Positions 1 to 64,000 of a stretch of DNA of 64,000 bases are shown here, one piece after another. The position numbers and the translations under genes are program-made. Every line of letters starts with the position of its first letter. Position 1 is the stretch's first letter. Under the pieces are notes generated by a model. It was not told where the DNA came from and did no database searches. It worked only from the letters and a program-made list of their open reading frames with translations. Location of the stretch: the NCBI RefSeq assembly GCF_000299335.2, contig NZ_CP004387.1:2542001-2606000 (forward strand). Direction: 5' to 3'. This stretch comes from Isoalcanivorax pacificus W11-5 (GTDB lineage Bacteria > Pseudomonadota > Gammaproteobacteria > Pseudomonadales > Alcanivoracaceae).

Positions 1-194
1 GGGACGCCGAGCATGTCCATCTTGGCGGCGTTGGAATAGGTCACGAAGCCACGTTCAAACCAGCCGGAACAGCCAGGGATATCAGTGATGGCGGCAGCGA
101 TACCGCCGCCGGTGCAGGATTCCGCGGTGGCCAGGGAGACCTTCGCCCGACCCAGCGCCTCACCCACTTCCTTTGCCAGTTGCCAGTGTCGCAC
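1..194 (-). CDS. CinA/PncC-family nicotinamide-nucleotide amidase, N-terminal part (runs off window)
   Basis: The reverse strand reads from a GTG at 194 with GGAGG seven bases upstream. The product starts VRHWQLAKEVGEALG and contains the family signature ATAESCTGGGIAAAITDIPG, followed by WFERGFVTYSNAAKMDMLGV. The Ser of AESCTGG is the catalytic nucleophile of the PncC/CinA C-terminal amidase family, which deamidates nicotinamide mononucleotide in NAD salvage. About 64 residues are visible and the rest lies left of the window. It is probably a stand-alone amidase domain of about 160 residues, because there is no N-terminal molybdopterin-binding-like domain. The family call is firm; the full length is unknown. 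Confidence 0.85.
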   Translation of the reverse strand, partial: MRHWQLAKEVGEALGRAKVSLATAESCTGGGIAAAITDIPGCSGWFERGFVTYSNAAKMDMLGV

Positions 195-221
195 GTGATG
201 CCCTCCGTTGCGGCGCGATGC

Positions 222-1121
222 CTACAGGCCCAGCAGATAATTGGCCAGCGGCACCGTAACCAGAGACAGCAGGATACCAATGCCGACGATATGATTCGCC
301 AGCGACGGCGCCAGCCCGTGTTGTTGTGCCAGAATACCGGCGGTGATCATCGGCGCCATGGCCGCCTGCAATACGGCGATATCGCCCGACGCAGGCGGCG
401 CGCCGATGGCCATGGCAATGCCCCATATCATCAACGGCGCGAGCATCAGTTTCCAGCCCAGGCCGTACAGCATGGGACCCAGGTCATGACCGGAAGCACG
501 CAGCCGCAACTGCATGCCGACCGAAAACAGCGCCAGCGGCGTCAGCGTCAGGCCGAGCCGCCCGGCGACTTCCATCAGGACCGGCGGCAAGCCACCGGCC
601 TGACGCAGCAGCAGCGCCGCCACCAGGGCAATAAAGGCAGGGAAAGTGACCACGCGTTTCGCCAGCGCTGCCGGGTGAACCCGCAGGCCGGAGTACAGCG
701 CGGCCACGATGACACCGGCAGACGACAACGCCAGAAACGACCCGAGTTGATCGGCGATCACCGCCACACCCAGCGCATCATGCCCGCGCAGCGCTTCGAT
801 CAGGGGATAACCGACAAAAGAGGTGTTGCCCAGCCCGGCGGTCAATACCAGCGCACCCACCTGACCGCGACTCCAGCCACGCCAGCGGCCCACCAGGCTG
901 ATCAGCAGCCAGGCACCGGCAAACACCAGCCACATGGCGACGGCAGGAAACAACAGGTCATTGGACCATTCCAGCAGGATGATCTGCTGCAGCACCAGCG
1001 CCGGCAGCGCCACATGCAACACCCACCAGTTCAGGCCAGGCACCAAACCCTCGGGATGCCGGAAACGGGCAGCAATCGCCCCGGCACCGATACAGATCAC
1101 CACCAGCCACAGCGCACTCAC
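222..1121 (-). CDS. AEC-family (auxin efflux carrier type) transporter
   Basis: The product is about 299 residues and hydrophobic throughout, with roughly ten predicted membrane segments. The family feature is a pair of inverted five-helix repeats with glycine- and proline-broken helices, for example GLGNTSFVGYPLIEALRG, and near the C-terminus MAPMITAGILAQQHGL. AEC carriers are inner-membrane secondary transporters of organic anions such as malate; the substrate here cannot be told. I chose GTG 1121 as start because an AGAGGCGA ribosome site sits just upstream; an in-frame start at 1166 would add 15 non-family residues. It is a single gene on the same strand as the upstream glutamine amidotransferase. 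Confidence 0.85.
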   Translation of the reverse strand: MSALWLVVICIGAGAIAARFRHPEGLVPGLNWWVLHVALPALVLQQIILLEWSNDLLFPAVAMWLVFAGAWLLISLVGRWRGWSRGQVGALVLTAGLGNTSFVGYPLIEALRGHDALGVAVIADQLGSFLALSSAGVIVAALYSGLRVHPAALAKRVVTFPAFIALVAALLLRQAGGLPPVLMEVAGRLGLTLTPLALFSVGMQLRLRASGHDLGPMLYGLGWKLMLAPLMIWGIAMAIGAPPASGDIAVLQAAMAPMITAGILAQQHGLAPSLANHIVGIGILLSLVTVPLANYLLGL

Positions 1122-1256
1122 TGACTCGCCTCTGCAGATTGCGTGAACGAAAAAACCCGCCGGCACGGCAGGTCACATGATGGCTGCGCAGTGTACCACT
1201 GCGCCTGCGCGCATGGGGTGGTTATTGGGCGAAAGTCGGGGTGCATCTCACCGCGG

Positions 1257-1982
1257 TCACTGCTGCGCATGCGCCGCGATCTTTGCAAAACGGCTCAGCA
1301 GCGCCGTCGCCTGCGGCGTGTCACGCACTTCGGCAGCGAGCGCTGCCTGATCACGCCCCTGCCCGGTTAGCACGTCGGCCATCTGCGCGATGTAGCAACG
1401 CATCGCAGTTGCGGAAAATTCCGGATGAAACTGCACGCCCCAGGCGCATGCACCGATACGAAATGCCTGATGAGGTTCATGTTCGCCCCGGGCCAGCAGG
1501 ACGGCAGCCTCCGGCAACGCCAGCACCGACTGGCGGTGCACCAGTTGTACGGCGAAACGCGGTGCTGTGTCGCCGAACAAGGCATCATCACGCGCCTGCT
1601 CCAGCAACGTTACGTCGGCCGTCCCTATCTCGATGCCACCGGGGTGATAGTCGACTCGCCCGCCGAAGGCGTGTGCCAGCAACTGGTGTCCGTAACAGAT
1701 GCCCAGTATTGGCACACCCGCCCCGATCAATGCCCGCAGCCAGTCCGCCGCACGTTCACTCCAGGGCTCCCGGTCGCTGACCATGCTGTGCGAGCCGGTC
1801 ACCACCACGCCGGCCAGGGTGTCGGCGGCGGGCAAGGTATCTGCCTCGCGGATATCCAGCGTTGTCACCGGCAGATGTTCACCCAGGCCATCGGCAATCC
1901 AGTTGTCGAAATCGCCCAGGCGGGCGCTGATCCCGGGGAAGGTGCGGCCAGCACAGGCAATCAGAATCGGCTTGGACGCCAT
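1257..1982 (-). CDS. Class I glutamine amidotransferase (GMP-synthase-like domain)
   Basis: The product is 241 residues and consists only of a class I GATase domain. The nucleophile elbow GICYGHQ carries the catalytic Cys (about residue 96), and the His/Glu pair is in GVQFHPEFS. An oxyanion-strand motif VVTGSHSMVSD precedes it. The family takes ammonia from glutamine and passes it to an acceptor; stand-alone members of this size are usually labelled glutamine amidotransferase or GMP-synthase-like, and the acceptor here is unknown. The start is ATG 1982 with GGAG upstream; the preceding TTG at 1985 is less likely. It is divergent from the phospholipase-type gene at 2128. Confidence 0.88.
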   Translation of the reverse strand: MASKPILIACAGRTFPGISARLGDFDNWIADGLGEHLPVTTLDIREADTLPAADTLAGVVVTGSHSMVSDREPWSERAADWLRALIGAGVPILGICYGHQLLAHAFGGRVDYHPGGIEIGTADVTLLEQARDDALFGDTAPRFAVQLVHRQSVLALPEAAVLLARGEHEPHQAFRIGACAWGVQFHPEFSATAMRCYIAQMADVLTGQGRDQAALAAEVRDTPQATALLSRFAKIAAHAQQ

Positions 1983-2127
1983 CAATATTCTCCAACCTCA
2001 CTATGCAGCTTCATTCTCCGGCCTCACCGGAGAGGTCCGGTTACAGCACGGCGCGAAGTGTACCATCTGGTCCGCCGGCATACGCATGGCTGTCGGCGCT
2101 GCCGGCGGCTATGATCGTGAGGACGCC

Positions 2128-3690
2128 ATGATCACGGACCAGACCATGCCGCCCTTCGCCCGACTGCTGTTTCTCCTGCTCTGCTACCTGTCCTTTGGCG
2201 GCTGCGCCCTGCCGGCTGTGGATCAGGGCCTCAACGCCCAGCGCTTGCCGGACGGCGCCCTGCACGGCACCTGGCTGGACAGCACCACGCTGCCGCTGAC
2301 CAACGCCCATCCCGGCCTCTCCGGCCTGATCGCCCTGCCCGATGCCCACCAGGCGTTCGCCGCCCGCATGGTGCTGGCCGAAAGCGCTGAACGCACGCTG
2401 GATGTGCAGTATTACATCTGGCACCAGGACGTCACCGGCACGCTGTTGCTGAACGCACTGCACGACGCGGCCGACCGGGGGGTGCGTGTGCGGCTGCTGC
2501 TGGATGACAACGGCGTGCCCGGCATGGATGAGTTGCTGGCCGCGCTGGACACGCACCCGAACATGACGATCCGGCTGTTCAATCCGTTTGCCCTGCGCAA
2601 ACCGAAGATGCTCGGCTTCCTGGCCGGGTTTCCGCGCACCAACCGTCGCATGCACAACAAATCCTTCACCGTCGACCAGCGTGTGGCGGTTATCGGCGGC
2701 CGCAATATCGGCGACGAATATTTCGGCGCCAGCACCGGCGTGCAGTTCACCGATCTGGATGTGCTCGCCATCGGCCCGGCGGCGGAGCAGGTGACCACGG
2801 ATTTCGATCGTTACTGGGCCAGCCAGTCCGCCTATCCTGTAGCGCAGATATTACCGGCACCGAAACACGACCGGGTGTCGTTACTGGACGCAGCAGTGGA
2901 ACAGGCCGGGCGGGATGACGACGCGGTCAAGTATCTCGGACTACTGGAAGCCAGCCACTTTACCGATCGCCTCGACAGCGGCGAGATCCACTTCGAGTGG
3001 GCGCCGGTCCGCATGATCAGCGACGACCCGGCCAAGGGCCTCGGCAAGGCTGCGCGCAGTGACCTGATGATCAGCCAGCTACCGCCATTGCTATTGGCCG
3101 CAGAACATTCCGTGGACCTGATTTCGCCCTACTTCGTCCCCACCCGGCCCGGTGTGGCGCTTTTGACATCTCTGAGCCAGCGAGGTGTGCGCGTGCGCAT
3201 TCTGACCAACTCGCTGGAAGCCACCAACGTGGCCGCCGTACACGCCGGCTACGCCCGCTATCGAAAAGACATGCTGGCCGCTGGCATCGAGCTGTTTGAA
3301 ATGCGCAAGCTGTCGGAAGATATGGAGCGCAATGAGAGCGCTGGTCCGTTCGGCAGTTCCGGCGCCAGCCTGCATGCCAAGACGTTTGCCATCGATGGCC
3401 GCCAGGCGTTTATCGGTTCGTTCAATTTTGATCCGCGTTCGGCGGAACTGAACACGGAGCTCGGCTTCATCATCGACAGCCCGGTGCTGGCCCGGGGTAT
3501 CAGCAATGTGTTCGACCAGCAGGTACCCGGGCAAGCCTACGCGGTGCATCTGGACGAGCGGGGCAAACTGTACTGGACGGAACAGCACGGCGACAACGAG
3601 CAGCGTTTTGAACGTGATCCGAAGGTGGGGTTGTTCAAGCGCGCGCGGGTCAAGGTACTGTCCTGGCTGCCAATCGAATGGATGCTGTGA
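2128..3690 (+). CDS. Phospholipase D-family lipoprotein (cardiolipin synthase-like), copy 1
   Basis: The product is 520 residues. It begins with a lipoprotein signal (MPPFARLLFLLLCYLSFGGC, Cys acylated) and contains two HKD motifs: MHNKSFTVDQRVAVIGGRN and LHAKTFAIDGRQAFIGSFNFD. Two HxKxxxxD motifs make one active site in phospholipase D and cardiolipin synthases, which transfer phosphatidyl groups through a phospho-histidine. The length and lipoprotein anchor resemble the YmdC/ClsC branch. I chose ATG 2128 because GTGAGGA lies six bases upstream; the longer open frame to 1699 is upstream shadow. The next gene is a clear paralogue, 91 bases downstream. Lipid substrate and membrane side are inferred. 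Confidence 0.88.
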   Translation: MITDQTMPPFARLLFLLLCYLSFGGCALPAVDQGLNAQRLPDGALHGTWLDSTTLPLTNAHPGLSGLIALPDAHQAFAARMVLAESAERTLDVQYYIWHQDVTGTLLLNALHDAADRGVRVRLLLDDNGVPGMDELLAALDTHPNMTIRLFNPFALRKPKMLGFLAGFPRTNRRMHNKSFTVDQRVAVIGGRNIGDEYFGASTGVQFTDLDVLAIGPAAEQVTTDFDRYWASQSAYPVAQILPAPKHDRVSLLDAAVEQAGRDDDAVKYLGLLEASHFTDRLDSGEIHFEWAPVRMISDDPAKGLGKAARSDLMISQLPPLLLAAEHSVDLISPYFVPTRPGVALLTSLSQRGVRVRILTNSLEATNVAAVHAGYARYRKDMLAAGIELFEMRKLSEDMERNESAGPFGSSGASLHAKTFAIDGRQAFIGSFNFDPRSAELNTELGFIIDSPVLARGISNVFDQQVPGQAYAVHLDERGKLYWTEQHGDNEQRFERDPKVGLFKRARVKVLSWLPIEWML

Positions 3691-3781
3691 CATCGTCAGG
3701 CATGACAACGCAACGCATGGCAGGGCTGCTTCGGGCCCGCTATGCTTCCCCGATCACCTCCACCACAGGGGCCAGCGCGCA

Positions 3782-5335
3782 ATGACGCCCACCGGCGTTT
3801 CGCTCCGCACCTTCATACTGGGCAGCCTGCTGGCCCTGCTTGGCGGTTGTGCCCTGCCCGCGCTGGACGATCGCGTCGACAGTCGCGTGCTGCCCGAACA
3901 GGCATTGCAGGGCGCCTGGCTGGACGCCGCCACCGCCCCGCTGACCGGTCATCACCCCGGCACGTCCGGCATCCTGCCGCTGGCCGACCCACGCCAGGCC
4001 TTTGCCGCGCGCATGATGCTGGCACGCAGCGCGGAGCGCACCCTGGATGTGCAGTACTACATCTGGCACATGGACATTACCGGCACACTGCTGCTGGAAG
4101 CCCTGCACGATGCGGCGGACCGGGGCGTGCGCGTGCGACTGCTGCTGGACGACAACGGCATCCGTGACATGGACGATGTACTGACAGCGCTGGACCAGCA
4201 CCCGAACATGGAAGTACGGCTGTTCAACCCGTTCAGTATCCGCAAGCCGAAAACGCTTGGCTTCATCACGCATTTTTCCCGCGCCAACCGGCGCATGCAC
4301 AACAAATCATTCACGGCAGACCAGCGCGCCACCATCATTGGTGGACGCAACATCGGTGACGAATATTTTGCCGCCACCGACGGCCTGCTGTTTTCCGACC
4401 TGGATGTGCTCGCCATCGGCCCGGTGGTCGGGGAAACCGCCCTTGATTTTGATCGCTATTGGGCCAGTGGTTCGTCCTATCCGGTATCGCTGATTCTGCC
4501 GGCCGTCAGCGCAGAACGCCTCGCGGCGCTGACCGATGCCGCGCAACAGGCGCAGCATGATCCGCGCGCTGAACAGTACCTGCAGGCCTTGCAGACGCAG
4601 GCGCGTGGCGACCATATCGCCCTGGATGCACTGCGCTTTGAATGGGCGCCGACCCGCCTGGTCAGTGATGATCCGGCCAAAGGATTGGGCGACGCCGACG
4701 ACAGTGAACTGCTGATCAGCGCGCTGCCGGCACTGATCGGCGAGGCGACCGAAAGTTTTGATCTGGTCTCGCCCTATTTTGTGCCGACCGCCGAGGGTGT
4801 CCGGGCACTGGCGGCCCTCTCCGCGCGCGGCGTGCGGGTCCGCGTGCTGACCAATGCACTGGAGGCTACCGACGTGGCAGCCGTGCATGCCGGCTATGCC
4901 AAGCGACGGCGCGACATGCTGGAAGCCGGCATCATCCTGCTGGAAACCCAGCGGCAACCCGGCGCACCGGGCCGTAACGAGAGCGCCGGGCCGTTCGGCA
5001 GTTCCGGCTCCAGCCTGCACGCCAAGACCTTTGCCGTGGACCGCCGCACTGTGTTTATCGGTTCGTTCAATTTCGACCCGCGTTCCGCGCGGCTGAACAC
5101 CGAGCTGGGTTTTGTCATCGACAGCCCGACGCTGGCCGGGGCCATCAGCGACGCGTTCGAGCAACGCATTCCGCAAGAAGCCTACCGCGTGCAACAGGAT
5201 GCGCGCGGGCGCCTGTACTGGACAGAGCAGCGTGGCGACGAAGAAATCATCCATGCCCGCGAACCCGGCACCAGCCTGCTCAAGCGTCTGGGGGTAAAGG
5301 TGTTGTCGTGGCTGCCGATCGAATGGCTACTGTAA
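3782..5335 (+). CDS. Phospholipase D-family lipoprotein (cardiolipin synthase-like), copy 2
   Basis: The product is 517 residues and closely related to the previous gene along its whole length. It has a lipoprotein signal ending LLALLGGC and HKD motifs MHNKSFTADQRATIIGGRN and LHAKTFAVDRRTVFIGSFNFD. It shares long stretches such as ADRGVRVRLLLDDNG, and both copies end VKVLSWLPIEW-(M/L)-L. The pair is a tandem duplication that has diverged moderately, mostly between the two HKD halves. The start is ATG 3782; the open frame to 3506 overlaps copy 1 and is not coding. The expected role is phospholipid transfer at the cell envelope; specificity is unknown. Confidence 0.88.
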   Translation: MTPTGVSLRTFILGSLLALLGGCALPALDDRVDSRVLPEQALQGAWLDAATAPLTGHHPGTSGILPLADPRQAFAARMMLARSAERTLDVQYYIWHMDITGTLLLEALHDAADRGVRVRLLLDDNGIRDMDDVLTALDQHPNMEVRLFNPFSIRKPKTLGFITHFSRANRRMHNKSFTADQRATIIGGRNIGDEYFAATDGLLFSDLDVLAIGPVVGETALDFDRYWASGSSYPVSLILPAVSAERLAALTDAAQQAQHDPRAEQYLQALQTQARGDHIALDALRFEWAPTRLVSDDPAKGLGDADDSELLISALPALIGEATESFDLVSPYFVPTAEGVRALAALSARGVRVRVLTNALEATDVAAVHAGYAKRRRDMLEAGIILLETQRQPGAPGRNESAGPFGSSGSSLHAKTFAVDRRTVFIGSFNFDPRSARLNTELGFVIDSPTLAGAISDAFEQRIPQEAYRVQQDARGRLYWTEQRGDEEIIHAREPGTSLLKRLGVKVLSWLPIEWLL

Positions 5336-6248
5336 CGTGTGGCGCATGGCTCCCAATGGGCGCCCAGCCGTTCCGTTGCACCAGTCGTCTCACCAAGGAC
5401 CGCCAGTGATATACCGGCATCGACCCGGCAGAGCAGGGCCGGGGATCTCTTGTCCGGCACAGCGACACCGTTGGCGGGGAGCACAATCGTCGCCAGGCCA
5501 CGATGCCTTGATGATCATCATCACATTACCCGAGGCCTGGTAACCCTCACGGCAATCCAGATCCGGCTGTAACGCGCTCTCACAACGGCGCAGTGCGCTG
5601 AACGTAGCTGGGTGACGATACCAACGCCGGGGGGTGGAACGATGCCTGCCGGCGGCGCGCCTCCGCAAAACGGTGTCTCGCGCCAATAGAGCCCGCGCCA
5701 CAGCTTTGCTATCCTCGCAGGCTTCGCCTACCGGCCGCCGCGCAAAGTGACCGGAATACCGCCCAATCCAGAGCTACGAAGGCAGATACCGCCGCCATGT
5801 CAAAGGACGATCTCAGCGCCCATACACCCATGATGCAGCAGCGTGTGTTCCTTGATTTTCAATAGGTTAAAGTGTTTTTAGGGGTCACAAGCTATACTAA
5901 AAGCTATACCAGCGCGCCGGATTTCCATGAATATCTGCGAACCATAACGGACGAAGTATTTCCGCTAAGCGGAGAGCCAAGCGCGGACGCTCCATGCGTT
6001 CTAAATCACTACAGACGCAGCCCCATATTGACTGAGGCATAAGCGCCTTCGGCAATAGTCTCGCCGGGAAGCACGACTATTTGGCACTCAACCCCAAGCC
6101 CCATAGAAATGCGCTGAAAGAACAACAGCCCGGCCTCCATGCCAACCTCTCCCGTCGCCCTCAATCGACGACCAATGCACACAGTAATATCCAAATATTG
6201 AGCCGAGTCGCCTGATGGCATTGGCCCATTGATATTCACCAAACCTGG
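5336..6248. other. Gene-poor stretch; possible small remnant ORF at 6009-6239 (-)
   Basis: About 910 bases lie between the second phospholipase gene and the TetR gene. I see no convincing gene, tRNA or terminator. On the minus strand an open frame (6009-6239, GTG or TTG start directly after the TetR stop) encodes about 76 residues. It ends in beta-barrel-like alternating sequence (GMEAGLLFFQRISMGLGVE ... YASVNMGLRL) and could be the tail of a lost outer-membrane protein. On the plus strand an open frame from about 5870 overlaps it; the two cannot both be coding. Confidence 0.35.
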
Positions 6249-6866
6249 CTAACGGTCCGCCTGGTTAATAACGGCATCCCTGATCAACTGCCAAACGAAA
6301 TTACCGATATCCTCAAGTGAATAACGGCCTTTTTTATCAAACCAGGTGGCCACCCAGTTAAGCCCGCCAAGACCGAACAGTCTTAGCAGGTTGAGATCAA
6401 CATCGGCCCGGATGATGCCCTGACTGGCCAGAGATTGCAGCATGGCGGCCCAGAGCCGCTCGTAACGATCGCGCAGGTCGATCATCTCCTGACGCGCCTC
6501 TCCGCGTAGCGAGCGCCATTCAAACAGCAGCACGTAAACCATGTCCGAGCCGTCAACCAGCAGGTCAAGATGGGCGTTAATGCCGCGACGCAACTGCTCA
6601 ACCGGATCAGACACGCCGACCGTGGCACGGGCAAGCGCACTCGAGGCCTGCTCCAGTGCCAGCCTCATAAGATCGACCAGCAGGCTTTCCTTGGACGGAT
6701 AGCGGTAGTGCAAGCTGCCCGGCAGCATGTCACAGGCTTCGGCAATCTCCTTGACCGTGGTGCGCTCATAGCCCCGCTCCCGGAACAGGGCGGCCGCCGC
6801 AGCAAGCACAAACTCCCGGTCAGACTCAGCGACCGGTCTGGTCTGATGTTTCTTTCGCTTTTTCAC
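6249..6866 (-). CDS. TetR-family transcriptional regulator (candidate regulator of the TTTGG-N8-CCAAA regulon)
   Basis: The product is about 205 residues. A basic N-terminus (VKKRKKHQTR) is followed by a TetR helix-turn-helix: FRERGYERTTVKEIAEACD, then LPGSLHYRYPSKESLL. The C-terminal half is an all-helical ligand-binding domain. The layout resembles KstR2/FadR-like TetR regulators that sense acyl-CoA, but the ligand is not readable from sequence. I prefer GTG 6866 because AAAGGGGGG precedes it; GTG 6881 is also possible. It is divergent from the PF10118-SDR-esterase-BVMO operon, with the 18-bp operator between them at 6995. That position and four other copies of the operator make it the likely repressor of the regulon; this link is inference. 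Confidence 0.88.
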   Translation of the reverse strand: MKKRKKHQTRPVAESDREFVLAAAAALFRERGYERTTVKEIAEACDMLPGSLHYRYPSKESLLVDLMRLALEQASSALARATVGVSDPVEQLRRGINAHLDLLVDGSDMVYVLLFEWRSLRGEARQEMIDLRDRYERLWAAMLQSLASQGIIRADVDLNLLRLFGLGGLNWVATWFDKKGRYSLEDIGNFVWQLIRDAVINQADR

Positions 6867-6994
6867 ATACCCCCCTTTCACTGCAGGCCGCAGGCCAAAT
6901 AGTCTAGCATGCCGACGCCTGAACCACTCCGCCCCCTTACACAGGGCGCACCGCTATACATATTTCTCCGCACTGTAACCTGCGCATCATTGTA

Positions 6995-7012
6995 ATTGGC
7001 CAACCAACCAAA
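6995..7012. promoter_or_regulatory. 18-bp palindromic operator, copy 1 (ATTGGCCAACCAACCAAA)
   Basis: It fits the shared pattern TTTGG-N8-CCAAA with one mismatch in the left arm. It lies 40 bases before the PF10118 gene start and about 130 bases before the divergent TetR start, so one bound dimer could control both promoters. The same pattern occurs at 11446, 17866, 26889 and 39810, always upstream of a transcription unit. Confidence 0.7.
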
Positions 7013-7051
7013 TACATTCCCAACAAGTCCACCCCTTGCAGGAGCAATGTC

Positions 7052-7996
7052 ATGGCCCTCGCAAATCGCAAGATCGGATACGACGAAGTGGTCACCCGCG
7101 ACATCCATTTCCCGATGAATGTCAACAATGTCGCGCGCCACTGGCTCAACAATGATCCTTGGACCACCCACTGGATGAACGCCATTCTCGCCGCAGTACC
7201 GGATGGCGAGCGCTGGGTGATGAACTCGGCCCGTCGGCAACTGGACAAGCTCGATGACCCGGAAGTACGCAAGGCCGCCATCGAGTTCATCCGTCAGGAG
7301 CGCATCCACGCCCGCGAACACGACGAGATGAATGCCATCGGCGTGCAACACGGGGTGCCGATCGACAAGGTCGAGGGTGTATTCAAACTGATCCGCAAGC
7401 AGCTGCAACATCGCCTCAGCGATGACATGCAAAGCTCCATCGCTGCCGCCTTCGAGCATTTCACCGCCATTATCTCGTCGGTGCTACTTGAGCACCCGGA
7501 GCTGTTTGACGATACCCACCCGGAGTTGCGCGCCATGCTGTACTGGCACTTCGTCGAGGAGACCGAGCACAAGAGCGTCAGCTTCGACGTCTTTGTCGAC
7601 GCCAGTGGCGGCGGGCTGCGAAGCTACCGGCTGCGCACCAGCGGCATGCTGCTGGCCATCGCGCTGGGGTTCCCGATCATGATCGGCAACCAGACCTATC
7701 TGTTGTACAAGGATCGGCAGGTGCTGAATCTGCGCTCGGCGGCACACATGCTGAAAGTCCTGTTCTGGCGCCCGGGCATTCTCTCGAAGGTGCTCGGCGG
7801 GGTGCTGCCCTACTTCTCGCCGACCTTCCACCCCTGGGATGATGACAACCGGGAGGTGATCCGTATCTGGAAGCGGGCCTACGAAAAGACCGGCGATACC
7901 CAACAGGCCTATCAGGCACTGCGTGATCACCGTGCTGGCAAAGCCCGGGGGGCAACCCCGGCACCCACAGCCGAGGCGGCTTGGGGACAGGCATGA
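7052..7996 (+). CDS. PF10118-type predicted metal-dependent hydrolase, paralogue 1
   Basis: The product is 314 residues. It matches the PF10118 family by its conserved helical core with spaced His/Glu residues: RQERIHAREHDEMN, then FEHFTAI, then WHFVEETEHKSVSFDVF. These could build a ferritin-like or other metal site. A hydrophobic segment follows (GMLLAIALGFPIMIGNQTYL), and near the C-terminus is FHPWDDDN. Biochemical function is unknown. Two paralogues lie in the window (30316-31200 and 38866-39735), each in a unit with the shared operator. It is the first gene of a four-gene operon; its stop overlaps the SDR start (ATGA). The recurring link with BVMO, SDR and acyl-CoA genes suggests a step in hydrocarbon or ketone catabolism. 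Confidence 0.85.
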   Translation: MALANRKIGYDEVVTRDIHFPMNVNNVARHWLNNDPWTTHWMNAILAAVPDGERWVMNSARRQLDKLDDPEVRKAAIEFIRQERIHAREHDEMNAIGVQHGVPIDKVEGVFKLIRKQLQHRLSDDMQSSIAAAFEHFTAIISSVLLEHPELFDDTHPELRAMLYWHFVEETEHKSVSFDVFVDASGGGLRSYRLRTSGMLLAIALGFPIMIGNQTYLLYKDRQVLNLRSAAHMLKVLFWRPGILSKVLGGVLPYFSPTFHPWDDDNREVIRIWKRAYEKTGDTQQAYQALRDHRAGKARGATPAPTAEAAWGQA

Positions 7997-8820
7997 AGAA
8001 AAAGCCCTTGCCGCCATCGCGCGGTGCCGCTGCGGTCATTACCGGCGCTGGCAGCGGCATCGGTCGCAGCTTCGCCTATGAAGTGGCCCGCCGCGGCGGC
8101 GCCGTAGTGTGTGTCGATATCCATGCCGAACGCGCCGCTCAGGTGGCCAGCAGTTTGCGGGCGTTGGGCAGTCACGCGGTGGCCCGGCAGTGCGATGTTG
8201 GCGATGCGGCGCAGATGCAATCGCTGGCCGAGGACGCCGAGGGCCTGCTTGGCCGCCCGGTGACTCTGGTGATCAACAATGCCGGCGTCGGTCTCGGTGG
8301 GCCGATCGGCGAAGTATCACTAGATGACTGGCGCTGGTGCATGAACGTCAATCTCTGGGGCGTTATCCACGGCTGTCATTTCTTTGCCCCGGCGCTCCGC
8401 GATCTCGGTTACGGCGGCATCATCAATGTTGCCTCCGCCGCCGCATTCGGCGCCGCCCCGGAAATGACCACCTATAACGTAACCAAGGCCGGGGTGCTGG
8501 CACTGTCGGAAACACTGGCAGCGGAGCTGGCTGGCACCGGAGTGCACGTCACCGCCCTGTGCCCGACCGTGGTACCGACCAATATCGTTGAGGATGGCCG
8601 ATTACCGGAACGGCGCCGGGATTTTGCCCGCTCGGCAATGACCCGGTTTGCCTTGACCAATGCTGACCGGGTGGCACGCCAGACCCTTGATGCGTTGGAC
8701 CGGGGTGATCTGTACATGCTGCCGCAGATTGATGGCCGCATCGCCTGGCGACTGAAGCGTCTGGCGCCACGGCTGTACGCCCGGGCGGTCGGCGAAACCT
8801 ACCGGCTGCTGGCCGATTAA
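7993..8820 (+). CDS. Short-chain dehydrogenase/reductase (SDR), paralogue 1
   Basis: The product is 275 residues and a classical SDR. It has the nucleotide-binding motif TGAGSGIGRS, the NNAG strand (VINNAGVGLGG) and the catalytic Tyr-x-x-x-Lys (YNVTKAGVLALSETLAAEL). An Asp at the end of beta-2 (VCVDIHAE) favours NAD(H). It probably oxidises a secondary alcohol to the ketone used by the downstream BVMO, or handles the resulting alcohol; the substrate is inferred from context. The start ATG 7993 overlaps the previous stop, which supports translational coupling. A second SDR of the same type is at 29427-30287. Confidence 0.9.
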   Translation: MKKKPLPPSRGAAAVITGAGSGIGRSFAYEVARRGGAVVCVDIHAERAAQVASSLRALGSHAVARQCDVGDAAQMQSLAEDAEGLLGRPVTLVINNAGVGLGGPIGEVSLDDWRWCMNVNLWGVIHGCHFFAPALRDLGYGGIINVASAAAFGAAPEMTTYNVTKAGVLALSETLAAELAGTGVHVTALCPTVVPTNIVEDGRLPERRRDFARSAMTRFALTNADRVARQTLDALDRGDLYMLPQIDGRIAWRLKRLAPRLYARAVGETYRLLAD

Positions 8821-8849
8821 CCACTGACATCAGGATACAAGGAGTCGAC

Positions 8850-9803
8850 ATGGCCTCGATCCCTGCCAACATAATGAAGCTGATGCTGCGCGTGGGCGTC
8901 AAACGTGACATCCGTGATCCGGACAAGCTGGTGCGCCACCTGCGTCGGGTGATGAATGCGCCGCTGGCGCCCTCGCCGGTACCTCGGGGCGTACGCCTGC
9001 AACACGCCCGCGTTGGCGGGGTGCCGGGCCAGTGGCTCAGCTCGCCGGACCCGACGGTGACAGTGCTGTACCTTCATGGCGGCGCCTTTATTGGCGGGCG
9101 GCTCGCGACCTACCACAATTTTTGCGGGCGTCTGGCCAAGGCACTCAACGCCCGGGTGTTCCTGCCGGACTACCGTTTGGCCCCGGAGCATCCCTACCCG
9201 GCAGCCCCGGACGATGCGCTGGCTGTCTACCGCGAGCTGCTTGATGACCCGCGCCCGATGATCATTGCCGGCGACTCCGCCGGCGGCAATCTGACCCTGG
9301 TTACCCTGCTGCGCGCTCGTGACCTGGCCTTGCCGATGCCGGCCTGCGCGCTGGCCATCTCGCCCGGCGCCGATGCCCGTGGTGAACTGATGTCGCGGCA
9401 GGCCAACAGTGACAGCGATGCCATGCTGTCGCGCCGCATGATTGATGTCGCCACCCGGGTCTATCTGGCTGGGGCCGACCCGACACTTCCCTACGCCTCA
9501 CCCTGTCTGGGGGACTACAGCGGTCTGCCGCCTTTGATGCTGACCGTCAGTGCCGAGGAATGCCTGCGCGATGACGCCCATGCGGTAGCCCAGCGTGCCC
9601 GTGATGCCGGCGTGCCGGTACAGCTCCTGGAACGGGCGGATCTGCCCCATGTCTGGCCGGTATTTACTTTTCTGCTGCCGGAAGCCCGCCGCGATTTCGG
9701 CATCATCGTCAGCGCCCTGCGTCGGCATCTGGCCCCGACCGGCAGCACGTCTGCGGACCGCCCGGCGCAGGCCGCCACTGTTGTCAGCGAAGCCCCGGCA
9801 TGA
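8850..9803 (+). CDS. Alpha/beta hydrolase (hormone-sensitive-lipase-type esterase)
   Basis: The product is 317 residues. It has the HSL-family oxyanion motif HGGAF and the nucleophile elbow GDSAGG, with a late Asp/His (ADLPHVWPVF) completing the triad. The family hydrolyses short- to medium-chain esters. Placed directly before a Baeyer-Villiger monooxygenase and overlapping its start by four bases (ATGA), it is well suited to cleave the ester made by that enzyme into an alcohol and an acid. The start ATG 8850 has AAGGAG upstream. The C-terminal 25 residues are low complexity. Confidence 0.9.
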   Translation: MASIPANIMKLMLRVGVKRDIRDPDKLVRHLRRVMNAPLAPSPVPRGVRLQHARVGGVPGQWLSSPDPTVTVLYLHGGAFIGGRLATYHNFCGRLAKALNARVFLPDYRLAPEHPYPAAPDDALAVYRELLDDPRPMIIAGDSAGGNLTLVTLLRARDLALPMPACALAISPGADARGELMSRQANSDSDAMLSRRMIDVATRVYLAGADPTLPYASPCLGDYSGLPPLMLTVSAEECLRDDAHAVAQRARDAGVPVQLLERADLPHVWPVFTFLLPEARRDFGIIVSALRRHLAPTGSTSADRPAQAATVVSEAPA

Positions 9804-11404
9804 ACATGCCCGCCTTTACCCGACCGGCAAGCACACAGACCATCGTCCCGGACCACGAGGTCATCATCATTGGCGCCGGCATTTCCGGTATCGGTGTTGC
9901 CATCCAGCTGCGCGCCGATGGTATCGACGACATCCTGATTCTCGAACGCAGCGAGGATGTCGGCGGCACCTGGCGCGATAACCGCTATCCGGGTATCGCC
10001 GTCGACATCACCTCGTTTACCTATTCGTTTTCGTTCGAGCAGAACGCCAACTGGTCGCGGGTATTCGCGCCGGGCAACGAGCTGCACCACTACACGCGCC
10101 GGGTGGCGAGCAAGTACGGTATCTATCCGCTGATTCGTTTTGGCGTGGAAGTCACCCGTGCCCGCTTCGACGACGCCAACCACCTCTGGGTGATCGAGCT
10201 TGACGACGGTCGGCAACTTCGTGCGCGCCACATCATCTCCGCCGGTGGCGGACTGATCTCGCCGAAAATGCCGGATATTTCCGGGTTGGAGCGTTTCGAG
10301 GGCGAGGTCATCCATACCGCCCGCTGGCCTGACAGCCTCGACCTGACGGGCAAGCGCGTCGCCGTGATAGGCACCGGCGCCACGGCGGTGCAGCTGATCC
10401 CGGAAATTGCCGGCAAGGCCAAGCAGTTGGATGTCTATCAGCGCACCCCGATCTGGGTGCTGAAAAAGCCGGACCGTGTCCTGCCGAGCTGGCTCAAGAC
10501 CCTGTTCCGGTTCGCGCCGGGGCTGCAACGCAGCCTGCGCGGCGCCACCGATGCCGCCAGTGAAACCCTTATGGTGCTGTCGGCGATCTATTATCGGCAG
10601 GCCCCCTGGCTGGTGCGAATGTGTGAGAAGGCCGGCATCAACAACCTGCGCGAGCAGCTGCCTGATCACCCCGAACTCTGGGACAAACTGACACCGAAAT
10701 ACGGTTTCGGCTGCAAGCGGCCCACCTTCTCGAACGAATATTTCCGCACCTTCGCCCGCGAGGATGTCGAGCTGGTGACCACCCCGATTCAGCACATCAC
10801 CGCGCGCGGCATCACCACCAGCGACGGTCGCTCACGGCGCATCGATACCCTGATTCTGGCCACCGGCTACAAGACCTTCGAGAAGGGCAATATTCCGTCC
10901 TTCGAGGTGATCGGCACTAACGGCGTCGACCTGGGCCAATTCTGGCACGACCACCGTTATCAAGCCTATGAGGGCCTGACCGTGCCGGGCTATCCAAATT
11001 TTTACATCATGCTCGGCCCCTACGCGCTGATTGGCACCTCCTACTTCAAAATGGTGGAGGGCAATGCCATCCACCTCTCACGCTGCATTCGCGAGGCCAA
11101 CAAGCGTGGTGCAACGCGGGTAGAAATTCGACAATCCGAGCATGATGCCTACTTCCGCGACATCCAGAAACGCCAGCAGAACACCGTGTTCCTGAATCAC
11201 AACTGCGCCCTGTCGAACAGCTACTACTTCGATCATCACGGGGACGCGCCGATGTTACGCCCCTCCACCTCGATGGAGATGCTGTGGCGGGCGAAACACC
11301 TGCCGATGGACCATTACCGCTTCAGCCGCTACCCGGATCCGCCCGACATCCCGGATCTTGCCCGGATAAAGGCCCATGCCCGGCTGGTCCCCGGCACGTC
11401 CTGA
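9800..11404 (+). CDS. Flavin-containing Baeyer-Villiger monooxygenase
   Basis: The product is 534 residues. It has an N-terminal FAD Rossmann motif (IIIGAGISGIGVAIQL) and the GGTWRDNRYPG motif. The full BVMO fingerprint FEGEVIHTARWP is at residues 166-177, and the second Rossmann motif VIGTGATAVQ follows. These enzymes use NADPH and O2 to insert oxygen next to a carbonyl, turning ketones into esters or lactones. It closes the operon PF10118 - SDR - esterase - BVMO, a logical alcohol-to-ketone-to-ester-to-products sequence. The natural ketone is unknown; long-chain ketones from subterminal alkane oxidation are a reasonable guess. A second, AlmA-type flavoprotein sits at 27890. Confidence 0.9.
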   Translation: MNMPAFTRPASTQTIVPDHEVIIIGAGISGIGVAIQLRADGIDDILILERSEDVGGTWRDNRYPGIAVDITSFTYSFSFEQNANWSRVFAPGNELHHYTRRVASKYGIYPLIRFGVEVTRARFDDANHLWVIELDDGRQLRARHIISAGGGLISPKMPDISGLERFEGEVIHTARWPDSLDLTGKRVAVIGTGATAVQLIPEIAGKAKQLDVYQRTPIWVLKKPDRVLPSWLKTLFRFAPGLQRSLRGATDAASETLMVLSAIYYRQAPWLVRMCEKAGINNLREQLPDHPELWDKLTPKYGFGCKRPTFSNEYFRTFAREDVELVTTPIQHITARGITTSDGRSRRIDTLILATGYKTFEKGNIPSFEVIGTNGVDLGQFWHDHRYQAYEGLTVPGYPNFYIMLGPYALIGTSYFKMVEGNAIHLSRCIREANKRGATRVEIRQSEHDAYFRDIQKRQQNTVFLNHNCALSNSYYFDHHGDAPMLRPSTSMEMLWRAKHLPMDHYRFSRYPDPPDIPDLARIKAHARLVPGTS

Positions 11405-11445
11405 CGAGACCGCCTCCAGCACGCTCGGACACTGAAAATAATACA

Positions 11446-11463
11446 TTTGGCTGTATGGCCAAA
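11446..11463. promoter_or_regulatory. 18-bp palindromic operator, copy 2 (TTTGGCTGTATGGCCAAA)
   Basis: The TTTGG and CCAAA arms match perfectly with the eight-base spacing seen in the other copies. It lies 58 bases upstream of the reductase start at 11521 and directly abuts a long perfect inverted repeat (11464-11499). It is therefore in position to control the reductase - MerR-like - ferritin-like operon. Confidence 0.75.
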
Positions 11464-11499
11464 CAAATCATGTAGTGCTACTCTGCACTACATGATTTG
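11464..11499. repeat. Perfect 15-bp-arm inverted repeat in the leader of the reductase operon
   Basis: The arms CAAATCATGTAGTGC and GCACTACATGATTTG are separated by six bases (TACTCT). It is immediately downstream of operator copy 2 and ends 21 bases before the ATG at 11521. There is no U-run, so it is not a classic terminator. It could be an operator for the MerR-like protein encoded two genes on, or a structured 5' leader. Confidence 0.75.
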
Positions 11500-11520
11500 T
11501 CAGAATCAGGATTTAACCCC

Positions 11521-12624
11521 ATGCAAACAGCCGCCTTTCATCCCTCGCTGATCGTTGCCGGCCCGCGCCCCAGCGCCAGTCGCTGGACACGCTTTGTCAG
11601 ACCGGAGCAGCTGTACCGGCAGGCCCGCGTAGCAGCGGTCGAGCGGCAGACCGAAGATGCCGTGTCGATTACTCTTGCGCCTATGGATGACAAGCCCTGT
11701 GACGCCGCTGCCGGGCAGTACCTGACACTGATCGCCGACGTGAACGGCGCGCGTATCAAGCGCGCCTACTCCCTCAGCCAGCTGCCTGATCAGAACGCCT
11801 TTACCGTCACCTGCAAGGCGATTGCCGGGGGGCGTATGTCCGGCCACCTCAACAGCGCACTGAAGGCCGGCGACCTTCTCCAGTTTGCCGGTCCCAGCGG
11901 CGAGTTCCTGCTGCCGGACAGCGTCCCGGCCCACTACGCCTTCGTCGCCGCCGGCTCCGGCATCACCCCGATCATGGCCATGCTTGAACAGCTGCTTGAG
12001 ATTGACCGGTGCAGAACCCCGATTACCCTGCTTTTTGGCAATCGTCGCGAAAAAGACATTCTGTTCAGGGACCGTCTTGAGCAACTGGTCAGTGCGCATG
12101 CCAACCTGAGCGTTAGCTATTACCTCACCCGGCCGGGCAAGCGCTGGAAAGGTCAACAGGGGAGGATCAGCGCCGAAGCCCTGCCGCAACAACCGGGCAC
12201 ACATTACTTCCTGTGCGGGCCGGACACCTTCAACAGCAGTCTGCGTGAAGCGCTGCTGAACTTGGGCATCAGTAGTACGGCGATCAGCACGGAGCAATTC
12301 ACCCAGAGCTCCGACGAGAGACGCCCGCACCCTGCCGACCCGCATCCGGTGCAGTTCCGACTGGCCGACGGCAGCGAACACGAGGTAACCGTGCGTCCGG
12401 GCGAAAGCCTGCTGGAGGCCGGCCTGCGTGGCGGCGTGCCGTTGCAGTTCAGCTGCACCATGGGTGGCTGTGGTCATTGCAAGGTCACCATCGAGACAGG
12501 CGATGTCGCCACTGATGAACCCAATTGCCTGACCGAGTCCGAGCGTCAGGCAGGCCAGACACTGGCCTGCTGCGCCTGGCCGCACAGCAAGGCGGTGGTG
12601 CAGGTAGCGGAGACCGGACTGTGA
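11521..12624 (+). CDS. NAD(P)H:acceptor oxidoreductase with FAD, NAD and C-terminal 2Fe-2S domains
   Basis: The product is 367 residues. The order is an FAD-binding barrel (RAYSLS flavin motif), a ferredoxin-NADP reductase-like nucleotide domain (AAGSGITPIMAM, then YFLCGPDTF) and a plant-type ferredoxin domain. The cluster motif is CTMGGCGHC with a later Cys in ACCAW. This layout is that of electron-transfer partners of membrane desaturases and aromatic or di-iron oxygenases: one chain moves electrons from NAD(P)H to an oxygenase. The ferritin-like di-iron protein two genes downstream is the likely acceptor. I chose ATG 11521; the frame runs up to a TTG at 11497 inside the inverted repeat. 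The stop overlaps the next GTG start. Confidence 0.9.
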   Translation: MQTAAFHPSLIVAGPRPSASRWTRFVRPEQLYRQARVAAVERQTEDAVSITLAPMDDKPCDAAAGQYLTLIADVNGARIKRAYSLSQLPDQNAFTVTCKAIAGGRMSGHLNSALKAGDLLQFAGPSGEFLLPDSVPAHYAFVAAGSGITPIMAMLEQLLEIDRCRTPITLLFGNRREKDILFRDRLEQLVSAHANLSVSYYLTRPGKRWKGQQGRISAEALPQQPGTHYFLCGPDTFNSSLREALLNLGISSTAISTEQFTQSSDERRPHPADPHPVQFRLADGSEHEVTVRPGESLLEAGLRGGVPLQFSCTMGGCGHCKVTIETGDVATDEPNCLTESERQAGQTLACCAWPHSKAVVQVAETGL

Positions 12625-13385
12625 GCGCCGCCATGAACCTGCGTATGGCCGAGCTGGTGCGTCGCTCCGGAGTGAGCCGCGAGACCATTCATTACTATCT
12701 GCGCGAAGGATTGCTGCCGCGCCCGCAAAAAACCGCGCGTAACACCGCGCTTTATGGTGAAGAGCATGTCCAGCGTCTGACCCTGATCCGCTCACTGCGC
12801 GATGAGCACTTGCTGTCACTGAAAGCGATCAAGGGTCTGCTGGCAGATCAGACACAGCTCAGTTTTACCCCGGATCAGCTCGCCACGCTGGCGCGCCTGC
12901 GGCGGCACAAACTGGGCAACCAGACTGCCGACGCCGACAACAGCCTGCGCACCGAACAACTGGCCGACGAACTGGCACTTTCCGATGCCGAGTTGGCCGA
13001 GCTGCGCGCCGGCCATTTCCTGTCGGCCGACGATAACGAAATAGCGGATCAGGACGAGGCCGAAACGCTGCGCCTGTGGGCCCTGCTGCGCAACGCCGGC
13101 CTGACGCCCGCGCGCGGCTTCAGCCCACGCGACATGGCCTATATCAATCAGGCGGCGGACCTTTTGTTTCAGCAGGAAGTGACCTTTTTCCAGCAACGCC
13201 TGCACAACCTGAGTGAAAAGGAAACCGACGCCCTGCTGCACACCGTGATACCGGCTATCAACCGGCTGGTCTCCCTGCGCCATGAACGCAAGATCGCCGC
13301 GCTGCTGGAAAGTTATGCCACTGCCAGCGACGCGGCAGCGCACGCAACACCATCCGAATCGTCCGAGGAGCCTCACCATGGATAA
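12621..13385 (+). CDS. MerR-like transcriptional regulator
   Basis: The product is 254 residues from GTG 12621, or 250 from ATG 12633. The N-terminus is a MerR winged helix: MAELVRRSGVSRETIHYYLR, then LYGEEHVQRLTLIRSLRDEH. The remaining 180 residues are helical with no recognised sensor. MerR proteins bind long palindromes and twist promoter DNA. The perfect inverted repeat at 11464-11499 at the head of the same operon is a candidate site, so autoregulation is likely but unproven. It overlaps the reductase stop and the start of the ferritin-like gene, showing tight coupling of sensor, reductase and oxygenase. Confidence 0.82.
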   Translation: MSAAMNLRMAELVRRSGVSRETIHYYLREGLLPRPQKTARNTALYGEEHVQRLTLIRSLRDEHLLSLKAIKGLLADQTQLSFTPDQLATLARLRRHKLGNQTADADNSLRTEQLADELALSDAELAELRAGHFLSADDNEIADQDEAETLRLWALLRNAGLTPARGFSPRDMAYINQAADLLFQQEVTFFQQRLHNLSEKETDALLHTVIPAINRLVSLRHERKIAALLESYATASDAAAHATPSESSEEPHHG

Positions 13386-14625
13386 CAGCAAGATCGCCCG
13401 ACCCAGACTGGAGCGCATGCTGAATGGCATGCCCCTGAAGATGCAGAACAAGGTCACCCAGGTACTGGAAAACATTTCCCTGGTTGCCGAGATACGGGAC
13501 CCGAAAGTTGGCATCAGCATGTTGCCGTCGGCCTACCGTGGCTTATGGCAGAAAAAAGGCAAGAGTGAGGATGGTGTGCTGATGAAGTCCGGCCACCCGG
13601 TGCATTTCGACCTCAACTATGGCTCGGATTTTCCTGAAATGTACGACCTCTACCGTCGCGCCGTCGCCAATCAGTGGGATGGCGAATGGCAGCTCGACTG
13701 GAGCACCCAGGTCGACCCGATGAACCCGGAAGTACCGATTCTCGGCAGCACGCCCTTTATTCCCTTTGATGATCTGGAAGCTGAAGGCATCAAGCTCAGC
13801 GCCAGGGAAAAGCAGGAGCTGACCTACCACTTCTCGGCCTGGATGCTGTCGCAGTTCATGCACGGCGAACAGGGTGCACTTTACGCCTCTGCCCAGTGCA
13901 CCGAGTCGGTCAAATGGGTCGACGCCAAACTGTACGGCGCCACCCAGGTGATGGATGAAGGCCGCCATCTGGAGGTGTTCCTGCGCTATCTGGAAACCAA
14001 GCTGGAGCGCATGTACAAGGTCAACGACAACCTGTTCGTGATCATCGACGACCTGCTCACCGATTCGCGCTGGGATATCAAGTTTCTTGGCATGCAGATC
14101 ATGGTTGAGGGTCTGGCACTGGGAGCCTTCTCGACCATGTACAACCAGACTGGCGAGCCGCTGCTGAAAAACCTGCTGCGCTATGTGATTCAGGATGAAG
14201 CGCGCCATGTCCACTATGGCGTGCTGGCACTGCGCGAACATTTCACCAAAAACCTCAGCGGGACAGAACTGCGTGAGCGTGAGGACTGGGCCTTCGAGGT
14301 CGCCATGCTGATGCGCAACCGTTTCTTCGCCCATGAGATCTATGACGAATGGTTTGCTCACAAGCTGTCCCGTGCCACCTGGAACCGGCTGATGTCGGAG
14401 TCACCAGCCATGACCAAGTTCCGCAGCATCATGTTCCAGCGATTGGTGCCGAACCTGCAATATATCGGCCTACTGTCGCCGCGCATGGAAAGCTACTACG
14501 AGAAGGCTGGCTTGATGGCCTATGTGGGCGGCAAGAACGCCAGCGAGCTGACCGAACAGGACCTGTTGCGCGACAACGACAAACTGGCTGAACAGGCCAT
14601 GAAGGATGCCCGTAACGCGGCCTGA
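13378..14625 (+). CDS. Ferritin-like di-iron protein (candidate oxygenase or desaturase)
   Basis: The product is 415 residues. It contains the full set of carboxylate-bridged di-iron ligands in ferritin-like order: E164 (HGEQG), E194-x-x-H197 (DEGRHLE), E244 (MVEG) and E274-x-x-H277 (QDEARH). This E...ExxH...E...ExxH pattern is shared by bacterial multicomponent monooxygenases, acyl-ACP desaturase-like and R2-like proteins. I cannot place it in a characterised subfamily. With the flavin/2Fe-2S reductase two genes upstream it could form a self-contained oxygenase system. ATG 13378 has GAGGAG upstream. The substrate is unknown; a hydrocarbon or fatty acyl chain is plausible from context. Confidence 0.8.
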   Translation: MDNSKIARPRLERMLNGMPLKMQNKVTQVLENISLVAEIRDPKVGISMLPSAYRGLWQKKGKSEDGVLMKSGHPVHFDLNYGSDFPEMYDLYRRAVANQWDGEWQLDWSTQVDPMNPEVPILGSTPFIPFDDLEAEGIKLSAREKQELTYHFSAWMLSQFMHGEQGALYASAQCTESVKWVDAKLYGATQVMDEGRHLEVFLRYLETKLERMYKVNDNLFVIIDDLLTDSRWDIKFLGMQIMVEGLALGAFSTMYNQTGEPLLKNLLRYVIQDEARHVHYGVLALREHFTKNLSGTELREREDWAFEVAMLMRNRFFAHEIYDEWFAHKLSRATWNRLMSESPAMTKFRSIMFQRLVPNLQYIGLLSPRMESYYEKAGLMAYVGGKNASELTEQDLLRDNDKLAEQAMKDARNAA

Positions 14626-14762
14626 GCATGGACCTGCTGCAGCCATCGCAAATCAGTTCGATCACAAATCAGCTCGCCGGCTCCGAAGCGTTGATCCAAA
14701 TGTTGAAGCAACTGAAATACCCGGGCCATTGCCCGCAAGTTAGTACTTTGAGGAGATAAGCT

Positions 14763-15083
14763 GTGGGAAAAATCATTTTTATCGAGCACGACAATACGGA
14801 ACATGCGGTGAACTTCGAGGCTGGCATCACCCTGATGCAGGTTGCTGTCGACAATGCGATTCCAGGCATTGATGGGGATTGTGGTGGTGAGTGCGCATGT
14901 GGTACGTGCCATATGATCATTCCCGACGAGTGGTTCGACAAAACCGGTGCCATCAGTGAAACGGAAGAACAGATGCTGTCGATGACGCCCGAAAGAAGCC
15001 AGACATCGCGGCTGGGATGCCAGGTTGAAGCCACCGAAAACATGGATGGCATGACTGTTCGGCTACCAGAATTCCAGATGTAA
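14763..15083 (+). CDS. 2Fe-2S ferredoxin of the CYP153 system
   Basis: The product is 106 residues of the adrenodoxin/putidaredoxin type. The cluster ligands are in CGGECACGTCH and the final Cys is in SRLGCQVE. The start is GTG 14763 with GAGGAG upstream. It lies 30 bases before the CYP153 gene and, with the reductase that follows, makes the three-component electron chain NAD(P)H - ferredoxin reductase - ferredoxin - P450 typical of class I bacterial P450s. The gap 14626-14762 holds no copy of the 18-bp operator, so this operon may be regulated separately or read through from upstream. Confidence 0.93.
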   Translation: MGKIIFIEHDNTEHAVNFEAGITLMQVAVDNAIPGIDGDCGGECACGTCHMIIPDEWFDKTGAISETEEQMLSMTPERSQTSRLGCQVEATENMDGMTVRLPEFQM

Positions 15084-15113
15084 TCCGACGATCATCGTAC
15101 CGAGGAGACAGAC

Positions 15114-16523
15114 ATGCCCAACAAGCAGAATATGACCACGACCCAGACGAAAATCGTCAACGCAACTTCTCGCATTATCCCAATGCATCTTCAGATTCGG
15201 GCCCTCAAGAATGTCATGGCGGCCAAAAAGAAGATCTTTGGTGCCAGTCGACCGGCACCGAATTTTATCGAGAAGCCCGTTGCCGATGTGACAACCCTGA
15301 AACTCGAGGATATCGACCTCAGCAACCCGTTCCTTTATCGGCAGAATCAGTGGGATACCTATGCTAAGCGTCTACGTGATGAAGCGCCGGTGCACTATCA
15401 GAAAAGCAGCTATTTTGGCCCGTTCTGGTCAGTGATGCGTTACGAAGACATACTCTTTGTTGACAAGAATCATCAGCTGTTTTCTTCCGAGCCGCAGATC
15501 GTGCTGGGCGACCCGCCAGACGGCCTGTCGGTGGAGATGTTTATCGCCATGGATCCACCCAAGCACGACATTCAGCGTCGGGCTGTGCAAAGCGTGGTAG
15601 CGCCAAAGAACCTCAAGGAAATGGAAACCCTGATACGCGGCCGCACGGAAGAGGTGCTTGACAGCCTGCCGCTGGGCGTCCCCTTCAACTGGGTGCCTGT
15701 GGTATCGAAAGAGCTGACCGGTCGCATGCTGGCCACGCTGCTTGATTTCCCTTATGAGGAGCGCCACAAGCTGGTTGACTGGTCCGACCGATTGTCTGGC
15801 GCCGCGCAAGCAACCGGCGGCGAGTTTTCTGACGAAGGTGCCATGTTTGATGACGCAGCCGACATGGCTCAGGCCTTTTCAACACTTTGGCGAAGCAAAG
15901 AAGCACGCCGCGCCGCTGGCGAAGAACCTGGCTTTGACCTTATCAGCCTGATGCAGAGCAACGACGACACAAAGGACCTGATCAACCGGCCGATGGAGTT
16001 CATCGGCAATCTCGCCCTGTTGATTGTTGGCGGTAACGACACCACACGTAACTCAATGAGTGGCGGTGTGCTGGCGTTGAATCAGTTTCCCGAAGAGTTC
16101 ACCAAGTTGAAAGCGAACCCGGATCTCATACCCAACATGGTATCCGAGATAATTCGCTGGCAGACCCCCTTGGCGCATATGCGACGTATAGCAACCCAGG
16201 ATGTCGAAGTTGGCGGCCAGACCATCAGAAAAGGGGACCGTGTCATAATGTGGTACGCATCAGGAAACCGCGACGAACGAAAGTTCGAAAACCCGGACCG
16301 GCTTGTTATCGATCGCAAGGAAGCGCGTAACCATATCGCATTCGGATACGGCATCCATCGTTGCATGGGCAATCGCCTGGCGGAATTGCAGTTGCGCATA
16401 CTCTGGGAGGAACTTCTCAAGCGCTTCGACAATATCGAGGTGGTCGGCGAACCTGAACGGGTGCAGTCAAACTTTGTCCGTGGCTATTCAACATTGATGG
16501 TCAAACTGACAGCGAAGGACTGA
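15114..16523 (+). CDS. Cytochrome P450, CYP153-type alkane hydroxylase
   Basis: The product is 469 residues. The heme loop FGYGIHRCMGNRLAE carries the axial Cys417, the I-helix oxygen-activation motif is GGNDTTRN, and the K-helix ExxR is in SEIIRW. The long N-terminus before the P450 fold and the overall sequence match CYP153A, soluble P450s that hydroxylate the terminal carbon of medium-chain alkanes. The neighbours supply both redox partners. ATG 15114 has GAGGAGA upstream. The subfamily name rests on recognition of the sequence pattern and operon, not on an alignment. Confidence 0.93.
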   Translation: MPNKQNMTTTQTKIVNATSRIIPMHLQIRALKNVMAAKKKIFGASRPAPNFIEKPVADVTTLKLEDIDLSNPFLYRQNQWDTYAKRLRDEAPVHYQKSSYFGPFWSVMRYEDILFVDKNHQLFSSEPQIVLGDPPDGLSVEMFIAMDPPKHDIQRRAVQSVVAPKNLKEMETLIRGRTEEVLDSLPLGVPFNWVPVVSKELTGRMLATLLDFPYEERHKLVDWSDRLSGAAQATGGEFSDEGAMFDDAADMAQAFSTLWRSKEARRAAGEEPGFDLISLMQSNDDTKDLINRPMEFIGNLALLIVGGNDTTRNSMSGGVLALNQFPEEFTKLKANPDLIPNMVSEIIRWQTPLAHMRRIATQDVEVGGQTIRKGDRVIMWYASGNRDERKFENPDRLVIDRKEARNHIAFGYGIHRCMGNRLAELQLRILWEELLKRFDNIEVVGEPERVQSNFVRGYSTLMVKLTAKD

Positions 16524-16551
16524 CAAACCTACTCAAGGCGCAGACAGGCCC

Positions 16552-17784
16552 ATGACAGAACAAAAGCAGGATACGACGGTTATTGTTGGCGGTGGACACG
16601 CTGCAGGTGCGCTTCTGGCAAACCTGCTACAACAAAAATATCAGGGCACGGTGGTTCTGGTTGGAGAGGAACCCTATCCACCCTATCAGCGCCCACCGCT
16701 GTCAAAAGCGTACCTCTCTGGTGAGACCGACCAGAAAGCTCTGCTGATGAAGCCACTCTCTGCCTACGAAAGTGCCGGCTTTCAGATACGCCTCGGTGTG
16801 CGTGTGGACAGCATAGACCGCGCCAACAGATGCGTCTCGTTATCGGATCAGAGCACATTAACCTACGATCGACTGGTTCTGGCCACTGGTTCGAAGGTTC
16901 GCCGACTGAGTGCCCCCGGGGTTGAATCAACCGGAATTCATTACCTGCATGATATCGCTGATGCAGATCACCTTCGCGATGCATTAGCCGCCGGAAAACG
17001 ACTGGTGATTGTCGGTGGCGGGTATATCGGCCTGGAAGTCGCCGCCAGCGCGACCAAGCGCGGCGTCAAGGTTACCGTTCTGGAAGCCGCTGAGCGTTTG
17101 ATGCAGCGAGTGACCGGGCCACAAGTGTCAGCTTTCCTGCATGACAAGCATACTCGCGCCGGCGTAGATGTGCGTCTGGGCTCTGCGGTAAAGGGTTTCA
17201 AAATCGGGCATCAGGGCCATGTTGAGGGCGTCTTGCTTGCCAACGGTGAATGTGTGCCCGCCGACGTCGTGCTTGTTTCTATCGGCGTTGTCGCCGAAAC
17301 GGATCTGGCCGAAGCCGCCGGTATCACCTGCGACGATGGCATTCTCGTTGATCAGTATGTACGGACTAACGATCCTTCCATTCTGGCAATCGGCGACTGC
17401 ACACGTCACCGCAATCTTTTTTTTGACAACACGCAGCGCTTGGAATGTGTCTCCAATGCGGTTGATCAGGCACGCACAGCGGCGGCGATGCTGACGGGGG
17501 AAAATAAACCCTACGACAGTGTGCCCTGGTTCTGGTCGAATCAGTTTGGTGTTCGCTTGCAGATGGTGGGTCTTTCCGCAGGTCATGATCAAAGCGTGGT
17601 CCGAGGGAGCCCGGACAGCGAAACGTTTGCGGTTTTCTACCTTCGAAACAGCCATGTTGTCGCGGTCGATGCCGTGAACATGCCATTGGCGTTTATGGTG
17701 GGAAAGAAGCTGGTTGCCCGACGAGCTACCGTAGACGCGCAGTTACTCGCTGACATCGAGTTTGACATCAAGTCGCTAGCATGA
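16552..17784 (+). CDS. FAD-dependent ferredoxin/rubredoxin reductase of the CYP153 operon
   Basis: The product is 410 residues. It has two dinucleotide folds: FAD at the N-terminus (IVGGGHAAGALLANLLQQ) and NAD (VIVGGGYIGLEVAA). The FAD-closing motif is LAIGDCTRH. The PYPPYQRPPLSKAYL segment is typical of putidaredoxin and rubredoxin reductases. It passes electrons from NAD(P)H to the ferredoxin at 14763 and possibly to the rubredoxin at 26329, for which no dedicated reductase is present in the window. It is the last gene of the ferredoxin - CYP153 - reductase set. Confidence 0.92.
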   Translation: MTEQKQDTTVIVGGGHAAGALLANLLQQKYQGTVVLVGEEPYPPYQRPPLSKAYLSGETDQKALLMKPLSAYESAGFQIRLGVRVDSIDRANRCVSLSDQSTLTYDRLVLATGSKVRRLSAPGVESTGIHYLHDIADADHLRDALAAGKRLVIVGGGYIGLEVAASATKRGVKVTVLEAAERLMQRVTGPQVSAFLHDKHTRAGVDVRLGSAVKGFKIGHQGHVEGVLLANGECVPADVVLVSIGVVAETDLAEAAGITCDDGILVDQYVRTNDPSILAIGDCTRHRNLFFDNTQRLECVSNAVDQARTAAAMLTGENKPYDSVPWFWSNQFGVRLQMVGLSAGHDQSVVRGSPDSETFAVFYLRNSHVVAVDAVNMPLAFMVGKKLVARRATVDAQLLADIEFDIKSLA

Positions 17785-17865
17785 AGCCAATTGGCCTTAG
17801 TCCGTAACATAAGGCCGCGATATTCATACCTACTTCTTATTGCCAGAACTTCTTGCAATCGTTAT

Positions 17866-17883
17866 TTTGGTTGGTCATACAAA
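17866..17883. promoter_or_regulatory. 18-bp palindromic operator, copy 3 (TTTGGTTGGTCATACAAA)
   Basis: The left arm is perfect; the right arm reads ACAAA for CCAAA. It lies 27 bases before the FadL-type gene start. A possible promoter, TTGCAA (17853-17858) with CATACA (17876-17881) 17 bases away, overlaps the site, so binding would block RNA polymerase. The promoter assignment is by eye. Confidence 0.62.
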
Positions 17884-17909
17884 TAAAAATGCGTCGTGAG
17901 GTGCCCTAG

Positions 17910-19310
17910 ATGAAGGATTCACGTCTTAACAACAAGAGTACGAATAGAAGCGGAATGAAGCTTCTGGCGGCCCCCGTCACTTCTTGGGTTATGGCCCTGA
18001 TGGCAGCCATGTGCAGCTCGCCAGTGATGGCGGGCGCCGGAGACACCGCAAACACTTATGGTCTTGGTCCGTTGAATGTCGGAACAGCCATGGCATTCAG
18101 CCCGTTCGGCTCAGGTGCCTTCGCGGTTTACTACAATCCTGCCGCCATGGCGCGCTCCGCGGAGGGTGAAATCATTGCAGTGCTTCAGCATGGCGATCAG
18201 GAGTTGCGCGCCAAATCCCTTGGCGGCGATGCACCGCTCGTACGTGATAATAACGTGCTGAACGATCAGAGTTCGGAGCTGCTGCTTTTCGGCTTGAAAA
18301 CGCGGCTCGCGGGCGCTTCGGATTCTATCGGGCCGGTCTATTTTGGCCTGAACGTCGGCGTCGACGAATATTCCGGCAATATTCTGCCCTTTCAGGCCGA
18401 TACGTCGGAGCAAGGGCAGTTTCTGCGTTATCAGTCCCAGCCGCTTTATCTGGCGTTCGGCGGCGCTGTCGGCAACCTCCTGCGCGGTGTCGATGTAGGG
18501 CTATCCTTCCGGTTGACACTTGGCGCCAACGCCCGGCTTGAAGCCGTCAGCGATCTCGCCGGCAATACTGATACCGAAAAGCTGTCTCTGGAGGCCTCCC
18601 CTTCCTTGTCCCCGACCGTCGGCGTAACGCTCCGGCCAGGGGAGATGCTGTGTGGGTCCAGCGACTGCCTGCCATTTGGCCTCGATGCGCTTGAAACAGC
18701 CCTGTTCTGGCGTGACGAAAGTGATTTTGGCGTGTCTGTGGACGCCAACGTGGTCATTCCAGGGGTGATTCCCGAGCCTGGCTTGGATCTCGTCCTCGAC
18801 ACCATCGATTCTTATCAACCCGAGGTTCTCGGGTTCGGCTTGCTGTACCCCGTTAACCAACTGGAATTTGCGGCATCTGTTGAGTTGCATCGCTGGTCGC
18901 AGCTGGAGAAGAGATTCGCCGGTGACACCGTTCGCGATCAGGCCAATACCCGCTTTGATGACATCACCATCGTGCGCCTCGGTGCCAGCTATCAGTGGTC
19001 CGACGCATTGAAATTCCATACTGGTATTTCCGTGGAGGACTCACCGCTTAAATCCACGCAATCACAGGATGTGAATTTCCTTGATTCCGACAGAAAGATT
19101 TTCGCCGTCGGCGCCAGTTATCGCTTCAATGACTTTCCCGTCGTCAAGCAGCCCCTAGAGTTTGGCGTTGCCTATCAGTATCAGCAGCTCGACAAGGCCG
19201 AATTCGATCTGCTTTCGATCAATTCACCCACAGATCCGCAGCCTTATGAACGGGTTCAGGCCGACGGCGACATTCATGTATTTTCCGCATCAGCTTCGCT
19301 GAAGTTCTGA
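17910..19310 (+). CDS. FadL/OmpP1-family outer-membrane hydrocarbon transport protein
   Basis: The product is 466 residues. A signal peptide (residues about 16-42, ending SSPVMAGAG) is followed by FadL-like sequence: GAFAVYYNPAAMAR is the N-terminal plug signature. Long amphipathic beta strands continue to an aromatic C-terminus (ASASLKF) typical of outer-membrane barrels. FadL proteins let long-chain fatty acids and alkanes diffuse laterally across the outer membrane. ATG 17910 has GAGGT upstream. The operator at 17866 ties it to the surrounding oxidation operons. It is followed after 36 bases by a large lipoprotein that may work with it. Confidence 0.85.
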   Translation: MKDSRLNNKSTNRSGMKLLAAPVTSWVMALMAAMCSSPVMAGAGDTANTYGLGPLNVGTAMAFSPFGSGAFAVYYNPAAMARSAEGEIIAVLQHGDQELRAKSLGGDAPLVRDNNVLNDQSSELLLFGLKTRLAGASDSIGPVYFGLNVGVDEYSGNILPFQADTSEQGQFLRYQSQPLYLAFGGAVGNLLRGVDVGLSFRLTLGANARLEAVSDLAGNTDTEKLSLEASPSLSPTVGVTLRPGEMLCGSSDCLPFGLDALETALFWRDESDFGVSVDANVVIPGVIPEPGLDLVLDTIDSYQPEVLGFGLLYPVNQLEFAASVELHRWSQLEKRFAGDTVRDQANTRFDDITIVRLGASYQWSDALKFHTGISVEDSPLKSTQSQDVNFLDSDRKIFAVGASYRFNDFPVVKQPLEFGVAYQYQQLDKAEFDLLSINSPTDPQPYERVQADGDIHVFSASASLKF

Positions 19311-19346
19311 TGCCTGATCCAGGGTGCGAAGTAGAGGAGAATAACA

Positions 19347-22300
19347 ATGAGCAGAATGCCCGTTCCCGTTCACCACCTTATGACCACGTTAATACTTGCC
19401 TCGCTTATCGTCGGCTGTGGTGACGATGCCGGCCAGATCACCAACCCATGGCAGCCTCCGGACAGCCTGATTTTTGCGTTTCCTTTTCCGGACCAGGACG
19501 AGGTGCCCGTCAGCACTCCCGTTGTGCTTAGATTTTCAAAAGCCCTCGACGACGACGTTGCTGCGGATATCGAGAACAGAGTGCAGCTTCGTCACCTTCC
19601 GGACGACAGCGTTGTCACGGTAGATTACAAAATTGTCAGCGAAGGCCGCGGGCTGGTTTTGCGCCCTGCCGCTGCCCCCCTGGTCGCCAACAGCAGCTAC
19701 CAATTGGTGCTCACCGGAGACGGTCTTGGGTCGATCAATCCGGCACCGTTTGATGACTTCCGGTTCCACACTGCCGGGCTTCAGTCCGGCTCCCGGGACC
19801 TGGTTGGCTCGGGTCCGTTTGCCATGCTATCGGTGGCCCCACTGGATCAGGCCTCGTTACTGGTTGACAACCCGGATGCGGCGCATCCCGGTGACATGGA
19901 TACCTTGCGCCTGGTGTTCAACCGAACGCTTGACCCTGCCAGCGTAACTTATGGTGAAACCGTCAGCTTGCTTGACAACAACGACATGCTTGTCGAGGCC
20001 TCCCTGTACTTGCAGGGGCGGTATCTCGCGCTTGACCCCAAGAACGATCTTGGTAGCGTCGAGCACCGGCTTGTGATTGATGGTGTTCGCAGTCGAGAAA
20101 ATGAAACGTTTCCCTCGTTAGAGCGCCGGTTCACGCCGATGCAGACAATGCCGAGGGAAACGGCCATTCTCAGAGTCGGCACACTCGGTGAGGAGCAGCC
20201 TGATATGCTGTCACGCCTTACCGGGGAACCGTTGAATTCCGTCCCGGTAAGGTCATTCATTATTGGCAATGACAGCAGCACGGATCTGGTCGGCGATCTT
20301 GCTGCGGATCTCGCCTTTGTCCCTGACTTCCCGGACGCCGTGCCGCTACGCGTGCCCGCTGGGTCAGTGCTGCGCGGCTCGCCGGTGGATATCAACATTA
20401 TTGGCGAAGTTGACTCCGGCCTCGAATCCGGCGGTGTGTTGGTCACGCTGCTCACCGATGCCAACGGTTATCTGATCCCCAACCCGCTCAGCAGTGCTGA
20501 CGATGCACCACGTTATGCGCTATTGAATATGGATGTGGCAATGACGGCCGAGGGAACTGAAACCAACGCCGCACTCAGCCAGAACCTGCTCCATATACAG
20601 ATTGCTGGTCTGGCCATCGTGGAGGATGGTGTACTGGTACTGGATGCCGTTGGTGTGGCGGAACCGGAAGTGCTCGGTCTCGAACGAGCTTCCGGGCTGT
20701 TGTCTTTCCGCATGGAGGCCTATGCCGATCAGCGCAATGCCCCGGTACCGGTCGAGGATACCCGCCCGTTGCAGCTGCAGTCCTGGGTACCGGGTGATGA
20801 TTTTCAACCCAACGCCCGGCCGGGGGACCCGATTATTCTGAACTTCAACAAACCGCTAGACCCGGCTTCCGTGTTGCTTGATGGCGCCATTCAGGTGAGC
20901 ATTGACGGCGCACCGGTTGCCCCCGATCTTGCCCCCATGCGGCATGACGGCGCGACCGTTATTATCGATGGCAGCCAGATTGTTCATAACATCGACATCG
21001 AGATAACCCTGACGTCGTTACTGCGAGATCTTCAGGGCAATCCACTCAATCAGGATCAGACCCTTTATCTGCGCCTGGCTGATTTTGTTCTTCCCGGCGG
21101 GAGTCCGGCCAACCTTCGATCCCCCCTGATTGCCAGTGTCTACCCAGGCTATCCCTGTGCCCTGGTTGACGCAGTGCTCACGGGTCCGCAGGAGGACTGG
21201 CGCAATGGCCGGTGTGACGGCGGCCAAAGCGATGACCCGCGTTATCCGATCCCGGAGCTCTTCGTGGAGCAGAGTCTGCGGGTAATTTTTAACCGCAGCA
21301 TTGATCCCGGAAGCGTTAACGAAAGCACTTTCTTTGTTGAGCGCCGCATCGAAGATGGCACTTGGCAAGCCATTCCCGGTCACCTCACCATCCTGCCCCA
21401 AAGGATCGAGTTTCACCCCGATCGACCCTGGCAGGTGGGTAGCCTGTATCGCTATACCCTGCGTTCAACCAACAATACCGTGAACTGCGGTGTTAATGCG
21501 ATTTGCGCACTCGATGGCGCCCCCATCCAGACCCGCCAGATATCACAAAGTAGCAGCACTGCCCCCGGCCCCCGCCAAGGCGGGCCGAACCTTGTCAACC
21601 ATTTCCTCGTCAGTGGCGAAGATCGTCGCTTCACCGTGGTTTCGTTGCGATCACTGCCGGCGGCAGATGTAAATGCCAATCTTGTGCTGGATGGTGCGGA
21701 ACAAGGTGTGCAGGACGTCGGCGGTACTCTTGTCATACCGCCCAATGTTCTTGGAATGAGACTTGTCAGTACCTCAGGGGTGGTGACGAGTGCCAATCTG
21801 GGCTGCTCTATTGGCGAGGATTGTCCAGAGAAACGATTCGTCTACGTCGCCAGCGGCGCCCTGCAGGCCGGAGTCCGGCGTTATGATGCAGAGGCGGAGG
21901 TCAACCGACGCCTACTCGACGGCAACCCCGACACGGACGACTGGACTACAGGCGCCATCATGGCCGACGTGTTCCCCAACACCCTGACTACAACCGGCGT
22001 TTTTCTTGAGGCACGCGCCTTAAGCCTGATCACCATCCCGCTGAATACGGGGCCTCTCGTACTGCGGCTAGACTATAAGGATAACCAGCCAATCCAGGGC
22101 TTTATCACCGATACAGCGGACGGACCCTGGTTCAGCACGACCTTTGACCTGTTGATCGACGCGCCGGAGCTGGAACCCCGACTTCTGATCGAGCTTGGTC
22201 ATGATATCCGCAGCAAGCGCGTCGAAAATGTTACGCTCGAGGGCCCGTTGCGCTTCGTTGACGATGGCCGACTGGTTCTCAAGGTAAGAAATCCTGACCC

Positions 22301-22418
22301 ATTGGTCATACCCGCAAATATAGACTTGCTGGGCATTGGTCTTGCCGGTGTAGTACTGGAAGTACCGCCCCTTGCCGTGGACCTGACCTTCACCTTCCTG
22401 CCGGTGAAAGATTTCTAG
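19347..22418 (+). CDS. Large lipoprotein with repeated bacterial Ig-like (SbsA/Big_5-type) domains
   Basis: The product is 1023 residues. It has a lipoprotein signal ending LIVGC. At least four Big_5-type units can be picked out by the VxFNRxxDPxSV-like strand: VVLRFSKALD (near residue 65), LRLVFNRTLDPASV (near 195), IILNFNKPLDPASV (near 505) and LRVIFNRSIDPGSV (near 645). Such modules are structural and surface-exposed. The direct neighbour is a FadL-type porin under the TTTGG-N8-CCAAA operator, so a role in substrate capture, cell-oil adhesion or delivery to the porin is likely but inferred. A strong terminator follows at 22464. ATG 19347 has AGAGGAGA upstream. Confidence 0.82.
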   Translation: MSRMPVPVHHLMTTLILASLIVGCGDDAGQITNPWQPPDSLIFAFPFPDQDEVPVSTPVVLRFSKALDDDVAADIENRVQLRHLPDDSVVTVDYKIVSEGRGLVLRPAAAPLVANSSYQLVLTGDGLGSINPAPFDDFRFHTAGLQSGSRDLVGSGPFAMLSVAPLDQASLLVDNPDAAHPGDMDTLRLVFNRTLDPASVTYGETVSLLDNNDMLVEASLYLQGRYLALDPKNDLGSVEHRLVIDGVRSRENETFPSLERRFTPMQTMPRETAILRVGTLGEEQPDMLSRLTGEPLNSVPVRSFIIGNDSSTDLVGDLAADLAFVPDFPDAVPLRVPAGSVLRGSPVDINIIGEVDSGLESGGVLVTLLTDANGYLIPNPLSSADDAPRYALLNMDVAMTAEGTETNAALSQNLLHIQIAGLAIVEDGVLVLDAVGVAEPEVLGLERASGLLSFRMEAYADQRNAPVPVEDTRPLQLQSWVPGDDFQPNARPGDPIILNFNKPLDPASVLLDGAIQVSIDGAPVAPDLAPMRHDGATVIIDGSQIVHNIDIEITLTSLLRDLQGNPLNQDQTLYLRLADFVLPGGSPANLRSPLIASVYPGYPCALVDAVLTGPQEDWRNGRCDGGQSDDPRYPIPELFVEQSLRVIFNRSIDPGSVNESTFFVERRIEDGTWQAIPGHLTILPQRIEFHPDRPWQVGSLYRYTLRSTNNTVNCGVNAICALDGAPIQTRQISQSSSTAPGPRQGGPNLVNHFLVSGEDRRFTVVSLRSLPAADVNANLVLDGAEQGVQDVGGTLVIPPNVLGMRLVSTSGVVTSANLGCSIGEDCPEKRFVYVASGALQAGVRRYDAEAEVNRRLLDGNPDTDDWTTGAIMADVFPNTLTTTGVFLEARALSLITIPLNTGPLVLRLDYKDNQPIQGFITDTADGPWFSTTFDLLIDAPELEPRLLIELGHDIRSKRVENVTLEGPLRFVDDGRLVLKVRNPDPLVIPANIDLLGIGLAGVVLEVPPLAVDLTFTFLPVKDF

Positions 22419-22463
22419 TATGCACCGGCTCATCCCGGCCCGTTTTCCTAACCAGCCCGTTCA

Positions 22464-22487
22464 AGCCCCCTCCGGGGGGCTCTTTTT
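22464..22487 (+). terminator. Rho-independent terminator after the FadL/lipoprotein pair
   Basis: The stem AGCCCCC / GGGGGCT with a four-base loop is followed by CTTTTTG. It lies 45 bases after the lipoprotein stop. Confidence 0.88.
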
Positions 22488-22586
22488 GCTCACTGCAACC
22501 CGGCTACGCCATCCTGTCCCATGCCATACGCTATTGAGCAGCAAGAAACAGGCGGATTGAATAAACGACCGTGGAAAGGAACCCTG

Positions 22587-23789
22587 ATGCCAATGCCAGA
22601 CCACAAAAACAGGCCCATGTACCAGAGGAATTTCCAGGACGAGTTCAGCTGGTTCAGCAATCCGCTCGACTGGAGGCCGATAGAACGGCTGATCCTACTG
22701 GCCGCTCTGGTCATGCTGGCACCGATACTATTCGGCGGCGCCCTCGCCTTCGCGCTTGCCTTCGCCCCGGAATATATCAACCGGGGAGTCGGCTATGGCC
22801 TACTCACGCTTTATGCAACCCAGTTTGTGGTACTCAGCGTTTATCTGCTGCAGGCCCGTTACCGGCGCGCCTTTCACTCCGATTATCCGGCACTCGAAAA
22901 CGCATTGATTATCCTGTTTATGGCAAGCGTTATGACGACCGGCTTCCTGACCGGCACCCATCTAAGCAACGGTTTGCTGACGCTGTTTCTGGGGATCAAT
23001 ATCGCCTCCGCACTGGCCGACGTTGGCAAGGTGCGGCTTGCCTATATCGCAGGCTTCACCCTGACTGTCGTTTTCACCGTCGCCGGCGATATTTACCACC
23101 TCTGGCCCCATGCCCCGCTGTTCCAGCGATCACCGATGCTGATCGACGGCCAACCGGTGTCCGGCTGGCTGGCCATACAGATCATTACCGGCTCGGTACT
23201 GCTCATGCTGCTCGGGGTCTGCGTCGCTGCGGTGCGCCGCTGGGTGGAGCGCGAAAGCCTCTATCGGGAAATGTCTATCATCGACGGGCTCACCCGGCTG
23301 ACCAACCGTCGCGCCCTTCTGGAGCGCGGCGAGAAGGAGCTCGCAAGAGCCCAGCGCATGCCGACCGGGGCGACATCAGGCTTCGGTTGCATCATGCTCG
23401 ACCTCGATCATTTCAAGGAGATCAATGACACCTGGGGGCATCATGCCGGGGACGAGGTACTGGTGACGGTGGGCGATATCCTGATGAATTGCGCGCGCCG
23501 CTATGACGAGGTAGGCCGCTTTGGCGGCGAAGAATTCGTTATCCTTCTGCCGGGGGTCACGCTGGACACGGCGCTGGCCATCGCCGAGCGTATTCGCGGG
23601 AAAATTGCCCTCACCGATATCCGGGCAAACGATTACCCGATCCCCGTCACGGCAAGTCTCGGCGTCGCCGTCTACCCGGCATCCGGGATCAACAACCTCA
23701 ACGATCTGCTCAAGGCCGCTGACAAAGCCCTTTACAGGGCGAAGCAAGCCGGTCGTAACCGGGTAGAGGCCATGACTGACGCTGCGTGA
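22587..23789 (+). CDS. Membrane diguanylate cyclase (GGDEF protein)
   Basis: The product is 400 residues. The first half has about five to six membrane helices (for example LILLAALVMLAPILFGGALA). The second half is a GGDEF domain with an intact active-site motif GGEEF (residues 313-317) preceded by DLDHFKEINDTWGHHAGDEVL. The sequence predicts synthesis of cyclic di-GMP; I see no clear RxxD inhibitory site at the usual place. I chose ATG 22587 with AAAGGA upstream over the 22-residue longer frame. Cyclic di-GMP commonly drives biofilm or attachment, which would fit growth on oil droplets; that link is inference. Confidence 0.88.
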   Translation: MPMPDHKNRPMYQRNFQDEFSWFSNPLDWRPIERLILLAALVMLAPILFGGALAFALAFAPEYINRGVGYGLLTLYATQFVVLSVYLLQARYRRAFHSDYPALENALIILFMASVMTTGFLTGTHLSNGLLTLFLGINIASALADVGKVRLAYIAGFTLTVVFTVAGDIYHLWPHAPLFQRSPMLIDGQPVSGWLAIQIITGSVLLMLLGVCVAAVRRWVERESLYREMSIIDGLTRLTNRRALLERGEKELARAQRMPTGATSGFGCIMLDLDHFKEINDTWGHHAGDEVLVTVGDILMNCARRYDEVGRFGGEEFVILLPGVTLDTALAIAERIRGKIALTDIRANDYPIPVTASLGVAVYPASGINNLNDLLKAADKALYRAKQAGRNRVEAMTDAA

Positions 23790-23918
23790 TATTTGCAGAA
23801 TACCTGCGAGCTTACGTTGGTCGTCGAATACTGCTTCGATCGGGCTGACGCTCATTCGCATACCAGACAAAATCCGCACGGAAATCACCGCGCAGACAAA
23901 TATTTCGGCACTGTTTCA

Positions 23919-24962
23919 TCAACTCCCCGGATTCCCGCCAGCCGCCCCAGGAGCCTGCTTCCGCCAGGCCGCTGGCGAAACCCCATACCAGCGCCGGAAA
24001 GCCCGGCCGAAATTGGCCGGCTCGGTGTAGCCCAGACGCAGAGACACATCCGCCACAGTCAACCTTGCATCAGTGAGCAGCCGCCGGGCGTATTCTTGAC
24101 GCAACGACTCGACGATACCTTGGTAGCTTGCTCCCTCTGCCCTCAGACGACGGATAAGAGTGCGGGAAGTGACATTCATCCGCCCTGCCACTGCCTCAAG
24201 TGTTGGCGGCACGCCCGCCTTCACAGTTTCGGCAGAACCGCTTTCCAGGGCATTACGCACAAGAAACTCCACCATCCCGGATGTGGTGGAGAAGCCACCG
24301 CGCTGACCGATGATCCGGCGGCTTTCGAGGATGTTTTCCCGGTGTGCGGTCGGCTCACTCAGGGGCGAGGGCAGGTGGCGCCAGGCAACGGGAAGGGCAA
24401 CAGCAAAGCGGCTGCCAGGTTGCGTATCCGCCCGGTAAAGCCGGGCAACAGAACCGACATCCGCCACCCAATTCGGCAGGGTCAGCTGCACGGCCCTGGC
24501 GGGAAGCTGGCCGAGCAGCGCCTCGAGCAGCGCTTCAACCACTTTCATGATGATCAGCGCCACCCGACAGAAAAACACCCTGTCGCCAGTCAGGTCTTTC
24601 AGGGACAGGACATACTTGCCCTGCTCCTCATGCAGCAGCAGCTCGACGGCGGTAATACGCGCACGATAACAGCTTACCAGCGTTTCCAGTGCCTCACCGA
24701 CCGTGGCGGCGGTCAGGGCGGCAAAGCCCACCGCACCATGACTAGTAATGTTGAGACGCTCACCCAGCCGAATCGGCCATTCGGGCTCGCGCTCGCCCTG
24801 ATGCTGATCCAGCCGTTCAAATACCCGGGCAAGCGTTTGCCAAGGGACAAACTCCACATCTCGAAGGGTAGCTGCCGTTAGGCCCGTGCCGGCCAGCAGG
24901 CGGTCCGCCGAAATCTCTCCCTGAAGAATGAGACGGACATAGGCAGCCGAAACACCAGCCAT
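23919..24962 (-). CDS. AraC-family regulator, divergent from alkB
   Basis: The product is about 347 residues. The N-terminal 200 residues resemble the arabinose-binding-like (PF12625) domain of OruR/ArgR-type regulators. The C-terminus is a double helix-turn-helix: VAGRMNVTSRTLIRRLRAEG and VADVSLRLGYTEPANFGRAFRRWYG. It starts at ATG 24962 with AAAGGAG upstream; an in-frame ATG at 24989 is less likely. It is divergent from alkB with a direct repeat of TGTCATTAARTGA between them (24999-25033). It probably activates alkB and rubredoxin in response to an alkane-derived effector; the effector is unknown. Confidence 0.88.
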   Translation of the reverse strand: MAGVSAAYVRLILQGEISADRLLAGTGLTAATLRDVEFVPWQTLARVFERLDQHQGEREPEWPIRLGERLNITSHGAVGFAALTAATVGEALETLVSCYRARITAVELLLHEEQGKYVLSLKDLTGDRVFFCRVALIIMKVVEALLEALLGQLPARAVQLTLPNWVADVGSVARLYRADTQPGSRFAVALPVAWRHLPSPLSEPTAHRENILESRRIIGQRGGFSTTSGMVEFLVRNALESGSAETVKAGVPPTLEAVAGRMNVTSRTLIRRLRAEGASYQGIVESLRQEYARRLLTDARLTVADVSLRLGYTEPANFGRAFRRWYGVSPAAWRKQAPGAAGGNPGS

Positions 24963-24998
24963 CGTTTCACTCCTTTCTGATCGGGCCATAACGCCTCA

Positions 24999-25033
24999 TG
25001 TCATTAAATGACTATAAAGATGTCATTAAGTGA
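24999..25033. promoter_or_regulatory. Direct repeat, likely AraC-regulator site between araC-type gene and alkB
   Basis: TGTCATTAAATGA (24999-25011) and TGTCATTAAGTGA (25021-25033) are the same 13-mer with one change, spaced 22 bases start to start, about two helical turns. Tandem sites of this spacing are usual for AraC-type activators. They lie 107 bases before the alkB start. Confidence 0.8.
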
Positions 25034-25139
25034 AATGTCCCCGTGCGAGCCAGCTCCGTAGAGTCAGGAAAACATGATCGTACACCACATTGCTCGGTGG
25101 CCGATCAAAAACAACAACCCGCTGAATGAGGTGCTGACA

Positions 25140-26327
25140 ATGAGCACAACCTATCAGATCAACCACCCCGAAAAGGGGCTGATCCAGTACACCGATCAAA
25201 AACGCTATCTGTGGATGGCATCCATCCTGCTGCCTCTTCTGGCGGTATCCGGTGTGGCAGGCTATTTCTGGCTGACTAGCGAGTGGGCCCTGCTTGCGCC
25301 CTTGGTCTTTTTGTACGGCGTGGTCCCTGCGCTCGACAATCTGTTCGGCTCTGACGAAAACAACCCGCCCGAAGAACTGGTGCCGCAGCTGGAAGAAGAC
25401 CGATATTACCGCATTCTCACCTGGCTGACCGTGCCGATGCATTTTATCGTGCTGTTTGCGATGGCCTGGTTTGTCGGCACCACGGAGCTGTCCCTCTGGG
25501 CTATGGTAGCCGTCGCCCTGACCGCTGGCATTTACAGCGGCCTTGGCATCAACACGGCGCATGAGCTTGGCCACAAGAAACCGCTGCTGGAGCGCCGACT
25601 GGCCCGGCTCGCGTTGGCGGTCAGCACCTACGGCCACTTCTGCGTGGAACACAATCGCGGCCACCATCGTGATGTTGCCACCGGGGAGGATCCGGCCTCT
25701 TCACGGATGGGGGAATCCATCTACAAGTTCATGCTTAGGGAAATTCCCGGCGCCTTCCGTCGCGGCTGGGAAGAAGAGCAGCAACGGCTACAGCGCAAGG
25801 GGAAATCAGTCTGGAGCCTCGAAAACGAAATCCTACAGTCCTACGCGCTCAGCGCAGTCATACAGGTAGGACTGATTGCCACCTTCGGCTGGGTCATGGT
25901 GCCGTTTCTTCTGATTCACAACTTCTGGGCCTGGTTCCAGTTGACCAGCGCCAACTACATCGAGCATTACGGGTTGTTGCGCGAGCGTAAGGAAAATGGC
26001 CGCTACGAGCACTGTCAGCCTCACCACAGCTGGAATGCCAACTACATTTTCAGCAACATCCTGCTGTTTCACCTTGAGCGTCATTCGGACCACCACGCTA
26101 ACCCAACACGCCGATATCAAAGTCTTCGCAACTTTGACAACATTCCGGAGCTACCCAACGGTTACTTCGGCATGTTCCTGGTCGCCTACATCCCGTGGCT
26201 ATGGTATCGGGTGATGGACAAGCGGTTGCTGGCACTGCCACATATTCAGGGAGACCTGAGCAAGGTCAATATCGACCCGGCCAAACGGGACGCTATCCTA
26301 GCCCACTATGGTAAGCAGGCGGTGTGA
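25140..26327 (+). CDS. alkB: Alkane 1-monooxygenase (integral-membrane di-iron hydroxylase AlkB)
   Basis: The product is 395 residues with six membrane helices. All histidine boxes are present: HELGHK (from H141), EHNRGHHR (from E170) and LERHSDHH (H315), plus the AlkB-specific NYIEHYGL. The enzyme hydroxylates the terminal carbon of n-alkanes with electrons from rubredoxin. I chose ATG 25140 (MSTTYQINHPEK) with GAGGTG upstream; the open frame begins at 25074. The rubredoxin gene follows one base after the stop. Regulation by the divergent AraC-type protein is suggested by the direct repeat upstream. Confidence 0.97.
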   Translation: MSTTYQINHPEKGLIQYTDQKRYLWMASILLPLLAVSGVAGYFWLTSEWALLAPLVFLYGVVPALDNLFGSDENNPPEELVPQLEEDRYYRILTWLTVPMHFIVLFAMAWFVGTTELSLWAMVAVALTAGIYSGLGINTAHELGHKKPLLERRLARLALAVSTYGHFCVEHNRGHHRDVATGEDPASSRMGESIYKFMLREIPGAFRRGWEEEQQRLQRKGKSVWSLENEILQSYALSAVIQVGLIATFGWVMVPFLLIHNFWAWFQLTSANYIEHYGLLRERKENGRYEHCQPHHSWNANYIFSNILLFHLERHSDHHANPTRRYQSLRNFDNIPELPNGYFGMFLVAYIPWLWYRVMDKRLLALPHIQGDLSKVNIDPAKRDAILAHYGKQAV

Positions 26328-26328
26328 C

Positions 26329-26502
26329 ATGGCGATTTACCGTTGCAGTGGCTGCGGCCATACGTTTGACGAGGCCTTGGGCGATCCGCGCGAGGGCTAC
26401 CCACCCATGGCCTTCGCCGACTTGCCGGAGGACTTCACCTGCCCCAATTGTGGTGTTCGGCACAAGGAGGACTTTGTCCGCGACGAAAATAGGGGGGAGT
26501 AA
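26329..26502 (+). CDS. Rubredoxin (AlkG-type electron carrier for AlkB)
   Basis: The product is 57 residues with two iron-binding Cys-x-x-Cys-Gly knuckles, CSGCG and CPNCG, in the rubredoxin layout. It is shorter than many rubredoxins, and the spacing DEALGDPREGYPPMAFADLPEDFTC matches AlkB-linked forms. It reduces AlkB. The gene starts at ATG 26329, one base after the alkB stop, so the two are co-transcribed. No rubredoxin reductase is adjacent; the FAD reductase at 16552 is a possible partner. Confidence 0.95.
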   Translation: MAIYRCSGCGHTFDEALGDPREGYPPMAFADLPEDFTCPNCGVRHKEDFVRDENRGE

Positions 26503-26888
26503 ACCCGTCCACAGTAAAGGCTGACGCGGCCCGGGCTTTCAGGGCCGTGCAGGAACAACCGAAAAGTCCGCCGGATCATCAGATCCGGCGGCGTACACCC
26601 CGGCCCCGCCGTTTCCGGGTCGCCGCCGGGCAGACCCACCCGTTTCTAACGCCAGTCACGCGGCGACGGCCCTGCTTTTTTTGCTGAATGCCTGACGAGA
26701 ACAAGCGGCAGCGCTTCGGGCGTACCTGTCGGCCAGGATTGGTGGCCGGCCGGCTATAGCGAACGCACCCGCCCTCCCGCACAACCAGAAACTCCCGGTC
26801 TTAGAATAGCCGAGCGCCCCTGGTGGCAGGACTCTCCTCTGCCGTTCGTGTTGTCCCGGCTTTTCATCCGGGTAGTGATCAGATACCA
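26503..26888. other. Intergenic region between rubredoxin and the second BVMO operon, with hairpins
   Basis: There is no convincing gene. A perfect 10-bp-stem hairpin CCGCCGGATC-ATCA-GATCCGGCGG lies at 26568-26591, without a U-run, and a smaller GC hairpin near 26527-26547. They probably end the alkB transcript. The stretch then leads to operator copy 4 at 26889. Confidence 0.6.
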
Positions 26889-26906
26889 TTTGGCTGCTCA
26901 ACCAAA
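26889..26906. promoter_or_regulatory. 18-bp palindromic operator, copy 4 (TTTGGCTGCTCAACCAAA)
   Basis: It is a near-perfect palindrome (TTTGG arms; inner CTG/CAA) only 19 bases before the start of the alpha/beta hydrolase. The flanking bases (ATTTGG...CAAACAAAT) also match copy 2. Confidence 0.78.
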
Positions 26907-26924
26907 CAAATAAGAGATTCATAT

Positions 26925-27893
26925 ATGCCTGACCAAGATCGGATCTCGGCCCGCGCCGCCAGTACCGGTGCCAGTGCCAGTGCCGCTCACGACGGTACCT
27001 CCACGCTGTTTGTTGGTGACAACAATCTGGTACTGCGCGCCACCCGCTTCGGTGATCAGGATGCCCCTGTGGTGCTGCTACTGCATGGCGGCGGCCAGAC
27101 CCGCCACGCCTGGGCCGATACCGGCCGAGCGCTGGCCGCAGCCGGCTACTGTGCTATTGCTCTGGACGCCCGCGGCCACGGCAATAGCGACTGGTGCCCA
27201 CAGGGCGACTACAGCGCCCGCGCCCTGATCAGCGACCTTCGCGCCATACTCGAGTCACTGCCCTGCACCCCTTATATTGTCGGCGCTTCCATGGGGGGGC
27301 TGACCGCAATGCTGACGCTGGGAGAACACCCTGAACTGGCCTGTCGCGGGCTGGTGCTAGTGGATGTGGCACCGCGGCTGGAACGTGACGGGGTGCGGCG
27401 GATCATCGAGTTCATGCGGCGCCACCGGGACGGCTTCGATTCGCTGGAGCAGGTGCGGGACGCGGTCGCCGCCTATAACCCCGCACGCAAGGCACCACAG
27501 GATGCACAAGGCCTGCGCAAGAATCTGCGCGAGGACAGCAGTGGCCGTCTGCACTGGCACTGGGACCCGGCGTTTCTCGATCACGCTGTCATTCCCGAGG
27601 GCGATGAAGGCATGTTCGGTCAGGCCCGGCTGAACCGGGCGGCGCGCCGCCTGAGCCTGCCGGTACTGCTTATTCGCGGTTATCACAGCGATGTTCTCAG
27701 CGACCAGGGTGCCCGGGAGCTGATGGCGTTGATGCCGCAAGCGCACTACCTCGTACTTGAGCAGGCCGGACACATGGTGGCCGGCGATCGCAACAGCATT
27801 TTTACCTCTGCAGTCCAGCGCTTTCTTTACGACCTGGAAAGCAATAATGCGGCCCCTTTATCTTCCCCCAGCAAGCAGGGAGTCACCCTATGA
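26925..27893 (+). CDS. Alpha/beta-fold hydrolase
   Basis: The product is 322 residues. It has the fold's HGGGQTRHAW oxyanion loop, the nucleophile elbow GASMGG and a late His in LEQAGHMVAGD. These small hydrolases act on esters, epoxides or carbon-carbon bonds. Here it leads an operon with AlmA, an SDR and a PF10118 protein, in the position matching the esterase of the 7052-11404 operon, though the two hydrolases are of different subfamilies. The start ATG 26925 is weakly marked. Its stop overlaps the almA start (ATGA). Confidence 0.88.
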   Translation: MPDQDRISARAASTGASASAAHDGTSTLFVGDNNLVLRATRFGDQDAPVVLLLHGGGQTRHAWADTGRALAAAGYCAIALDARGHGNSDWCPQGDYSARALISDLRAILESLPCTPYIVGASMGGLTAMLTLGEHPELACRGLVLVDVAPRLERDGVRRIIEFMRRHRDGFDSLEQVRDAVAAYNPARKAPQDAQGLRKNLREDSSGRLHWHWDPAFLDHAVIPEGDEGMFGQARLNRAARRLSLPVLLIRGYHSDVLSDQGARELMALMPQAHYLVLEQAGHMVAGDRNSIFTSAVQRFLYDLESNNAAPLSSPSKQGVTL

Positions 27894-29392
27894 AACATCC
27901 TCACCTTGATGTGCTCATCATTGGCGCCGGCCTGTCCGGCATCGGCGCGGCCTGTCACCTGAGCCGCAAGTGCCCGGATCTGCACTACGGCATTGTTGAA
28001 CGTCGCAAACGCATGGGCGGCACCTGGGATCTGTTTCGCTATCCAGGCATCCGCTCGGACTCAGATATGTTTACCCTCGGCTACAATTTTCGCCCTTGGA
28101 CCGATACAAAAATGTTGGCCGACGGCCCGTCAATTCGTAACTACATTGAAGATACAGCCAACCAGTACCGGGTCAAAAAGCACATCCGGTTCGGCCTCAA
28201 GGTCATCTCGGAAGAATGGGACAGCAGCAAGAAACGCTGGACCATAACCGCGCTAAACGAGGAAAGCGGCGACGAGGAAACCTTTACCGCCGGATTCCTG
28301 TTCAACTGCACCGGCTATTACAACTATGACGCCGGCTACACCCCGAAAATACCGGGTATCGGCCGCTTTGGCGGCGAGGTGATTCATCCGCAACACTGGC
28401 CGGAAAATTACGACTATAGTGGTAAGCGTGTTGTGGTGATCGGCAGTGGCGCCACCGCCGTGACGCTGGTACCAGCGATGGCCGACAAGGCAGCCCATGT
28501 CACCATGCTGCAGCGGTCACCGACTTATGTAGCAACTGTGCCGGAACAGGATCTGATTTCACACAATCTGCGCCGATTCCTGCCGGAGATGGCAGTATAC
28601 CGGATGGCCCGAGCCCGCAACATCCTGCTTCAGCGGACCGTTTTCAAATTGTCTATCAGCAAACCAAAAGCGATTCGCCGACTGCTGCTGGCCGCCGCGC
28701 GCAAGCAGCTTGGGCCGGATTTCGACATGACGCATTTCGAGCCGCACTACAATCCGTGGGAAGAGCGCATGTGTGCGGTGCCAAAGGGCGATCTGTTCAA
28801 GGTGCTGCGCGAAGGCAAAGCCTCGGTGGTCACCGACCAGATCGACACGGTAACCAAAACCGGCATCAAGCTGAAATCCGGCGAGCTGCTACCCGCCGAC
28901 GTCATTATCACCGCCACCGGACTCGACCTGCAGATGTTCGGAGGTGCCGCGCTGCGTGTCGACGGCAAGGATATCAGCATCCCCGACACCATGCTGTACA
29001 AGGGGCTGATGCTTGAAAACGTGCCGAATATGGCGCTGGTTTTCGGCTATACCAATTCGTCCTGGACACTCAAGGCCGATATTGCCTGCGAGTTTGTCTG
29101 TCGCCTGCTCAAGTATATGAAGAGCATCGGTGCTGACAAGGTGACGCCGGTGGACGATGAGCACTGCGGGACCGACCTGAACTTCCTGAACCTGCGCTCG
29201 GGTTACATCCAGCGTGCCAATGACCGCCTGCCGCGCCAGGGCAGCAAGCTGCCATGGCAGAACCTGAACGACTACCTGCGCGACCTGCCAGCACTGCGCT
29301 ACGGCAACCTTGACGATGGCAAGCTGCATTTTGAAGGGGTCAACCTGCATGCATCCAAACGCGGGCTGGTGCAGCAACTTCTTGGCAGCTGA
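27890..29392 (+). CDS. almA: AlmA-type flavin-binding monooxygenase (long-chain alkane oxidation)
   Basis: The product is 500 residues with two Rossmann motifs (LIIGAGLSGIGAACHL and VVIGSGATAVTLVP). The segment GGTWDLFRYPGIRSDSDMFT and CTGYYNYDAGY match the AlmA group as I know it from Acinetobacter and Alcanivorax, which is needed for growth on very long alkanes. The BVMO fingerprint is altered: FGGEVIHPQHWP (residues 160-171) has Pro where the BVMO at 9800 has Thr. The enzyme needs FAD and NADPH. Whether it hydroxylates alkanes directly or acts on ketones is open. It is co-transcribed with the hydrolase upstream and an SDR downstream. Confidence 0.88.
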   Translation: MKHPHLDVLIIGAGLSGIGAACHLSRKCPDLHYGIVERRKRMGGTWDLFRYPGIRSDSDMFTLGYNFRPWTDTKMLADGPSIRNYIEDTANQYRVKKHIRFGLKVISEEWDSSKKRWTITALNEESGDEETFTAGFLFNCTGYYNYDAGYTPKIPGIGRFGGEVIHPQHWPENYDYSGKRVVVIGSGATAVTLVPAMADKAAHVTMLQRSPTYVATVPEQDLISHNLRRFLPEMAVYRMARARNILLQRTVFKLSISKPKAIRRLLLAAARKQLGPDFDMTHFEPHYNPWEERMCAVPKGDLFKVLREGKASVVTDQIDTVTKTGIKLKSGELLPADVIITATGLDLQMFGGAALRVDGKDISIPDTMLYKGLMLENVPNMALVFGYTNSSWTLKADIACEFVCRLLKYMKSIGADKVTPVDDEHCGTDLNFLNLRSGYIQRANDRLPRQGSKLPWQNLNDYLRDLPALRYGNLDDGKLHFEGVNLHASKRGLVQQLLGS

Positions 29393-29426
29393 GCTGCGCT
29401 GAAAAAACACGAAGAGGAACCGCACT

Positions 29427-30287
29427 ATGAAAACTTTCTCCGGCAAAGTCGCCGCCATTACTGGCGCCGGTTCGGGAATCGGTCAGGCCACTGCTATTGC
29501 TCTGGCAAGGGAAGGCTGTCATCTGGCCCTTTCCGACATCAGTGAGCAAAGTCTGGAAGGGACCGTCGAGAGATTGGCCGGCTATCCGGTCAGAATCAGC
29601 ACCCATCTGGTCGACGTGAGTGATCGTGATGCTGTCTATCGCTATGCGGACGACACGGTGTCCGAGCATGGCAAGGTCAATATCATCATGAACAATGCCG
29701 GTGTCGGTCTCGGCGAAACTGTCGAAAACATGAGTTACGACAATTTTGAATGGCTCATGAATATCAACTTCTGGGGCGTGGTGTACGGCACCAAGGCATT
29801 CCTGCCGCACCTGAAACGCTCCCGCGACGGCCATATCATCAATATTTCCAGCGTCTTCGGCATCATCGGCGTGCCGACCCAGTCGGCGTACAACGCGGCC
29901 AAGTTTGCCGTGCGCGGCTTTACCGAGTCGCTGCGCGAGGAGCTGGACATTGAGCAATGCGGCGTCAGCGCCACCTCGGTGCATCCGGGCGGCGTCAAAA
30001 CCAATATCGCCCGCAACAGCCGCATGGGTGACATGGGGGACTTCGGCATGGGCGACAAAGAAGATATCGCCGCAATGTTTGAGAAAATCGCCATGACCAC
30101 ACCGGAATCTGCCGCCAGAACCATTCTCGCCGGCGTGCGCAAGAATCAGCGCCGGGTGCTGGTGGGTGCGGATGCGGTAATGCTCGACACTGCCCAGCGC
30201 CTGATGCCGACTGGCTATCAACGCCTGTTGGAGGCACTGTTCAGAATGAATCAGGGCAAGAAAAAGACATCGCAGGGCATCGCCTGA
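29427..30287 (+). CDS. Short-chain dehydrogenase/reductase (SDR), paralogue 2
   Basis: The product is 286 residues. It has the cofactor motif TGAGSGIGQA, MNNAGVGLGE and the catalytic YNAAK with the upstream Ser in NISSVFG. Asp in ALSDISE favours NAD. It resembles the SDR at 7993, which is also followed or preceded by a PF10118 gene and a flavoprotein. Likely substrates are the alcohols made by AlmA or after ester cleavage. ATG 29427 has GAGGAAC upstream. Confidence 0.9.
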   Translation: MKTFSGKVAAITGAGSGIGQATAIALAREGCHLALSDISEQSLEGTVERLAGYPVRISTHLVDVSDRDAVYRYADDTVSEHGKVNIIMNNAGVGLGETVENMSYDNFEWLMNINFWGVVYGTKAFLPHLKRSRDGHIINISSVFGIIGVPTQSAYNAAKFAVRGFTESLREELDIEQCGVSATSVHPGGVKTNIARNSRMGDMGDFGMGDKEDIAAMFEKIAMTTPESAARTILAGVRKNQRRVLVGADAVMLDTAQRLMPTGYQRLLEALFRMNQGKKKTSQGIA

Positions 30288-30315
30288 ACTTCATCATCCG
30301 ACAACCGGAGGTCTT

Positions 30316-31200
30316 ATGAAAAAATCCAGCACTGTGACCGCGATCAGAAAGCTGACTGGCGCCATGGTCGGCATTCCACCACGCCATATCGATTTCCGCT
30401 TTCCGGAATCGATGCCGAAGTATTTTTACGGTGGTAACGCTACCGCCACCACCTTCTTTGCCATGCTGTCCGGCTTCTTTCCGCCCGGCGAGCGCTACTT
30501 CATGGAGTCTGTTCGACAGTTCCGAGACCGCGTCACAGACGACAACCTGCGCGCAGCGATATCCGGGTTCATGGGTCAGGAGGCGATTCACGGACGTGAG
30601 CATGACCGCCTGAATGAGCTGCTCGCGGAACGGGGTTTTGACATGAAGGCGCCAGACAGATTTGTCAGAATCGGCCTTGCCATTCTCGAAAAACTGCCTG
30701 CAAGTACGCGTCTGGCAGCCACCACCTTCATGGAGCACTTTACCGCGCTTCTGGCCGAGCAGTTACTCGAAGACAAACAGTTTCGTCAGCAGGCGGATCC
30801 GGAAATGATCAAGATCTGGCAATGGCATGCGCTGGAAGAGCTGGAGCACAAGGCTGTCGCCTATGACGTTTACGAGCTTGTCGGCAATACCCGTACCGAG
30901 CGCGTGGCTGCCGCGTTGGCCTCCATGCTGGTGCTGTTACCGATGCTCGGCATCACCTGGAGCTGGATGCTGGCCCAGGACCGCCAACTGGGCAACGTGC
31001 CTGACAACATCAAGGGCCTCAGTATCCTGTTCGGCCGCGGCGGCTTTGTTTCCCGCATTTTGCCGCGCCTTCCAGAATTTATGGGCGCATGTTTCCACCC
31101 TGATAATCACGATACCAAGGCACTTGAAAGCCGTTGGCGTGATAAGCTATTCGCGGAGGGTGGTGATCTATACCATGAGTACCGCAACAACGTAGCCTAA
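30316..31200 (+). CDS. PF10118-type predicted metal-dependent hydrolase, paralogue 2
   Basis: The product is 294 residues. The family residues are in MGQEAIHGREHDRLNE, MEHFTALLAEQ and WHALEELEHKAVAYDVY, then a hydrophobic helix (ASMLVLLPMLGITWSWML) and FHPDNHD. It is the last gene of the AlmA operon, with GGAGG before ATG 30316. Its counterpart is first in the 7052 operon and first in the minus-strand operon at 39735. No reaction is known for the family as far as I can say. The conserved His/Glu set suggests a bound metal. Confidence 0.85.
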   Translation: MKKSSTVTAIRKLTGAMVGIPPRHIDFRFPESMPKYFYGGNATATTFFAMLSGFFPPGERYFMESVRQFRDRVTDDNLRAAISGFMGQEAIHGREHDRLNELLAERGFDMKAPDRFVRIGLAILEKLPASTRLAATTFMEHFTALLAEQLLEDKQFRQQADPEMIKIWQWHALEELEHKAVAYDVYELVGNTRTERVAAALASMLVLLPMLGITWSWMLAQDRQLGNVPDNIKGLSILFGRGGFVSRILPRLPEFMGACFHPDNHDTKALESRWRDKLFAEGGDLYHEYRNNVA

Positions 31201-31212
31201 CCATCGGCGTTT

Positions 31213-31245
31213 CGGTGACCGTCAATGCGAAAATGGCGGTCACCG
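31213..31245. terminator. Hairpin between convergent operons
   Basis: CGGTGACCG and CGGTCACCG form a nine-base perfect stem with a 15-base loop, 12 bases after the PF10118 stop. There is no U-run, so termination is probable rather than certain. The remaining sequence to 31386 shows nothing else. Confidence 0.5.
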
Positions 31246-31386
31246 ACTGCGTATTCTATTGTTCCGAGTCTGATCCCGCCATCCTGTCCGCAACGGCATG
31301 AGTCTTGCTTATGGAGAGGAAGATATTCTGTGAGACCACCATCAATGGAGAAATTCCTGGAAGTTGGCACGTGATAATGTCAGCTA

Positions 31387-32994
31387 TCATGCCCGCCCCT
31401 GCTCCTCGAGGATAAAACGTGCCGCCTGCTCTCCGATCATCATGCAGGATGCGTTGGTATTACCACTGATAATAAGAGGCATGATCGATGCGTCCGCAAC
31501 CCGCAAACCACGTACACCATTGACACGCAGACGCGTATCCACTACCGCTTGATTGTCATTGCCCATGCGGCAAGTTCCCACTGGATGATAAATAGTTTCA
31601 GCTCGGGCGCGAATATCCTTCTCAATATCCGCGTCGCTGACGATGCTCACGTCAGGCTGATCATCGCCACCAAAGGCCGGAGAAAATGCCTCGCTGTGGA
31701 ACACTTTTCTAGCCAGCTTGACCCCTTCGCGCAACACTGCCATGTCATCCGGATGAGAGAGATAGTTAGGATCAATCAGGGGCGCGGCCAACGGATCCTT
31801 ACTGGCCAGGCGAATGCGACCTCGACTCTTCGGGCGCAACTGACAAACATGAATGGTGCAACCAAATCCCGGCGTCAGCTCGCGACCATGATCACGCAAA
31901 AATGCCGGCAGAAAATGCAGCTGCACATCCGGTCGCGACGGCTCACTGAGCACGCTGACAAAAGCTCCCGCTTCAGCAGCATTACTGGCGAGAAAGCCGC
32001 GACGGTGACGGAAATAGTCGTAGAACGCCCGGATCAGCCGTGGCACGAAAAACGGCGACATGCCGATGGCCTGCCGACTCCGATCCTTGACCATGATCGT
32101 CATGTCCAGATGATCCTGAAGATTGCCACCCACTTCCGGAGCGTGGTGCTGGCAGGCAATGCCGACCTCGGCCAGATGCTCTCGATCACCCACCCCGGAC
32201 AGCATCAGAAGTTGTGGCGAATTGATTGCTCCGCCGGCCAGTATCACTTCGGCACTTGCTTCGATGGTTGAAATCTTCCCGGCGCTGTCACAAACCTCAA
32301 CTCCGGTTGCCCTGCCGCTATCAATCAGCACTCGGGTAACCAGTGTGTCGGTCAGAATATGCAGGTTTTCGCGCGCTCTTGCCGGGTCCAGAAAGGCCCG
32401 CGCAGCACTCCAGCGCCGACCGTCCTTCTGCGTCACCTGGAAAAGCCCGAAACCGGCCTGCTCGGGACCGTTGAAATCGTCGTTGCGGGGATAGCCAAGC
32501 TCTTCGCCCGCCTTGACAAACAACGGCGTGAGCGGGTTGATATCGCGGACCCGGGTAACATTCAACGGGCCACCAACGCCATGCCAACTATCCGCAGGAT
32601 AATGCTCATTGTTCTCGTGCGCATTGAAGATCGGTCGAACGCTTTCCCAGTCCCAGCCAGATGCCCCTTCGGCAGCCCAGTCGTCATAATCCTGATGCTG
32701 GCCACGGATGTAGACCATGGCATTGATCGAGCTGCTGCCCCCCAGAGTCTTGCCACGCGGCCAGTAGAGCTTTCTGTTGCCGAGATGCTTCTGCTCCGAG
32801 GTATAGTAACCCCAGTTGCGCTTGCCTTCCTTGATCAGGCCGATTACTCCGAAAGGCACGTTAACGAAACCACTGTTGTCATGGGGGCCTGCCTCGATCA
32901 GGCAGACACGATAGCGGCCACCCTCGCTGAGCCGATTAGCGAGCACACAGCCCGCAGAACCGGCACCGACAATGATGAAATCATACTTGCTCAT
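31387..32994 (-). CDS. GMC-family FAD alcohol dehydrogenase (AlkJ/choline dehydrogenase-like)
   Basis: The product is 535 residues. The FAD motif is FIIVGAGSAGCVLANRLSE, the GMC signature 1 is PRGKTLGGSSSINAMVYIRG, and signature 2 is GAINSPQLLMLSGVG. The active-site His region is YHPVGTCRMG, with NTNASCMMIGEQAA near the end. AlkJ-type members oxidise alkanols to aldehydes and feed the respiratory chain. It is the last gene of the minus-strand operon and overlaps the preceding dehydrogenase by 14 bases. ATG 32994 is preferred, with GGAGGCAG upstream. Confidence 0.92.
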   Translation of the reverse strand: MSKYDFIIVGAGSAGCVLANRLSEGGRYRVCLIEAGPHDNSGFVNVPFGVIGLIKEGKRNWGYYTSEQKHLGNRKLYWPRGKTLGGSSSINAMVYIRGQHQDYDDWAAEGASGWDWESVRPIFNAHENNEHYPADSWHGVGGPLNVTRVRDINPLTPLFVKAGEELGYPRNDDFNGPEQAGFGLFQVTQKDGRRWSAARAFLDPARARENLHILTDTLVTRVLIDSGRATGVEVCDSAGKISTIEASAEVILAGGAINSPQLLMLSGVGDREHLAEVGIACQHHAPEVGGNLQDHLDMTIMVKDRSRQAIGMSPFFVPRLIRAFYDYFRHRRGFLASNAAEAGAFVSVLSEPSRPDVQLHFLPAFLRDHGRELTPGFGCTIHVCQLRPKSRGRIRLASKDPLAAPLIDPNYLSHPDDMAVLREGVKLARKVFHSEAFSPAFGGDDQPDVSIVSDADIEKDIRARAETIYHPVGTCRMGNDNQAVVDTRLRVNGVRGLRVADASIMPLIISGNTNASCMMIGEQAARFILEEQGRA

Positions 32995-34096
32995 CAACAG
33001 CTGCCTCCGCTTCGATAAAACGACTGACGTGATAGTCGCGGCTGCCGTGGCTCAATGAACAATGGGTGATCAGGCGAAAGTAATGACCGATATTCAGCTC
33101 TTCGGTGACACCAACACCACCGTGAATCTGGATGCCCTGCTGGGCAATCCGCACCGCCTGGCTGGCGTAATAGGCTTTTGCTGCGGACGTGGCGCGCGCA
33201 CGCTCGGACACCGTTTCACTTTCTGCTTTCACCAGTACCATCAGCAGCATTGACTCAAGCTGCTGAAGATCGATAAACATATCGACAAGGTAATGCTGGA
33301 TTACCTGAAAACTGCCGATGGCTTTGCCGAACTGCTTGCGTGTGCGGGCGTACTCCAGCGTGTGCTGGAAAACCTGACTGGCGGCACCGTACATGCGCGC
33401 GCAATCCAGCGCACACAGATAGTCGAACCAGCCGCTGACAGCTTGCCTTGCCACCTCACCACGACAGAGGATCATGGCATCGCTGACCTCCAGATCATCC
33501 AGAGTCAGACTGGCTGCCCGACCGCCGTCAAGCAGGCGGTAACGCTCTATCTGGCATTGCTCAACCGGCAGCGCCAGAATCAGCAACTCATCACCATTCA
33601 TGGCCGACACCAGCACCGTCTCTGCGCAGCCGCCATCCGGCACCACATGCTTCTGTCCGGACAGGCGATCGCCGTTCAGCCGCAACGAAGGTCTGGTCAC
33701 CTGATAACCGGCGTGCCGGTCATAAAGCCCGCAGGCCACACGAGCCTGCCCGGCAATGACGTCCTCCAGTATCGCAAGCGACTCGGGTGTATTGATGTAT
33801 TCGAGCAGTTTGCCGGGTGACACGACGAGATCTACGAAAGGATCGAGACACAGAGCCGCTCCGGCTTCGCGTACGATGGCCGCAACATCCACCAAGTTGC
33901 CGCCATAACCGCCGCAGGATTCCGGAAATGGCAATCCGAACCAGCCAAGCTCCAGCATCGCTTGCCAGCGCGCAGCATGCAGATGATCCGCTTCCTGTAG
34001 CTGCGACCGATAGACATCGAACGAGTAGTTGTCTTTCAGGTAACGACGCGCCGTATCGGCGATTATTGTCGTGTTTTCAGAGAGCTTGAAATCCAT
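32981..34096 (-). CDS. Acyl-CoA dehydrogenase family protein, small-subunit-like
   Basis: The product is 371 residues. The ACAD fold is recognisable by LGWFGLPFPESCGGYGG at the N-terminus, the middle beta domain, and the C-terminal ARTRKQFGKAIGSFQVIQH and IQIHGGVGVTEELN. It forms a pair with the next gene upstream in the operon, 8 bases apart. Paired divergent ACADs of this kind often form heteromers (pimeloyl-CoA or steroid side-chain dehydrogenases) in which only one subunit holds the complete FAD site. That is inference here. The reaction is alpha,beta-desaturation of an acyl-CoA. Confidence 0.88.
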   Translation of the reverse strand: MDFKLSENTTIIADTARRYLKDNYSFDVYRSQLQEADHLHAARWQAMLELGWFGLPFPESCGGYGGNLVDVAAIVREAGAALCLDPFVDLVVSPGKLLEYINTPESLAILEDVIAGQARVACGLYDRHAGYQVTRPSLRLNGDRLSGQKHVVPDGGCAETVLVSAMNGDELLILALPVEQCQIERYRLLDGGRAASLTLDDLEVSDAMILCRGEVARQAVSGWFDYLCALDCARMYGAASQVFQHTLEYARTRKQFGKAIGSFQVIQHYLVDMFIDLQQLESMLLMVLVKAESETVSERARATSAAKAYYASQAVRIAQQGIQIHGGVGVTEELNIGHYFRLITHCSLSHGSRDYHVSRFIEAEAAVDEQV

Positions 34097-34104
34097 GGCT
34101 TATC

Positions 34105-35265
34105 TCACAATCCAAGCAGCATTTTTGCCAATACGTTCTTCTGAATTTCATTGGAGCCACCGTATATCGTGCAGGCTCGTAGAAAGTTGTAACGGCGACT
34201 GGCGCGATTGAATACCTCATTGCCAATCGGCTCTTCATTATCCCAGGGCAAGGACATCAGCTCGCCGAGCTCGACCATGGCCTGTGAAACACTTTGCTGG
34301 AGCTCGGTACCCTTGATCTTTAACCCGGAAGACTCCGGCCCAAAAGGCTTTCCTTCGTCGGTCGCTGCCACGGTGCGGAAGTTGGTGTACTCAAGTGCCA
34401 TCAGATCAATTTCAAGCGCGGCGACACGACGTGCTGCCTGATGCTTGTCATAGTTGTCCGGCATGGCTGCCAGGGCCGCCTTGAGGCGATTGATCTCATT
34501 TTGAGTGTCCGCCACCCCCGCAATGGTCGTTCGCTCATGCGTCAGCAGGAACTTTGCTATGGTCCAGCCCATACCCTCGGTGCCGACCAGGTTCTCGACC
34601 GGCACCTTGACATCAGTGAAGTAGACTTCGTTGAGATGATGATGGCCATCAATCGAGTAAATAGGGCGCACTTCGATGCCCGACGTTTTCATGTCAATCA
34701 GTAGGAAGGAAATACCCTGCTGCTGCTTGACCGTGCTGTCGGTACGCACCAGACAGAACATCATGTCTGCCCAATGTGCCTGGGTAGTCCAGATTTTCTG
34801 GCCATTGACCAGATAGTGATCATCATGGCGCTCGGCACGGGTCTTCAAGGATGCCAGATCAGAACCGGCATTGGGCTCGGAGTACCCCTGACACCAGAGC
34901 ATTTCACCGCTGCGGATGCCGGGCAACCAGCGATCCTTTTGCTCCGCCGAGCCGAAGGTATAAAGCACCGGGCCTACCATGGCGACCCCGAACGGGCTGG
35001 TCGGTGGAGCACCAGCCGATGCGCGCTCAAGATCAAAAATATATCGCTGCGTCGCGGTCCAGCCGGGGCCTCCATACTGCTCCGGCCAGGTCACTGTCAG
35101 CCAGCCCTGCTTTCCGAGCAGGCGCTCCCAGCGCTGTTGCATCTCCTTGCCCGGCATTGCGCCGCGGGCGGTGCAACGGCGCAGATCGTCCGGCACATTC
35201 GCTTTCATCCACTGGCGTATAGTTTCCCGAAACGCCAATTCTTCGTCACTGAATTCCAGGTTCAC
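34105..35265 (-). CDS. Acyl-CoA dehydrogenase family protein, large-subunit-like
   Basis: The product is 386 residues. It has the ACAD motifs WCQGYSEPNAGSDLASLKT and GQKIWTTQAHWAD (flavin and substrate contact), and a C-terminal YGGSNEIQKNVLAKMLLG. It resembles the large-subunit class that pairs with a smaller ACAD. The start is GTG 35265 with GGAGAAGAG upstream. The gene sits between the CoA ligase and the second ACAD, so the operon can activate an acid to its CoA ester and desaturate it. Chain length or ring preference cannot be read from sequence. Confidence 0.9.
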   Translation of the reverse strand: MNLEFSDEELAFRETIRQWMKANVPDDLRRCTARGAMPGKEMQQRWERLLGKQGWLTVTWPEQYGGPGWTATQRYIFDLERASAGAPPTSPFGVAMVGPVLYTFGSAEQKDRWLPGIRSGEMLWCQGYSEPNAGSDLASLKTRAERHDDHYLVNGQKIWTTQAHWADMMFCLVRTDSTVKQQQGISFLLIDMKTSGIEVRPIYSIDGHHHLNEVYFTDVKVPVENLVGTEGMGWTIAKFLLTHERTTIAGVADTQNEINRLKAALAAMPDNYDKHQAARRVAALEIDLMALEYTNFRTVAATDEGKPFGPESSGLKIKGTELQQSVSQAMVELGELMSLPWDNEEPIGNEVFNRASRRYNFLRACTIYGGSNEIQKNVLAKMLLGL

Positions 35266-35299
35266 ACTCTTCTCCGAGATGTCTGCAGCAGAACAACAA

Positions 35300-36850
35300 T
35301 CAGTTCACCAGCTTCTGCTTGCCTTCCCAATAAGGCGCACGCAGTTCGTTCTTCAGAATCTTTCCGGCGCCGCTGACCGGCAACGGCTCCGAGCGGAACT
35401 CGACGCTGCGTGGCACCTTGTAGCCAGCGATTTTCTCCCGGCAATGAGCAATGATCTCCGTCTCGCTGGCGCTGACACCGTCTCGCAACACCACCAACGC
35501 ATGGACGGCTTCGCCCCAGTGTTCATCAGGAATACCGATCACAGCGCACTCCTGAACCGCCGGATGACTGTAGATGGCACCTTCGACTTCCACCGAAAAA
35601 ATGTTTTCACCGCCGCTGATCACCATGTCCTTGGCACGATCAACAATGAACACGAAGCCGTCTTCATCCATGTAGCCAAGGTCGCCGGTGTGCAGCCAGC
35701 CATTGCGCAGGGTTTCCGCAGTAGCTGACTCCATTCCCCAGTAGCCAAGCATTACGTTCGGCCCGCGTGCACAGATTTCCCCTACCGTGCCGCGTGCGAC
35801 CTCCTGATCATCCTTATCGAGAACCATTACCTCCACGCCTATCGCCGCCCGTCCGGCGCTGCGCAATTTCGCACCACCGGGAACATGATGCTCCGGACCG
35901 AGAGAGGTAATGATCGGTGAGGCTTCAGTCTGGCCATACCCCTGGGCAAAAGACACTGTTGGCATCTGCTCCATAGCACTGTTCAGTACGGCCTCCGGCA
36001 TCGGTGATGCGCCGTAGAGCATGCGTTTCATGCTGCTGACATCATATTCACCAATGCGCACGGAAGAGGCCAGAAGATTGATCATGGTCGGCACGAGCAG
36101 CGTATTGGTCACCTTTTCCTGCTGGATAAACGCCAGCACCGTATCAACATCAAAGCGCGGCACGATGCCGTGGGTGCCTGCGGCCAGAGTAACGGCAAAG
36201 GTGCTGGCCATGTCCGCCAGATGGAACATGGGTCCGGCGTGCATATAGACCGTGTCAGGGTCATAGCCCATCTCCGCAACCACATTGAGTGCATTGAATA
36301 CGAGATTGTCGTGGCTCAACATCACGCCTTTCGAGCGGCCTGTGGTGCCGCCGGTATAGAACAGCCCGGCAAGATCATCGCCGCCGCTGTTGGCATCCGC
36401 CATGGGGGTCGATTGCGTAATCAGCGATTCATAGTCGATGCAATCGTCCGGTCGCGTGCCGTCACCGGTGAAGACAACATGTTCAACCGATTTCAGGATC
36501 GGCCGCAGCGCCGGCAGCATGGCGGCAAAGGCGTCATCAACAAACAGCACTTTGGAGCCGGAATCATTCAATGTGTAGGCGATTTCCGGCGGCGCAAGTC
36601 GAATATTGACCGGATTGACTGCCGCCCCGGCCCACGGCACCGCATAAAAATACTCCAGATAGCGATCACTGTTCAGTGCCAGAATCGCAACCCGGTCAGC
36701 GGGTTTTACACCCAGGCCGATCAAGCCGGCAGCCAAACGCGCCACACGATTCTCGAAGGCAATCCAGCTCTGCCGCCGGTTGGCAAAGACGGTGGCAGTG
36801 CCCTGACCGTTCAGCTGAACGGCGCGGCGCAAGGTCTGCGAAATATGCAT
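35300..36850 (-). CDS. AMP-forming acyl-CoA synthetase (fatty-acid-CoA ligase)
   Basis: The product is 516 residues with the ANL-superfamily motifs in order: LFYTGGTTGRSKGVMLSH (AMP-binding P-loop), QGYGQTEASP, GWLHTGDLGYMDEDGFVFI and the final Lys in PVSGAGKILKNELR. It activates a carboxylic acid through an acyl-adenylate to acyl-CoA. It lies directly upstream of the two acyl-CoA dehydrogenases. A medium- or long-chain fatty acid from alkane oxidation is the likely substrate. Confidence 0.92.
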   Translation of the reverse strand: MHISQTLRRAVQLNGQGTATVFANRRQSWIAFENRVARLAAGLIGLGVKPADRVAILALNSDRYLEYFYAVPWAGAAVNPVNIRLAPPEIAYTLNDSGSKVLFVDDAFAAMLPALRPILKSVEHVVFTGDGTRPDDCIDYESLITQSTPMADANSGGDDLAGLFYTGGTTGRSKGVMLSHDNLVFNALNVVAEMGYDPDTVYMHAGPMFHLADMASTFAVTLAAGTHGIVPRFDVDTVLAFIQQEKVTNTLLVPTMINLLASSVRIGEYDVSSMKRMLYGASPMPEAVLNSAMEQMPTVSFAQGYGQTEASPIITSLGPEHHVPGGAKLRSAGRAAIGVEVMVLDKDDQEVARGTVGEICARGPNVMLGYWGMESATAETLRNGWLHTGDLGYMDEDGFVFIVDRAKDMVISGGENIFSVEVEGAIYSHPAVQECAVIGIPDEHWGEAVHALVVLRDGVSASETEIIAHCREKIAGYKVPRSVEFRSEPLPVSGAGKILKNELRAPYWEGKQKLVN

Positions 36851-36880
36851 GGCAGGACTCCGTTGTTAAGGCAGGCTGGA

Positions 36881-37345
36881 TCAGTTGCCGATGCTCGGAC
36901 GGCGATAGATAAATCGCCCTCGTGATACCAGCGATTTCTCAAGGAACACATTGACCTCCACGACGACAAAGCGCCGGCCCGCACGCACCACCTCGGGCTC
37001 GGCCCTCAGACTGCCGGCAAAGGCAGGTCGCAGATAATCGAACGTCATGCTCGTGCAGGCAGACGGGTCATCGAGCACACCAGTAGCCTGCAGGTGGCGT
37101 GCAGCGACCACTTCGGCAAAGCTGGCGATGATGCCGCCATGGAAGGTTTTGATTAACGGGTTGCCGATATGCTGCTCGCGGAATGTCATTCGGTACAGCA
37201 GCGCGCCATCGACTGCTTCCTGTTCGATACCGAGGAAACGCGCGTAAGGGGAATCACCAAACGCTACCGGCGGCAAAGCTGCTTCTACCTCCGGACCCGT
37301 GCCGCTGACGGCATCAATCGGGTCCGTCGACAATAGCTTATTCAT
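36881..37345 (-). CDS. Hotdog-fold thioesterase (PaaI family), copy A
   Basis: The product is 154 residues. The hotdog core motif is PLIKTFHGGIIASFAEVVA, where HGG(I) marks the central helix of PaaI/4HBT thioesterases. The start ATG 37345 has a perfect AAGGAGG; the frame upstream to 37450 is not coding. It overlaps the preceding thioesterase gene by 8 bases. It may release CoA from stalled intermediates. Both neighbours in the operon act on CoA thioesters. Confidence 0.87.
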   Translation of the reverse strand: MNKLLSTDPIDAVSGTGPEVEAALPPVAFGDSPYARFLGIEQEAVDGALLYRMTFREQHIGNPLIKTFHGGIIASFAEVVAARHLQATGVLDDPSACTSMTFDYLRPAFAGSLRAEPEVVRAGRRFVVVEVNVFLEKSLVSRGRFIYRRPSIGN

Positions 37346-37811
37346 CTTTCCTCCTTGCGGCACGATCAAATGAAGGGCCGAGTGTACCGATGGCGAAACT
37401 GCCGGAGGTCGAGGCAAGCAGACTGCCGCTGTCGCGACCCCGGGCCTCACCCCGGACGTAAGCTACTTCTCCCGCAACGGCAAAGCAGGTCACCTTGCAA
37501 TATACGCCCTCACCGGGCGTCGGCGGCGCAATGAAATCGACGCGTAGATCAATGGTCGCAATCGGCCGCATGTCGCCCAGACGTGCAAAGATCGCCAGCC
37601 CGCAGGTGGTATCCAGCAGCGTACTGATCGCGCCCCGGTGGGCAGCGCCACGACAATCCTGCACATCATGAACGCAGGCCATACTCATGGCGGCGCCTTC
37701 CCGGCTCATTTCTTCCACTTCAATACCAAGCGCACTGAACAGCGGATGCGCTGTGCCAAAAAAGGCTTTCGCTGCCAGCAACGACGGAGACACCGGACTG
37801 GATGCTGTCAT
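37338..37811 (-). CDS. Hotdog-fold thioesterase (PaaI family), copy B
   Basis: The product is 157 residues with the core DCRGAAHRGAISTLLDTTCG, the PaaI-type HRG-A-I-LD-T helix, and IDLRVDFIAPPTPGEG in the following strands. The start ATG 37811 has GGTGGGGAAT upstream. It is followed without a gap by copy A. The two are only distantly similar, so this is not a recent duplication; a mixed oligomer is possible. Confidence 0.87.
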   Translation of the reverse strand: MTASSPVSPSLLAAKAFFGTAHPLFSALGIEVEEMSREGAAMSMACVHDVQDCRGAAHRGAISTLLDTTCGLAIFARLGDMRPIATIDLRVDFIAPPTPGEGVYCKVTCFAVAGEVAYVRGEARGRDSGSLLASTSGSFAIGTLGPSFDRAARRKDE

Positions 37812-37846
37812 ATTCCCCACCTGCTCCTCTTTATTGCTGCATTGAT

Positions 37847-38866
37847 TTAGTTCTGCAGCGTCAATGCGGCATCCACATAGCGCAACTCGGCAACCCAAAC
37901 CGCCTCAATTGCCTGAGCAATGGCAGCCACAGGGAATTGCTCACTTTCAGAACCCTTGCGAAGGCATTCGGCCAGTGCCGACCAGGCGGTGGCACATTCG
38001 CGCATTAACCGCGGCAGATCTGCCATACCGACCTCCGGCAACATTGCCTGAGCCTCGTCGAGGAACTCGGCATACATGGTGCGAAAGCCGCCGCCACCGG
38101 TGCCACGTTTCTCAATGACCTGATAGGCAAAACGCAATAACCATGGCCACTTAGCAAACGCCTGCCAGCGCGGCAGGTCATCAACCCAGGTGGTCAAAGC
38201 GGCAATGCCACTGTGGCGATTGCCATTTTTCAGGGCAGTCGCGTTAGCAACGATTGCACTGCGAACCTGCTCGGTAGACAGCTCGACCGACAGCTGCTCC
38301 GGCGCAAACAACGAGCCATGGTGAACAAACGGCGGTGACAGCGAGAAACGCGCCTGCGCCAGCTTGTCACGCGGCACCGGCAATAGATCCGGGCGCTCGG
38401 TATCGCTAACCATGATGGTGTCGCCATCAGCCACACGGCGCCACGCCACAATGGCGTGCCCGGGAAAATGGGTGCTGCTGTTGAAATACGGCAAATGATA
38501 GATGTCGGTCAGCAACAGCGCTGGCCGACCCTGATCCAGATACCGGTCCAGCGCCTTTGCCGCTTCTGAGGGATCCTGCCAGCTCTCCCAATGAAACGGC
38601 ACCGCCAGGGTGGCAAACACCTTCTCCTCAAAGCCCATCGAACGAACGTGGACAATAAAGGGCGTGTCTGAGTCGGGCAGCTCCACATACGTAATACCAA
38701 GCCCGGCCCCGAGACCAAAGCAGAAGGCCTCTGTCAGCGTCAGCCCGTGAAACTCAAGCAGATCGCGAATCGCCGAGCTACCACAATGACGCCCCGGCCG
38801 GTGCGTCGGCACCATCGGGCTGACCGAGGCGGCCGCTACGGACACCCCCGCATCGACGGGTTGCAT
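37847..38866 (-). CDS. BtrH N-terminal domain / DUF4872-like protein (papain-like acyltransferase or hydrolase fold)
   Basis: The product is 339 residues. The N-terminal half matches BtrH-like domains: HRPGRHCGSSAIRDLLEFHG contains the probable catalytic Cys, GLGAGLGITY follows, and a later His is in FPGHAIVAWRR with Asp in VSDTERPD. BtrH itself transfers an acyl group from an acyl carrier protein to butirosin. The C-terminal half is helical (DUF4872-like). In this operon it could move or cleave acyl chains on CoA, ACP or another carrier, but no function is known for such neighbours. It overlaps the PF10118 stop by one base (TGATG). Confidence 0.72.
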   Translation of the reverse strand: MQPVDAGVSVAAASVSPMVPTHRPGRHCGSSAIRDLLEFHGLTLTEAFCFGLGAGLGITYVELPDSDTPFIVHVRSMGFEEKVFATLAVPFHWESWQDPSEAAKALDRYLDQGRPALLLTDIYHLPYFNSSTHFPGHAIVAWRRVADGDTIMVSDTERPDLLPVPRDKLAQARFSLSPPFVHHGSLFAPEQLSVELSTEQVRSAIVANATALKNGNRHSGIAALTTWVDDLPRWQAFAKWPWLLRFAYQVIEKRGTGGGGFRTMYAEFLDEAQAMLPEVGMADLPRLMRECATAWSALAECLRKGSESEQFPVAAIAQAIEAVWVAELRYVDAALTLQN

Positions 38867-39735
38867 CAGGCAGCCTCCCCGACTGTCGCCGGACCGTAAA
38901 TAACCTGCGAGGCCCGCATCGGATCACCGTGCGCTTCATATTCCTCAAGCCAGGCGGCGACCTGCTCGGGCATGCCGGTATCCCAGGGATGAAACCCGGG
39001 GCGGAACCAGGCCAGAAACTCCGGCAACATGCCGGTGAGGATGCCTTTGCGGCCATACAGCTTGTTCAGACCACGCAGAATGACACCGGGCTGGCGAGTC
39101 ACACCATCGAGCCTGAGCATATTCCAGAACACCGGCGCCACCACCAGATGCACCATCAGGGTGGCCACCACCAATGCCGAGGCGCGAGTCAGATAGCCGC
39201 CGCCTGCGGCGCCCTGGTAAAGATCGTAGGCCACCGCCTTGTGCTCCACTTCTTCCACACCGTGCCACAGGAACAGCGCCCGCATTACCGGGTCCGCCTG
39301 GCGGAACATATCGTTCTCGTCGCTGATCATGGCCTCACCCAGGGTGGCCGTGAAATGCTCAAAGGCAGCAGTCATGGCGAGCTGGTATTTCTTCGGCAGG
39401 TATTTTTGCGTGGTCCGGATAAACAAGCGCAGATTGGCTGTCACCTTCTCGACATCCACACCCTGACTGGCCATGACGTCATTGAAGCGGTCATGGACGA
39501 TGCCGTGCTGACCTTCCTGACGGATGAAGTGACGGATGTCATCGCGCAGACGGGTATCCGTCACCTGATCCTGAAAGTGGCGTACCGACTGGATAAAAAA
39601 CCGCTCGCCTTCAGGGAAATGTACAGACAGGGCATCAAAAAAGCGCGTCAGCACCGGATCGCCACCATTCCAGTGGCGCGGGACAGACGAGACATCAAAA
39701 GCGACTTTGCGGGGCTTTATGGGAATAGAGTGCAT
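38866..39735 (-). CDS. PF10118-type predicted metal-dependent hydrolase, paralogue 3
   Basis: The product is 289 residues and first in the minus-strand operon. The metal-site residues are in FIRQEGQHGIVHDRFND, FEHFTATLGEA and WHGVEEVEHKAVAYDLY, with FHPWDTGMPEQ near the C-terminus. I chose ATG 39735 (MHSIPIKPRK) because GGAGGAACC precedes it and the other paralogues start at the same point. The open frame continues up to 40386 but runs antisense through the TetR gene. Operator copy 5 lies 75 bases upstream. Confidence 0.87.
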   Translation of the reverse strand: MHSIPIKPRKVAFDVSSVPRHWNGGDPVLTRFFDALSVHFPEGERFFIQSVRHFQDQVTDTRLRDDIRHFIRQEGQHGIVHDRFNDVMASQGVDVEKVTANLRLFIRTTQKYLPKKYQLAMTAAFEHFTATLGEAMISDENDMFRQADPVMRALFLWHGVEEVEHKAVAYDLYQGAAGGGYLTRASALVVATLMVHLVVAPVFWNMLRLDGVTRQPGVILRGLNKLYGRKGILTGMLPEFLAWFRPGFHPWDTGMPEQVAAWLEEYEAHGDPMRASQVIYGPATVGEAA

Positions 39736-39809
39736 GGTTCCTCCACATGGACAAGGCTCCTCGAAATGGTCGAGCGGCAAAGAAAGCAGCGCGCCTGAGG
39801 GGGATTTTA

Positions 39810-39827
39810 TTTGGCCGATCAACCAAA
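39810..39827. promoter_or_regulatory. 18-bp palindromic operator, copy 5 (TTTGGCCGATCAACCAAA)
   Basis: The arms are perfect, and the centre CCG-AT-CAA is near the consensus. It sits upstream of the eight-gene minus-strand operon starting at 39735, and 170 bases before the divergent TetR/RND operon. The TetR-RND genes have no nearer copy. Confidence 0.78.
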
Positions 39828-39997
39828 TGTCAATGTGCGTGGGCTCCTCATCAACCCGCCTGCGGCAGATCAACCACTTCCATTGACCAGCCAGGATCGA
39901 GCAAGACCGACGTCCGAACGGGACGTGAAGGGAGTGGAAAACCACACCGTCCAGCCGGTATAGTAACAAGCCTGTGTAGACTGTATCCGGAGCCGCC

Positions 39998-40543
39998 ATG
40001 AGCGCCCCCTCCACCCGAGACACCATTCTGGATGCCGCCCAGCGGATCGCCGCAGAGCGCGGCGCCGGGCGCATTACCCTTGATGAGGTGGCGCGCGAAA
40101 GCGGCCTCAGCAAGGGCGGCCTGCTGTACCACTTCGCCAGCAAGGAAGCCCTGCTGCAGGCCATGCTCGAACGCCTGATCGCCCGCACCAGCGCCGTGCG
40201 CGCGAACCACGAACAAACGCTTGCCGGCCAGCCCTGGAGCGTCCTGCGCGCCATGCTGGCAACGCGGATGAACCCCGATGTGCTCGACCCCAGCGTCGCC
40301 ATGGCCATCCTTACCGCAGTCGCCGAACAGCCCGCCCTGCTCGATCCATTGCGCCAACACATCCAGCAGATGCGCGAACGCATCATCGCGGAAAACGGCG
40401 ACTCACCCGCCGCATGGCTACTTTGGGCCGCCGCCGACGGCCTGATGTTCCAGGAACTGCTCGATATCTCACCGGTACCCGCCGACCAGCGCGACCGGCT
40501 TCACCAACATTTGCAACAGCTTGCCGAGGACCTGCTCAAATGA
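39998..40543 (+). CDS. TetR-family regulator of the RND efflux operon
   Basis: The product is 181 residues with an N-terminal TetR helix-turn-helix: ITLDEVARESGLSKGGLLYHFASKEALL. The C-terminal part is helical. Its stop overlaps the start of the membrane-fusion gene (ATGA), so it is co-transcribed with the pump it probably controls. It differs from the TetR at 6249 in the recognition helix (SKGGLLYHF against LPGSLHYRY), so it is unlikely to bind the same sites. Confidence 0.9.
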   Translation: MSAPSTRDTILDAAQRIAAERGAGRITLDEVARESGLSKGGLLYHFASKEALLQAMLERLIARTSAVRANHEQTLAGQPWSVLRAMLATRMNPDVLDPSVAMAILTAVAEQPALLDPLRQHIQQMRERIIAENGDSPAAWLLWAAADGLMFQELLDISPVPADQRDRLHQHLQQLAEDLLK

Positions 40544-41667
40544 GTCAACTCAATGCGTCCATCTCCCGCTTGCGCGAGCGTTACCAGAACCTGTCGCCAA
40601 CCCAGCGACGCAACGGCTGGATTACCCTTGCCGCCCTGATCGTGCTCACCCTGTTGCTGTCGCGCTGCGGCGGCAATGGCGATGACAACGCCGCAATCGA
40701 ACCTCGCCCGGTGCGCCTGCACCAGGTCGGCAGCAACGATGCTGACGCCGCGCGCCACTTTGTCGGCCGCGTCGATGCGGTCAACACCGTTGACCTGTCG
40801 TTCCAGGTCGGCGGCCGCATCATCGACATGCCGGTCCAGCAAGGCAGCTTCGTTACCAAGGGCACGCTGATTGCCGCACTTGATCCGTCCGATTACCAGC
40901 TCGCGGTACGCGAAGCCGAACTGCAACTCGAACAGGCCGCGCGTGACCTTGAACGCACCCGCACCCTGCTCGAGCGCGGCACCGTGTCGCAATCCAACTT
41001 CGACCAGGCCGAAACCGCGCACAACCTGCGCAAGGTCGCGCTGGATACGGCACGCCGCAACCTCGCCTACACGCGCATCGTCGCACCGTTCGATGCACTG
41101 GTGACACGACGCCTGGTGGATCCGTTCACCAACGTGCCCGCCGGCGCACACATCGTGCGCGTACAAAACGTGGAAGAATTCCGCGTCCACATCAACGTGC
41201 CGGAAAACCTGATGGCCGCGCTTGAGTCGCCGCAATTGCTGGTAGCCGAAGCCATCTTCAGCAACAACCCGGAACAGCCGCTGCCACTGGAATACCGCGA
41301 ACACGAAACCGAACCGGATGCCGTGGCGCAAACCTATCGCGTCACCTTCGGCCTGGCACGCCAGGCCGACAAGACCATCCTGCCGGGCATGACCGTCACC
41401 GTACGGGTACGCAGTGTCATCAACCGACCGGATACCATTTATGAAATCCCGCAATCGGCACTCGACAGCAATGCCGAAGGCAATTTCCGTGTGTGGGTAT
41501 ACCAACCGGAAAAATCGGCCGTGGTCGCCCGGCCGGTCAAGGTGCTTGGCGTCACCGAACAGGGCGACGCCATGGTTGCCGGCCTTGCCGGTAACGAACA
41601 GATCGTCAGCGCCGGCGTGCAACTGTTGCACGATGACATGCCGGTTACCCCGTTCGACGGATTCTGA
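40540..41667 (+). CDS. RND efflux periplasmic adaptor (membrane fusion protein)
   Basis: The product is 375 residues. After a short cytoplasmic stretch there is one hydrophobic segment (WITLAALIVLTLLLSRCGG) that serves as membrane anchor or lipoprotein-like signal. Then come the split biotinyl-lipoyl domain (VDLSFQVGGRIIDMPVQQGSFV ... RRNLAYTRIVAPFDALVTRR) around an alpha hairpin rich in Glu/Ala/Arg, and the beta-barrel domain. It links the RND pump to an outer-membrane channel; no channel gene is adjacent. ATG 40540 overlaps the TetR stop. Confidence 0.9.
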   Translation: MSQLNASISRLRERYQNLSPTQRRNGWITLAALIVLTLLLSRCGGNGDDNAAIEPRPVRLHQVGSNDADAARHFVGRVDAVNTVDLSFQVGGRIIDMPVQQGSFVTKGTLIAALDPSDYQLAVREAELQLEQAARDLERTRTLLERGTVSQSNFDQAETAHNLRKVALDTARRNLAYTRIVAPFDALVTRRLVDPFTNVPAGAHIVRVQNVEEFRVHINVPENLMAALESPQLLVAEAIFSNNPEQPLPLEYREHETEPDAVAQTYRVTFGLARQADKTILPGMTVTVRVRSVINRPDTIYEIPQSALDSNAEGNFRVWVYQPEKSAVVARPVKVLGVTEQGDAMVAGLAGNEQIVSAGVQLLHDDMPVTPFDGF

Positions 41668-41678
41668 GAGGCCGGCCC

Positions 41679-44600
41679 ATGGATATCGCACGCGCCTCCA
41701 TCGAACGCCCGGTCAACACCTGGCTGATTATTCTCGCCTGCCTGCTTGGCGGCCTGTGGGGCATGAACAATATCGGTCGTCTCGAAGACCCGGCCTTCAC
41801 CATCAAGATGGCACTGGTGATCACACCCTACCCCGGCGCCACCGCTGCCGAAGTGGAAGAGGAAATCACTGAGCCACTGGAATCCGCCATCCAGCAGCTG
41901 CCACAGTTGAAGCGACTGACCTCGCGCTCGCGTCCCGGCGAGTCGATCATCAAGGTCGAGATCAAGAACCAGTACGACGGCGATACCATGCCACAGGTGT
42001 GGGATGAACTGCGCCGCAAGGTCGGCGATGCGCAAAGCTCACTGCCACGCGGCGCGGTGAAATCCACCGTCTACGATGATTACGGCGACGTCTTCGGCAT
42101 CTTCTTTTCGGTGGTTGCGCCAGACCTGAGCGACGCCGAGATACGTGAACTGTCGCGCTTCCTGCGCCGCGAATTGCTGACCGTGCCGAACGTGTCGAAA
42201 GTCACCACCGCCGGCGAGCCGGTGGAAGTGATCTATGTAGAAATTTCCCAGGAACGCCTGGTCAGCCTCGGTATTCCGCTGGAGGCGGTGCTTAACACCC
42301 TGCAATCGGAAAACCGCGTGCAGTCCGGTGGCTCGGTGGAAATTGACGGGCGCCGTATCCGCATCAGCGGTGAACCCGGTTTTGATTCCGTTGCAGCCAT
42401 TGAGGCATTGCGCATCGGCCGCCCTGGCTCCACCGAGCAGGTCAGCCTGATCGACGTGGCCACGGTGTACCGCGGCGCCACCGACACGCCGAGCGAACTG
42501 ATCTACCACAACGGCGAGCGCGCCTTCACTCTCGCGGTGGCGGGCCTGCAAACCGCCAACATCGTTGACGTCGGCCATGCAGTCAGCGAGCACCTGGAAA
42601 AAATTCGCCATCGCATTCCGCTGGGCGTGCACATCGAACCGATCTACCAGCAACACCTGGTGGTCGACAAGGCGATTGATGACTTTCTGGTGAGCCTGGC
42701 ATTGTCGGTGGCCATTGTTATCGGCGTGCTGTGCCTGACCATGGGCTGGCGCGTCGGCGTCGCCGTCGGCAGCACCCTGCTGCTTACCGTGCTCGGCACC
42801 GTATTCTTCATGGCCATGTTTGCCATCGAGATGGAGCGCATTTCCCTCGGCGCCCTGATCATCGCCATGGGCATGCTGGTGGATAACGCCATCGTCATTG
42901 CCGAAGGCATGCTGATCGGTATCCAGCGCGGGCAAAGCGCCAAGGATGCCGCCAGTGACGCCAGCCGTCGCACCCAGATGCCACTGCTCGGCGCCACTGT
43001 GATCGGCATCATGGCGTTTTCCGGTATCGGCCTGTCGCAGGATGTCACCGGCGAATTCCTGTTCTCGCTGTTCGCGGTGATTTCCATTTCATTGCTGCTG
43101 AGCTGGCTGCTGGCGATTACGGTCACGCCGCTGATGGGCCACTACCTGTTCGATGGCCACCAGTATGAAGAAGGCGAAGATCCCTACGCGCATGCCAGCT
43201 ACGTCAAGTACCGCAACATCCTGATATCGGCACTGAAAAACCGCGGACTAACCATCACCGCGCTGGTGATGATTACCGTGCTGTCGGTAGTGGGCTTCGG
43301 CTTTGTTCGCCATGCGTTCTTCCCGCCGTCGAACACGCCGATGTTCTATCTCAATGTCTGGCTGCGCCAGGGTGCGGACATCCAGGAAACCGCGCGCCAG
43401 CTCGCCGGCATGGAAAAACTGATTCTCGAGCACGACGAAGTGGAAGCCGTCACCGCCTTTGTCGGCAAGGGCGCGAGCCGCTTCATGCTGACCTACGAAC
43501 CGGAGTTGCCCAACCCGTCCTATGGCCAGCTGATTGTGCGCGTGACCGATCGCCACCTGATTGACGGCCTGATTGAGAAGCTGCGCGTCACCCTGGCAAA
43601 GCAGTATCCGTCCATCGAAATTTATCCGCAGAAACTGATGTTTGGCCCCGGTGGCGGCGCCAAGATCGAGGCCCGCTTCAAGGGCAGCGACCCGGCGGTG
43701 TTGCGTCATCTCGGTGAACAGGCACGACTGCTGTTCGAGAAAAGCGGCGTGGTGCAGGATATCCGCATCGACTGGCGGACCCAGGAAATTGTCGTGGTGC
43801 CACATTACGACGAGGAACGCGCGCGCATCGCCGGTGTTGGTCGTGCCGATGTGAAAACGTCGTCGCTGTTTGCCACCACCGGCATTCAGGCCGGCACCTA
43901 TCGTGAGCGCGACACCCATATCCCGATCGTGGTGCGTCCGCCGGAGAACGAGCGCGGCAGTGTCGGCCGCCTCGCCGATCGCGTCATGTGGAGCAGTGCT
44001 GAACAAGCTTATGTGCCGGTCAGCCAGGTAGTCAGTGGCCTCGAGATTGCCACGGAAGAATCGCTGATCCATCGGCGCAACCGGGTACGCGCCCTGGAAG
44101 TACAAGCCGACCCGAGCGGCGACCTGACCGCCGACCAGGCATTGCGACAGCTGCGCGGCACGCTGGAAGCAATGCCCCTGCCGAAAGGCTATGTACTGGA
44201 ATGGGGTGGCGAATATGAAAACGCCAGCGAAGCGCAGGCGTCACTGGCGCAACAGGTGCCGATCGGCTTCCTGGTGATGCTGGTGATTTCCATACTGCTG
44301 TTCGGTAAGGTGCGCCAGCCGCTGGTGATCTGGCTGATCGTGCCGATGTCAATCTGTGGCGTAAGCATCGGCCTGCTGCTCACCGGGCAACCGTTCACCT
44401 TCATGGCGATGCTCGGCTTCCTCAGCCTGTCCGGCATGCTGATGAAGAACGCCATCGTGCTGATTGACGAAGTCGATGCACAGGTCGAGGACGGAAAGCT
44501 GATGCGCGATGCACTGGTAGATGGCAGTGTCAGCCGTCTGCGTCCCGTGTTCCTCGCGGCCTTCACCACCATTCTCGGCATGATTCCGCTGATGTGGGAC

Positions 44601-44714
44601 GCCTTCTTCTCAAGCATGGCGATTACCATCATGGCCGGCCTCGCGTTTGCCACCGTGCTCACCATGGTGGCCGTACCGGTGCTGTACGCCCTTTTCTTCC
44701 GCGTGCGGTTCTAA
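41679..44714 (+). CDS. RND-family efflux permease
   Basis: The product is 1011 residues, the usual size. It opens with the RND hallmark IERPVNTWLIILACLLGGLWG and the pore-domain start YPGATAAEVEEEITEPLE. TM4 has GMLVDNAIVIAEGM, which carries the proton-relay Asp; the second half has GMLMKNAIVLIDEVD. It is a proton-driven inner-membrane pump of the hydrophobe/amphiphile (AcrB) superfamily, in the ungrouped branch with shorter loops. In hydrocarbon degraders such pumps often export solvents; the substrate here is not known. Confidence 0.92.
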   Translation: MDIARASIERPVNTWLIILACLLGGLWGMNNIGRLEDPAFTIKMALVITPYPGATAAEVEEEITEPLESAIQQLPQLKRLTSRSRPGESIIKVEIKNQYDGDTMPQVWDELRRKVGDAQSSLPRGAVKSTVYDDYGDVFGIFFSVVAPDLSDAEIRELSRFLRRELLTVPNVSKVTTAGEPVEVIYVEISQERLVSLGIPLEAVLNTLQSENRVQSGGSVEIDGRRIRISGEPGFDSVAAIEALRIGRPGSTEQVSLIDVATVYRGATDTPSELIYHNGERAFTLAVAGLQTANIVDVGHAVSEHLEKIRHRIPLGVHIEPIYQQHLVVDKAIDDFLVSLALSVAIVIGVLCLTMGWRVGVAVGSTLLLTVLGTVFFMAMFAIEMERISLGALIIAMGMLVDNAIVIAEGMLIGIQRGQSAKDAASDASRRTQMPLLGATVIGIMAFSGIGLSQDVTGEFLFSLFAVISISLLLSWLLAITVTPLMGHYLFDGHQYEEGEDPYAHASYVKYRNILISALKNRGLTITALVMITVLSVVGFGFVRHAFFPPSNTPMFYLNVWLRQGADIQETARQLAGMEKLILEHDEVEAVTAFVGKGASRFMLTYEPELPNPSYGQLIVRVTDRHLIDGLIEKLRVTLAKQYPSIEIYPQKLMFGPGGGAKIEARFKGSDPAVLRHLGEQARLLFEKSGVVQDIRIDWRTQEIVVVPHYDEERARIAGVGRADVKTSSLFATTGIQAGTYRERDTHIPIVVRPPENERGSVGRLADRVMWSSAEQAYVPVSQVVSGLEIATEESLIHRRNRVRALEVQADPSGDLTADQALRQLRGTLEAMPLPKGYVLEWGGEYENASEAQASLAQQVPIGFLVMLVISILLFGKVRQPLVIWLIVPMSICGVSIGLLLTGQPFTFMAMLGFLSLSGMLMKNAIVLIDEVDAQVEDGKLMRDALVDGSVSRLRPVFLAAFTTILGMIPLMWDAFFSSMAITIMAGLAFATVLTMVAVPVLYALFFRVRF

Positions 44715-44937
44715 GGATGCTCTTCAACACCACGCATTCTGGCATAACTCGGCCTGCTCTCACGTGTCCGCCGACGATCACATAATCCGGCTGAGTTTTG
44801 CCGAAACCGAACACGCCATCAAGAAGCGCCTGGCATATTGCAGATGTCTTCAAACACATAACACCCTCCTGAGGCTGGCCAAGTTATTCCCTGGTGCGCT
44901 CCAGCCCGTCTAGCGCATGGCCAATTCAGGAGAACCC

Positions 44938-45270
44938 ATGATCCTTCAATGCCCCGGCTGCCGGTCCACCCGGATCGCAGCCCATCACACTGGCCGCAAG
45001 GTCTGCACCTCAGTAGGCACAGTTGCAGGTGCTGCCAGCGGCGTCGCAGCAGCGTCCACTGGCGCTCGCATCGGTGCAACGGTCGGAGCCATCGCTGGCC
45101 CTGCCGGGTCCGCCCTTGGCGGCCTGACCGGTGCCCTGCTTGGCGGAGTAGTCGGCGCTATTGCCGGCGGGTCTGCCGGCGCTGCTCTTGGCGATTTCGT
45201 CGATGACAACATTCTCGACAACTTCGAGTGCCTGGATTGCGGACACACGTTCAGCGTGGATACCGACTGA
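44938..45270 (+). CDS. Small glycine-zipper protein with a split zinc ribbon
   Basis: The product is 110 residues. A Cys pair, CPGC (residues 5-8), opens the protein and a second pair, CLDC, closes it. Together they could make one zinc ribbon. Between them are about 70 residues of glycine-zipper repeats (GARIGATVGAIAGPAGSALGG, then LGGVVGAIAGGSAGAALGD) that would form membrane helices. ATG 44938 has AGGAGA upstream; an upstream ATG at 44917 is less likely. It is the first gene of the mobile-element-like region and precedes radC. The function is unknown. Confidence 0.72.
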   Translation: MILQCPGCRSTRIAAHHTGRKVCTSVGTVAGAASGVAAASTGARIGATVGAIAGPAGSALGGLTGALLGGVVGAIAGGSAGAALGDFVDDNILDNFECLDCGHTFSVDTD

Positions 45271-45306
45271 TCCGCCAGCATCCGCCCCCTAACCCCTATC
45301 CGCCCC

Positions 45307-45330
45307 AAGCCCGCCTCGTACGGGCTTTTT
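45307..45330 (+). terminator. Rho-independent terminator before radC
   Basis: The stem AAGCCCG / CGGGCTT with a seven-base loop is followed by TTTGC. It ends 17 bases before the radC start. Similar hairpins precede other genes of this module (47121, 49852, 55800). Confidence 0.82.
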
Positions 45331-45346
45331 GCTTTCTGGAGTCCCT

Positions 45347-45841
45347 ATGTCCAAAACACCCTACATCAAGAACGATCAAGGGCTGTATCGCGTTCGCGGC
45401 TATGTCAGCCCGGACCAGCTGGTCCAGATCGCCGCCGATATCCTGCTTGAGGATCTCGCCGGCCAGGAGAACCTGACCCGCCCGGAGGATGCCGCCCGCT
45501 TCCTGCAACTGTCGCTTGCCCGAGAGAAGAACGAGCACTTTGCCGTCCTGTTCCTCAACAACAAGCACCAGGTCATCAGCTTCGAGCGGCTGTTCACCGG
45601 CACCATCGATGGCGCTGCCGTCTACCCCCGGGTGGTGGTCCAGCGCGCCCTGGAGAACAACGCGGCAGCGGTGATCTTCGCGCACAACCATCCCTCCGGA
45701 TGCCCCGATCCCTCAGAGGCGGACCGGGCCATCACCCGCCGTCTCACCGAGGCCCTCGGCCTGGTAGACGTACGGGTACTGGATCACTTCGTCGTATCAC
45801 AGAGCACCTGGGTCAGCCTGGCCGAACGCGGCTGGCTGTGA
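45347..45841 (+). CDS. RadC-family JAB/MPN metalloprotein of the mobile element
   Basis: The product is 164 residues. The metal-binding JAMM motif is complete: HNHPSGCPDPSEAD. The N-terminal helix-hairpin-helix of chromosomal RadC is missing, as is usual for the short forms on plasmids and integrative elements. ATG 45347 has CTGGAG upstream. The last codons are GGC TGG CTG TGA. The TGA is the first three bases of the IS3-family element inserted here, while the original TAA stop is found after the element at 47101. The protein is therefore unchanged. Confidence 0.9.
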   Translation: MSKTPYIKNDQGLYRVRGYVSPDQLVQIAADILLEDLAGQENLTRPEDAARFLQLSLAREKNEHFAVLFLNNKHQVISFERLFTGTIDGAAVYPRVVVQRALENNAAAVIFAHNHPSGCPDPSEADRAITRRLTEALGLVDVRVLDHFVVSQSTWVSLAERGWL

Positions 45842-45900
45842 ACCTGCCCCGCTGAAACGGACGCCAGGAAGCGATATTCTCATCGCACCTGGAGGTTCTC

Positions 45901-46194
45901 ATGCAACGTATACCCCGTCGTCGCTACACAGACGATTTCAAGGCTCAGGCGGTCACGCTGGCCGGCTCAATCGGTCGTGCTCAAGCGGCACGACAGCTGG
46001 ATATATCCGTCAAAACACTGGCCAACTGGCTGGATGCATCACGGGCCGAGCGGCCCGTGAGCTCACCCTCGCGTGCACCGGTTAGCGACCTGGAAAGTGA
46101 GCTGGAGCGGCTCCGAGCCGAGAATGCCACGCTCAAGATCGAGCGTGAAATCTTAAAAAAAGCGACGGCGTTCTTCGCCAAGGAGTCCAAGTGA
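45901..46194 (+). CDS. IS3-family transposase OrfA
   Basis: The product is 97 residues. The N-terminal helix-turn-helix is RRYTDDFKAQAVTLAGSIGRAQAARQLD, and the C-terminal leucine-zipper-like part is LESELERLRAENATLKIERE. It ends AFFAKESK at a TGA that overlaps the orfB GTG start. Near its end the frame reads TTA AAA AAA GCG (46153-46164). The A-run A AAA AAA is a good slippery site for the -1 shift used by IS3 elements to make OrfAB, and the -1 frame is open from there into orfB. Confidence 0.93.
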   Translation: MQRIPRRRYTDDFKAQAVTLAGSIGRAQAARQLDISVKTLANWLDASRAERPVSSPSRAPVSDLESELERLRAENATLKIEREILKKATAFFAKESK

Positions 46195-47057
46195 AATACG
46201 CCTTCGTCGCTCGTGAACGGGCTCTGTTTCCGGTCAGGTTGCTATGCCGAGTGCTGGCAGTCTCGGTGTCCGGTTTCTATGACTACCTGCGTCGGCAGTC
46301 AGCACCGCGCCGGGATTCAGACGCGATGCTTCGGGCGGACCTTCATGCCATCCATGCGGTCAGCCGCCGGACCTACGGCCGTCCACGTCTGGTCAGGGCG
46401 TTGCGAGCCCGTGCTCATGTTGTCGGCCACAAGCGTGTTGCCCGCCTGATGCGCGAGGAGGCGCTTCAGGGCAAGGTGAAGGGCGGCTTCAAGCCCCGCA
46501 CTACCGATAGCCAGCACAGGCGGCAGGTGGCTCAGAACCTGCTGGATCGCCAGTTCGCCGTAGACAGTCCTGTGCCGGCCTGGGTGGGAGATATTACCTA
46601 CATTCCCACCAGGGAGGGTTGGCTGTATCTGGCTGTGGTACTCAGCCTGCAAACCCGGCAGGTGCTCGGCTACAGCCTGTCCGAGCGCATGCCTGACGAC
46701 TTGGTGCAGCAGGCATTCCTCAATGCCTGGACCGCTTCGCCGGTCGGTGAGGGCGTGCTGTTCCACTCCGATCGTGGCAGCCAATATGCGAGCGGTGACT
46801 TCCGTGCGATGATCGCTGCGCTGGGCTTCGTGCCGAGCATGAGTCGCAAAGGTAATTGCTGGGATAACGCCGTGGCTGAGAGCTTCTTCGCGACGCTCAA
46901 AAACGAGGAAGTCACGGGCGCGTATGCCAGCAAAGCGGAGGCACATAACGCTATTGCCAGCTACATCCACGGCTTTTACAACCCCACAAGGTTGCACTCA
47001 GCCCTCGGATACGTGTCACCCAATGACTATGCAAGCAGACTGAAACACGCAGCTTGA
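46191..47057 (+). CDS. IS3-family transposase OrfB (DDE integrase domain)
   Basis: The product is 288 residues from GTG 46191. An HTH_21-like segment (SRRTYGRPRLVRALR) precedes the rve/DDE integrase core. The catalytic residues lie in VGDITYIPT (D), HSDRGSQYASGDF (D) and DNAVAESFFATLKNE (E). It is expected to act as the OrfAB fusion made by -1 frameshifting at the A-run in orfA. It is complete and apparently functional. Confidence 0.95.
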   Translation: MKYAFVARERALFPVRLLCRVLAVSVSGFYDYLRRQSAPRRDSDAMLRADLHAIHAVSRRTYGRPRLVRALRARAHVVGHKRVARLMREEALQGKVKGGFKPRTTDSQHRRQVAQNLLDRQFAVDSPVPAWVGDITYIPTREGWLYLAVVLSLQTRQVLGYSLSERMPDDLVQQAFLNAWTASPVGEGVLFHSDRGSQYASGDFRAMIAALGFVPSMSRKGNCWDNAVAESFFATLKNEEVTGAYASKAEAHNAIASYIHGFYNPTRLHSALGYVSPNDYASRLKHAA

Positions 47058-47120
47058 TTCACGGCTTCTTGGCGTACGTTTTCGCGGGACAGGTTCACTG
47101 TAACCCTCCCTATTCCCATT

Positions 47121-47142
47121 GCCCGGCCACTCCGGCCCGGGC
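47121..47142 (+). terminator. GC-rich hairpin before the DUF932 gene
   Basis: GCCCGGCC ACTCC GGCCCGGGC pairs with one bulge and is followed by GTTT. Before the IS insertion this would have been the terminator just after the radC stop. It lies 27 bases before the DUF932 start. Confidence 0.6.
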
Positions 47143-47168
47143 GTTTATGCCGTTACAGGAGAAACACC

Positions 47169-48128
47169 ATGGCACATCAAGTCGAGCAAATGGCCTATGT
47201 GGGCCGCACGCCCTGGCATGGCTTGGGCAATAAGCTGGCGGAGAAGCAGCCGCTGGAAGTCTGGATGGAACAGGCCGGTCTGGACTGGACCATCCGCGAG
47301 ACACCCGTCCGATTCATCAATGGCGATAAAGGCCACCTCGGGGAGATCCTCTCTTTCGATGACCACAAGGTGCTGTATCGCTCGGACACCCATGCCCCAC
47401 TGTCCGTGGTCAGCCAGCGCTACCAGGTGGTACAGCCCCGGGAGATCATGGAGTTCTATCGCGATCTCACCGAGAAGTCCGGCTTCGAGCTGGAAACCGC
47501 CGGCAGCCTGAAGGGCGGACGGAAGATCTGGGCTCTGGCGAAGACCGGCCAGAGTGGCTTGCTGAAAGGCAACGACCGCACCGATGCCTACGTGCTACTA
47601 GCCACGGCCTGCGACGGCACGCTCGCGACCACGGCCCAGTTCACCAGTGTCCGTGTGGTGTGCAACAACACCCTAGCAGTGGCGCTCAATGGCCAGTCCC
47701 AGTGCGTGAAGGTGTCTCACCGCAGCGTGTTCGATGCGGAGGCGGTCAAAAAGCAGATGGGCATTTCCGTGTCCGCTTGGGACGACTTCATGTACAGCCT
47801 GAAGACGCTGAGCGAGCGCAAGGTGAGGCAGTCGGAAGCGGAGAAGTTCATCCGTTCCCTGTTCCAGCCTCGCCCGGGCCAGGCTGAGCAGAAATCGAAC
47901 GAACGCGCTATGGCGAAAGTCCTCGGGCTGTTTGAGGGAGAAGGCCGGGGGGCTGACCTGCCCTCTTGCCGGAGCACCGCCTATGGCCTGCTGAACGCGG
48001 TGACAGAGTTTGTCGACCATGAACGCCGGGCACGGAGTAATGATTACCGGCTCGACTCTGCCTGGTTTGGCCATGGGGCCAAGCTAAAGCAGCAAGCACT
48101 GGATCTGACCTTAGACTTGGTAGCCTAG
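47169..48128 (+). CDS. DUF932 phage/plasmid-like protein
   Basis: The product is 319 residues. It matches DUF932/TIGR03299-type proteins by its opening (MAHQVEQMAYVGRTPWHGLG) and by VVSQRYQVVQPREIMEFY, LLATACDGTLATTAQFTSVRVVCNNTL and the end (SAWFGHGAKLKQQALDL). These proteins are common on plasmids, phages and integrative elements next to recombination genes; their activity is not established. ATG 47169 has AGGAGAAAC upstream. It would follow radC directly without the IS. Confidence 0.9.
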   Translation: MAHQVEQMAYVGRTPWHGLGNKLAEKQPLEVWMEQAGLDWTIRETPVRFINGDKGHLGEILSFDDHKVLYRSDTHAPLSVVSQRYQVVQPREIMEFYRDLTEKSGFELETAGSLKGGRKIWALAKTGQSGLLKGNDRTDAYVLLATACDGTLATTAQFTSVRVVCNNTLAVALNGQSQCVKVSHRSVFDAEAVKKQMGISVSAWDDFMYSLKTLSERKVRQSEAEKFIRSLFQPRPGQAEQKSNERAMAKVLGLFEGEGRGADLPSCRSTAYGLLNAVTEFVDHERRARSNDYRLDSAWFGHGAKLKQQALDLTLDLVA

Positions 48129-48273
48129 CCGCTGCCCGGAAAGGTTTATCGCTATGCCTGCTGGCTGGATATCCCAACCAACGCCCCCAGAAATTCCCTC
48201 CGCGACTCACCTCCCAAGCCCCGAACTGATAGCTCATATTGGGCGCTCCAACAACAACCTGAGGAGCATATCC

Positions 48274-48417
48274 ATGAGCAAAACCAAAACCCCGATGAAC
48301 CAGAAGGCTGCCAGCCGGATTCAGTCAAACACTGCGCAGCAACAGGGAGGCAAGGTGTCTAAGGGCTCCTTTTCTGCCCGTGCCACACGCGCAGCCGCAC
48401 GCAATGGCGGCAAGTGA
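48274..48417 (+). CDS. Small basic protein, 47 residues
   Basis: The product MSKTKTPMNQKAASRIQS... is rich in Lys, Arg, Gln and Ala, with no hydrophobic core. ATG 48274 has GAGGAG at good spacing, and the frame ends ten bases before the next (convergent) gene. It looks like the small basic proteins often found after DUF932 in integrative elements. It may bind nucleic acid; the function is unknown. Confidence 0.6.
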   Translation: MSKTKTPMNQKAASRIQSNTAQQQGGKVSKGSFSARATRAAARNGGK

Positions 48418-48427
48418 CACAACCAGA

Positions 48428-49627
48428 TCAGGCCGCTAGTTCAGCGGCCTGATCTCGGTATTCATTCCAATAATCAGGGAACGACGCCAAAAGCGAGTTA
48501 TGTTCCTTTGGTTTAAGGGCACCATGCGAGTTTGCCAGCTCTGCCTCCTGTCTTATGAAGGCGCTCCAGGCGAGAGATATCTTTGCCATAAGAAGCGAGA
48601 GTCTGACGTCGTATCCTTCGGGCAGTATATTTTTCACGAATGCGCGCAGTTGATCGTCTTGAGGAACGGTTCCATTACGCCACTCATGCAGGCGCCGCCA
48701 TTGGGTCTCGAAATCTGCTGCAGCCTGATCTTTTTCTCGTTCTGGCTCCATAGTCTCCGCTAGGCGCCGTTTAGGCGTAGGCATGTAGGAAGCAAGCCGT
48801 CTCCAGGATAAAGGCTTTCCATCGCCTAATTGTAATCGCCAGCTATCCATGAGGGCCTCAAATGGCCGCCAATCAGAGGCTCCACCTTCTTGCGGTGCCA
48901 TGCGAGAGAACGCCCCCTCCAACACCATTCTTTCTTTAACTTCTGAGAAATTCGGCGCTTCTTTCATGGCCACCAAGAGATCAAGAGAGAACTCACATAG
49001 CAGCCGGTAGTAGAAGTCGATTCTGCCGTAGTGTAGCCACCGTAGAAGCGCCGCCTGGGATGGGCTATCGCTATCCGCGAGCAACACCACCCAGCCCTCC
49101 ACACCCCGTTCGACAACAGTTCTCGGAACCGAGCATTTGTAGTCCAGTGAGTCAGTAATTACACGAGCGATATCTTCATTTGAGCCACCATTCGTTATAG
49201 CTTCTCTTGCCCGCTTAATAAGACGCTGCTCAGATTTGATTCGCTCTCTTACGAAGCCAGCCGCATGCCCTGGAGCGAGCAATCGCTCTTCAGCAAATGA
49301 ACGCATACACATGTCCCACTGCCAGCCATTCGAGAGCTTGTAGTACTTACAGTCTGAAACCGACTCAGACAGCGCCTCTATCTCTGGACTTACTCGCGCG
49401 ATGAATGATTCGATCTCCGAAGCCTTTCGGGTCGATATTCCATCGCTTGACGTCAATTTCCTAAGGGTTTTTGAGTCTGCTGGCGGTGCAACTCCCTCGC
49501 GCCTCGCCATTTCTCTGACGGCCTCGGCAGGAGTCGCTGGCAAGCCGAACCATGTCATCACATCCTTCAAAGGAGGCAAGACAGGCGTCTCCACCAAGGG
49601 CAAATCGATCACTACCTTCTTCGCCAT
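48428..49627 (-). CDS. Uncharacterised 399-residue cargo protein
   Basis: I do not recognise this protein. It starts MAKKVVIDLPLVETPVLPPL, continues with a possible short helix-turn-helix-like stretch (AREGVAPPADSKTLRKLTSS), and is otherwise helical, with no membrane segment or nucleotide-binding motif. It is on the opposite strand to the surrounding DUF932/YqaJ genes and is visibly more A/T-rich. That suggests later insertion into the module, as for the large gene at 51662. It could be a defence or accessory cargo gene; there is no direct evidence of function. Confidence 0.7.
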   Translation of the reverse strand: MAKKVVIDLPLVETPVLPPLKDVMTWFGLPATPAEAVREMARREGVAPPADSKTLRKLTSSDGISTRKASEIESFIARVSPEIEALSESVSDCKYYKLSNGWQWDMCMRSFAEERLLAPGHAAGFVRERIKSEQRLIKRAREAITNGGSNEDIARVITDSLDYKCSVPRTVVERGVEGWVVLLADSDSPSQAALLRWLHYGRIDFYYRLLCEFSLDLLVAMKEAPNFSEVKERMVLEGAFSRMAPQEGGASDWRPFEALMDSWRLQLGDGKPLSWRRLASYMPTPKRRLAETMEPEREKDQAAADFETQWRRLHEWRNGTVPQDDQLRAFVKNILPEGYDVRLSLLMAKISLAWSAFIRQEAELANSHGALKPKEHNSLLASFPDYWNEYRDQAAELAA

Positions 49628-49851
49628 TCGGCTTTCATCCCACTATAAATTATCGACTGCTTGCAACAATCCTTGGCCACCACCATCAGTCGCTGCCGGA
49701 GCCTTGAATATCAAAATCCGGTGGCCTTAGCTAATGCCTTCGGACCCACTTCGCTCGACGCTATTCCCGTAGCCTATCCCAGCATTTTTCAAAAACATAA
49801 TACCGATGTGACCCGGGACCCAATCAGCCCCGGAACACCACCAATCATCAC

Positions 49852-49883
49852 AAGCCCGACCGGGAAACCGGGCGGGCTTTTTG
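49852..49883 (+). terminator. Rho-independent terminator before the 49903 gene
   Basis: AAGCCCG-A-CCGG-GAAA-CCGG-G-CGGGCTT is a long GC stem followed by TTTTGC. It is read on the plus strand, 20 bases before the next start. It shares the sequence style and tail (GGGCTTTTTGCTTT) with the hairpin before radC. Confidence 0.85.
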
Positions 49884-49902
49884 CTTTTCAGGAGCACAAC
49901 AC

Positions 49903-50412
49903 ATGAAACCAACCAACGAACATCACGAGCAGCCGATGCAGGCGGGCGCCCCAACGCCATCCCTTTCCCCTCACCTTATGGCCGTCTGGGGCGCCTTCCT
50001 GCATGAAGGGCTGATGCTGAACGCCAAGAACGGCGGGCGCGCTTCCGCGATCCTGGAGTTATGGGGTCAGGGGTGCGTCGAGCTGATCATGGCCGTCTGC
50101 GAGTTCATCCCCGACATCTGGAAGCAGGTGCAGCCCTACTGGTATGGCCCACAGGATTTTCCCGGCGTGTTCGAGTACGAGGTGGTGTCCATCTTGGGCG
50201 AGCAGCTGGGTAACTACATTCTCAAGCGCGATGGCGACCTGCCCTCCCAGGCGGAAGCCGAGCGGATGATTACCGCACTGGTAGTGACCTTCTTCAGCCA
50301 GGGCGACATCGTCGTCAAGGAAGACGACCCTGAGATTCCCACCGAGCGCCTGGTGAATCTGCACCAGCGCTTCCGCGAACGGCTGGACCAGCTGGCGGGA
50401 GGTGAGGCATGA
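49903..50412 (+). CDS. Conserved-looking hypothetical protein upstream of yqaJ
   Basis: The product is 169 residues, soluble and acidic. The core is LSPHLMAVWGAFLHEGLMLNA followed by helical sequence (ASAILELWGQGCVELIMAVCEF). The family is not recognised. The start ATG 49903 has CAGGAG upstream. It overlaps the yqaJ start by four bases (ATGA), so the two are translationally coupled and likely work together in the recombination module. Confidence 0.75.
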   Translation: MKPTNEHHEQPMQAGAPTPSLSPHLMAVWGAFLHEGLMLNAKNGGRASAILELWGQGCVELIMAVCEFIPDIWKQVQPYWYGPQDFPGVFEYEVVSILGEQLGNYILKRDGDLPSQAEAERMITALVVTFFSQGDIVVKEDDPEIPTERLVNLHQRFRERLDQLAGGEA

Positions 50413-51410
50413 GTACCTCCCGTATCCGCAAGGACAACCACCGCCCGGCCCTGCGGCTGGTCTCCACCCGGGACATGAGCCGGGAGGACTGGCTGCAGGT
50501 ACGCAAGCAAGGCATCGGCAGCAGCGATGCCGCGACTGCCGTAGGCCTCAACCCGTACCAGTCGCCGCTGGAGCTTTGGATGGTAAAGACCGGCCGGGAT
50601 CAGGACTTGCCCAAACCTGACCCGGAGGACATGAGTTCACCGCTGTACTGGGGTCATGTGCTGGAGCCGGTGGTGGCCGAGCACTATGCCCGCAAGACCG
50701 GCAACAAGGTCCGTCGGCTGAATGCCGTGCTGCAGCATCCGGACCCAGACAAGGCCTGGATGCTGGCCAACCTGGATTACACCGTGGTCGGTAACGACGC
50801 GGTACAGATCCTGGAGTGCAAGACGGCGGGCGAGTTCGGTGCCCGACTGTGGCGAGATGGGGTGCCTGAGTACATTCAGTGCCAGGTGCAACATCAGCTG
50901 GCGGTCACCGGGAAGCAGGCAGCGGACGTCTGCGTGCTGCTCTGTGGGCAGGACTTGCAGGTGTTCCGGATCGAGCGGGACGAGGAGGTCATCGAGCGCC
51001 TGATCGCGCTGGAGCGTGCCTTTTGGCATCACGTGGAAACGGACACCCCGCCAGAGGCGGACGGCAGTGATTCAGCGGGGCGCGCCCTGCAGGCGCTCTA
51101 CCCCCGCGATGCCGGCACGGTGTTGGACCTGTCCGGGAACGCCTCGCTCTGCGGCGACTTCGACGAGCTGTTGGATATCCGTGAGCGGCTCAGCCGCCTG
51201 CAAACCCGGGAATCGACCCTCAAGCAGCGCATCCAGCAGACCATGGGTGACGCCAGCAAGGCGGTATTCCCGAGCGGCGAGGTGTCCTGGAAACGCAGCC
51301 AGGACAGCACGGTACTGGACAGCAAGCGACTGCTTCAGGACCAGCCTGATCTGCTGGCGGAGTACGGGACCATTAAGTCGGGTTCGCGCCGCTTCCTAGT
51401 GCGGTCATGA
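50409..51410 (+). CDS. YqaJ-type viral recombinase/exonuclease
   Basis: The product is 333 residues. It matches the lambda-exonuclease-like YqaJ family: DWLQVRKQGIGSSDAATAVGLNPYQSP at the start, LEPVVAEHYA, and the catalytic Asp and Glu-x-Lys in MLANLDYTVVG and ILECKTAGEF, with CQVQHQLAVTG next. Such nucleases chew 5' ends for single-strand-annealing recombination in phages and integrative elements. The last 190 bases (51221-51410) are repeated in diverged form at 55599-55788, beyond a large opposite-strand gene. The present C-terminus was therefore probably acquired with that insertion. Confidence 0.92.
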   Translation: MSTSRIRKDNHRPALRLVSTRDMSREDWLQVRKQGIGSSDAATAVGLNPYQSPLELWMVKTGRDQDLPKPDPEDMSSPLYWGHVLEPVVAEHYARKTGNKVRRLNAVLQHPDPDKAWMLANLDYTVVGNDAVQILECKTAGEFGARLWRDGVPEYIQCQVQHQLAVTGKQAADVCVLLCGQDLQVFRIERDEEVIERLIALERAFWHHVETDTPPEADGSDSAGRALQALYPRDAGTVLDLSGNASLCGDFDELLDIRERLSRLQTRESTLKQRIQQTMGDASKAVFPSGEVSWKRSQDSTVLDSKRLLQDQPDLLAEYGTIKSGSRRFLVRS

Positions 51411-51627
51411 GCCCCTCAGCGATGCTCCGCCTACCGAAAGCACTGTACTTGAGAACGTCGAGTAGCGACTTGAGGCGCATGGCGGGCAGCTTTCTGAACG
51501 TATTCAGAAGCAGTGCCTCTGCCTCATTGCGTGCCGCTATGATGCGCTCGGTGGCGGAGCGTCGCTCTCCCCGCAAAGCAGAGAGCCCAGAGAAATGCCC
51601 AGTACCGATCGCAGCTTCGGGAGCAGG
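51373..51627 (-). pseudogene. Possible gene-tail remnant antisense to the yqaJ end
   Basis: Between stops on the minus strand the frame reads a helical, charged sequence (RIIAARNEAEALLLNTFRKL, then AMRLKSLLDVLKYSAFGRRS) with no good start or ribosome site. It may be the tail of a gene brought in with the 51662-55420 insert, or chance. It overlaps the yqaJ stop. A plus-strand frame over the same bases (51407-51631) looks no better. Confidence 0.2.
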
Positions 51628-51661
51628 CTAAATCTCGGCACCCCGGCGATTAGCCACTCCA

Positions 51662-54600
51662 TTATGATTCCTGGTTCCACAATCCATCTTCATCGTGTCG
51701 CCGAGCTTCATGCTCGTATGATTTGGCAAGGTTCTCTATCATTGCGGCCAGGCTAGGTTTCGATTCTTCCCAGTAAGAAGCAAAGCGCCTGAACTCCCTT
51801 GCCACTTCACGTTCCTGCTTCCCGCCATCGTATGGCATCCGAGAAGTAACTCCTCTGGCGTTGCGCACCCCCGTACAGAAACCTCGCCTGATGTCCTCAC
51901 AATCTTCCTGATCCAGTAATTCGGCAATGACTTCATCTGGCCAGTATTCCTGACCCTTGTTCAGCGGCCAGTCAGATAGCCAGGCGCCCACCGTATAGTC
52001 AGTGGCTGCCTCTCGGTCATTCTGCCTTGCCAATTCACGCACCCTGTTCACCCAAGAGAAAAACTGCTCTCGATCAATGCTTCCATCTTGGTCTCTTCCC
52101 GGAACACCCCGCCCGCCATCAATCAGTGAGCGGGCGGCTCCCGCTGCAAAGCGCAAGTCCTCAGATACTGACTCCGACTCGGCACCACGGGGCCTGAAGC
52201 GAAGGCAGATCAACTCGATAAATGTATCTGGATTACTGAGTATCTCGGCCATCAGATGAGGCGCCCCATACTTGTCACGACTCAGAACTGGGTAGTAAAG
52301 GAATTCCAAGCCCACCAGATCGGATTGGCTAAAATCCGCTTCTGAAAGGGCTTCAAATACACGAGCTATATGCCAGGGCTGCGCAAGACCTACATCAGCC
52401 TCTTGGCCTGAAGCTATCCCCTTTAGCATTTCGGCCAGAAGGTCCCCGGACACATCCCCTGCTCTGCTTCCTAGAGCCTCCAGGGCGGTTCTTGGTCTTT
52501 CAGCGGCCAATAGCTTTTCAATACAGAAAGAAAGATCCGCTTTATCCATTTGATAGTAGAGTGGCCTGACTATCTTCCAAAAATGATCACGAACCTCCGT
52601 CGGCTGATTCTCAACAATGACCCATAATTCCATTGATTGCGGCGCGCTCGCGACAAAGCTGGCTATGGCATTTCCTGGCTCAGCTTTATCTTCAAGCTGC
52701 TCCAGACATTTATGCAGAAAATCGATGAATTTATCTTGTGGCATTGCGTGTAGTAGCCCGCATGTCAACGAGTCTGGCAAAGCCGCATTCTGTAAATTGA
52801 TATACCAGTCGCAAATCCATACTGATAAATCGCCATTATCAAAGGAATCCCTCGCCAGCGCCCAACCAACTAGCCTAGGGTCTCCACACTGCATGGCTAA
52901 TCGCTCTATGCCGTACCAGCCTAGTGTGCTGTAAACTTCATTGACCGCCAAAGAACGCAATGCAGCCCTTGTCTTTTCAGCCTCTTCATAGTTCTCCTCT
53001 TGCCCATCAGGAAGTTCGACCCAGCCATTAGAGAAAATCCAAGCATGCCGGATGACCAAGTCGTCTGGAGTGAGCAGGTCAAACAAAGGCCTAAGAGCAT
53101 CAGCCGAGTAACGATCATGTTTGTTGCCATCTTGATTAAATGAGTTTTCCCAACTCAAAAACTTTCTGGTTGCATTGCGAACAGTTTCCCGATCCTCATC
53201 AAGAAAATCCGTTGCACTGGCAACCAACGCTATGACCTTGTCACGGAAGCTCTCATCTAGATGATCAATTTTCGGAATCAGATCCGCAATACGCCTAGCA
53301 TTGCCCTTTGCTAGCTCAATTAGTACATCGGCTATTGAGAGAAGGAATTGTCTAATTTCTTCATCAGTGACAACATCTCCTGCGCCTGCATCGTCGTCCC
53401 GCCACCGAGGCTTTGCATTTGGCGAAGCGCTATCCTGATGCCCAGGAAGTAACGCCAGCAAAAGATTCCAAGTCGTTTCAGGGTATCTCTCTCGAAGGCT
53501 GGCAATCGTTCTAAGTCGTATCTCTTTCGACGCCGCCGTCTGTGGATACCATGATCGGAAAAGGGAGACCAGCGAGTTGAACGGTGTATTGATCCAATTT
53601 CCCTTGACCTCTACATCGGACATTTCAGCAAAGATGCTCGCAATTCGACCGAGTCTAGTGGGATACCATGCCAGCAACTCCAGCGCCCAAAGCAGCTCGG
53701 CATGCCAACAGCGGCCGAATGCCCCTGAAGATTGTGTTTCAGTTATCAAGCGAGTAACTGGTCTTTCAGGCTGCTGCAGGCTTTTCTGTATTGCGCTTAG
53801 GAACACATCGGGGGCAGCTTCAGAAAATGACCGAAGGAAGCCTGAAACAGAAAGCCAGCGCTCCTCATCAGCATTGGACAGAAGTTGATCAACAAAGCTC
53901 CGCACATGGTTTCCGACAGCAAGGTGGCCAGCGCTATCAGAAAAGTAGCCCAGCTTTGCCATTGATTCCGCCATGGCCTCAAGAATTACGCCCGACTGAT
54001 CTCGAACCTTCCCGTAGACGGAAGCCATCCAGCGTTTTTCATCTTCAAGCTCCAACACTGGATCAGGACTTTGAAACACTGCTGTCGCAACCTGAAAAAA
54101 CCTGTCCAGGAGAGCATCTGTCAACCTGGGAGCCATCAGATGCAGTAACTCCAACGGCGCTTTGGCCTTCCAAATAGAGCCGATTCTTACGACGGGCGCA
54201 TCATCAAGCGCGACCAGCTTTAACAGTTCGTTTTCAATTTTTTCATACGCGCTGTTGGCAATTGTCTCTATGCACGCCTTATCACCATCGGATGCTCCGT
54301 TCCAGGCTCCCGCCAATGTGAGAATGAGCAAGCTCGAAACATCGGCAGCATCAGCCCAATCTGGCCGTTGTATGGCTGGATTCTGTGCATGCCATCTGCG
54401 AAACACTGTCCAGGACCTTCCTAGGGTGCGAGTTAATCTGGAAGCATCAGACGCAGCTATACCCAGTTCAAGCAGAGACTTTTCGAACTCATCAGGTTTT
54501 GGTCGGCGAAGCTCTACGGCATGCTCTCCAGCAGCCCTTGCACCGATTCCTTTAAGGTTGAAGTTCTGATCTCCGAACGCCATAGGCACTATCAAGCTCA

Positions 54601-55420
54601 TTCCATCACGTGGAGCGCGATAATTAGCCAGTCGATTGTCGGCAATCACTACCAACTCTATACCGGGATTGGAGTCCACAAACTGCCAGCCTTCTTCTGA
54701 TGTAATGCAGGCAGCACGCTGGGAGTAGCCCTCTTCAATCAGCAGCCCACAGACGAATGTGACAGCTTCCGATTGGCTGTCAGCCACAACGGGGATCAAG
54801 TTTTTCTTCTGCTGAATAGCGTTCCTGAGGGTGGCTTTTGAATCCTCTCGCCCTGAAAATAGTGCCGTGGGTGTAATGGCAGGATCGGACTGATTGCTCC
54901 AGTGCTCCCAGCGCTTCTCCACCGCCTCTATACCGTAACCAGCAATGCCCAGCTGCATACCCAGCCACAAGGCGGTTGAAGGGGATGTTTCCAGCCAGGC
55001 CTCCAGATCGTCTGCATCCCATACCCAGACGTCAGCCCAGACATTGAGACTTCTCATGCTCTCTTGCCATGCGCTTTTCCCGGGCCAGCGCCGAGACGTC
55101 ACAAACACGAAAGTAGCTTGAGCAGCATCTGCTTTGGATGTCGAATCTAAGCGCTTTTCAAAATCCCTTCCGGCCTTAGCGGCCGAGTCCTTTGAGGTGC
55201 CCAGCTCCCAATAGCTAGCACCACTTGGCACCCAGGGACTTCCTTCAACAGTTTCTACGACGCCATCCCAGCCAGGTGCATTGACCGAGTCGCCTCCTGG
55301 CATCGCGAGTGCAGTGATGCGAGCCGTTGCCGAGATTAGCCGTCTCGCCAGCACAGGAAGCATGCCTTGAGCATTACGCTGATCTGACCACTGTGCGAGA
55401 TGGGTTGCGGTTATTCGCAT
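51662..55420 (-). CDS. 1252-residue putative defence protein: nuclease-like N-terminus, degenerate P-loop, long helical-repeat C-terminus
   Basis: ATG 55420 (MRITATHLAQW) has GAGGAAC upstream. Residues about 1-130 look like a PD-(D/E)xK nuclease: Asp in PGWDGVVE, Glu and Lys in ASYWELGTSKDSAAKAG, then TFVFVTSRRW. Residues about 185-300 resemble an NTPase with a weak Walker A (IPVVADSQSEAV for GxxxxGKT) and a Walker B-like strand IELVVIAD. The remaining 900 residues are helical repeats. This layout, effector nuclease plus STAND-like module plus repeat sensor, is that of Avs-type anti-phage proteins, but the nucleotide site is degenerate and I cannot assign a known family. It is A/T-richer, antisense to the module and flanked by duplicated yqaJ ends. 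Confidence 0.72.
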   Translation of the reverse strand: MRITATHLAQWSDQRNAQGMLPVLARRLISATARITALAMPGGDSVNAPGWDGVVETVEGSPWVPSGASYWELGTSKDSAAKAGRDFEKRLDSTSKADAAQATFVFVTSRRWPGKSAWQESMRSLNVWADVWVWDADDLEAWLETSPSTALWLGMQLGIAGYGIEAVEKRWEHWSNQSDPAITPTALFSGREDSKATLRNAIQQKKNLIPVVADSQSEAVTFVCGLLIEEGYSQRAACITSEEGWQFVDSNPGIELVVIADNRLANYRAPRDGMSLIVPMAFGDQNFNLKGIGARAAGEHAVELRRPKPDEFEKSLLELGIAASDASRLTRTLGRSWTVFRRWHAQNPAIQRPDWADAADVSSLLILTLAGAWNGASDGDKACIETIANSAYEKIENELLKLVALDDAPVVRIGSIWKAKAPLELLHLMAPRLTDALLDRFFQVATAVFQSPDPVLELEDEKRWMASVYGKVRDQSGVILEAMAESMAKLGYFSDSAGHLAVGNHVRSFVDQLLSNADEERWLSVSGFLRSFSEAAPDVFLSAIQKSLQQPERPVTRLITETQSSGAFGRCWHAELLWALELLAWYPTRLGRIASIFAEMSDVEVKGNWINTPFNSLVSLFRSWYPQTAASKEIRLRTIASLRERYPETTWNLLLALLPGHQDSASPNAKPRWRDDDAGAGDVVTDEEIRQFLLSIADVLIELAKGNARRIADLIPKIDHLDESFRDKVIALVASATDFLDEDRETVRNATRKFLSWENSFNQDGNKHDRYSADALRPLFDLLTPDDLVIRHAWIFSNGWVELPDGQEENYEEAEKTRAALRSLAVNEVYSTLGWYGIERLAMQCGDPRLVGWALARDSFDNGDLSVWICDWYINLQNAALPDSLTCGLLHAMPQDKFIDFLHKCLEQLEDKAEPGNAIASFVASAPQSMELWVIVENQPTEVRDHFWKIVRPLYYQMDKADLSFCIEKLLAAERPRTALEALGSRAGDVSGDLLAEMLKGIASGQEADVGLAQPWHIARVFEALSEADFSQSDLVGLEFLYYPVLSRDKYGAPHLMAEILSNPDTFIELICLRFRPRGAESESVSEDLRFAAGAARSLIDGGRGVPGRDQDGSIDREQFFSWVNRVRELARQNDREAATDYTVGAWLSDWPLNKGQEYWPDEVIAELLDQEDCEDIRRGFCTGVRNARGVTSRMPYDGGKQEREVAREFRRFASYWEESKPSLAAMIENLAKSYEHEARRHDEDGLWNQES

Positions 55421-55598
55421 CGAGAGTTCCTCTATGACTATCAGGTGCCAGCTTGACGCTGCAGGCGCGCCCGCCAAGCAAGAGTCTACCTCGCTCTGCC
55501 GACAACTCCAGATTGCTCCTCATAGTCAAACTCAGGTGACGAGCGATATTCACTGCCCCGATCAGGGTCATGAGCCGTATGGACTGGCTCTAGGTTCG

Positions 55599-55788
55599 CA
55601 AGCAGCGCATCCAGCAATCCATGGTCGATGGCAGCAAAGCCCTCCTCCCCTCCGACGAGGTGTCCTGGAAACGCAGCCAGGACAGCACGGTACTGGACAG
55701 CAAGCGACTGCTTCAGGACCAGCCGGATCTGCTCAGCCAGTACGGCATCCCCAAACCCGGTTCGCGCCGCTTTCTGGTGCAGACCTGA
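55599..55788 (+). pseudogene. Orphan second copy of the yqaJ 3' end
   Basis: This 190-base segment reads in the yqaJ frame to a TGA at 55786-55788 and matches 51221-51410. They share CAAGCAGCGCATCCAGCA at the left end, a 69-base identical core (55656-55724 against 51278-51346), and GGTTCGCGCCGCTT near the stop. Elsewhere they differ at many positions, so the copies diverged before they met. It is probably the original end of yqaJ, cut off when the 51411-55598 segment came in. It now has no start and is not translated. Confidence 0.88.
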
Positions 55789-55799
55789 CACCCACGCAT

Positions 55800-55830
55800 A
55801 GCCCTCCCCGGAACGACTCCGGGGAGGGCT
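55800..55830 (+). terminator. Strong hairpin terminator after the yqaJ remnant
   Basis: A perfect 13-bp stem AGCCCTCCCCGGA / TCCGGGGAGGGCT with a five-base loop is followed by ATTTGC. It lies 12 bases after the old yqaJ stop and 18 before the next start. Confidence 0.85.
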
Positions 55831-55847
55831 ATTTGCAGGAGATACCC

Positions 55848-56768
55848 ATGATCAAGAACCTGGCCATTACCCCGCCCATCGTCGGGCGGATCAGCATCGG
55901 CCGCGTGGTCGAGAAGAACGGCAAGCGCCTGCCGGAGAAGGATGATCAGTTCACCCTGACCACCCAGATCCAGACCCGGGACGGCTGGCTGCTTCACCCG
56001 CTGGACGAGCAGCTGCGCAAGGACGCCCCGGGCGGCAAGCTGCGCTCAATCTCGGTACGGATGCTGTTCGACGACCCGGACCTGAACCTCCGGGCCGAAT
56101 ACACCCTGTTCGATCGCCAGAACGGCCGCTCCCTGTGCGTGGGCGACGGCGAGACCTGCCGCCGGCAGACCGAGGAAGGCGTACAGTCCCTGCCCTGCCC
56201 AAGCCCCGACAAGTGCCCGCTGGCCGCCAATGGTGCCTGCAAACCCTACGGGCGCCTGAGCGTGCGCGTCGGTGACGACGAGGACGTGGGGGTGTTCGTA
56301 TTCCGGACCACCGGATACAACAGCATCCGCACACTCGCCGCCCGGCTGCGCTACTACCACGCGTTGTCCGGGGGCGTGCTCGCGGCCTTGCCACTGGCGC
56401 TGAAGCTCCGGGGCAAAAGCACCACCCAGAGCCACCGGGCACCGATCTACTACGTGGACCTGACCACCCGGGACGAGCAGACGCTTGAGGACGCCATCCT
56501 GGGCGCCCGGGCCGTGGCACGGGAGCGCAAGGAACGGGGCATTGATCAGGCGGCTCTGGATGAGGCTGCTCGGGCAGGTTTCGGGCTGGCAGCGTTCGAC
56601 TTCGATGAGGATGAGGGGGTGCAGGTGGTTGAGGAGTTTCTGCCGGAAGGAGCGGCCAACCAGCAGCACCCTGAGGCAGCCTCAAACGAAGGCACTCCCA
56701 ATGGCCTGAAGGCAAAGCTCGATCAGCGTGCCCGCAGCCAGTCAGCTGGAGAAGTCAGCGCTTCTTAG
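55848..56768 (+). CDS. Conserved integrative-element protein with Cys cluster
   Basis: The product is 306 residues, starting MIKNLAITPPIVGRISIGRV. Residues about 95-130 hold a Cys cluster (LCVGDGETCRRQ, LPCPSPDKCPL, GACKPYG) likely to bind zinc or an iron-sulfur cluster. It resembles proteins labelled 'hydrolase or metal-binding protein' that follow yqaJ and DUF932 genes on integrative elements; that is from memory and the activity is unknown. ATG 55848 has CAGGAGA upstream. The upstream open frame runs through the yqaJ remnant in another frame. The gene end overlaps the convergent XRE gene by 14 bases. Confidence 0.8.
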   Translation: MIKNLAITPPIVGRISIGRVVEKNGKRLPEKDDQFTLTTQIQTRDGWLLHPLDEQLRKDAPGGKLRSISVRMLFDDPDLNLRAEYTLFDRQNGRSLCVGDGETCRRQTEEGVQSLPCPSPDKCPLAANGACKPYGRLSVRVGDDEDVGVFVFRTTGYNSIRTLAARLRYYHALSGGVLAALPLALKLRGKSTTQSHRAPIYYVDLTTRDEQTLEDAILGARAVARERKERGIDQAALDEAARAGFGLAAFDFDEDEGVQVVEEFLPEGAANQQHPEAASNEGTPNGLKAKLDQRARSQSAGEVSAS

Positions 56769-56994
56769 CGTCTCGATAGACCCTTTCCGCAGACAGCCAC
56801 AGGTCAGACGGCAGGCAGTCGAGCGCTACCGACAGCTTCCACACTGACTGGACGGATGCGCTCGACACCCCCCGCTCGATACCGGAAACGAAGGAGCGCG
56901 CCAGGCCAGCAGCATCCGCCAGCTCCTCCTGGCTGAGGTCCAGCTCAGTACGGCGAAGCTTCACCGCTCTACCAAACGCAACACCGATATCCAT
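56755..56994 (-). CDS. XRE-family helix-turn-helix regulator
   Basis: The product is 79 residues and almost entirely one HTH_3 domain: RRTELDLSQEELADAAGLARSFVSGIERG. This size is typical of element-borne repressors and of antitoxin-like regulators. It is divergent from the lipoprotein gene at 57194 and convergent with the Cys-rich protein. The intergenic stretch 56995-57193 should hold its operator; I see no clear palindrome there. Confidence 0.9.
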   Translation of the reverse strand: MDIGVAFGRAVKLRRTELDLSQEELADAAGLARSFVSGIERGVSSASVQSVWKLSVALDCLPSDLWLSAERVYRDAKKR

Positions 56995-57193
56995 AGCCGC
57001 AACCCTTCAACGCACGTGCGAGGAAGGGTGGCAAGGTGGATATTGACGCACCACGCACCATACAGGACACTTCGACCTTTATATCAGTCATTAGGAAGAT
57101 AATAGGTGTCGAAAGGTCCTCCAGAGATCCGTGGCAATCAGCGGCTGTCAGCCGCTACACCACCCGACATTCCCGAAAACAAGGAAAAGCATT

Positions 57194-58258
57194 ATGAAAA
57201 GAGCTCCACTACTCCTCTGTGTCACCCTCATCGCCGGCTGCTTCAATTCGGACATCGACTTGATCAAAACAGGCCGCCTCGATTTGAAGCCGGAGTACAC
57301 CGTCGGCGAGGCCTTTGATAATCGCAAGGTTTGCAAAAATACATCTTGGGATGCCTTCAAGGATGAACGTCAGCGCGCCATCGTTGAGTACCGTTGCTAC
57401 TTCAATGGCTACGACACGGTATTTACCAACAAAGCGGCGGCGATTCATGCCGAACTGGAAGAGCTTGACGCCAAGGCAGCCCACAAACGCGAAGCTCTAA
57501 ACGAGAAACTAGCCCAGGCAGAAAAAGAGCTAAGTGATGCCCGCGAGCTTCTTAGCGATCCCAAAACTGTAGCAATGAAGTTAAAGGCCGAATATGACGC
57601 TCGACATGCCAGCTATACAGACTTCCTGAAGAATAATAGGAATCGCGATACGGATGACTTCATCAGTAACGGAATCGAAATTCCCGAATCTCTGGATGAT
57701 CTAGGCATCCCCACGTTACTTACACAGGCGAAGCGACTTCGGGACGGAGGTGACGATTATGGCTATTACGGCGTTTACCAACGGGTCAAATCTTCTTTAA
57801 ACGCACTAATGGTCGATGCACAATCAAGAGTCGCTCACCTAGCCTCCCTCAGAGAAACCGTTGAGGAAGACACAGAAAAGTCACTTCAAGCGAAATATAA
57901 AGCTGCAAAAGATCAGATTGCCTCTATCAAAGGGAAGCTTCAGGCTCTGGATGCAGAGCATGTCGAGTATCAAGAGTACAAGACACAAAAACAGGCGGAA
58001 GCGAAAGAAATTCTTGCAAGTTCTGGAGAAGCACAGGCATACGAATATTACCGTTGGACCATTCTCGATGACGAGTCTTTCATGATCGTCGGAGGCGGCA
58101 TCATGGAGAAACCCCCAGGGCAAGCCGAATTCAGCGACAAGCCCTACGCTTACCCAGCCGATACCGTTGCGCTGGTTTATCAGGACAACGTCACCGGATT
58201 TAGGGAGTACAAGCAAGCCATCGGTGCCAAAGCATGGACGAGGATGCTCGGCTACTGA
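57194..58258 (+). CDS. Putative lipoprotein with long coiled-coil segments
   Basis: The product is 354 residues. The lipoprotein signal is MKRAPLLLCVTLIAGC. Residues about 80-130 and 210-275 are Glu/Lys/Ala-rich heptad-like coils (EELDAKAAHKREALNEKLAQ, KYKAAKDQIASIKGKLQ). The C-terminal 70 residues are globular. I do not recognise the family. ATG 57194 has AAGGAAAAG upstream. The gene is more A/T-rich than its neighbours, so it is probably another acquired cargo gene. Surface exclusion or envelope defence would be possible roles but nothing proves them. Confidence 0.75.
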   Translation: MKRAPLLLCVTLIAGCFNSDIDLIKTGRLDLKPEYTVGEAFDNRKVCKNTSWDAFKDERQRAIVEYRCYFNGYDTVFTNKAAAIHAELEELDAKAAHKREALNEKLAQAEKELSDARELLSDPKTVAMKLKAEYDARHASYTDFLKNNRNRDTDDFISNGIEIPESLDDLGIPTLLTQAKRLRDGGDDYGYYGVYQRVKSSLNALMVDAQSRVAHLASLRETVEEDTEKSLQAKYKAAKDQIASIKGKLQALDAEHVEYQEYKTQKQAEAKEILASSGEAQAYEYYRWTILDDESFMIVGGGIMEKPPGQAEFSDKPYAYPADTVALVYQDNVTGFREYKQAIGAKAWTRMLGY

Positions 58259-58274
58259 AATTCATTCACCCTAT

Positions 58275-58309
58275 CTGTCACAAGCAACTATTATTGTTGC
58301 TTGTGACAG
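58275..58309. terminator. Perfect 14-bp inverted repeat after the lipoprotein gene
   Basis: CTGTCACAAGCAAC and GTTGCTTGTGACAG are separated by TATTATT, 16 bases after the stop. The U-run is missing, but the position supports a terminator; a protein-binding site is the alternative. Confidence 0.6.
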
Positions 58310-58355
58310 CCTCTCCACTGCGTAGAATAGATTTTTTTCTCGCCTGAAATTAATT

Positions 58356-58484
58356 CTACTTCTTTGATGATTTACTAGGCTTCAGTTCTTTTGTGTTTCC
58401 AGGAGTATTTTTATTGTCACGTCGACGTTGGTCAGGCTTTCCTGTTGATTTAGCCTTTGGCTTTGGGCCTGGTTTGAGAGCCAT
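58356..58484 (-). CDS. Small Lys/Arg/Pro-rich protein, 42 residues
   Basis: ATG 58484 is preceded by GGAGAAACTATT. The frame encodes MALKPGPKPKAKSTGKPDQ..., ending in TKELKPSKSSKK. It is strongly basic with no hydrophobic residues after the start, so it is intrinsically disordered and could bind nucleic acid. A well-placed ribosome site and clean stop support it as a gene, but nothing is known of function. The flanks (58310-58355 and 58485-58693) hold no other gene. Confidence 0.5.
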   Translation of the reverse strand: MALKPGPKPKAKSTGKPDQRRRDNKNTPGNTKELKPSKSSKK

Positions 58485-58693
58485 AATAGTTTCTCCTTCA
58501 GCATCTAAGAGCAATCCGTTCACGTATCAATATATTGGTATCGGCACATATACTCAATAGAACAGAATGATCCACTACTGCCCGGATTCCCCTGTAGAGA
58601 GCAACATGTATTCGGGAGAATGAAGCCGGGAGACTGGAGCCTTACCAATCAGGCACGCACCTCTCACTCCTCGCCCTCCAAATAGCTCAATCC

Positions 58694-59290
58694 ATGGATA
58701 CGGGCGGGGACAAACACCTTCATATGGTGCACGCCCGGGAGGACCTGGCCTGCTCCTTTGAGAGCCTGGCGGTGTGCGAGCTGAATACCGAAGTCCTGCG
58801 GCCTATCCTGCAAGCCCGCCGGGAGGGCAAACGGGTGGATATCCAGTACGCCTCCCTGAGCAGCCCAGAACCAGAGTATCGAGTGATCCAGCCCCACACC
58901 GTGGTGCACTCGGCCTACCGTTGGCATGTCCGTGTCTGGTGCGAGAAGAACGGTGAATTCAGGGACTTCGTCCTGAGCAAAATCAGCGAGTCAACCGGCA
59001 TCACCCTGCCGGCAACCCACTGCGCGAATCAGAACGAGGCATGGAATGCCTCGGTCACTCTCACCCTGATTCCCGCCCCCGGGCTATCACGCGCCCAGAA
59101 AGCCGTGATAGCCGGAGATTACGGGCTGAAAAATATGCAGCTGAGCATTCCCACAAGGGGCGCGCTTGTCAGCTATGTGCTGCAGCAGCTCAGGGTGGAT
59201 TCTTCTCCTCGGGAGCGGTCTCCCGAAGCTCAACAGGTGGTGGTCAAGAATCGGGATAAGGTTGCTCGTTGGTTAATCGATGCCGGTTAG
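58694..59290 (+). CDS. WYL-domain protein lacking the N-terminal DNA-binding part
   Basis: The product is 198 residues. The WYL core is recognisable: LQARREGKRVDIQYASLSSPEPEYRVIQPHTVVHSAYRWHVRVW, with RDFVLSKI after it and a WCX-like C-terminus (AVIAGDYGLKNMQLSIPTRGAL). BrxR/CapW-type regulators of defence islands carry a winged helix before WYL; here the frame has no such domain and no ribosome site before ATG 58694. In-frame sequence upstream continues without a start. It is probably a 5'-truncated remnant of a defence-island regulator. Confidence 0.72.
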   Translation: MDTGGDKHLHMVHAREDLACSFESLAVCELNTEVLRPILQARREGKRVDIQYASLSSPEPEYRVIQPHTVVHSAYRWHVRVWCEKNGEFRDFVLSKISESTGITLPATHCANQNEAWNASVTLTLIPAPGLSRAQKAVIAGDYGLKNMQLSIPTRGALVSYVLQQLRVDSSPRERSPEAQQVVVKNRDKVARWLIDAG

Positions 59291-59359
59291 GCAGTTGCTG
59301 AACCTGCCGGCCAGTCGACGAAGAGACGTTGCTACTGGACCCGTACCGCGCAAGGCAAA

Positions 59360-60640
59360 TCAAACCTCACTGATAAATCCCCGGTGCTCGGGCTCTGGCA
59401 GTCGATCCATTTGAAGCATGACCGTGCCGCCCGTAGAGGCGCTTCGGAAATAGGCTGTGCCTGCAGGGCTTTCCGTGGACACCAGATCTACCGGCATGAG
59501 CCCCATCTGGGGCGCTACTCGCCTGGCTTCCTTCGGGTCCATCCGCCGCATGGCGAGGCGAGTGGAGACCATGGCATGCACCTCGCTGCCGAAGTGCGAC
59601 GTCATCTGTGAGGCGAGGATCAGCCCGATGCCATACTTTCGCCCTTCGGTTACCAACACGTTCAGGATGTGCCTGGAGTCCTCAGCGTTGCCACGCCCCA
59701 GGCTCAGTATCTTGGCCTCATCGATAATGATGAAGACGCGGTAACGCTCGGAGTCAGAGCGCGAGTTGACGGGTATCGGACCTGCTGCCCTGCCCGCCTC
59801 AAAGATCATGTCCAGGACAGTCTCTGCCGCCAGCAGCTGCGCGTCACCCCTGAGTCGACTGCAATCCAGGCGCATGTTGTATGCAAGCATGTCCTGCACG
59901 CTCACCGATGTCGGATGGCGAAAGAGGGCATTGCAAGAGAGCGTTTCAACCCTGGCCAGGCATGCGTTCACTGTCTGCCTATCAAACCCCTCCATACCCT
60001 CCTTGCGTTTACTTAGCATCCGCAGATGCTCAGCGATGTCTCCCAGCGAGGGAGAAACAACGCGCCATCCGAGGTAGCGGTCCTCGCAAATGCCAAACTC
60101 CCGGTATACGTCAGTAATGACCCGTCGCAGACACGCTGCCTGCTTATACCCGAGACAACCAGACGCACGACCGACCCTGTCGACTTCCTTGGCGATCTTC
60201 ACCTGCAGTCCCTCTTTGGCAAGCGTTGTTTTGTCTATCGCCAGGGGGTTGAGACCCTGTCCCGTCGCCTGACGCACGTGCGCGTGAAGCGTGTTCTGCC
60301 CCTCGAAAAGGACATCCCCATGGAAATCGATGGTCACTACCGGGATGCCATGGCGCACCAGCGAGCCGCCAATCAGCTTGAGCGCCTCGGTCTTCCCTGA
60401 CCCTGATCCGCCCGTGACCATCATGAACCCGTTGATCTCCTTCCCGGGCTCCCAGCTGCAAGCCACCTCACCGGCCGCCGTTGCTGGGGATCTTCCCAGC
60501 AGCACTCGAATCGGCATCAGCAGGTCACGGTAGCTCTGGTACGCCGGCACGCCTGGTCGGACGCCCTTTCTGGCAAGGAACCGGAGCCACCGGGAGACCG
60601 CTGCCGGCTTGACCTTCTTATTCCTCGCAAGCCAGCGCAT
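59360..60640 (-). CDS. P-loop ATPase (DUF87/TraD-like) of the mobile element
   Basis: The product is 426 residues from ATG 60640. Walker A is VTGGSGSGKTEALKL, Walker B is VFIIIDEAKIL, and a sensor-type segment GIGLILASQMTSHF follows. The family includes conjugative coupling and HerA-like DNA-pumping ATPases. A short basic N-terminus (RNKKVKPAAVSRWLRFLARK) could bind DNA; no membrane helices are seen. It overlaps the alpA-like gene by 23 bases. The genes upstream encode two Gp2/YfjJ-like proteins, so this may be a small replication or transfer module. Confidence 0.85.
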   Translation of the reverse strand: MRWLARNKKVKPAAVSRWLRFLARKGVRPGVPAYQSYRDLLMPIRVLLGRSPATAAGEVACSWEPGKEINGFMMVTGGSGSGKTEALKLIGGSLVRHGIPVVTIDFHGDVLFEGQNTLHAHVRQATGQGLNPLAIDKTTLAKEGLQVKIAKEVDRVGRASGCLGYKQAACLRRVITDVYREFGICEDRYLGWRVVSPSLGDIAEHLRMLSKRKEGMEGFDRQTVNACLARVETLSCNALFRHPTSVSVQDMLAYNMRLDCSRLRGDAQLLAAETVLDMIFEAGRAAGPIPVNSRSDSERYRVFIIIDEAKILSLGRGNAEDSRHILNVLVTEGRKYGIGLILASQMTSHFGSEVHAMVSTRLAMRRMDPKEARRVAPQMGLMPVDLVSTESPAGTAYFRSASTGGTVMLQMDRLPEPEHRGFISEV

Positions 60641-60815
60641 CCCGCTCTTCCATCCGGTCCATAATCCAGGACTCGATTTCCGTGGAGACCCACCGAACGG
60701 CCCGCCCGCCAACGCTTACGGGCTTCGGGAACGTGCCCTCGTTGATCATCTTGTACGCGGTGGTCTTCTCAATGCCTGCCATCTGGCAGGTTTCCTTTAA
60801 TCGCATGAGTCGCAT
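60618..60815 (-). CDS. AlpA-family excisionase-like regulator
   Basis: The product is 65 residues from ATG 60815, which has AGGAG six bases upstream; an earlier ATG at 60839 lacks one. The MerR-like winged helix RLKETCQMAGIEKTTAYKMINEGTFPKPVSVGGRAVRW is the AlpA signature. AlpA proteins control excision or transcription of integrated phage-like elements. Its place just before the ATPase suggests control of that set. Confidence 0.9.
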   Translation of the reverse strand: MRLMRLKETCQMAGIEKTTAYKMINEGTFPKPVSVGGRAVRWVSTEIESWIMDRMEERDALACEE

Positions 60816-60862
60816 GAGTTGCTCCTGGTATTCACTCATGCCATAGCGATAAGCTGTAAAAA

Positions 60863-61543
60863 CTAACTTCCTCCATCAATGAAGCCGAAACTCTCAAGGC
60901 TGTATCCTCTACCACTATTTCCGGCTTTGGCCAAACCACTCAGCCTTTCAAAGATCTTCCAAACGCTCGGAGGCACCCGCGCATCAAGACTCTCGTTTTC
61001 ATTGAGAGGAAATCGCACAAGCTCAGCACCCTGCGCGACCTCAACCTTTAGCGCAGATGCCCACGCCTTTTGGATGCGCTCCTCCATACTACCTATGGCC
61101 TCATGCTGATCCGGCCACCATGGACTAACCACGTCAAGACTCCCTTTGAGACCGCCCAACGGAAAATACACATCTTGATTAATAAAAATCGCCAAGTAAT
61201 AAATGGCTTCCCCATCACGTCGCTGCTCTGTGCGATATATCAAGCGAACACGACAGAGAAGCGCGCTCAAACCCTTTCGCTGCCGCTGCTCCAGATCCCC
61301 ATTTATCAACGCCTGCAACACGCACGTGAAGGACTCGGCAACATCATCCGGACCAAACTGATGAATCGCCGGCTGACGTGCCGTCAGATAGACGATGCCG
61401 GTTCGAGGGTGCTCTTGGATCGCGCTATCCAAGGTAGTGCAAAGCGACTCCAGATACCGAGTTATCAATGGACGCCTTGCCTTCGCTACCGTTGGAAGGC
61501 CCCGCCAATATCGCGCATAGTGAAGATCGGGATTATTTCTCAT
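60863..61543 (-). CDS. Inovirus Gp2/YfjJ-like protein, copy 2 (degenerate active-site region)
   Basis: The product is 226 residues with an AGAAGGAGA ribosome site before ATG 61543. It aligns with the next gene upstream over its length: YARYWRGLPTVAKARRPLITRYLESL matches DWNGMPVNINRGPLIVEYLEGI there. Where that copy has HHFHVAILVNHD this one reads YYLAIFINQDVY, so the His pair is lost. The family (PF11726-type YagK/YfjJ C-terminal) is related to filamentous-phage Gp2 replication proteins. This copy may be regulatory or structural only. Confidence 0.78.
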   Translation of the reverse strand: MRNNPDLHYARYWRGLPTVAKARRPLITRYLESLCTTLDSAIQEHPRTGIVYLTARQPAIHQFGPDDVAESFTCVLQALINGDLEQRQRKGLSALLCRVRLIYRTEQRRDGEAIYYLAIFINQDVYFPLGGLKGSLDVVSPWWPDQHEAIGSMEERIQKAWASALKVEVAQGAELVRFPLNENESLDARVPPSVWKIFERLSGLAKAGNSGRGYSLESFGFIDGGS

Positions 61544-61555
61544 GAGATTCTCCTT

Positions 61556-62272
61556 CTAAAAGTTCATGCCGTGGCGAGGATGCGTAGAACTTAACCGCCA
61601 GAACGGATCTGCTGCGCCCGGGCAACGGGTACGATCGAAGTTGCGTCCTCCGTCTCCGTAGTCCTTAGTCGCCGCTTTTGCCAGATAGCTGAGCGCGAAG
61701 AAGGCAGCATTGTGCTGGGTGCCGAAATTGACCGAGTTCACGTCTATAACGATTCCCGGTCCACACAGGTGCACCAGGCCAGCCGAGCTCTCTAACTCAA
61801 TTCCCAGGACCCGAGCCCAGGCCTGCCGGGCCATGAATGCCAGTCCACCAGGCCCCTCATAAGGGCCTGTACTTGGATAGTCGTCATGGTTGACCAGAAT
61901 CGCGACGTGGAAGTGGTGGTTCAGGGACTCCTCCCGCTCTCTGGCCCAGATATGGCGAACAGTGCAGCGATGTACTCGCTTCCCCTCGCGCTGCTTGCGC
62001 TCAAGATCCGCCTCAATCAATGCCCTCAGGCTACGAATGAATCTGGTAATGGCACCGGATGAGTCATACTCCTGCCCGTCAGCTGGAAAGTGGAGATCGA
62101 ACCTGACAACCAGCGTTCTCAGGTGATCCTCAGTTGCATCCCATAACGTGCGCTCAATGCCCTCCAGGTACTCCACGATTAGCGGGCCCCGATTAATGTT
62201 CACCGGCATGCCGTTCCAGTCGGGTGCGAAGTGGAGGGTAAGATTCTTGTTCTTTGGGTTTCGGATTTTCAT
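61556..62272 (-). CDS. Inovirus Gp2/YfjJ-like protein, copy 1 (with HxH-type motif)
   Basis: The product is 238 residues. It contains LNHHFHVAILVNHDDY, a His-hydrophobic-His motif of the kind used by rolling-circle replication initiators. A conserved Tyr-rich region lies near AAFFALSYLAKAATKDYGDGG. The N-terminus NPKNKNLTLHFAPDWNGMPV is basic. ATG 62272 has AAGGAAA upstream. The family is annotated on integrated inovirus-like and plasmid-like elements. It is probably the replication or relaxase-like protein of this module, with the paralogue at 60863 derived from it. Confidence 0.82.
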   Translation of the reverse strand: MKIRNPKNKNLTLHFAPDWNGMPVNINRGPLIVEYLEGIERTLWDATEDHLRTLVVRFDLHFPADGQEYDSSGAITRFIRSLRALIEADLERKQREGKRVHRCTVRHIWAREREESLNHHFHVAILVNHDDYPSTGPYEGPGGLAFMARQAWARVLGIELESSAGLVHLCGPGIVIDVNSVNFGTQHNAAFFALSYLAKAATKDYGDGGRNFDRTRCPGAADPFWRLSSTHPRHGMNF

Positions 62273-62593
62273 TGCTATTTCCTTGTTGGTAAGTACATAG
62301 CAACGGTGCTACGGGTAATTATTTACGCTGCCCTAGTGGCAGCGAATCTCATACCGACGTGACGATATAGCGCCAGGCCTCGTGGGCCTGGCTATAGATA
62401 TTGGTCATGAGTGAACGCAGCCTACACAAGTGGGCTGCTTGGTATGGATATGAAGACTGATAGATATCGTTGGTGGTGATGGATATATATTACTAATTAC
62501 CAACAGTTGTGACCGGCCTTAAGGCTATCGCAGCTCGCTTATGCGCTGGCCCCAACCGTCCGCGACGGCAACCTTATCCACTCTGCAAATATA
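62273..62593. other. Non-coding stretch with two strong hairpins (possible origin or control region)
   Basis: There is no gene. CGCTGCC-CTAGT-GGCAGCG lies at 62328-62346. A second hairpin (arms GCCAGGCC / GGCCTGGC at 62372-62392) extends with ATAGC/CTAT to a long imperfect stem. An A/T-rich part (GATATATATTACTAATTACC, about 62480-62500) follows. The position directly upstream of the Gp2-like replication gene suits a promoter, an antisense RNA or an origin. Confidence 0.5.
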
Positions 62594-64000
62594 TTATGCC
62601 GATGAGCCGCCGTTATCCTGATGTCCATAGTGCTCAACCGCGTACCCATACGCAGTGTCTGCAGGAATTATTCTTATGACGTGACTAGGCATCTGCTCCG
62701 ACCGGGGTTCCTCTCGCGCTGCAACCTTATGTTTTGCCTCGGCAGCCAGTCTCCACGCAATGCCAAACAGCAGCCCGGCCACCCACGTTGATTGCGTTTC
62801 CGTGAGTCCAATCCGCTTCGGAACAGCCTCCTCTCGAATGACGCGCACCAAATCAGTCCATTCCTCCTGAACGGGTGACTGATCGACTGCGGAAGGGCCG
62901 GAGTCATAAAGTTTGCCGGCATAAACAATCAGCCTGTTCCGCTGATAACGCATTATGGCCCCCACGGGAGCATCTAGAAAAACCCGATCTACCCGAACCC
63001 TGTTATGCCAAATCTGCTCTATTTGGGATTCCAGCTCCGCTTGATCCCTCTCCTTAGCCTCCATCGGCGGTGGCAGAGAACTATCACTAGGACAGAAATA
63101 ACACACCTTATCCCATAGGTCATAACAGGCGTTCGCGTATGTGCTCAGCTGTGACAGCTCAGCACCGTTATCACGCACAGCACCTCGCAGCTTGCCCTCA
63201 AGGGTTCTTACAGATTCAGCAGTCGCAACAAGGGAGCTGAATTGCGCCAGCACATCGCTGTGCGAAACTTTGGTGACTTTTGGAAGTAACGGCCTCGACC
63301 CAGTTTCAGGCAGCCCAGCGTTCAGGAACAGAACACCGGCCCCCAAGCCAAACAGGCCCTTACAAGATCGACCCGCCACCCAAGCGGTCACATAGCCCAG
63401 CCTCTTAAGTTTGGCGACCTGACTTTCCACCTGCCCAGGGGACAACCCGGCCAACCTGCCAAGATCGGCGCGACCCAACCCCGTAACCACACCCTTATCG
63501 TCAGCCTTGGCCCAAAGGATGGCCAAAAGAACCTTTCCCTCAAGTTGTAGCCTTTCGTCCATACCCGTTCTGCCACCACGCGGCACCGTCTCCTTGCTGA
63601 TACTCTGTTCACCACCGGTAAATAGAGAACGGCATACTTGCAATAAGCGCTGATCAGCAGACACGTTGCCTGCCTCATCTGGCAGCTCTCTGAACCGCCG
63701 AAGCCCCAGAAAGGACTTAATGCCTGTCCGGTTTATCCTCAGCCCCTTCCTTGAGCGCCCCCTGAGACTAAGTCCGATCTGCTTATTTGACGCCGTTGCC
63801 AAAATCCGCTCGATGGTTATCAGCCCCTTCTTCTCCAGCCCATTTCTGGCCTCGATAAGCTTGGCATTTGACATGCCAAACCACCGCGCGAGATCCGCGA
63901 CAGTGCTACACGACGGTTTGTCACCAAAGGAGCAAATCAAGCTGGCAAGCAGGTACAGCTCCCACACTGTGAACTCACCAGATTTCTCTATGAAAAGAGG
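62594..64000 (-). CDS. Uncharacterised winged-helix-containing protein (5' end beyond window)
   Basis: The frame is open to the window edge (upstream residues LFIEKSGEFTVWELYLLAS), so the true start is not visible; the GTG at 63967 is only the first possible one inside. Two winged-helix-like segments are seen: STVADLARWFGMSNAKLIEARNGLEKKGLITI near the start, and GRADLGRLAGLSPGQVESQVAKLKRLGYVTA in the middle. The C-terminal part has an ALA/hydrophobic helix (WVAGLLFGIAWRLAAEA). It is probably a DNA-binding regulator or replication-control protein of the element. The family is not recognised. Confidence 0.65.
   Translation of the reverse strand, partial: PLFIEKSGEFTVWELYLLASLICSFGDKPSCSTVADLARWFGMSNAKLIEARNGLEKKGLITIERILATASNKQIGLSLRGRSRKGLRINRTGIKSFLGLRRFRELPDEAGNVSADQRLLQVCRSLFTGGEQSISKETVPRGGRTGMDERLQLEGKVLLAILWAKADDKGVVTGLGRADLGRLAGLSPGQVESQVAKLKRLGYVTAWVAGRSCKGLFGLGAGVLFLNAGLPETGSRPLLPKVTKVSHSDVLAQFSSLVATAESVRTLEGKLRGAVRDNGAELSQLSTYANACYDLWDKVCYFCPSDSSLPPPMEAKERDQAELESQIEQIWHNRVRVDRVFLDAPVGAIMRYQRNRLIVYAGKLYDSGPSAVDQSPVQEEWTDLVRVIREEAVPKRIGLTETQSTWVAGLLFGIAWRLAAEAKHKVAAREEPRSEQMPSHVIRIIPADTAYGYAVEHYGHQDNGGSSA

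Follow-up and report, generated by a model that had tools for sequence, protein, structure and literature searches.

An alkane-locus operon of Isoalcanivorax pacificus W11-5 that joins an R2lox-related dinuclear-metal protein to a reductase and a MerR-type regulator

The stretch of DNA analysed here (64,000 nt of the Isoalcanivorax pacificus W11-5 chromosome, hereafter the window) contains a compact operon whose three genes encode an NAD(P)H reductase, a MerR-family regulator and a protein with a ferritin-like set of dinuclear-metal ligands (Table 1). An earlier interpretation made from the sequence alone (the sequence-only reading) had placed three overlapping genes here, and all three open reading frames were found on the plus strand where it had put them. 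The overlap is strict for the second and third genes, which share 8 nt; for the first and second it holds only if the regulator starts at GTG 12621, which gives a 4-nt overlap with the reductase stop, while a start at ATG 12633 leaves an 8-nt gap. The third gene is preceded by GAGGAG, 7 nt 5′ of its ATG.

Table 1. Coordinates of the operon genes and of the candidate operator (positions in the window).
Feature	Position	Strand	Remarks
NAD(P)H reductase, 367 aa	11521..12624	+	ATG 11521; FAD_binding_6 / NAD_binding_1 / C-terminal 2Fe-2S, PaaE-like order
MerR-family regulator	12621..13385	+	GTG 12621 or ATG 12633 start; N-terminal MerR HTH
Dinuclear-metal protein (ferritin-like, R2/R2lox superfamily), 415 aa	13378..14625	+	ATG 13378
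Candidate operator, perfect 16-bp inverted repeat ACAAATCATGTAGTGC-6-GCACTACATGATTTGT	11463..11500	.	20 nt 5′ of reductase ATG

The first gene is the NAD(P)H/FAD/2Fe-2S reductase that had been proposed, with complete domains and motifs. FAD_binding_6, NAD_binding_1 and Fer2 all exceed their Pfam cut-offs, and the corresponding motifs are intact (RAYS for FAD, GSGITP for NAD and C-x4-C-x2-C...C for a plant-type 2Fe-2S cluster). This architecture resembles that of the PaaE/BenC/MmoC-type reductases, with the 2Fe-2S domain at the C-terminus as in PaaE, which is also the top NCBIfam match (190 bits, far under the equivalog cut-off of 420.8). Unlike in those systems, the partner here would be a single-protein oxygenase, and PaaABC-type subunits are absent nearby.

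The assignment of the second gene as a MerR-like regulator is equally secure, since the MerR_1 HTH scores well over the Pfam cut-off (70.9 versus 21.6 bits). The predicted model matches MerR structures across the N-terminal part (pTM 0.42, moderate confidence), and the C-terminal part is long and predicted, again with moderate confidence, to be helical. The protein contains no cysteine, and a SoxR-type or thiol metal-sensor site is therefore excluded. Among 398 Pseudomonadota genomes, whole-length matches occur only in the window, in Zavarzinia (within the same operon) and at one further locus (L221), where the relative is 34-35% identical and the oxygenase is absent.

Between the preceding flavin monooxygenase (BVMO) gene, which ends at 11404, and the reductase gene lies an inverted repeat with arms at 11463-11478 and 11485-11500. 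It is the sole inverted repeat with perfect 16-nt arms in the window, where it has no second copy. Across the whole genome its 24-nt core has one exact site and one site with three mismatches; a reversed control pattern is equally frequent, and the three-mismatch site is at chance level. Imperfect TAGTG/CACTA palindromes occupy the matching position in the Zavarzinia, Solimonas and Fontimonas operons. A simple scan of 11380-14800, which is a weak test, gave no sigma-70-type promoter. Together the sequence comparisons support the repeat as the operator for the operon's own MerR protein, which would bind it 5′ of the operon, control this operon alone and respond to a small, probably organic ligand. 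The sequence-only reading had instead placed the operon in a regulon with CYP153. This is not supported, because the repeat core occurs elsewhere only as the one chance-level site; moreover, the BVMO and CYP153 blocks that flank the operon occur without it in relatives.

The third gene encodes a protein with a complete ligand set (E164, E194xxH197, E244 and E274xxH277), which is invariant in all members of an alignment of 56 family proteins whose identity to the window protein extends down to 34%. Conservation of this kind, as judged from the alignment, lies far beyond chance. Other invariant residues are H162, D193, R196, D273, W100 and W108. Of the earlier description as a di-iron protein, the full E...ExxH...E...ExxH set stands, but two irons are not compelled, since the metal preference of the R2lox relatives is Mn/Fe. 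The protein passes no Pfam or NCBIfam cut-off, its best NCBIfam match being R2-like ligand-binding oxidase (NF006200; 28 bits versus a cut-off of 194). Its structure model (mean pLDDT 90, pTM 0.89) is matched best in the PDB by ribonucleotide reductase R2 and R2lox, with Z values of 21-22 and an RMSD of ∼3 Å over 233-263 residues, so that the structure prediction proposed earlier as a check yields an R2/R2lox-type fold. Genes of this family are currently annotated just as ‘ferritin-like domain-containing protein’.

The second proposed check, a phylogeny, places the family on a well-supported branch of its own, and no characterised family claims the protein. In a joint tree this single branch (SH-aLRT 99, length 2.68) is separate from R2lox, from an R2lox-like actinobacterial set and from R2; a test of a clade comprising only the family and R2lox gave no rejection (p-AU 0.19), and the branches are long, so that the order of the groups is uncertain. 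Profile-profile matches are strongest to the R2lox-like set (98.7%, E 3e-16) and to R2lox (97.4%, E 1e-11), with AurF-type proteins at 87% and R2 at 86%. The R2lox-like set (L177-L190, from Actinomycetota, with several copies per genome), which by profile is the group nearest to the window family, scores under the R2lox cut-off, and its aligned member L177 has Val and Tyr at the R2lox cross-link positions.

Compared with the R2lox proteins GkR2loxI, MtR2lox and SaR2loxII, the window protein shares the predicted fold and has its six metal ligands at the equivalent positions; its W100 and D273 correspond to the R2lox Trp and Asp (hhalign columns), and Phe stands in place of the R2 radical Tyr. 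The tunnel position 171, occupied by Ala in R2lox and by Phe in R2 (PMC6399176), corresponds to A247, an alanine in 56 of 56 sequences, with a one-residue gap in the R2lox alignment immediately before it. In contrast, the cross-link residues Val72 and Tyr162, which are conserved in R2lox (PMC6399176), are replaced by Ala167 and Met239, both of them in every one of the 56 sequences. The window protein further differs in having ∼75 additional N-terminal residues and in the PaaE-like reductase and MerR genes that adjoin it. Because a defining feature, the cross-link pair, is missing, we do not class the protein as an R2lox, although on the aligned residues the family follows the R2lox plan. Searches for R2lox itself in Pseudomonadota gave only sub-cut-off proteins, and those inspected are R2-type.

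With class I ribonucleotide reductase R2 the protein has in common the fold and the metal ligands, but the radical-Tyr position is F201 (52 Phe and 4 Tyr in the 56 sequences) and the tunnel Phe is replaced by A247, so that R2 membership was not adopted. The tunnel alanine is the stronger point, since class Ic R2 proteins likewise lack the radical Tyr. A separate ordinary R2-type gene is present in the host genome.

Other ferritin-like families were considered on the same grounds. An AurF-type arylamine N-oxygenase, which is also ferritin-like and slightly similar by profile, is the least probable of the identities weighed and would be a considerable surprise. PF11583 does match 55 of the 56 members weakly, and a paralogue in the host's own genome passes its cut-off (46.4 versus 29.6 bits); the window protein, however, reaches only 14.9 bits against this gathering threshold, the profile match is 87% as compared with 97-99% for the R2lox sets, and the position of the third AurF histidine, which precedes the final ligand Glu by four residues, is V270 (55 Val and 1 Ile). 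This histidine is seen in both AurF-type proteins examined (L111 and L112) and is missing from the paralogue as well. The paralogue (L081:1435-2547, minus strand; G000:C1:2096895-2097794) is 42% identical to the window protein.

An aldehyde deformylating oxygenase-like enzyme (ADO), converting aldehyde to alkane, is very unlikely. What we take to be a ligand spacing near that of ADO, a weak Ald_deCOase match and a profile search that finds an ADO chain at 2.8e-6 speak for it. The Ald_deCOase score (PF11266; 15.7 bits) is nevertheless under the curated gathering cut-off of 28, the matched ADO chains have 212-276 residues as against 415, and R2lox proteins are reported to have shown no ADO activity when assayed elsewhere (PMC10867098). 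A multicomponent soluble methane/toluene monooxygenase was rejected, the operon having neither a second hydroxylase subunit nor a small regulatory protein and the protein no Phenol_Hydrox match, and AlkB membership was considered and not adopted; the earlier statement that the protein is not AlkB, not a methane/toluene-type monooxygenase and not AlmA thus holds. A literature search, which covered few subscription papers, gave no description of this family and no reported activity.

From bacterial and archaeal genomes, 79 loci of the family were retrieved; they are distributed over Pseudomonadota, Actinomycetota, Myxococcota, Leptospiraceae, Acidobacteriota and others. The closest oxygenases (83-87% identity) are those of Zavarzinia, Solimonas, Fontimonas and a Moraxellaceae assembly, where the order reductase-MerR-oxygenase is kept, and the accompanying reductases and regulators are just 57-60% identical (49% for the Moraxellaceae MerR). 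More distant members have the order MerR-reductase-oxygenase (L015, L019 and L020), an AraC gene divergent from the reductase-oxygenase pair (L007 and L018), or the pair with a different adjoining regulator or none. A directly upstream reductase (30-60% identity) recurs in one clade, with hosts in Gammaproteobacteria, Alphaproteobacteria and Actinomycetota; in a tree of 69 rows the 18 reductase-bearing ones are clustered, with 3 state changes versus a shuffled mean of 16.3. Some members of this clade (the Ketobacter group) have no adjacent reductase. From these gene neighbourhoods, the oxygenase, reductase and sensor appear as a portable unit in which the regulator varies (MerR, AraC or other). 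The idea of a self-contained oxygenase, reductase and sensor unit is supported for the operon in the window. At L019 a second family member (3980-5026, minus strand; 38% identical) precedes the MerR-reductase-oxygenase operon, ∼1 kb upstream of its MerR gene.

The operon is located between two blocks of oxidative genes. Upstream are genes for a PF10118 protein, an SDR, a hormone-sensitive-lipase-type esterase and the BVMO; downstream are those for a 2Fe-2S ferredoxin, a P450, a ferredoxin reductase and a FadL-like protein, of which the P450 is taken to be CYP153 and the last to be FadL on the basis of the sequence-only reading and general resemblance. Of four relatives read in detail, three have both flanking blocks, lying close to each other, and there the first block is oriented the opposite way; the three-gene operon is absent from all four stretches (one of which, L257, spans the region only in part). 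The window copy is found in none of the 56 relatives searched, whereas most genomes of the host's family carry the 42% paralogue. Since relatives have the BVMO and CYP153 blocks but no operon there, the operon is most readily interpreted as having been inserted where two conserved blocks meet, and not as an ancestral part of the CYP153 locus; the three genes were probably acquired as a unit. No direct repeat of at least 9 bases is common to the two operon junctions, the G+C contents of the neighbours span that of the operon, and no plasmid records with similar DNA were found. In related genomes, too, the upstream block (7052-11404) is found close to the P450 block, and its content would suit a ketone-to-ester route of subterminal oxidation. 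Further upstream, at 1699-5335, are two adjacent phospholipase-D-like genes (PLDc_2; open reading frames of 663 and 609 aa).

The nearest characterised relative, GkR2loxI, is reported to lower C10-C22 alkanes in crude lysate, with a double ligand mutant only partly impaired, and R2lox proteins bind or co-purify with fatty acids (PMC10867098, PMC6399176). The earlier guess of an oxygenase system agrees with the GkR2loxI report within these limits of lysate and mutant. On account of the fatty-acid binding, the GkR2loxI report and the adjacent reductase, we consider NAD(P)H-dependent aliphatic oxidation most likely, and propose a two-component oxygenase that hydroxylates or desaturates an aliphatic chain, with the locus favouring an alkane or a derived chain; this proposal has, in our estimate, an even chance of being correct. 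The 415-residue protein would be the catalytic component, a helix bundle of R2/R2lox fold with an Fe/Fe or Mn/Fe site and a substrate tunnel that would be open as in R2lox. The upstream reductase would pass electrons from NAD(P)H, via FAD and its own 2Fe-2S cluster, to the dinuclear site, which in its reduced form would activate O2 at every turnover. The enzyme would probably hydroxylate (or desaturate) a medium- to long-chain aliphatic substrate at an unactivated C-H bond; in an alkane locus such as this one, the substrate to consider first is an alkane or a chain derived from one. The system would differ from that of the GkR2loxI report, which was without a reductase, in that the operon encodes a complete NAD(P)H-FAD-2Fe-2S reductase beside the oxygenase.

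For an alkane speaks the position of the operon between the BVMO/esterase/SDR and ferredoxin-CYP153-ferredoxin reductase-FadL blocks; against it, the unit is not consistently beside alkane genes in other genomes, and distant members adjoin thioesterase or ACP/AMP-ligase genes, which point to acyl thioesters. The main competing explanation is thus a desaturase or hydroxylase of acyl-CoA or ACP lipids, serving membrane or storage-lipid remodelling, for which the alkane locus would be incidental; we regard it as possible though doubtful. The layout of regulator, reductase and oxygenase resembles that of fatty-acid desaturase loci. The paralogue in the own genome adjoins two open reading frames that by eye are PaaI-type thioesterase-like, after the Solimonas copy come a transglutaminase-like gene and one for a hot-dog thioesterase, genes for acyl carrier proteins, AMP-ligases and a PaaI thioesterase accompany a Streptomyces relative, and the fatty acids of R2lox (PMC10867098, PMC6399176) fit this explanation too. 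The thioesterase-linked members, however, form a separate, deeper clade (∼35-42% identity) in which the reductase is absent, and no acyl-carrier gene is adjacent to the operon in the window.

It is improbable that the protein is an oxidase or an O2- or peroxide-responsive redox protein, with reductase and MerR completing a stress module. MerR regulators often control stress responses, ferritin-like proteins include peroxide-consuming enzymes, and the module occurs in unrelated hosts; yet the tunnel alanine is kept as in the ligand-binding R2lox proteins, and the cysteine-free regulator offers no SoxR-type or thiol metal-sensor site.

The natural reaction and the electron source of R2lox-type enzymes are so far poorly established, and the operon brings what are apparently its own reductase and regulator, so that reductant, inducer and substrate are testable together. 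If the enzyme oxidises alkanes, it would constitute a further class of soluble single-protein alkane hydroxylase besides CYP153, LadA and R2lox, and its natural lack of the Val-Tyr cross-link would tell whether turnover needs that modification. It also offers a fold and a testable role for genes that so far carry only a ferritin-like name. Tentatively, the family as a whole might be an uncharacterised, cross-link-free dinuclear monooxygenase family of the R2 superfamily, distinct from R2lox and with a dedicated reductase and regulator: a soluble single-protein alkane (or acyl) hydroxylase, its cassette carried between phyla and its relatives extending to bacterial viruses.

Members of the family occur in 62 IMG/VR contigs, with the ligand-motif pattern unbroken in 53; viral members had no match in GenBank phage records or PHROGs. 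Full-length examples include L267:2893-4002 as well as those of L258, L259, L264, L272, L305 and others. In L267, taken from a 174-kb contig, the family gene has two 2OG-Fe(II) oxygenase-like genes and a virion-structural-protein-like gene as neighbours. The distant Streptomyces member (35% identity; L110:5887-7014) lies on a plasmid, and the carrier proteins, AMP-ligases and PaaI thioesterase that surround it are possibly those of a natural-product pathway.
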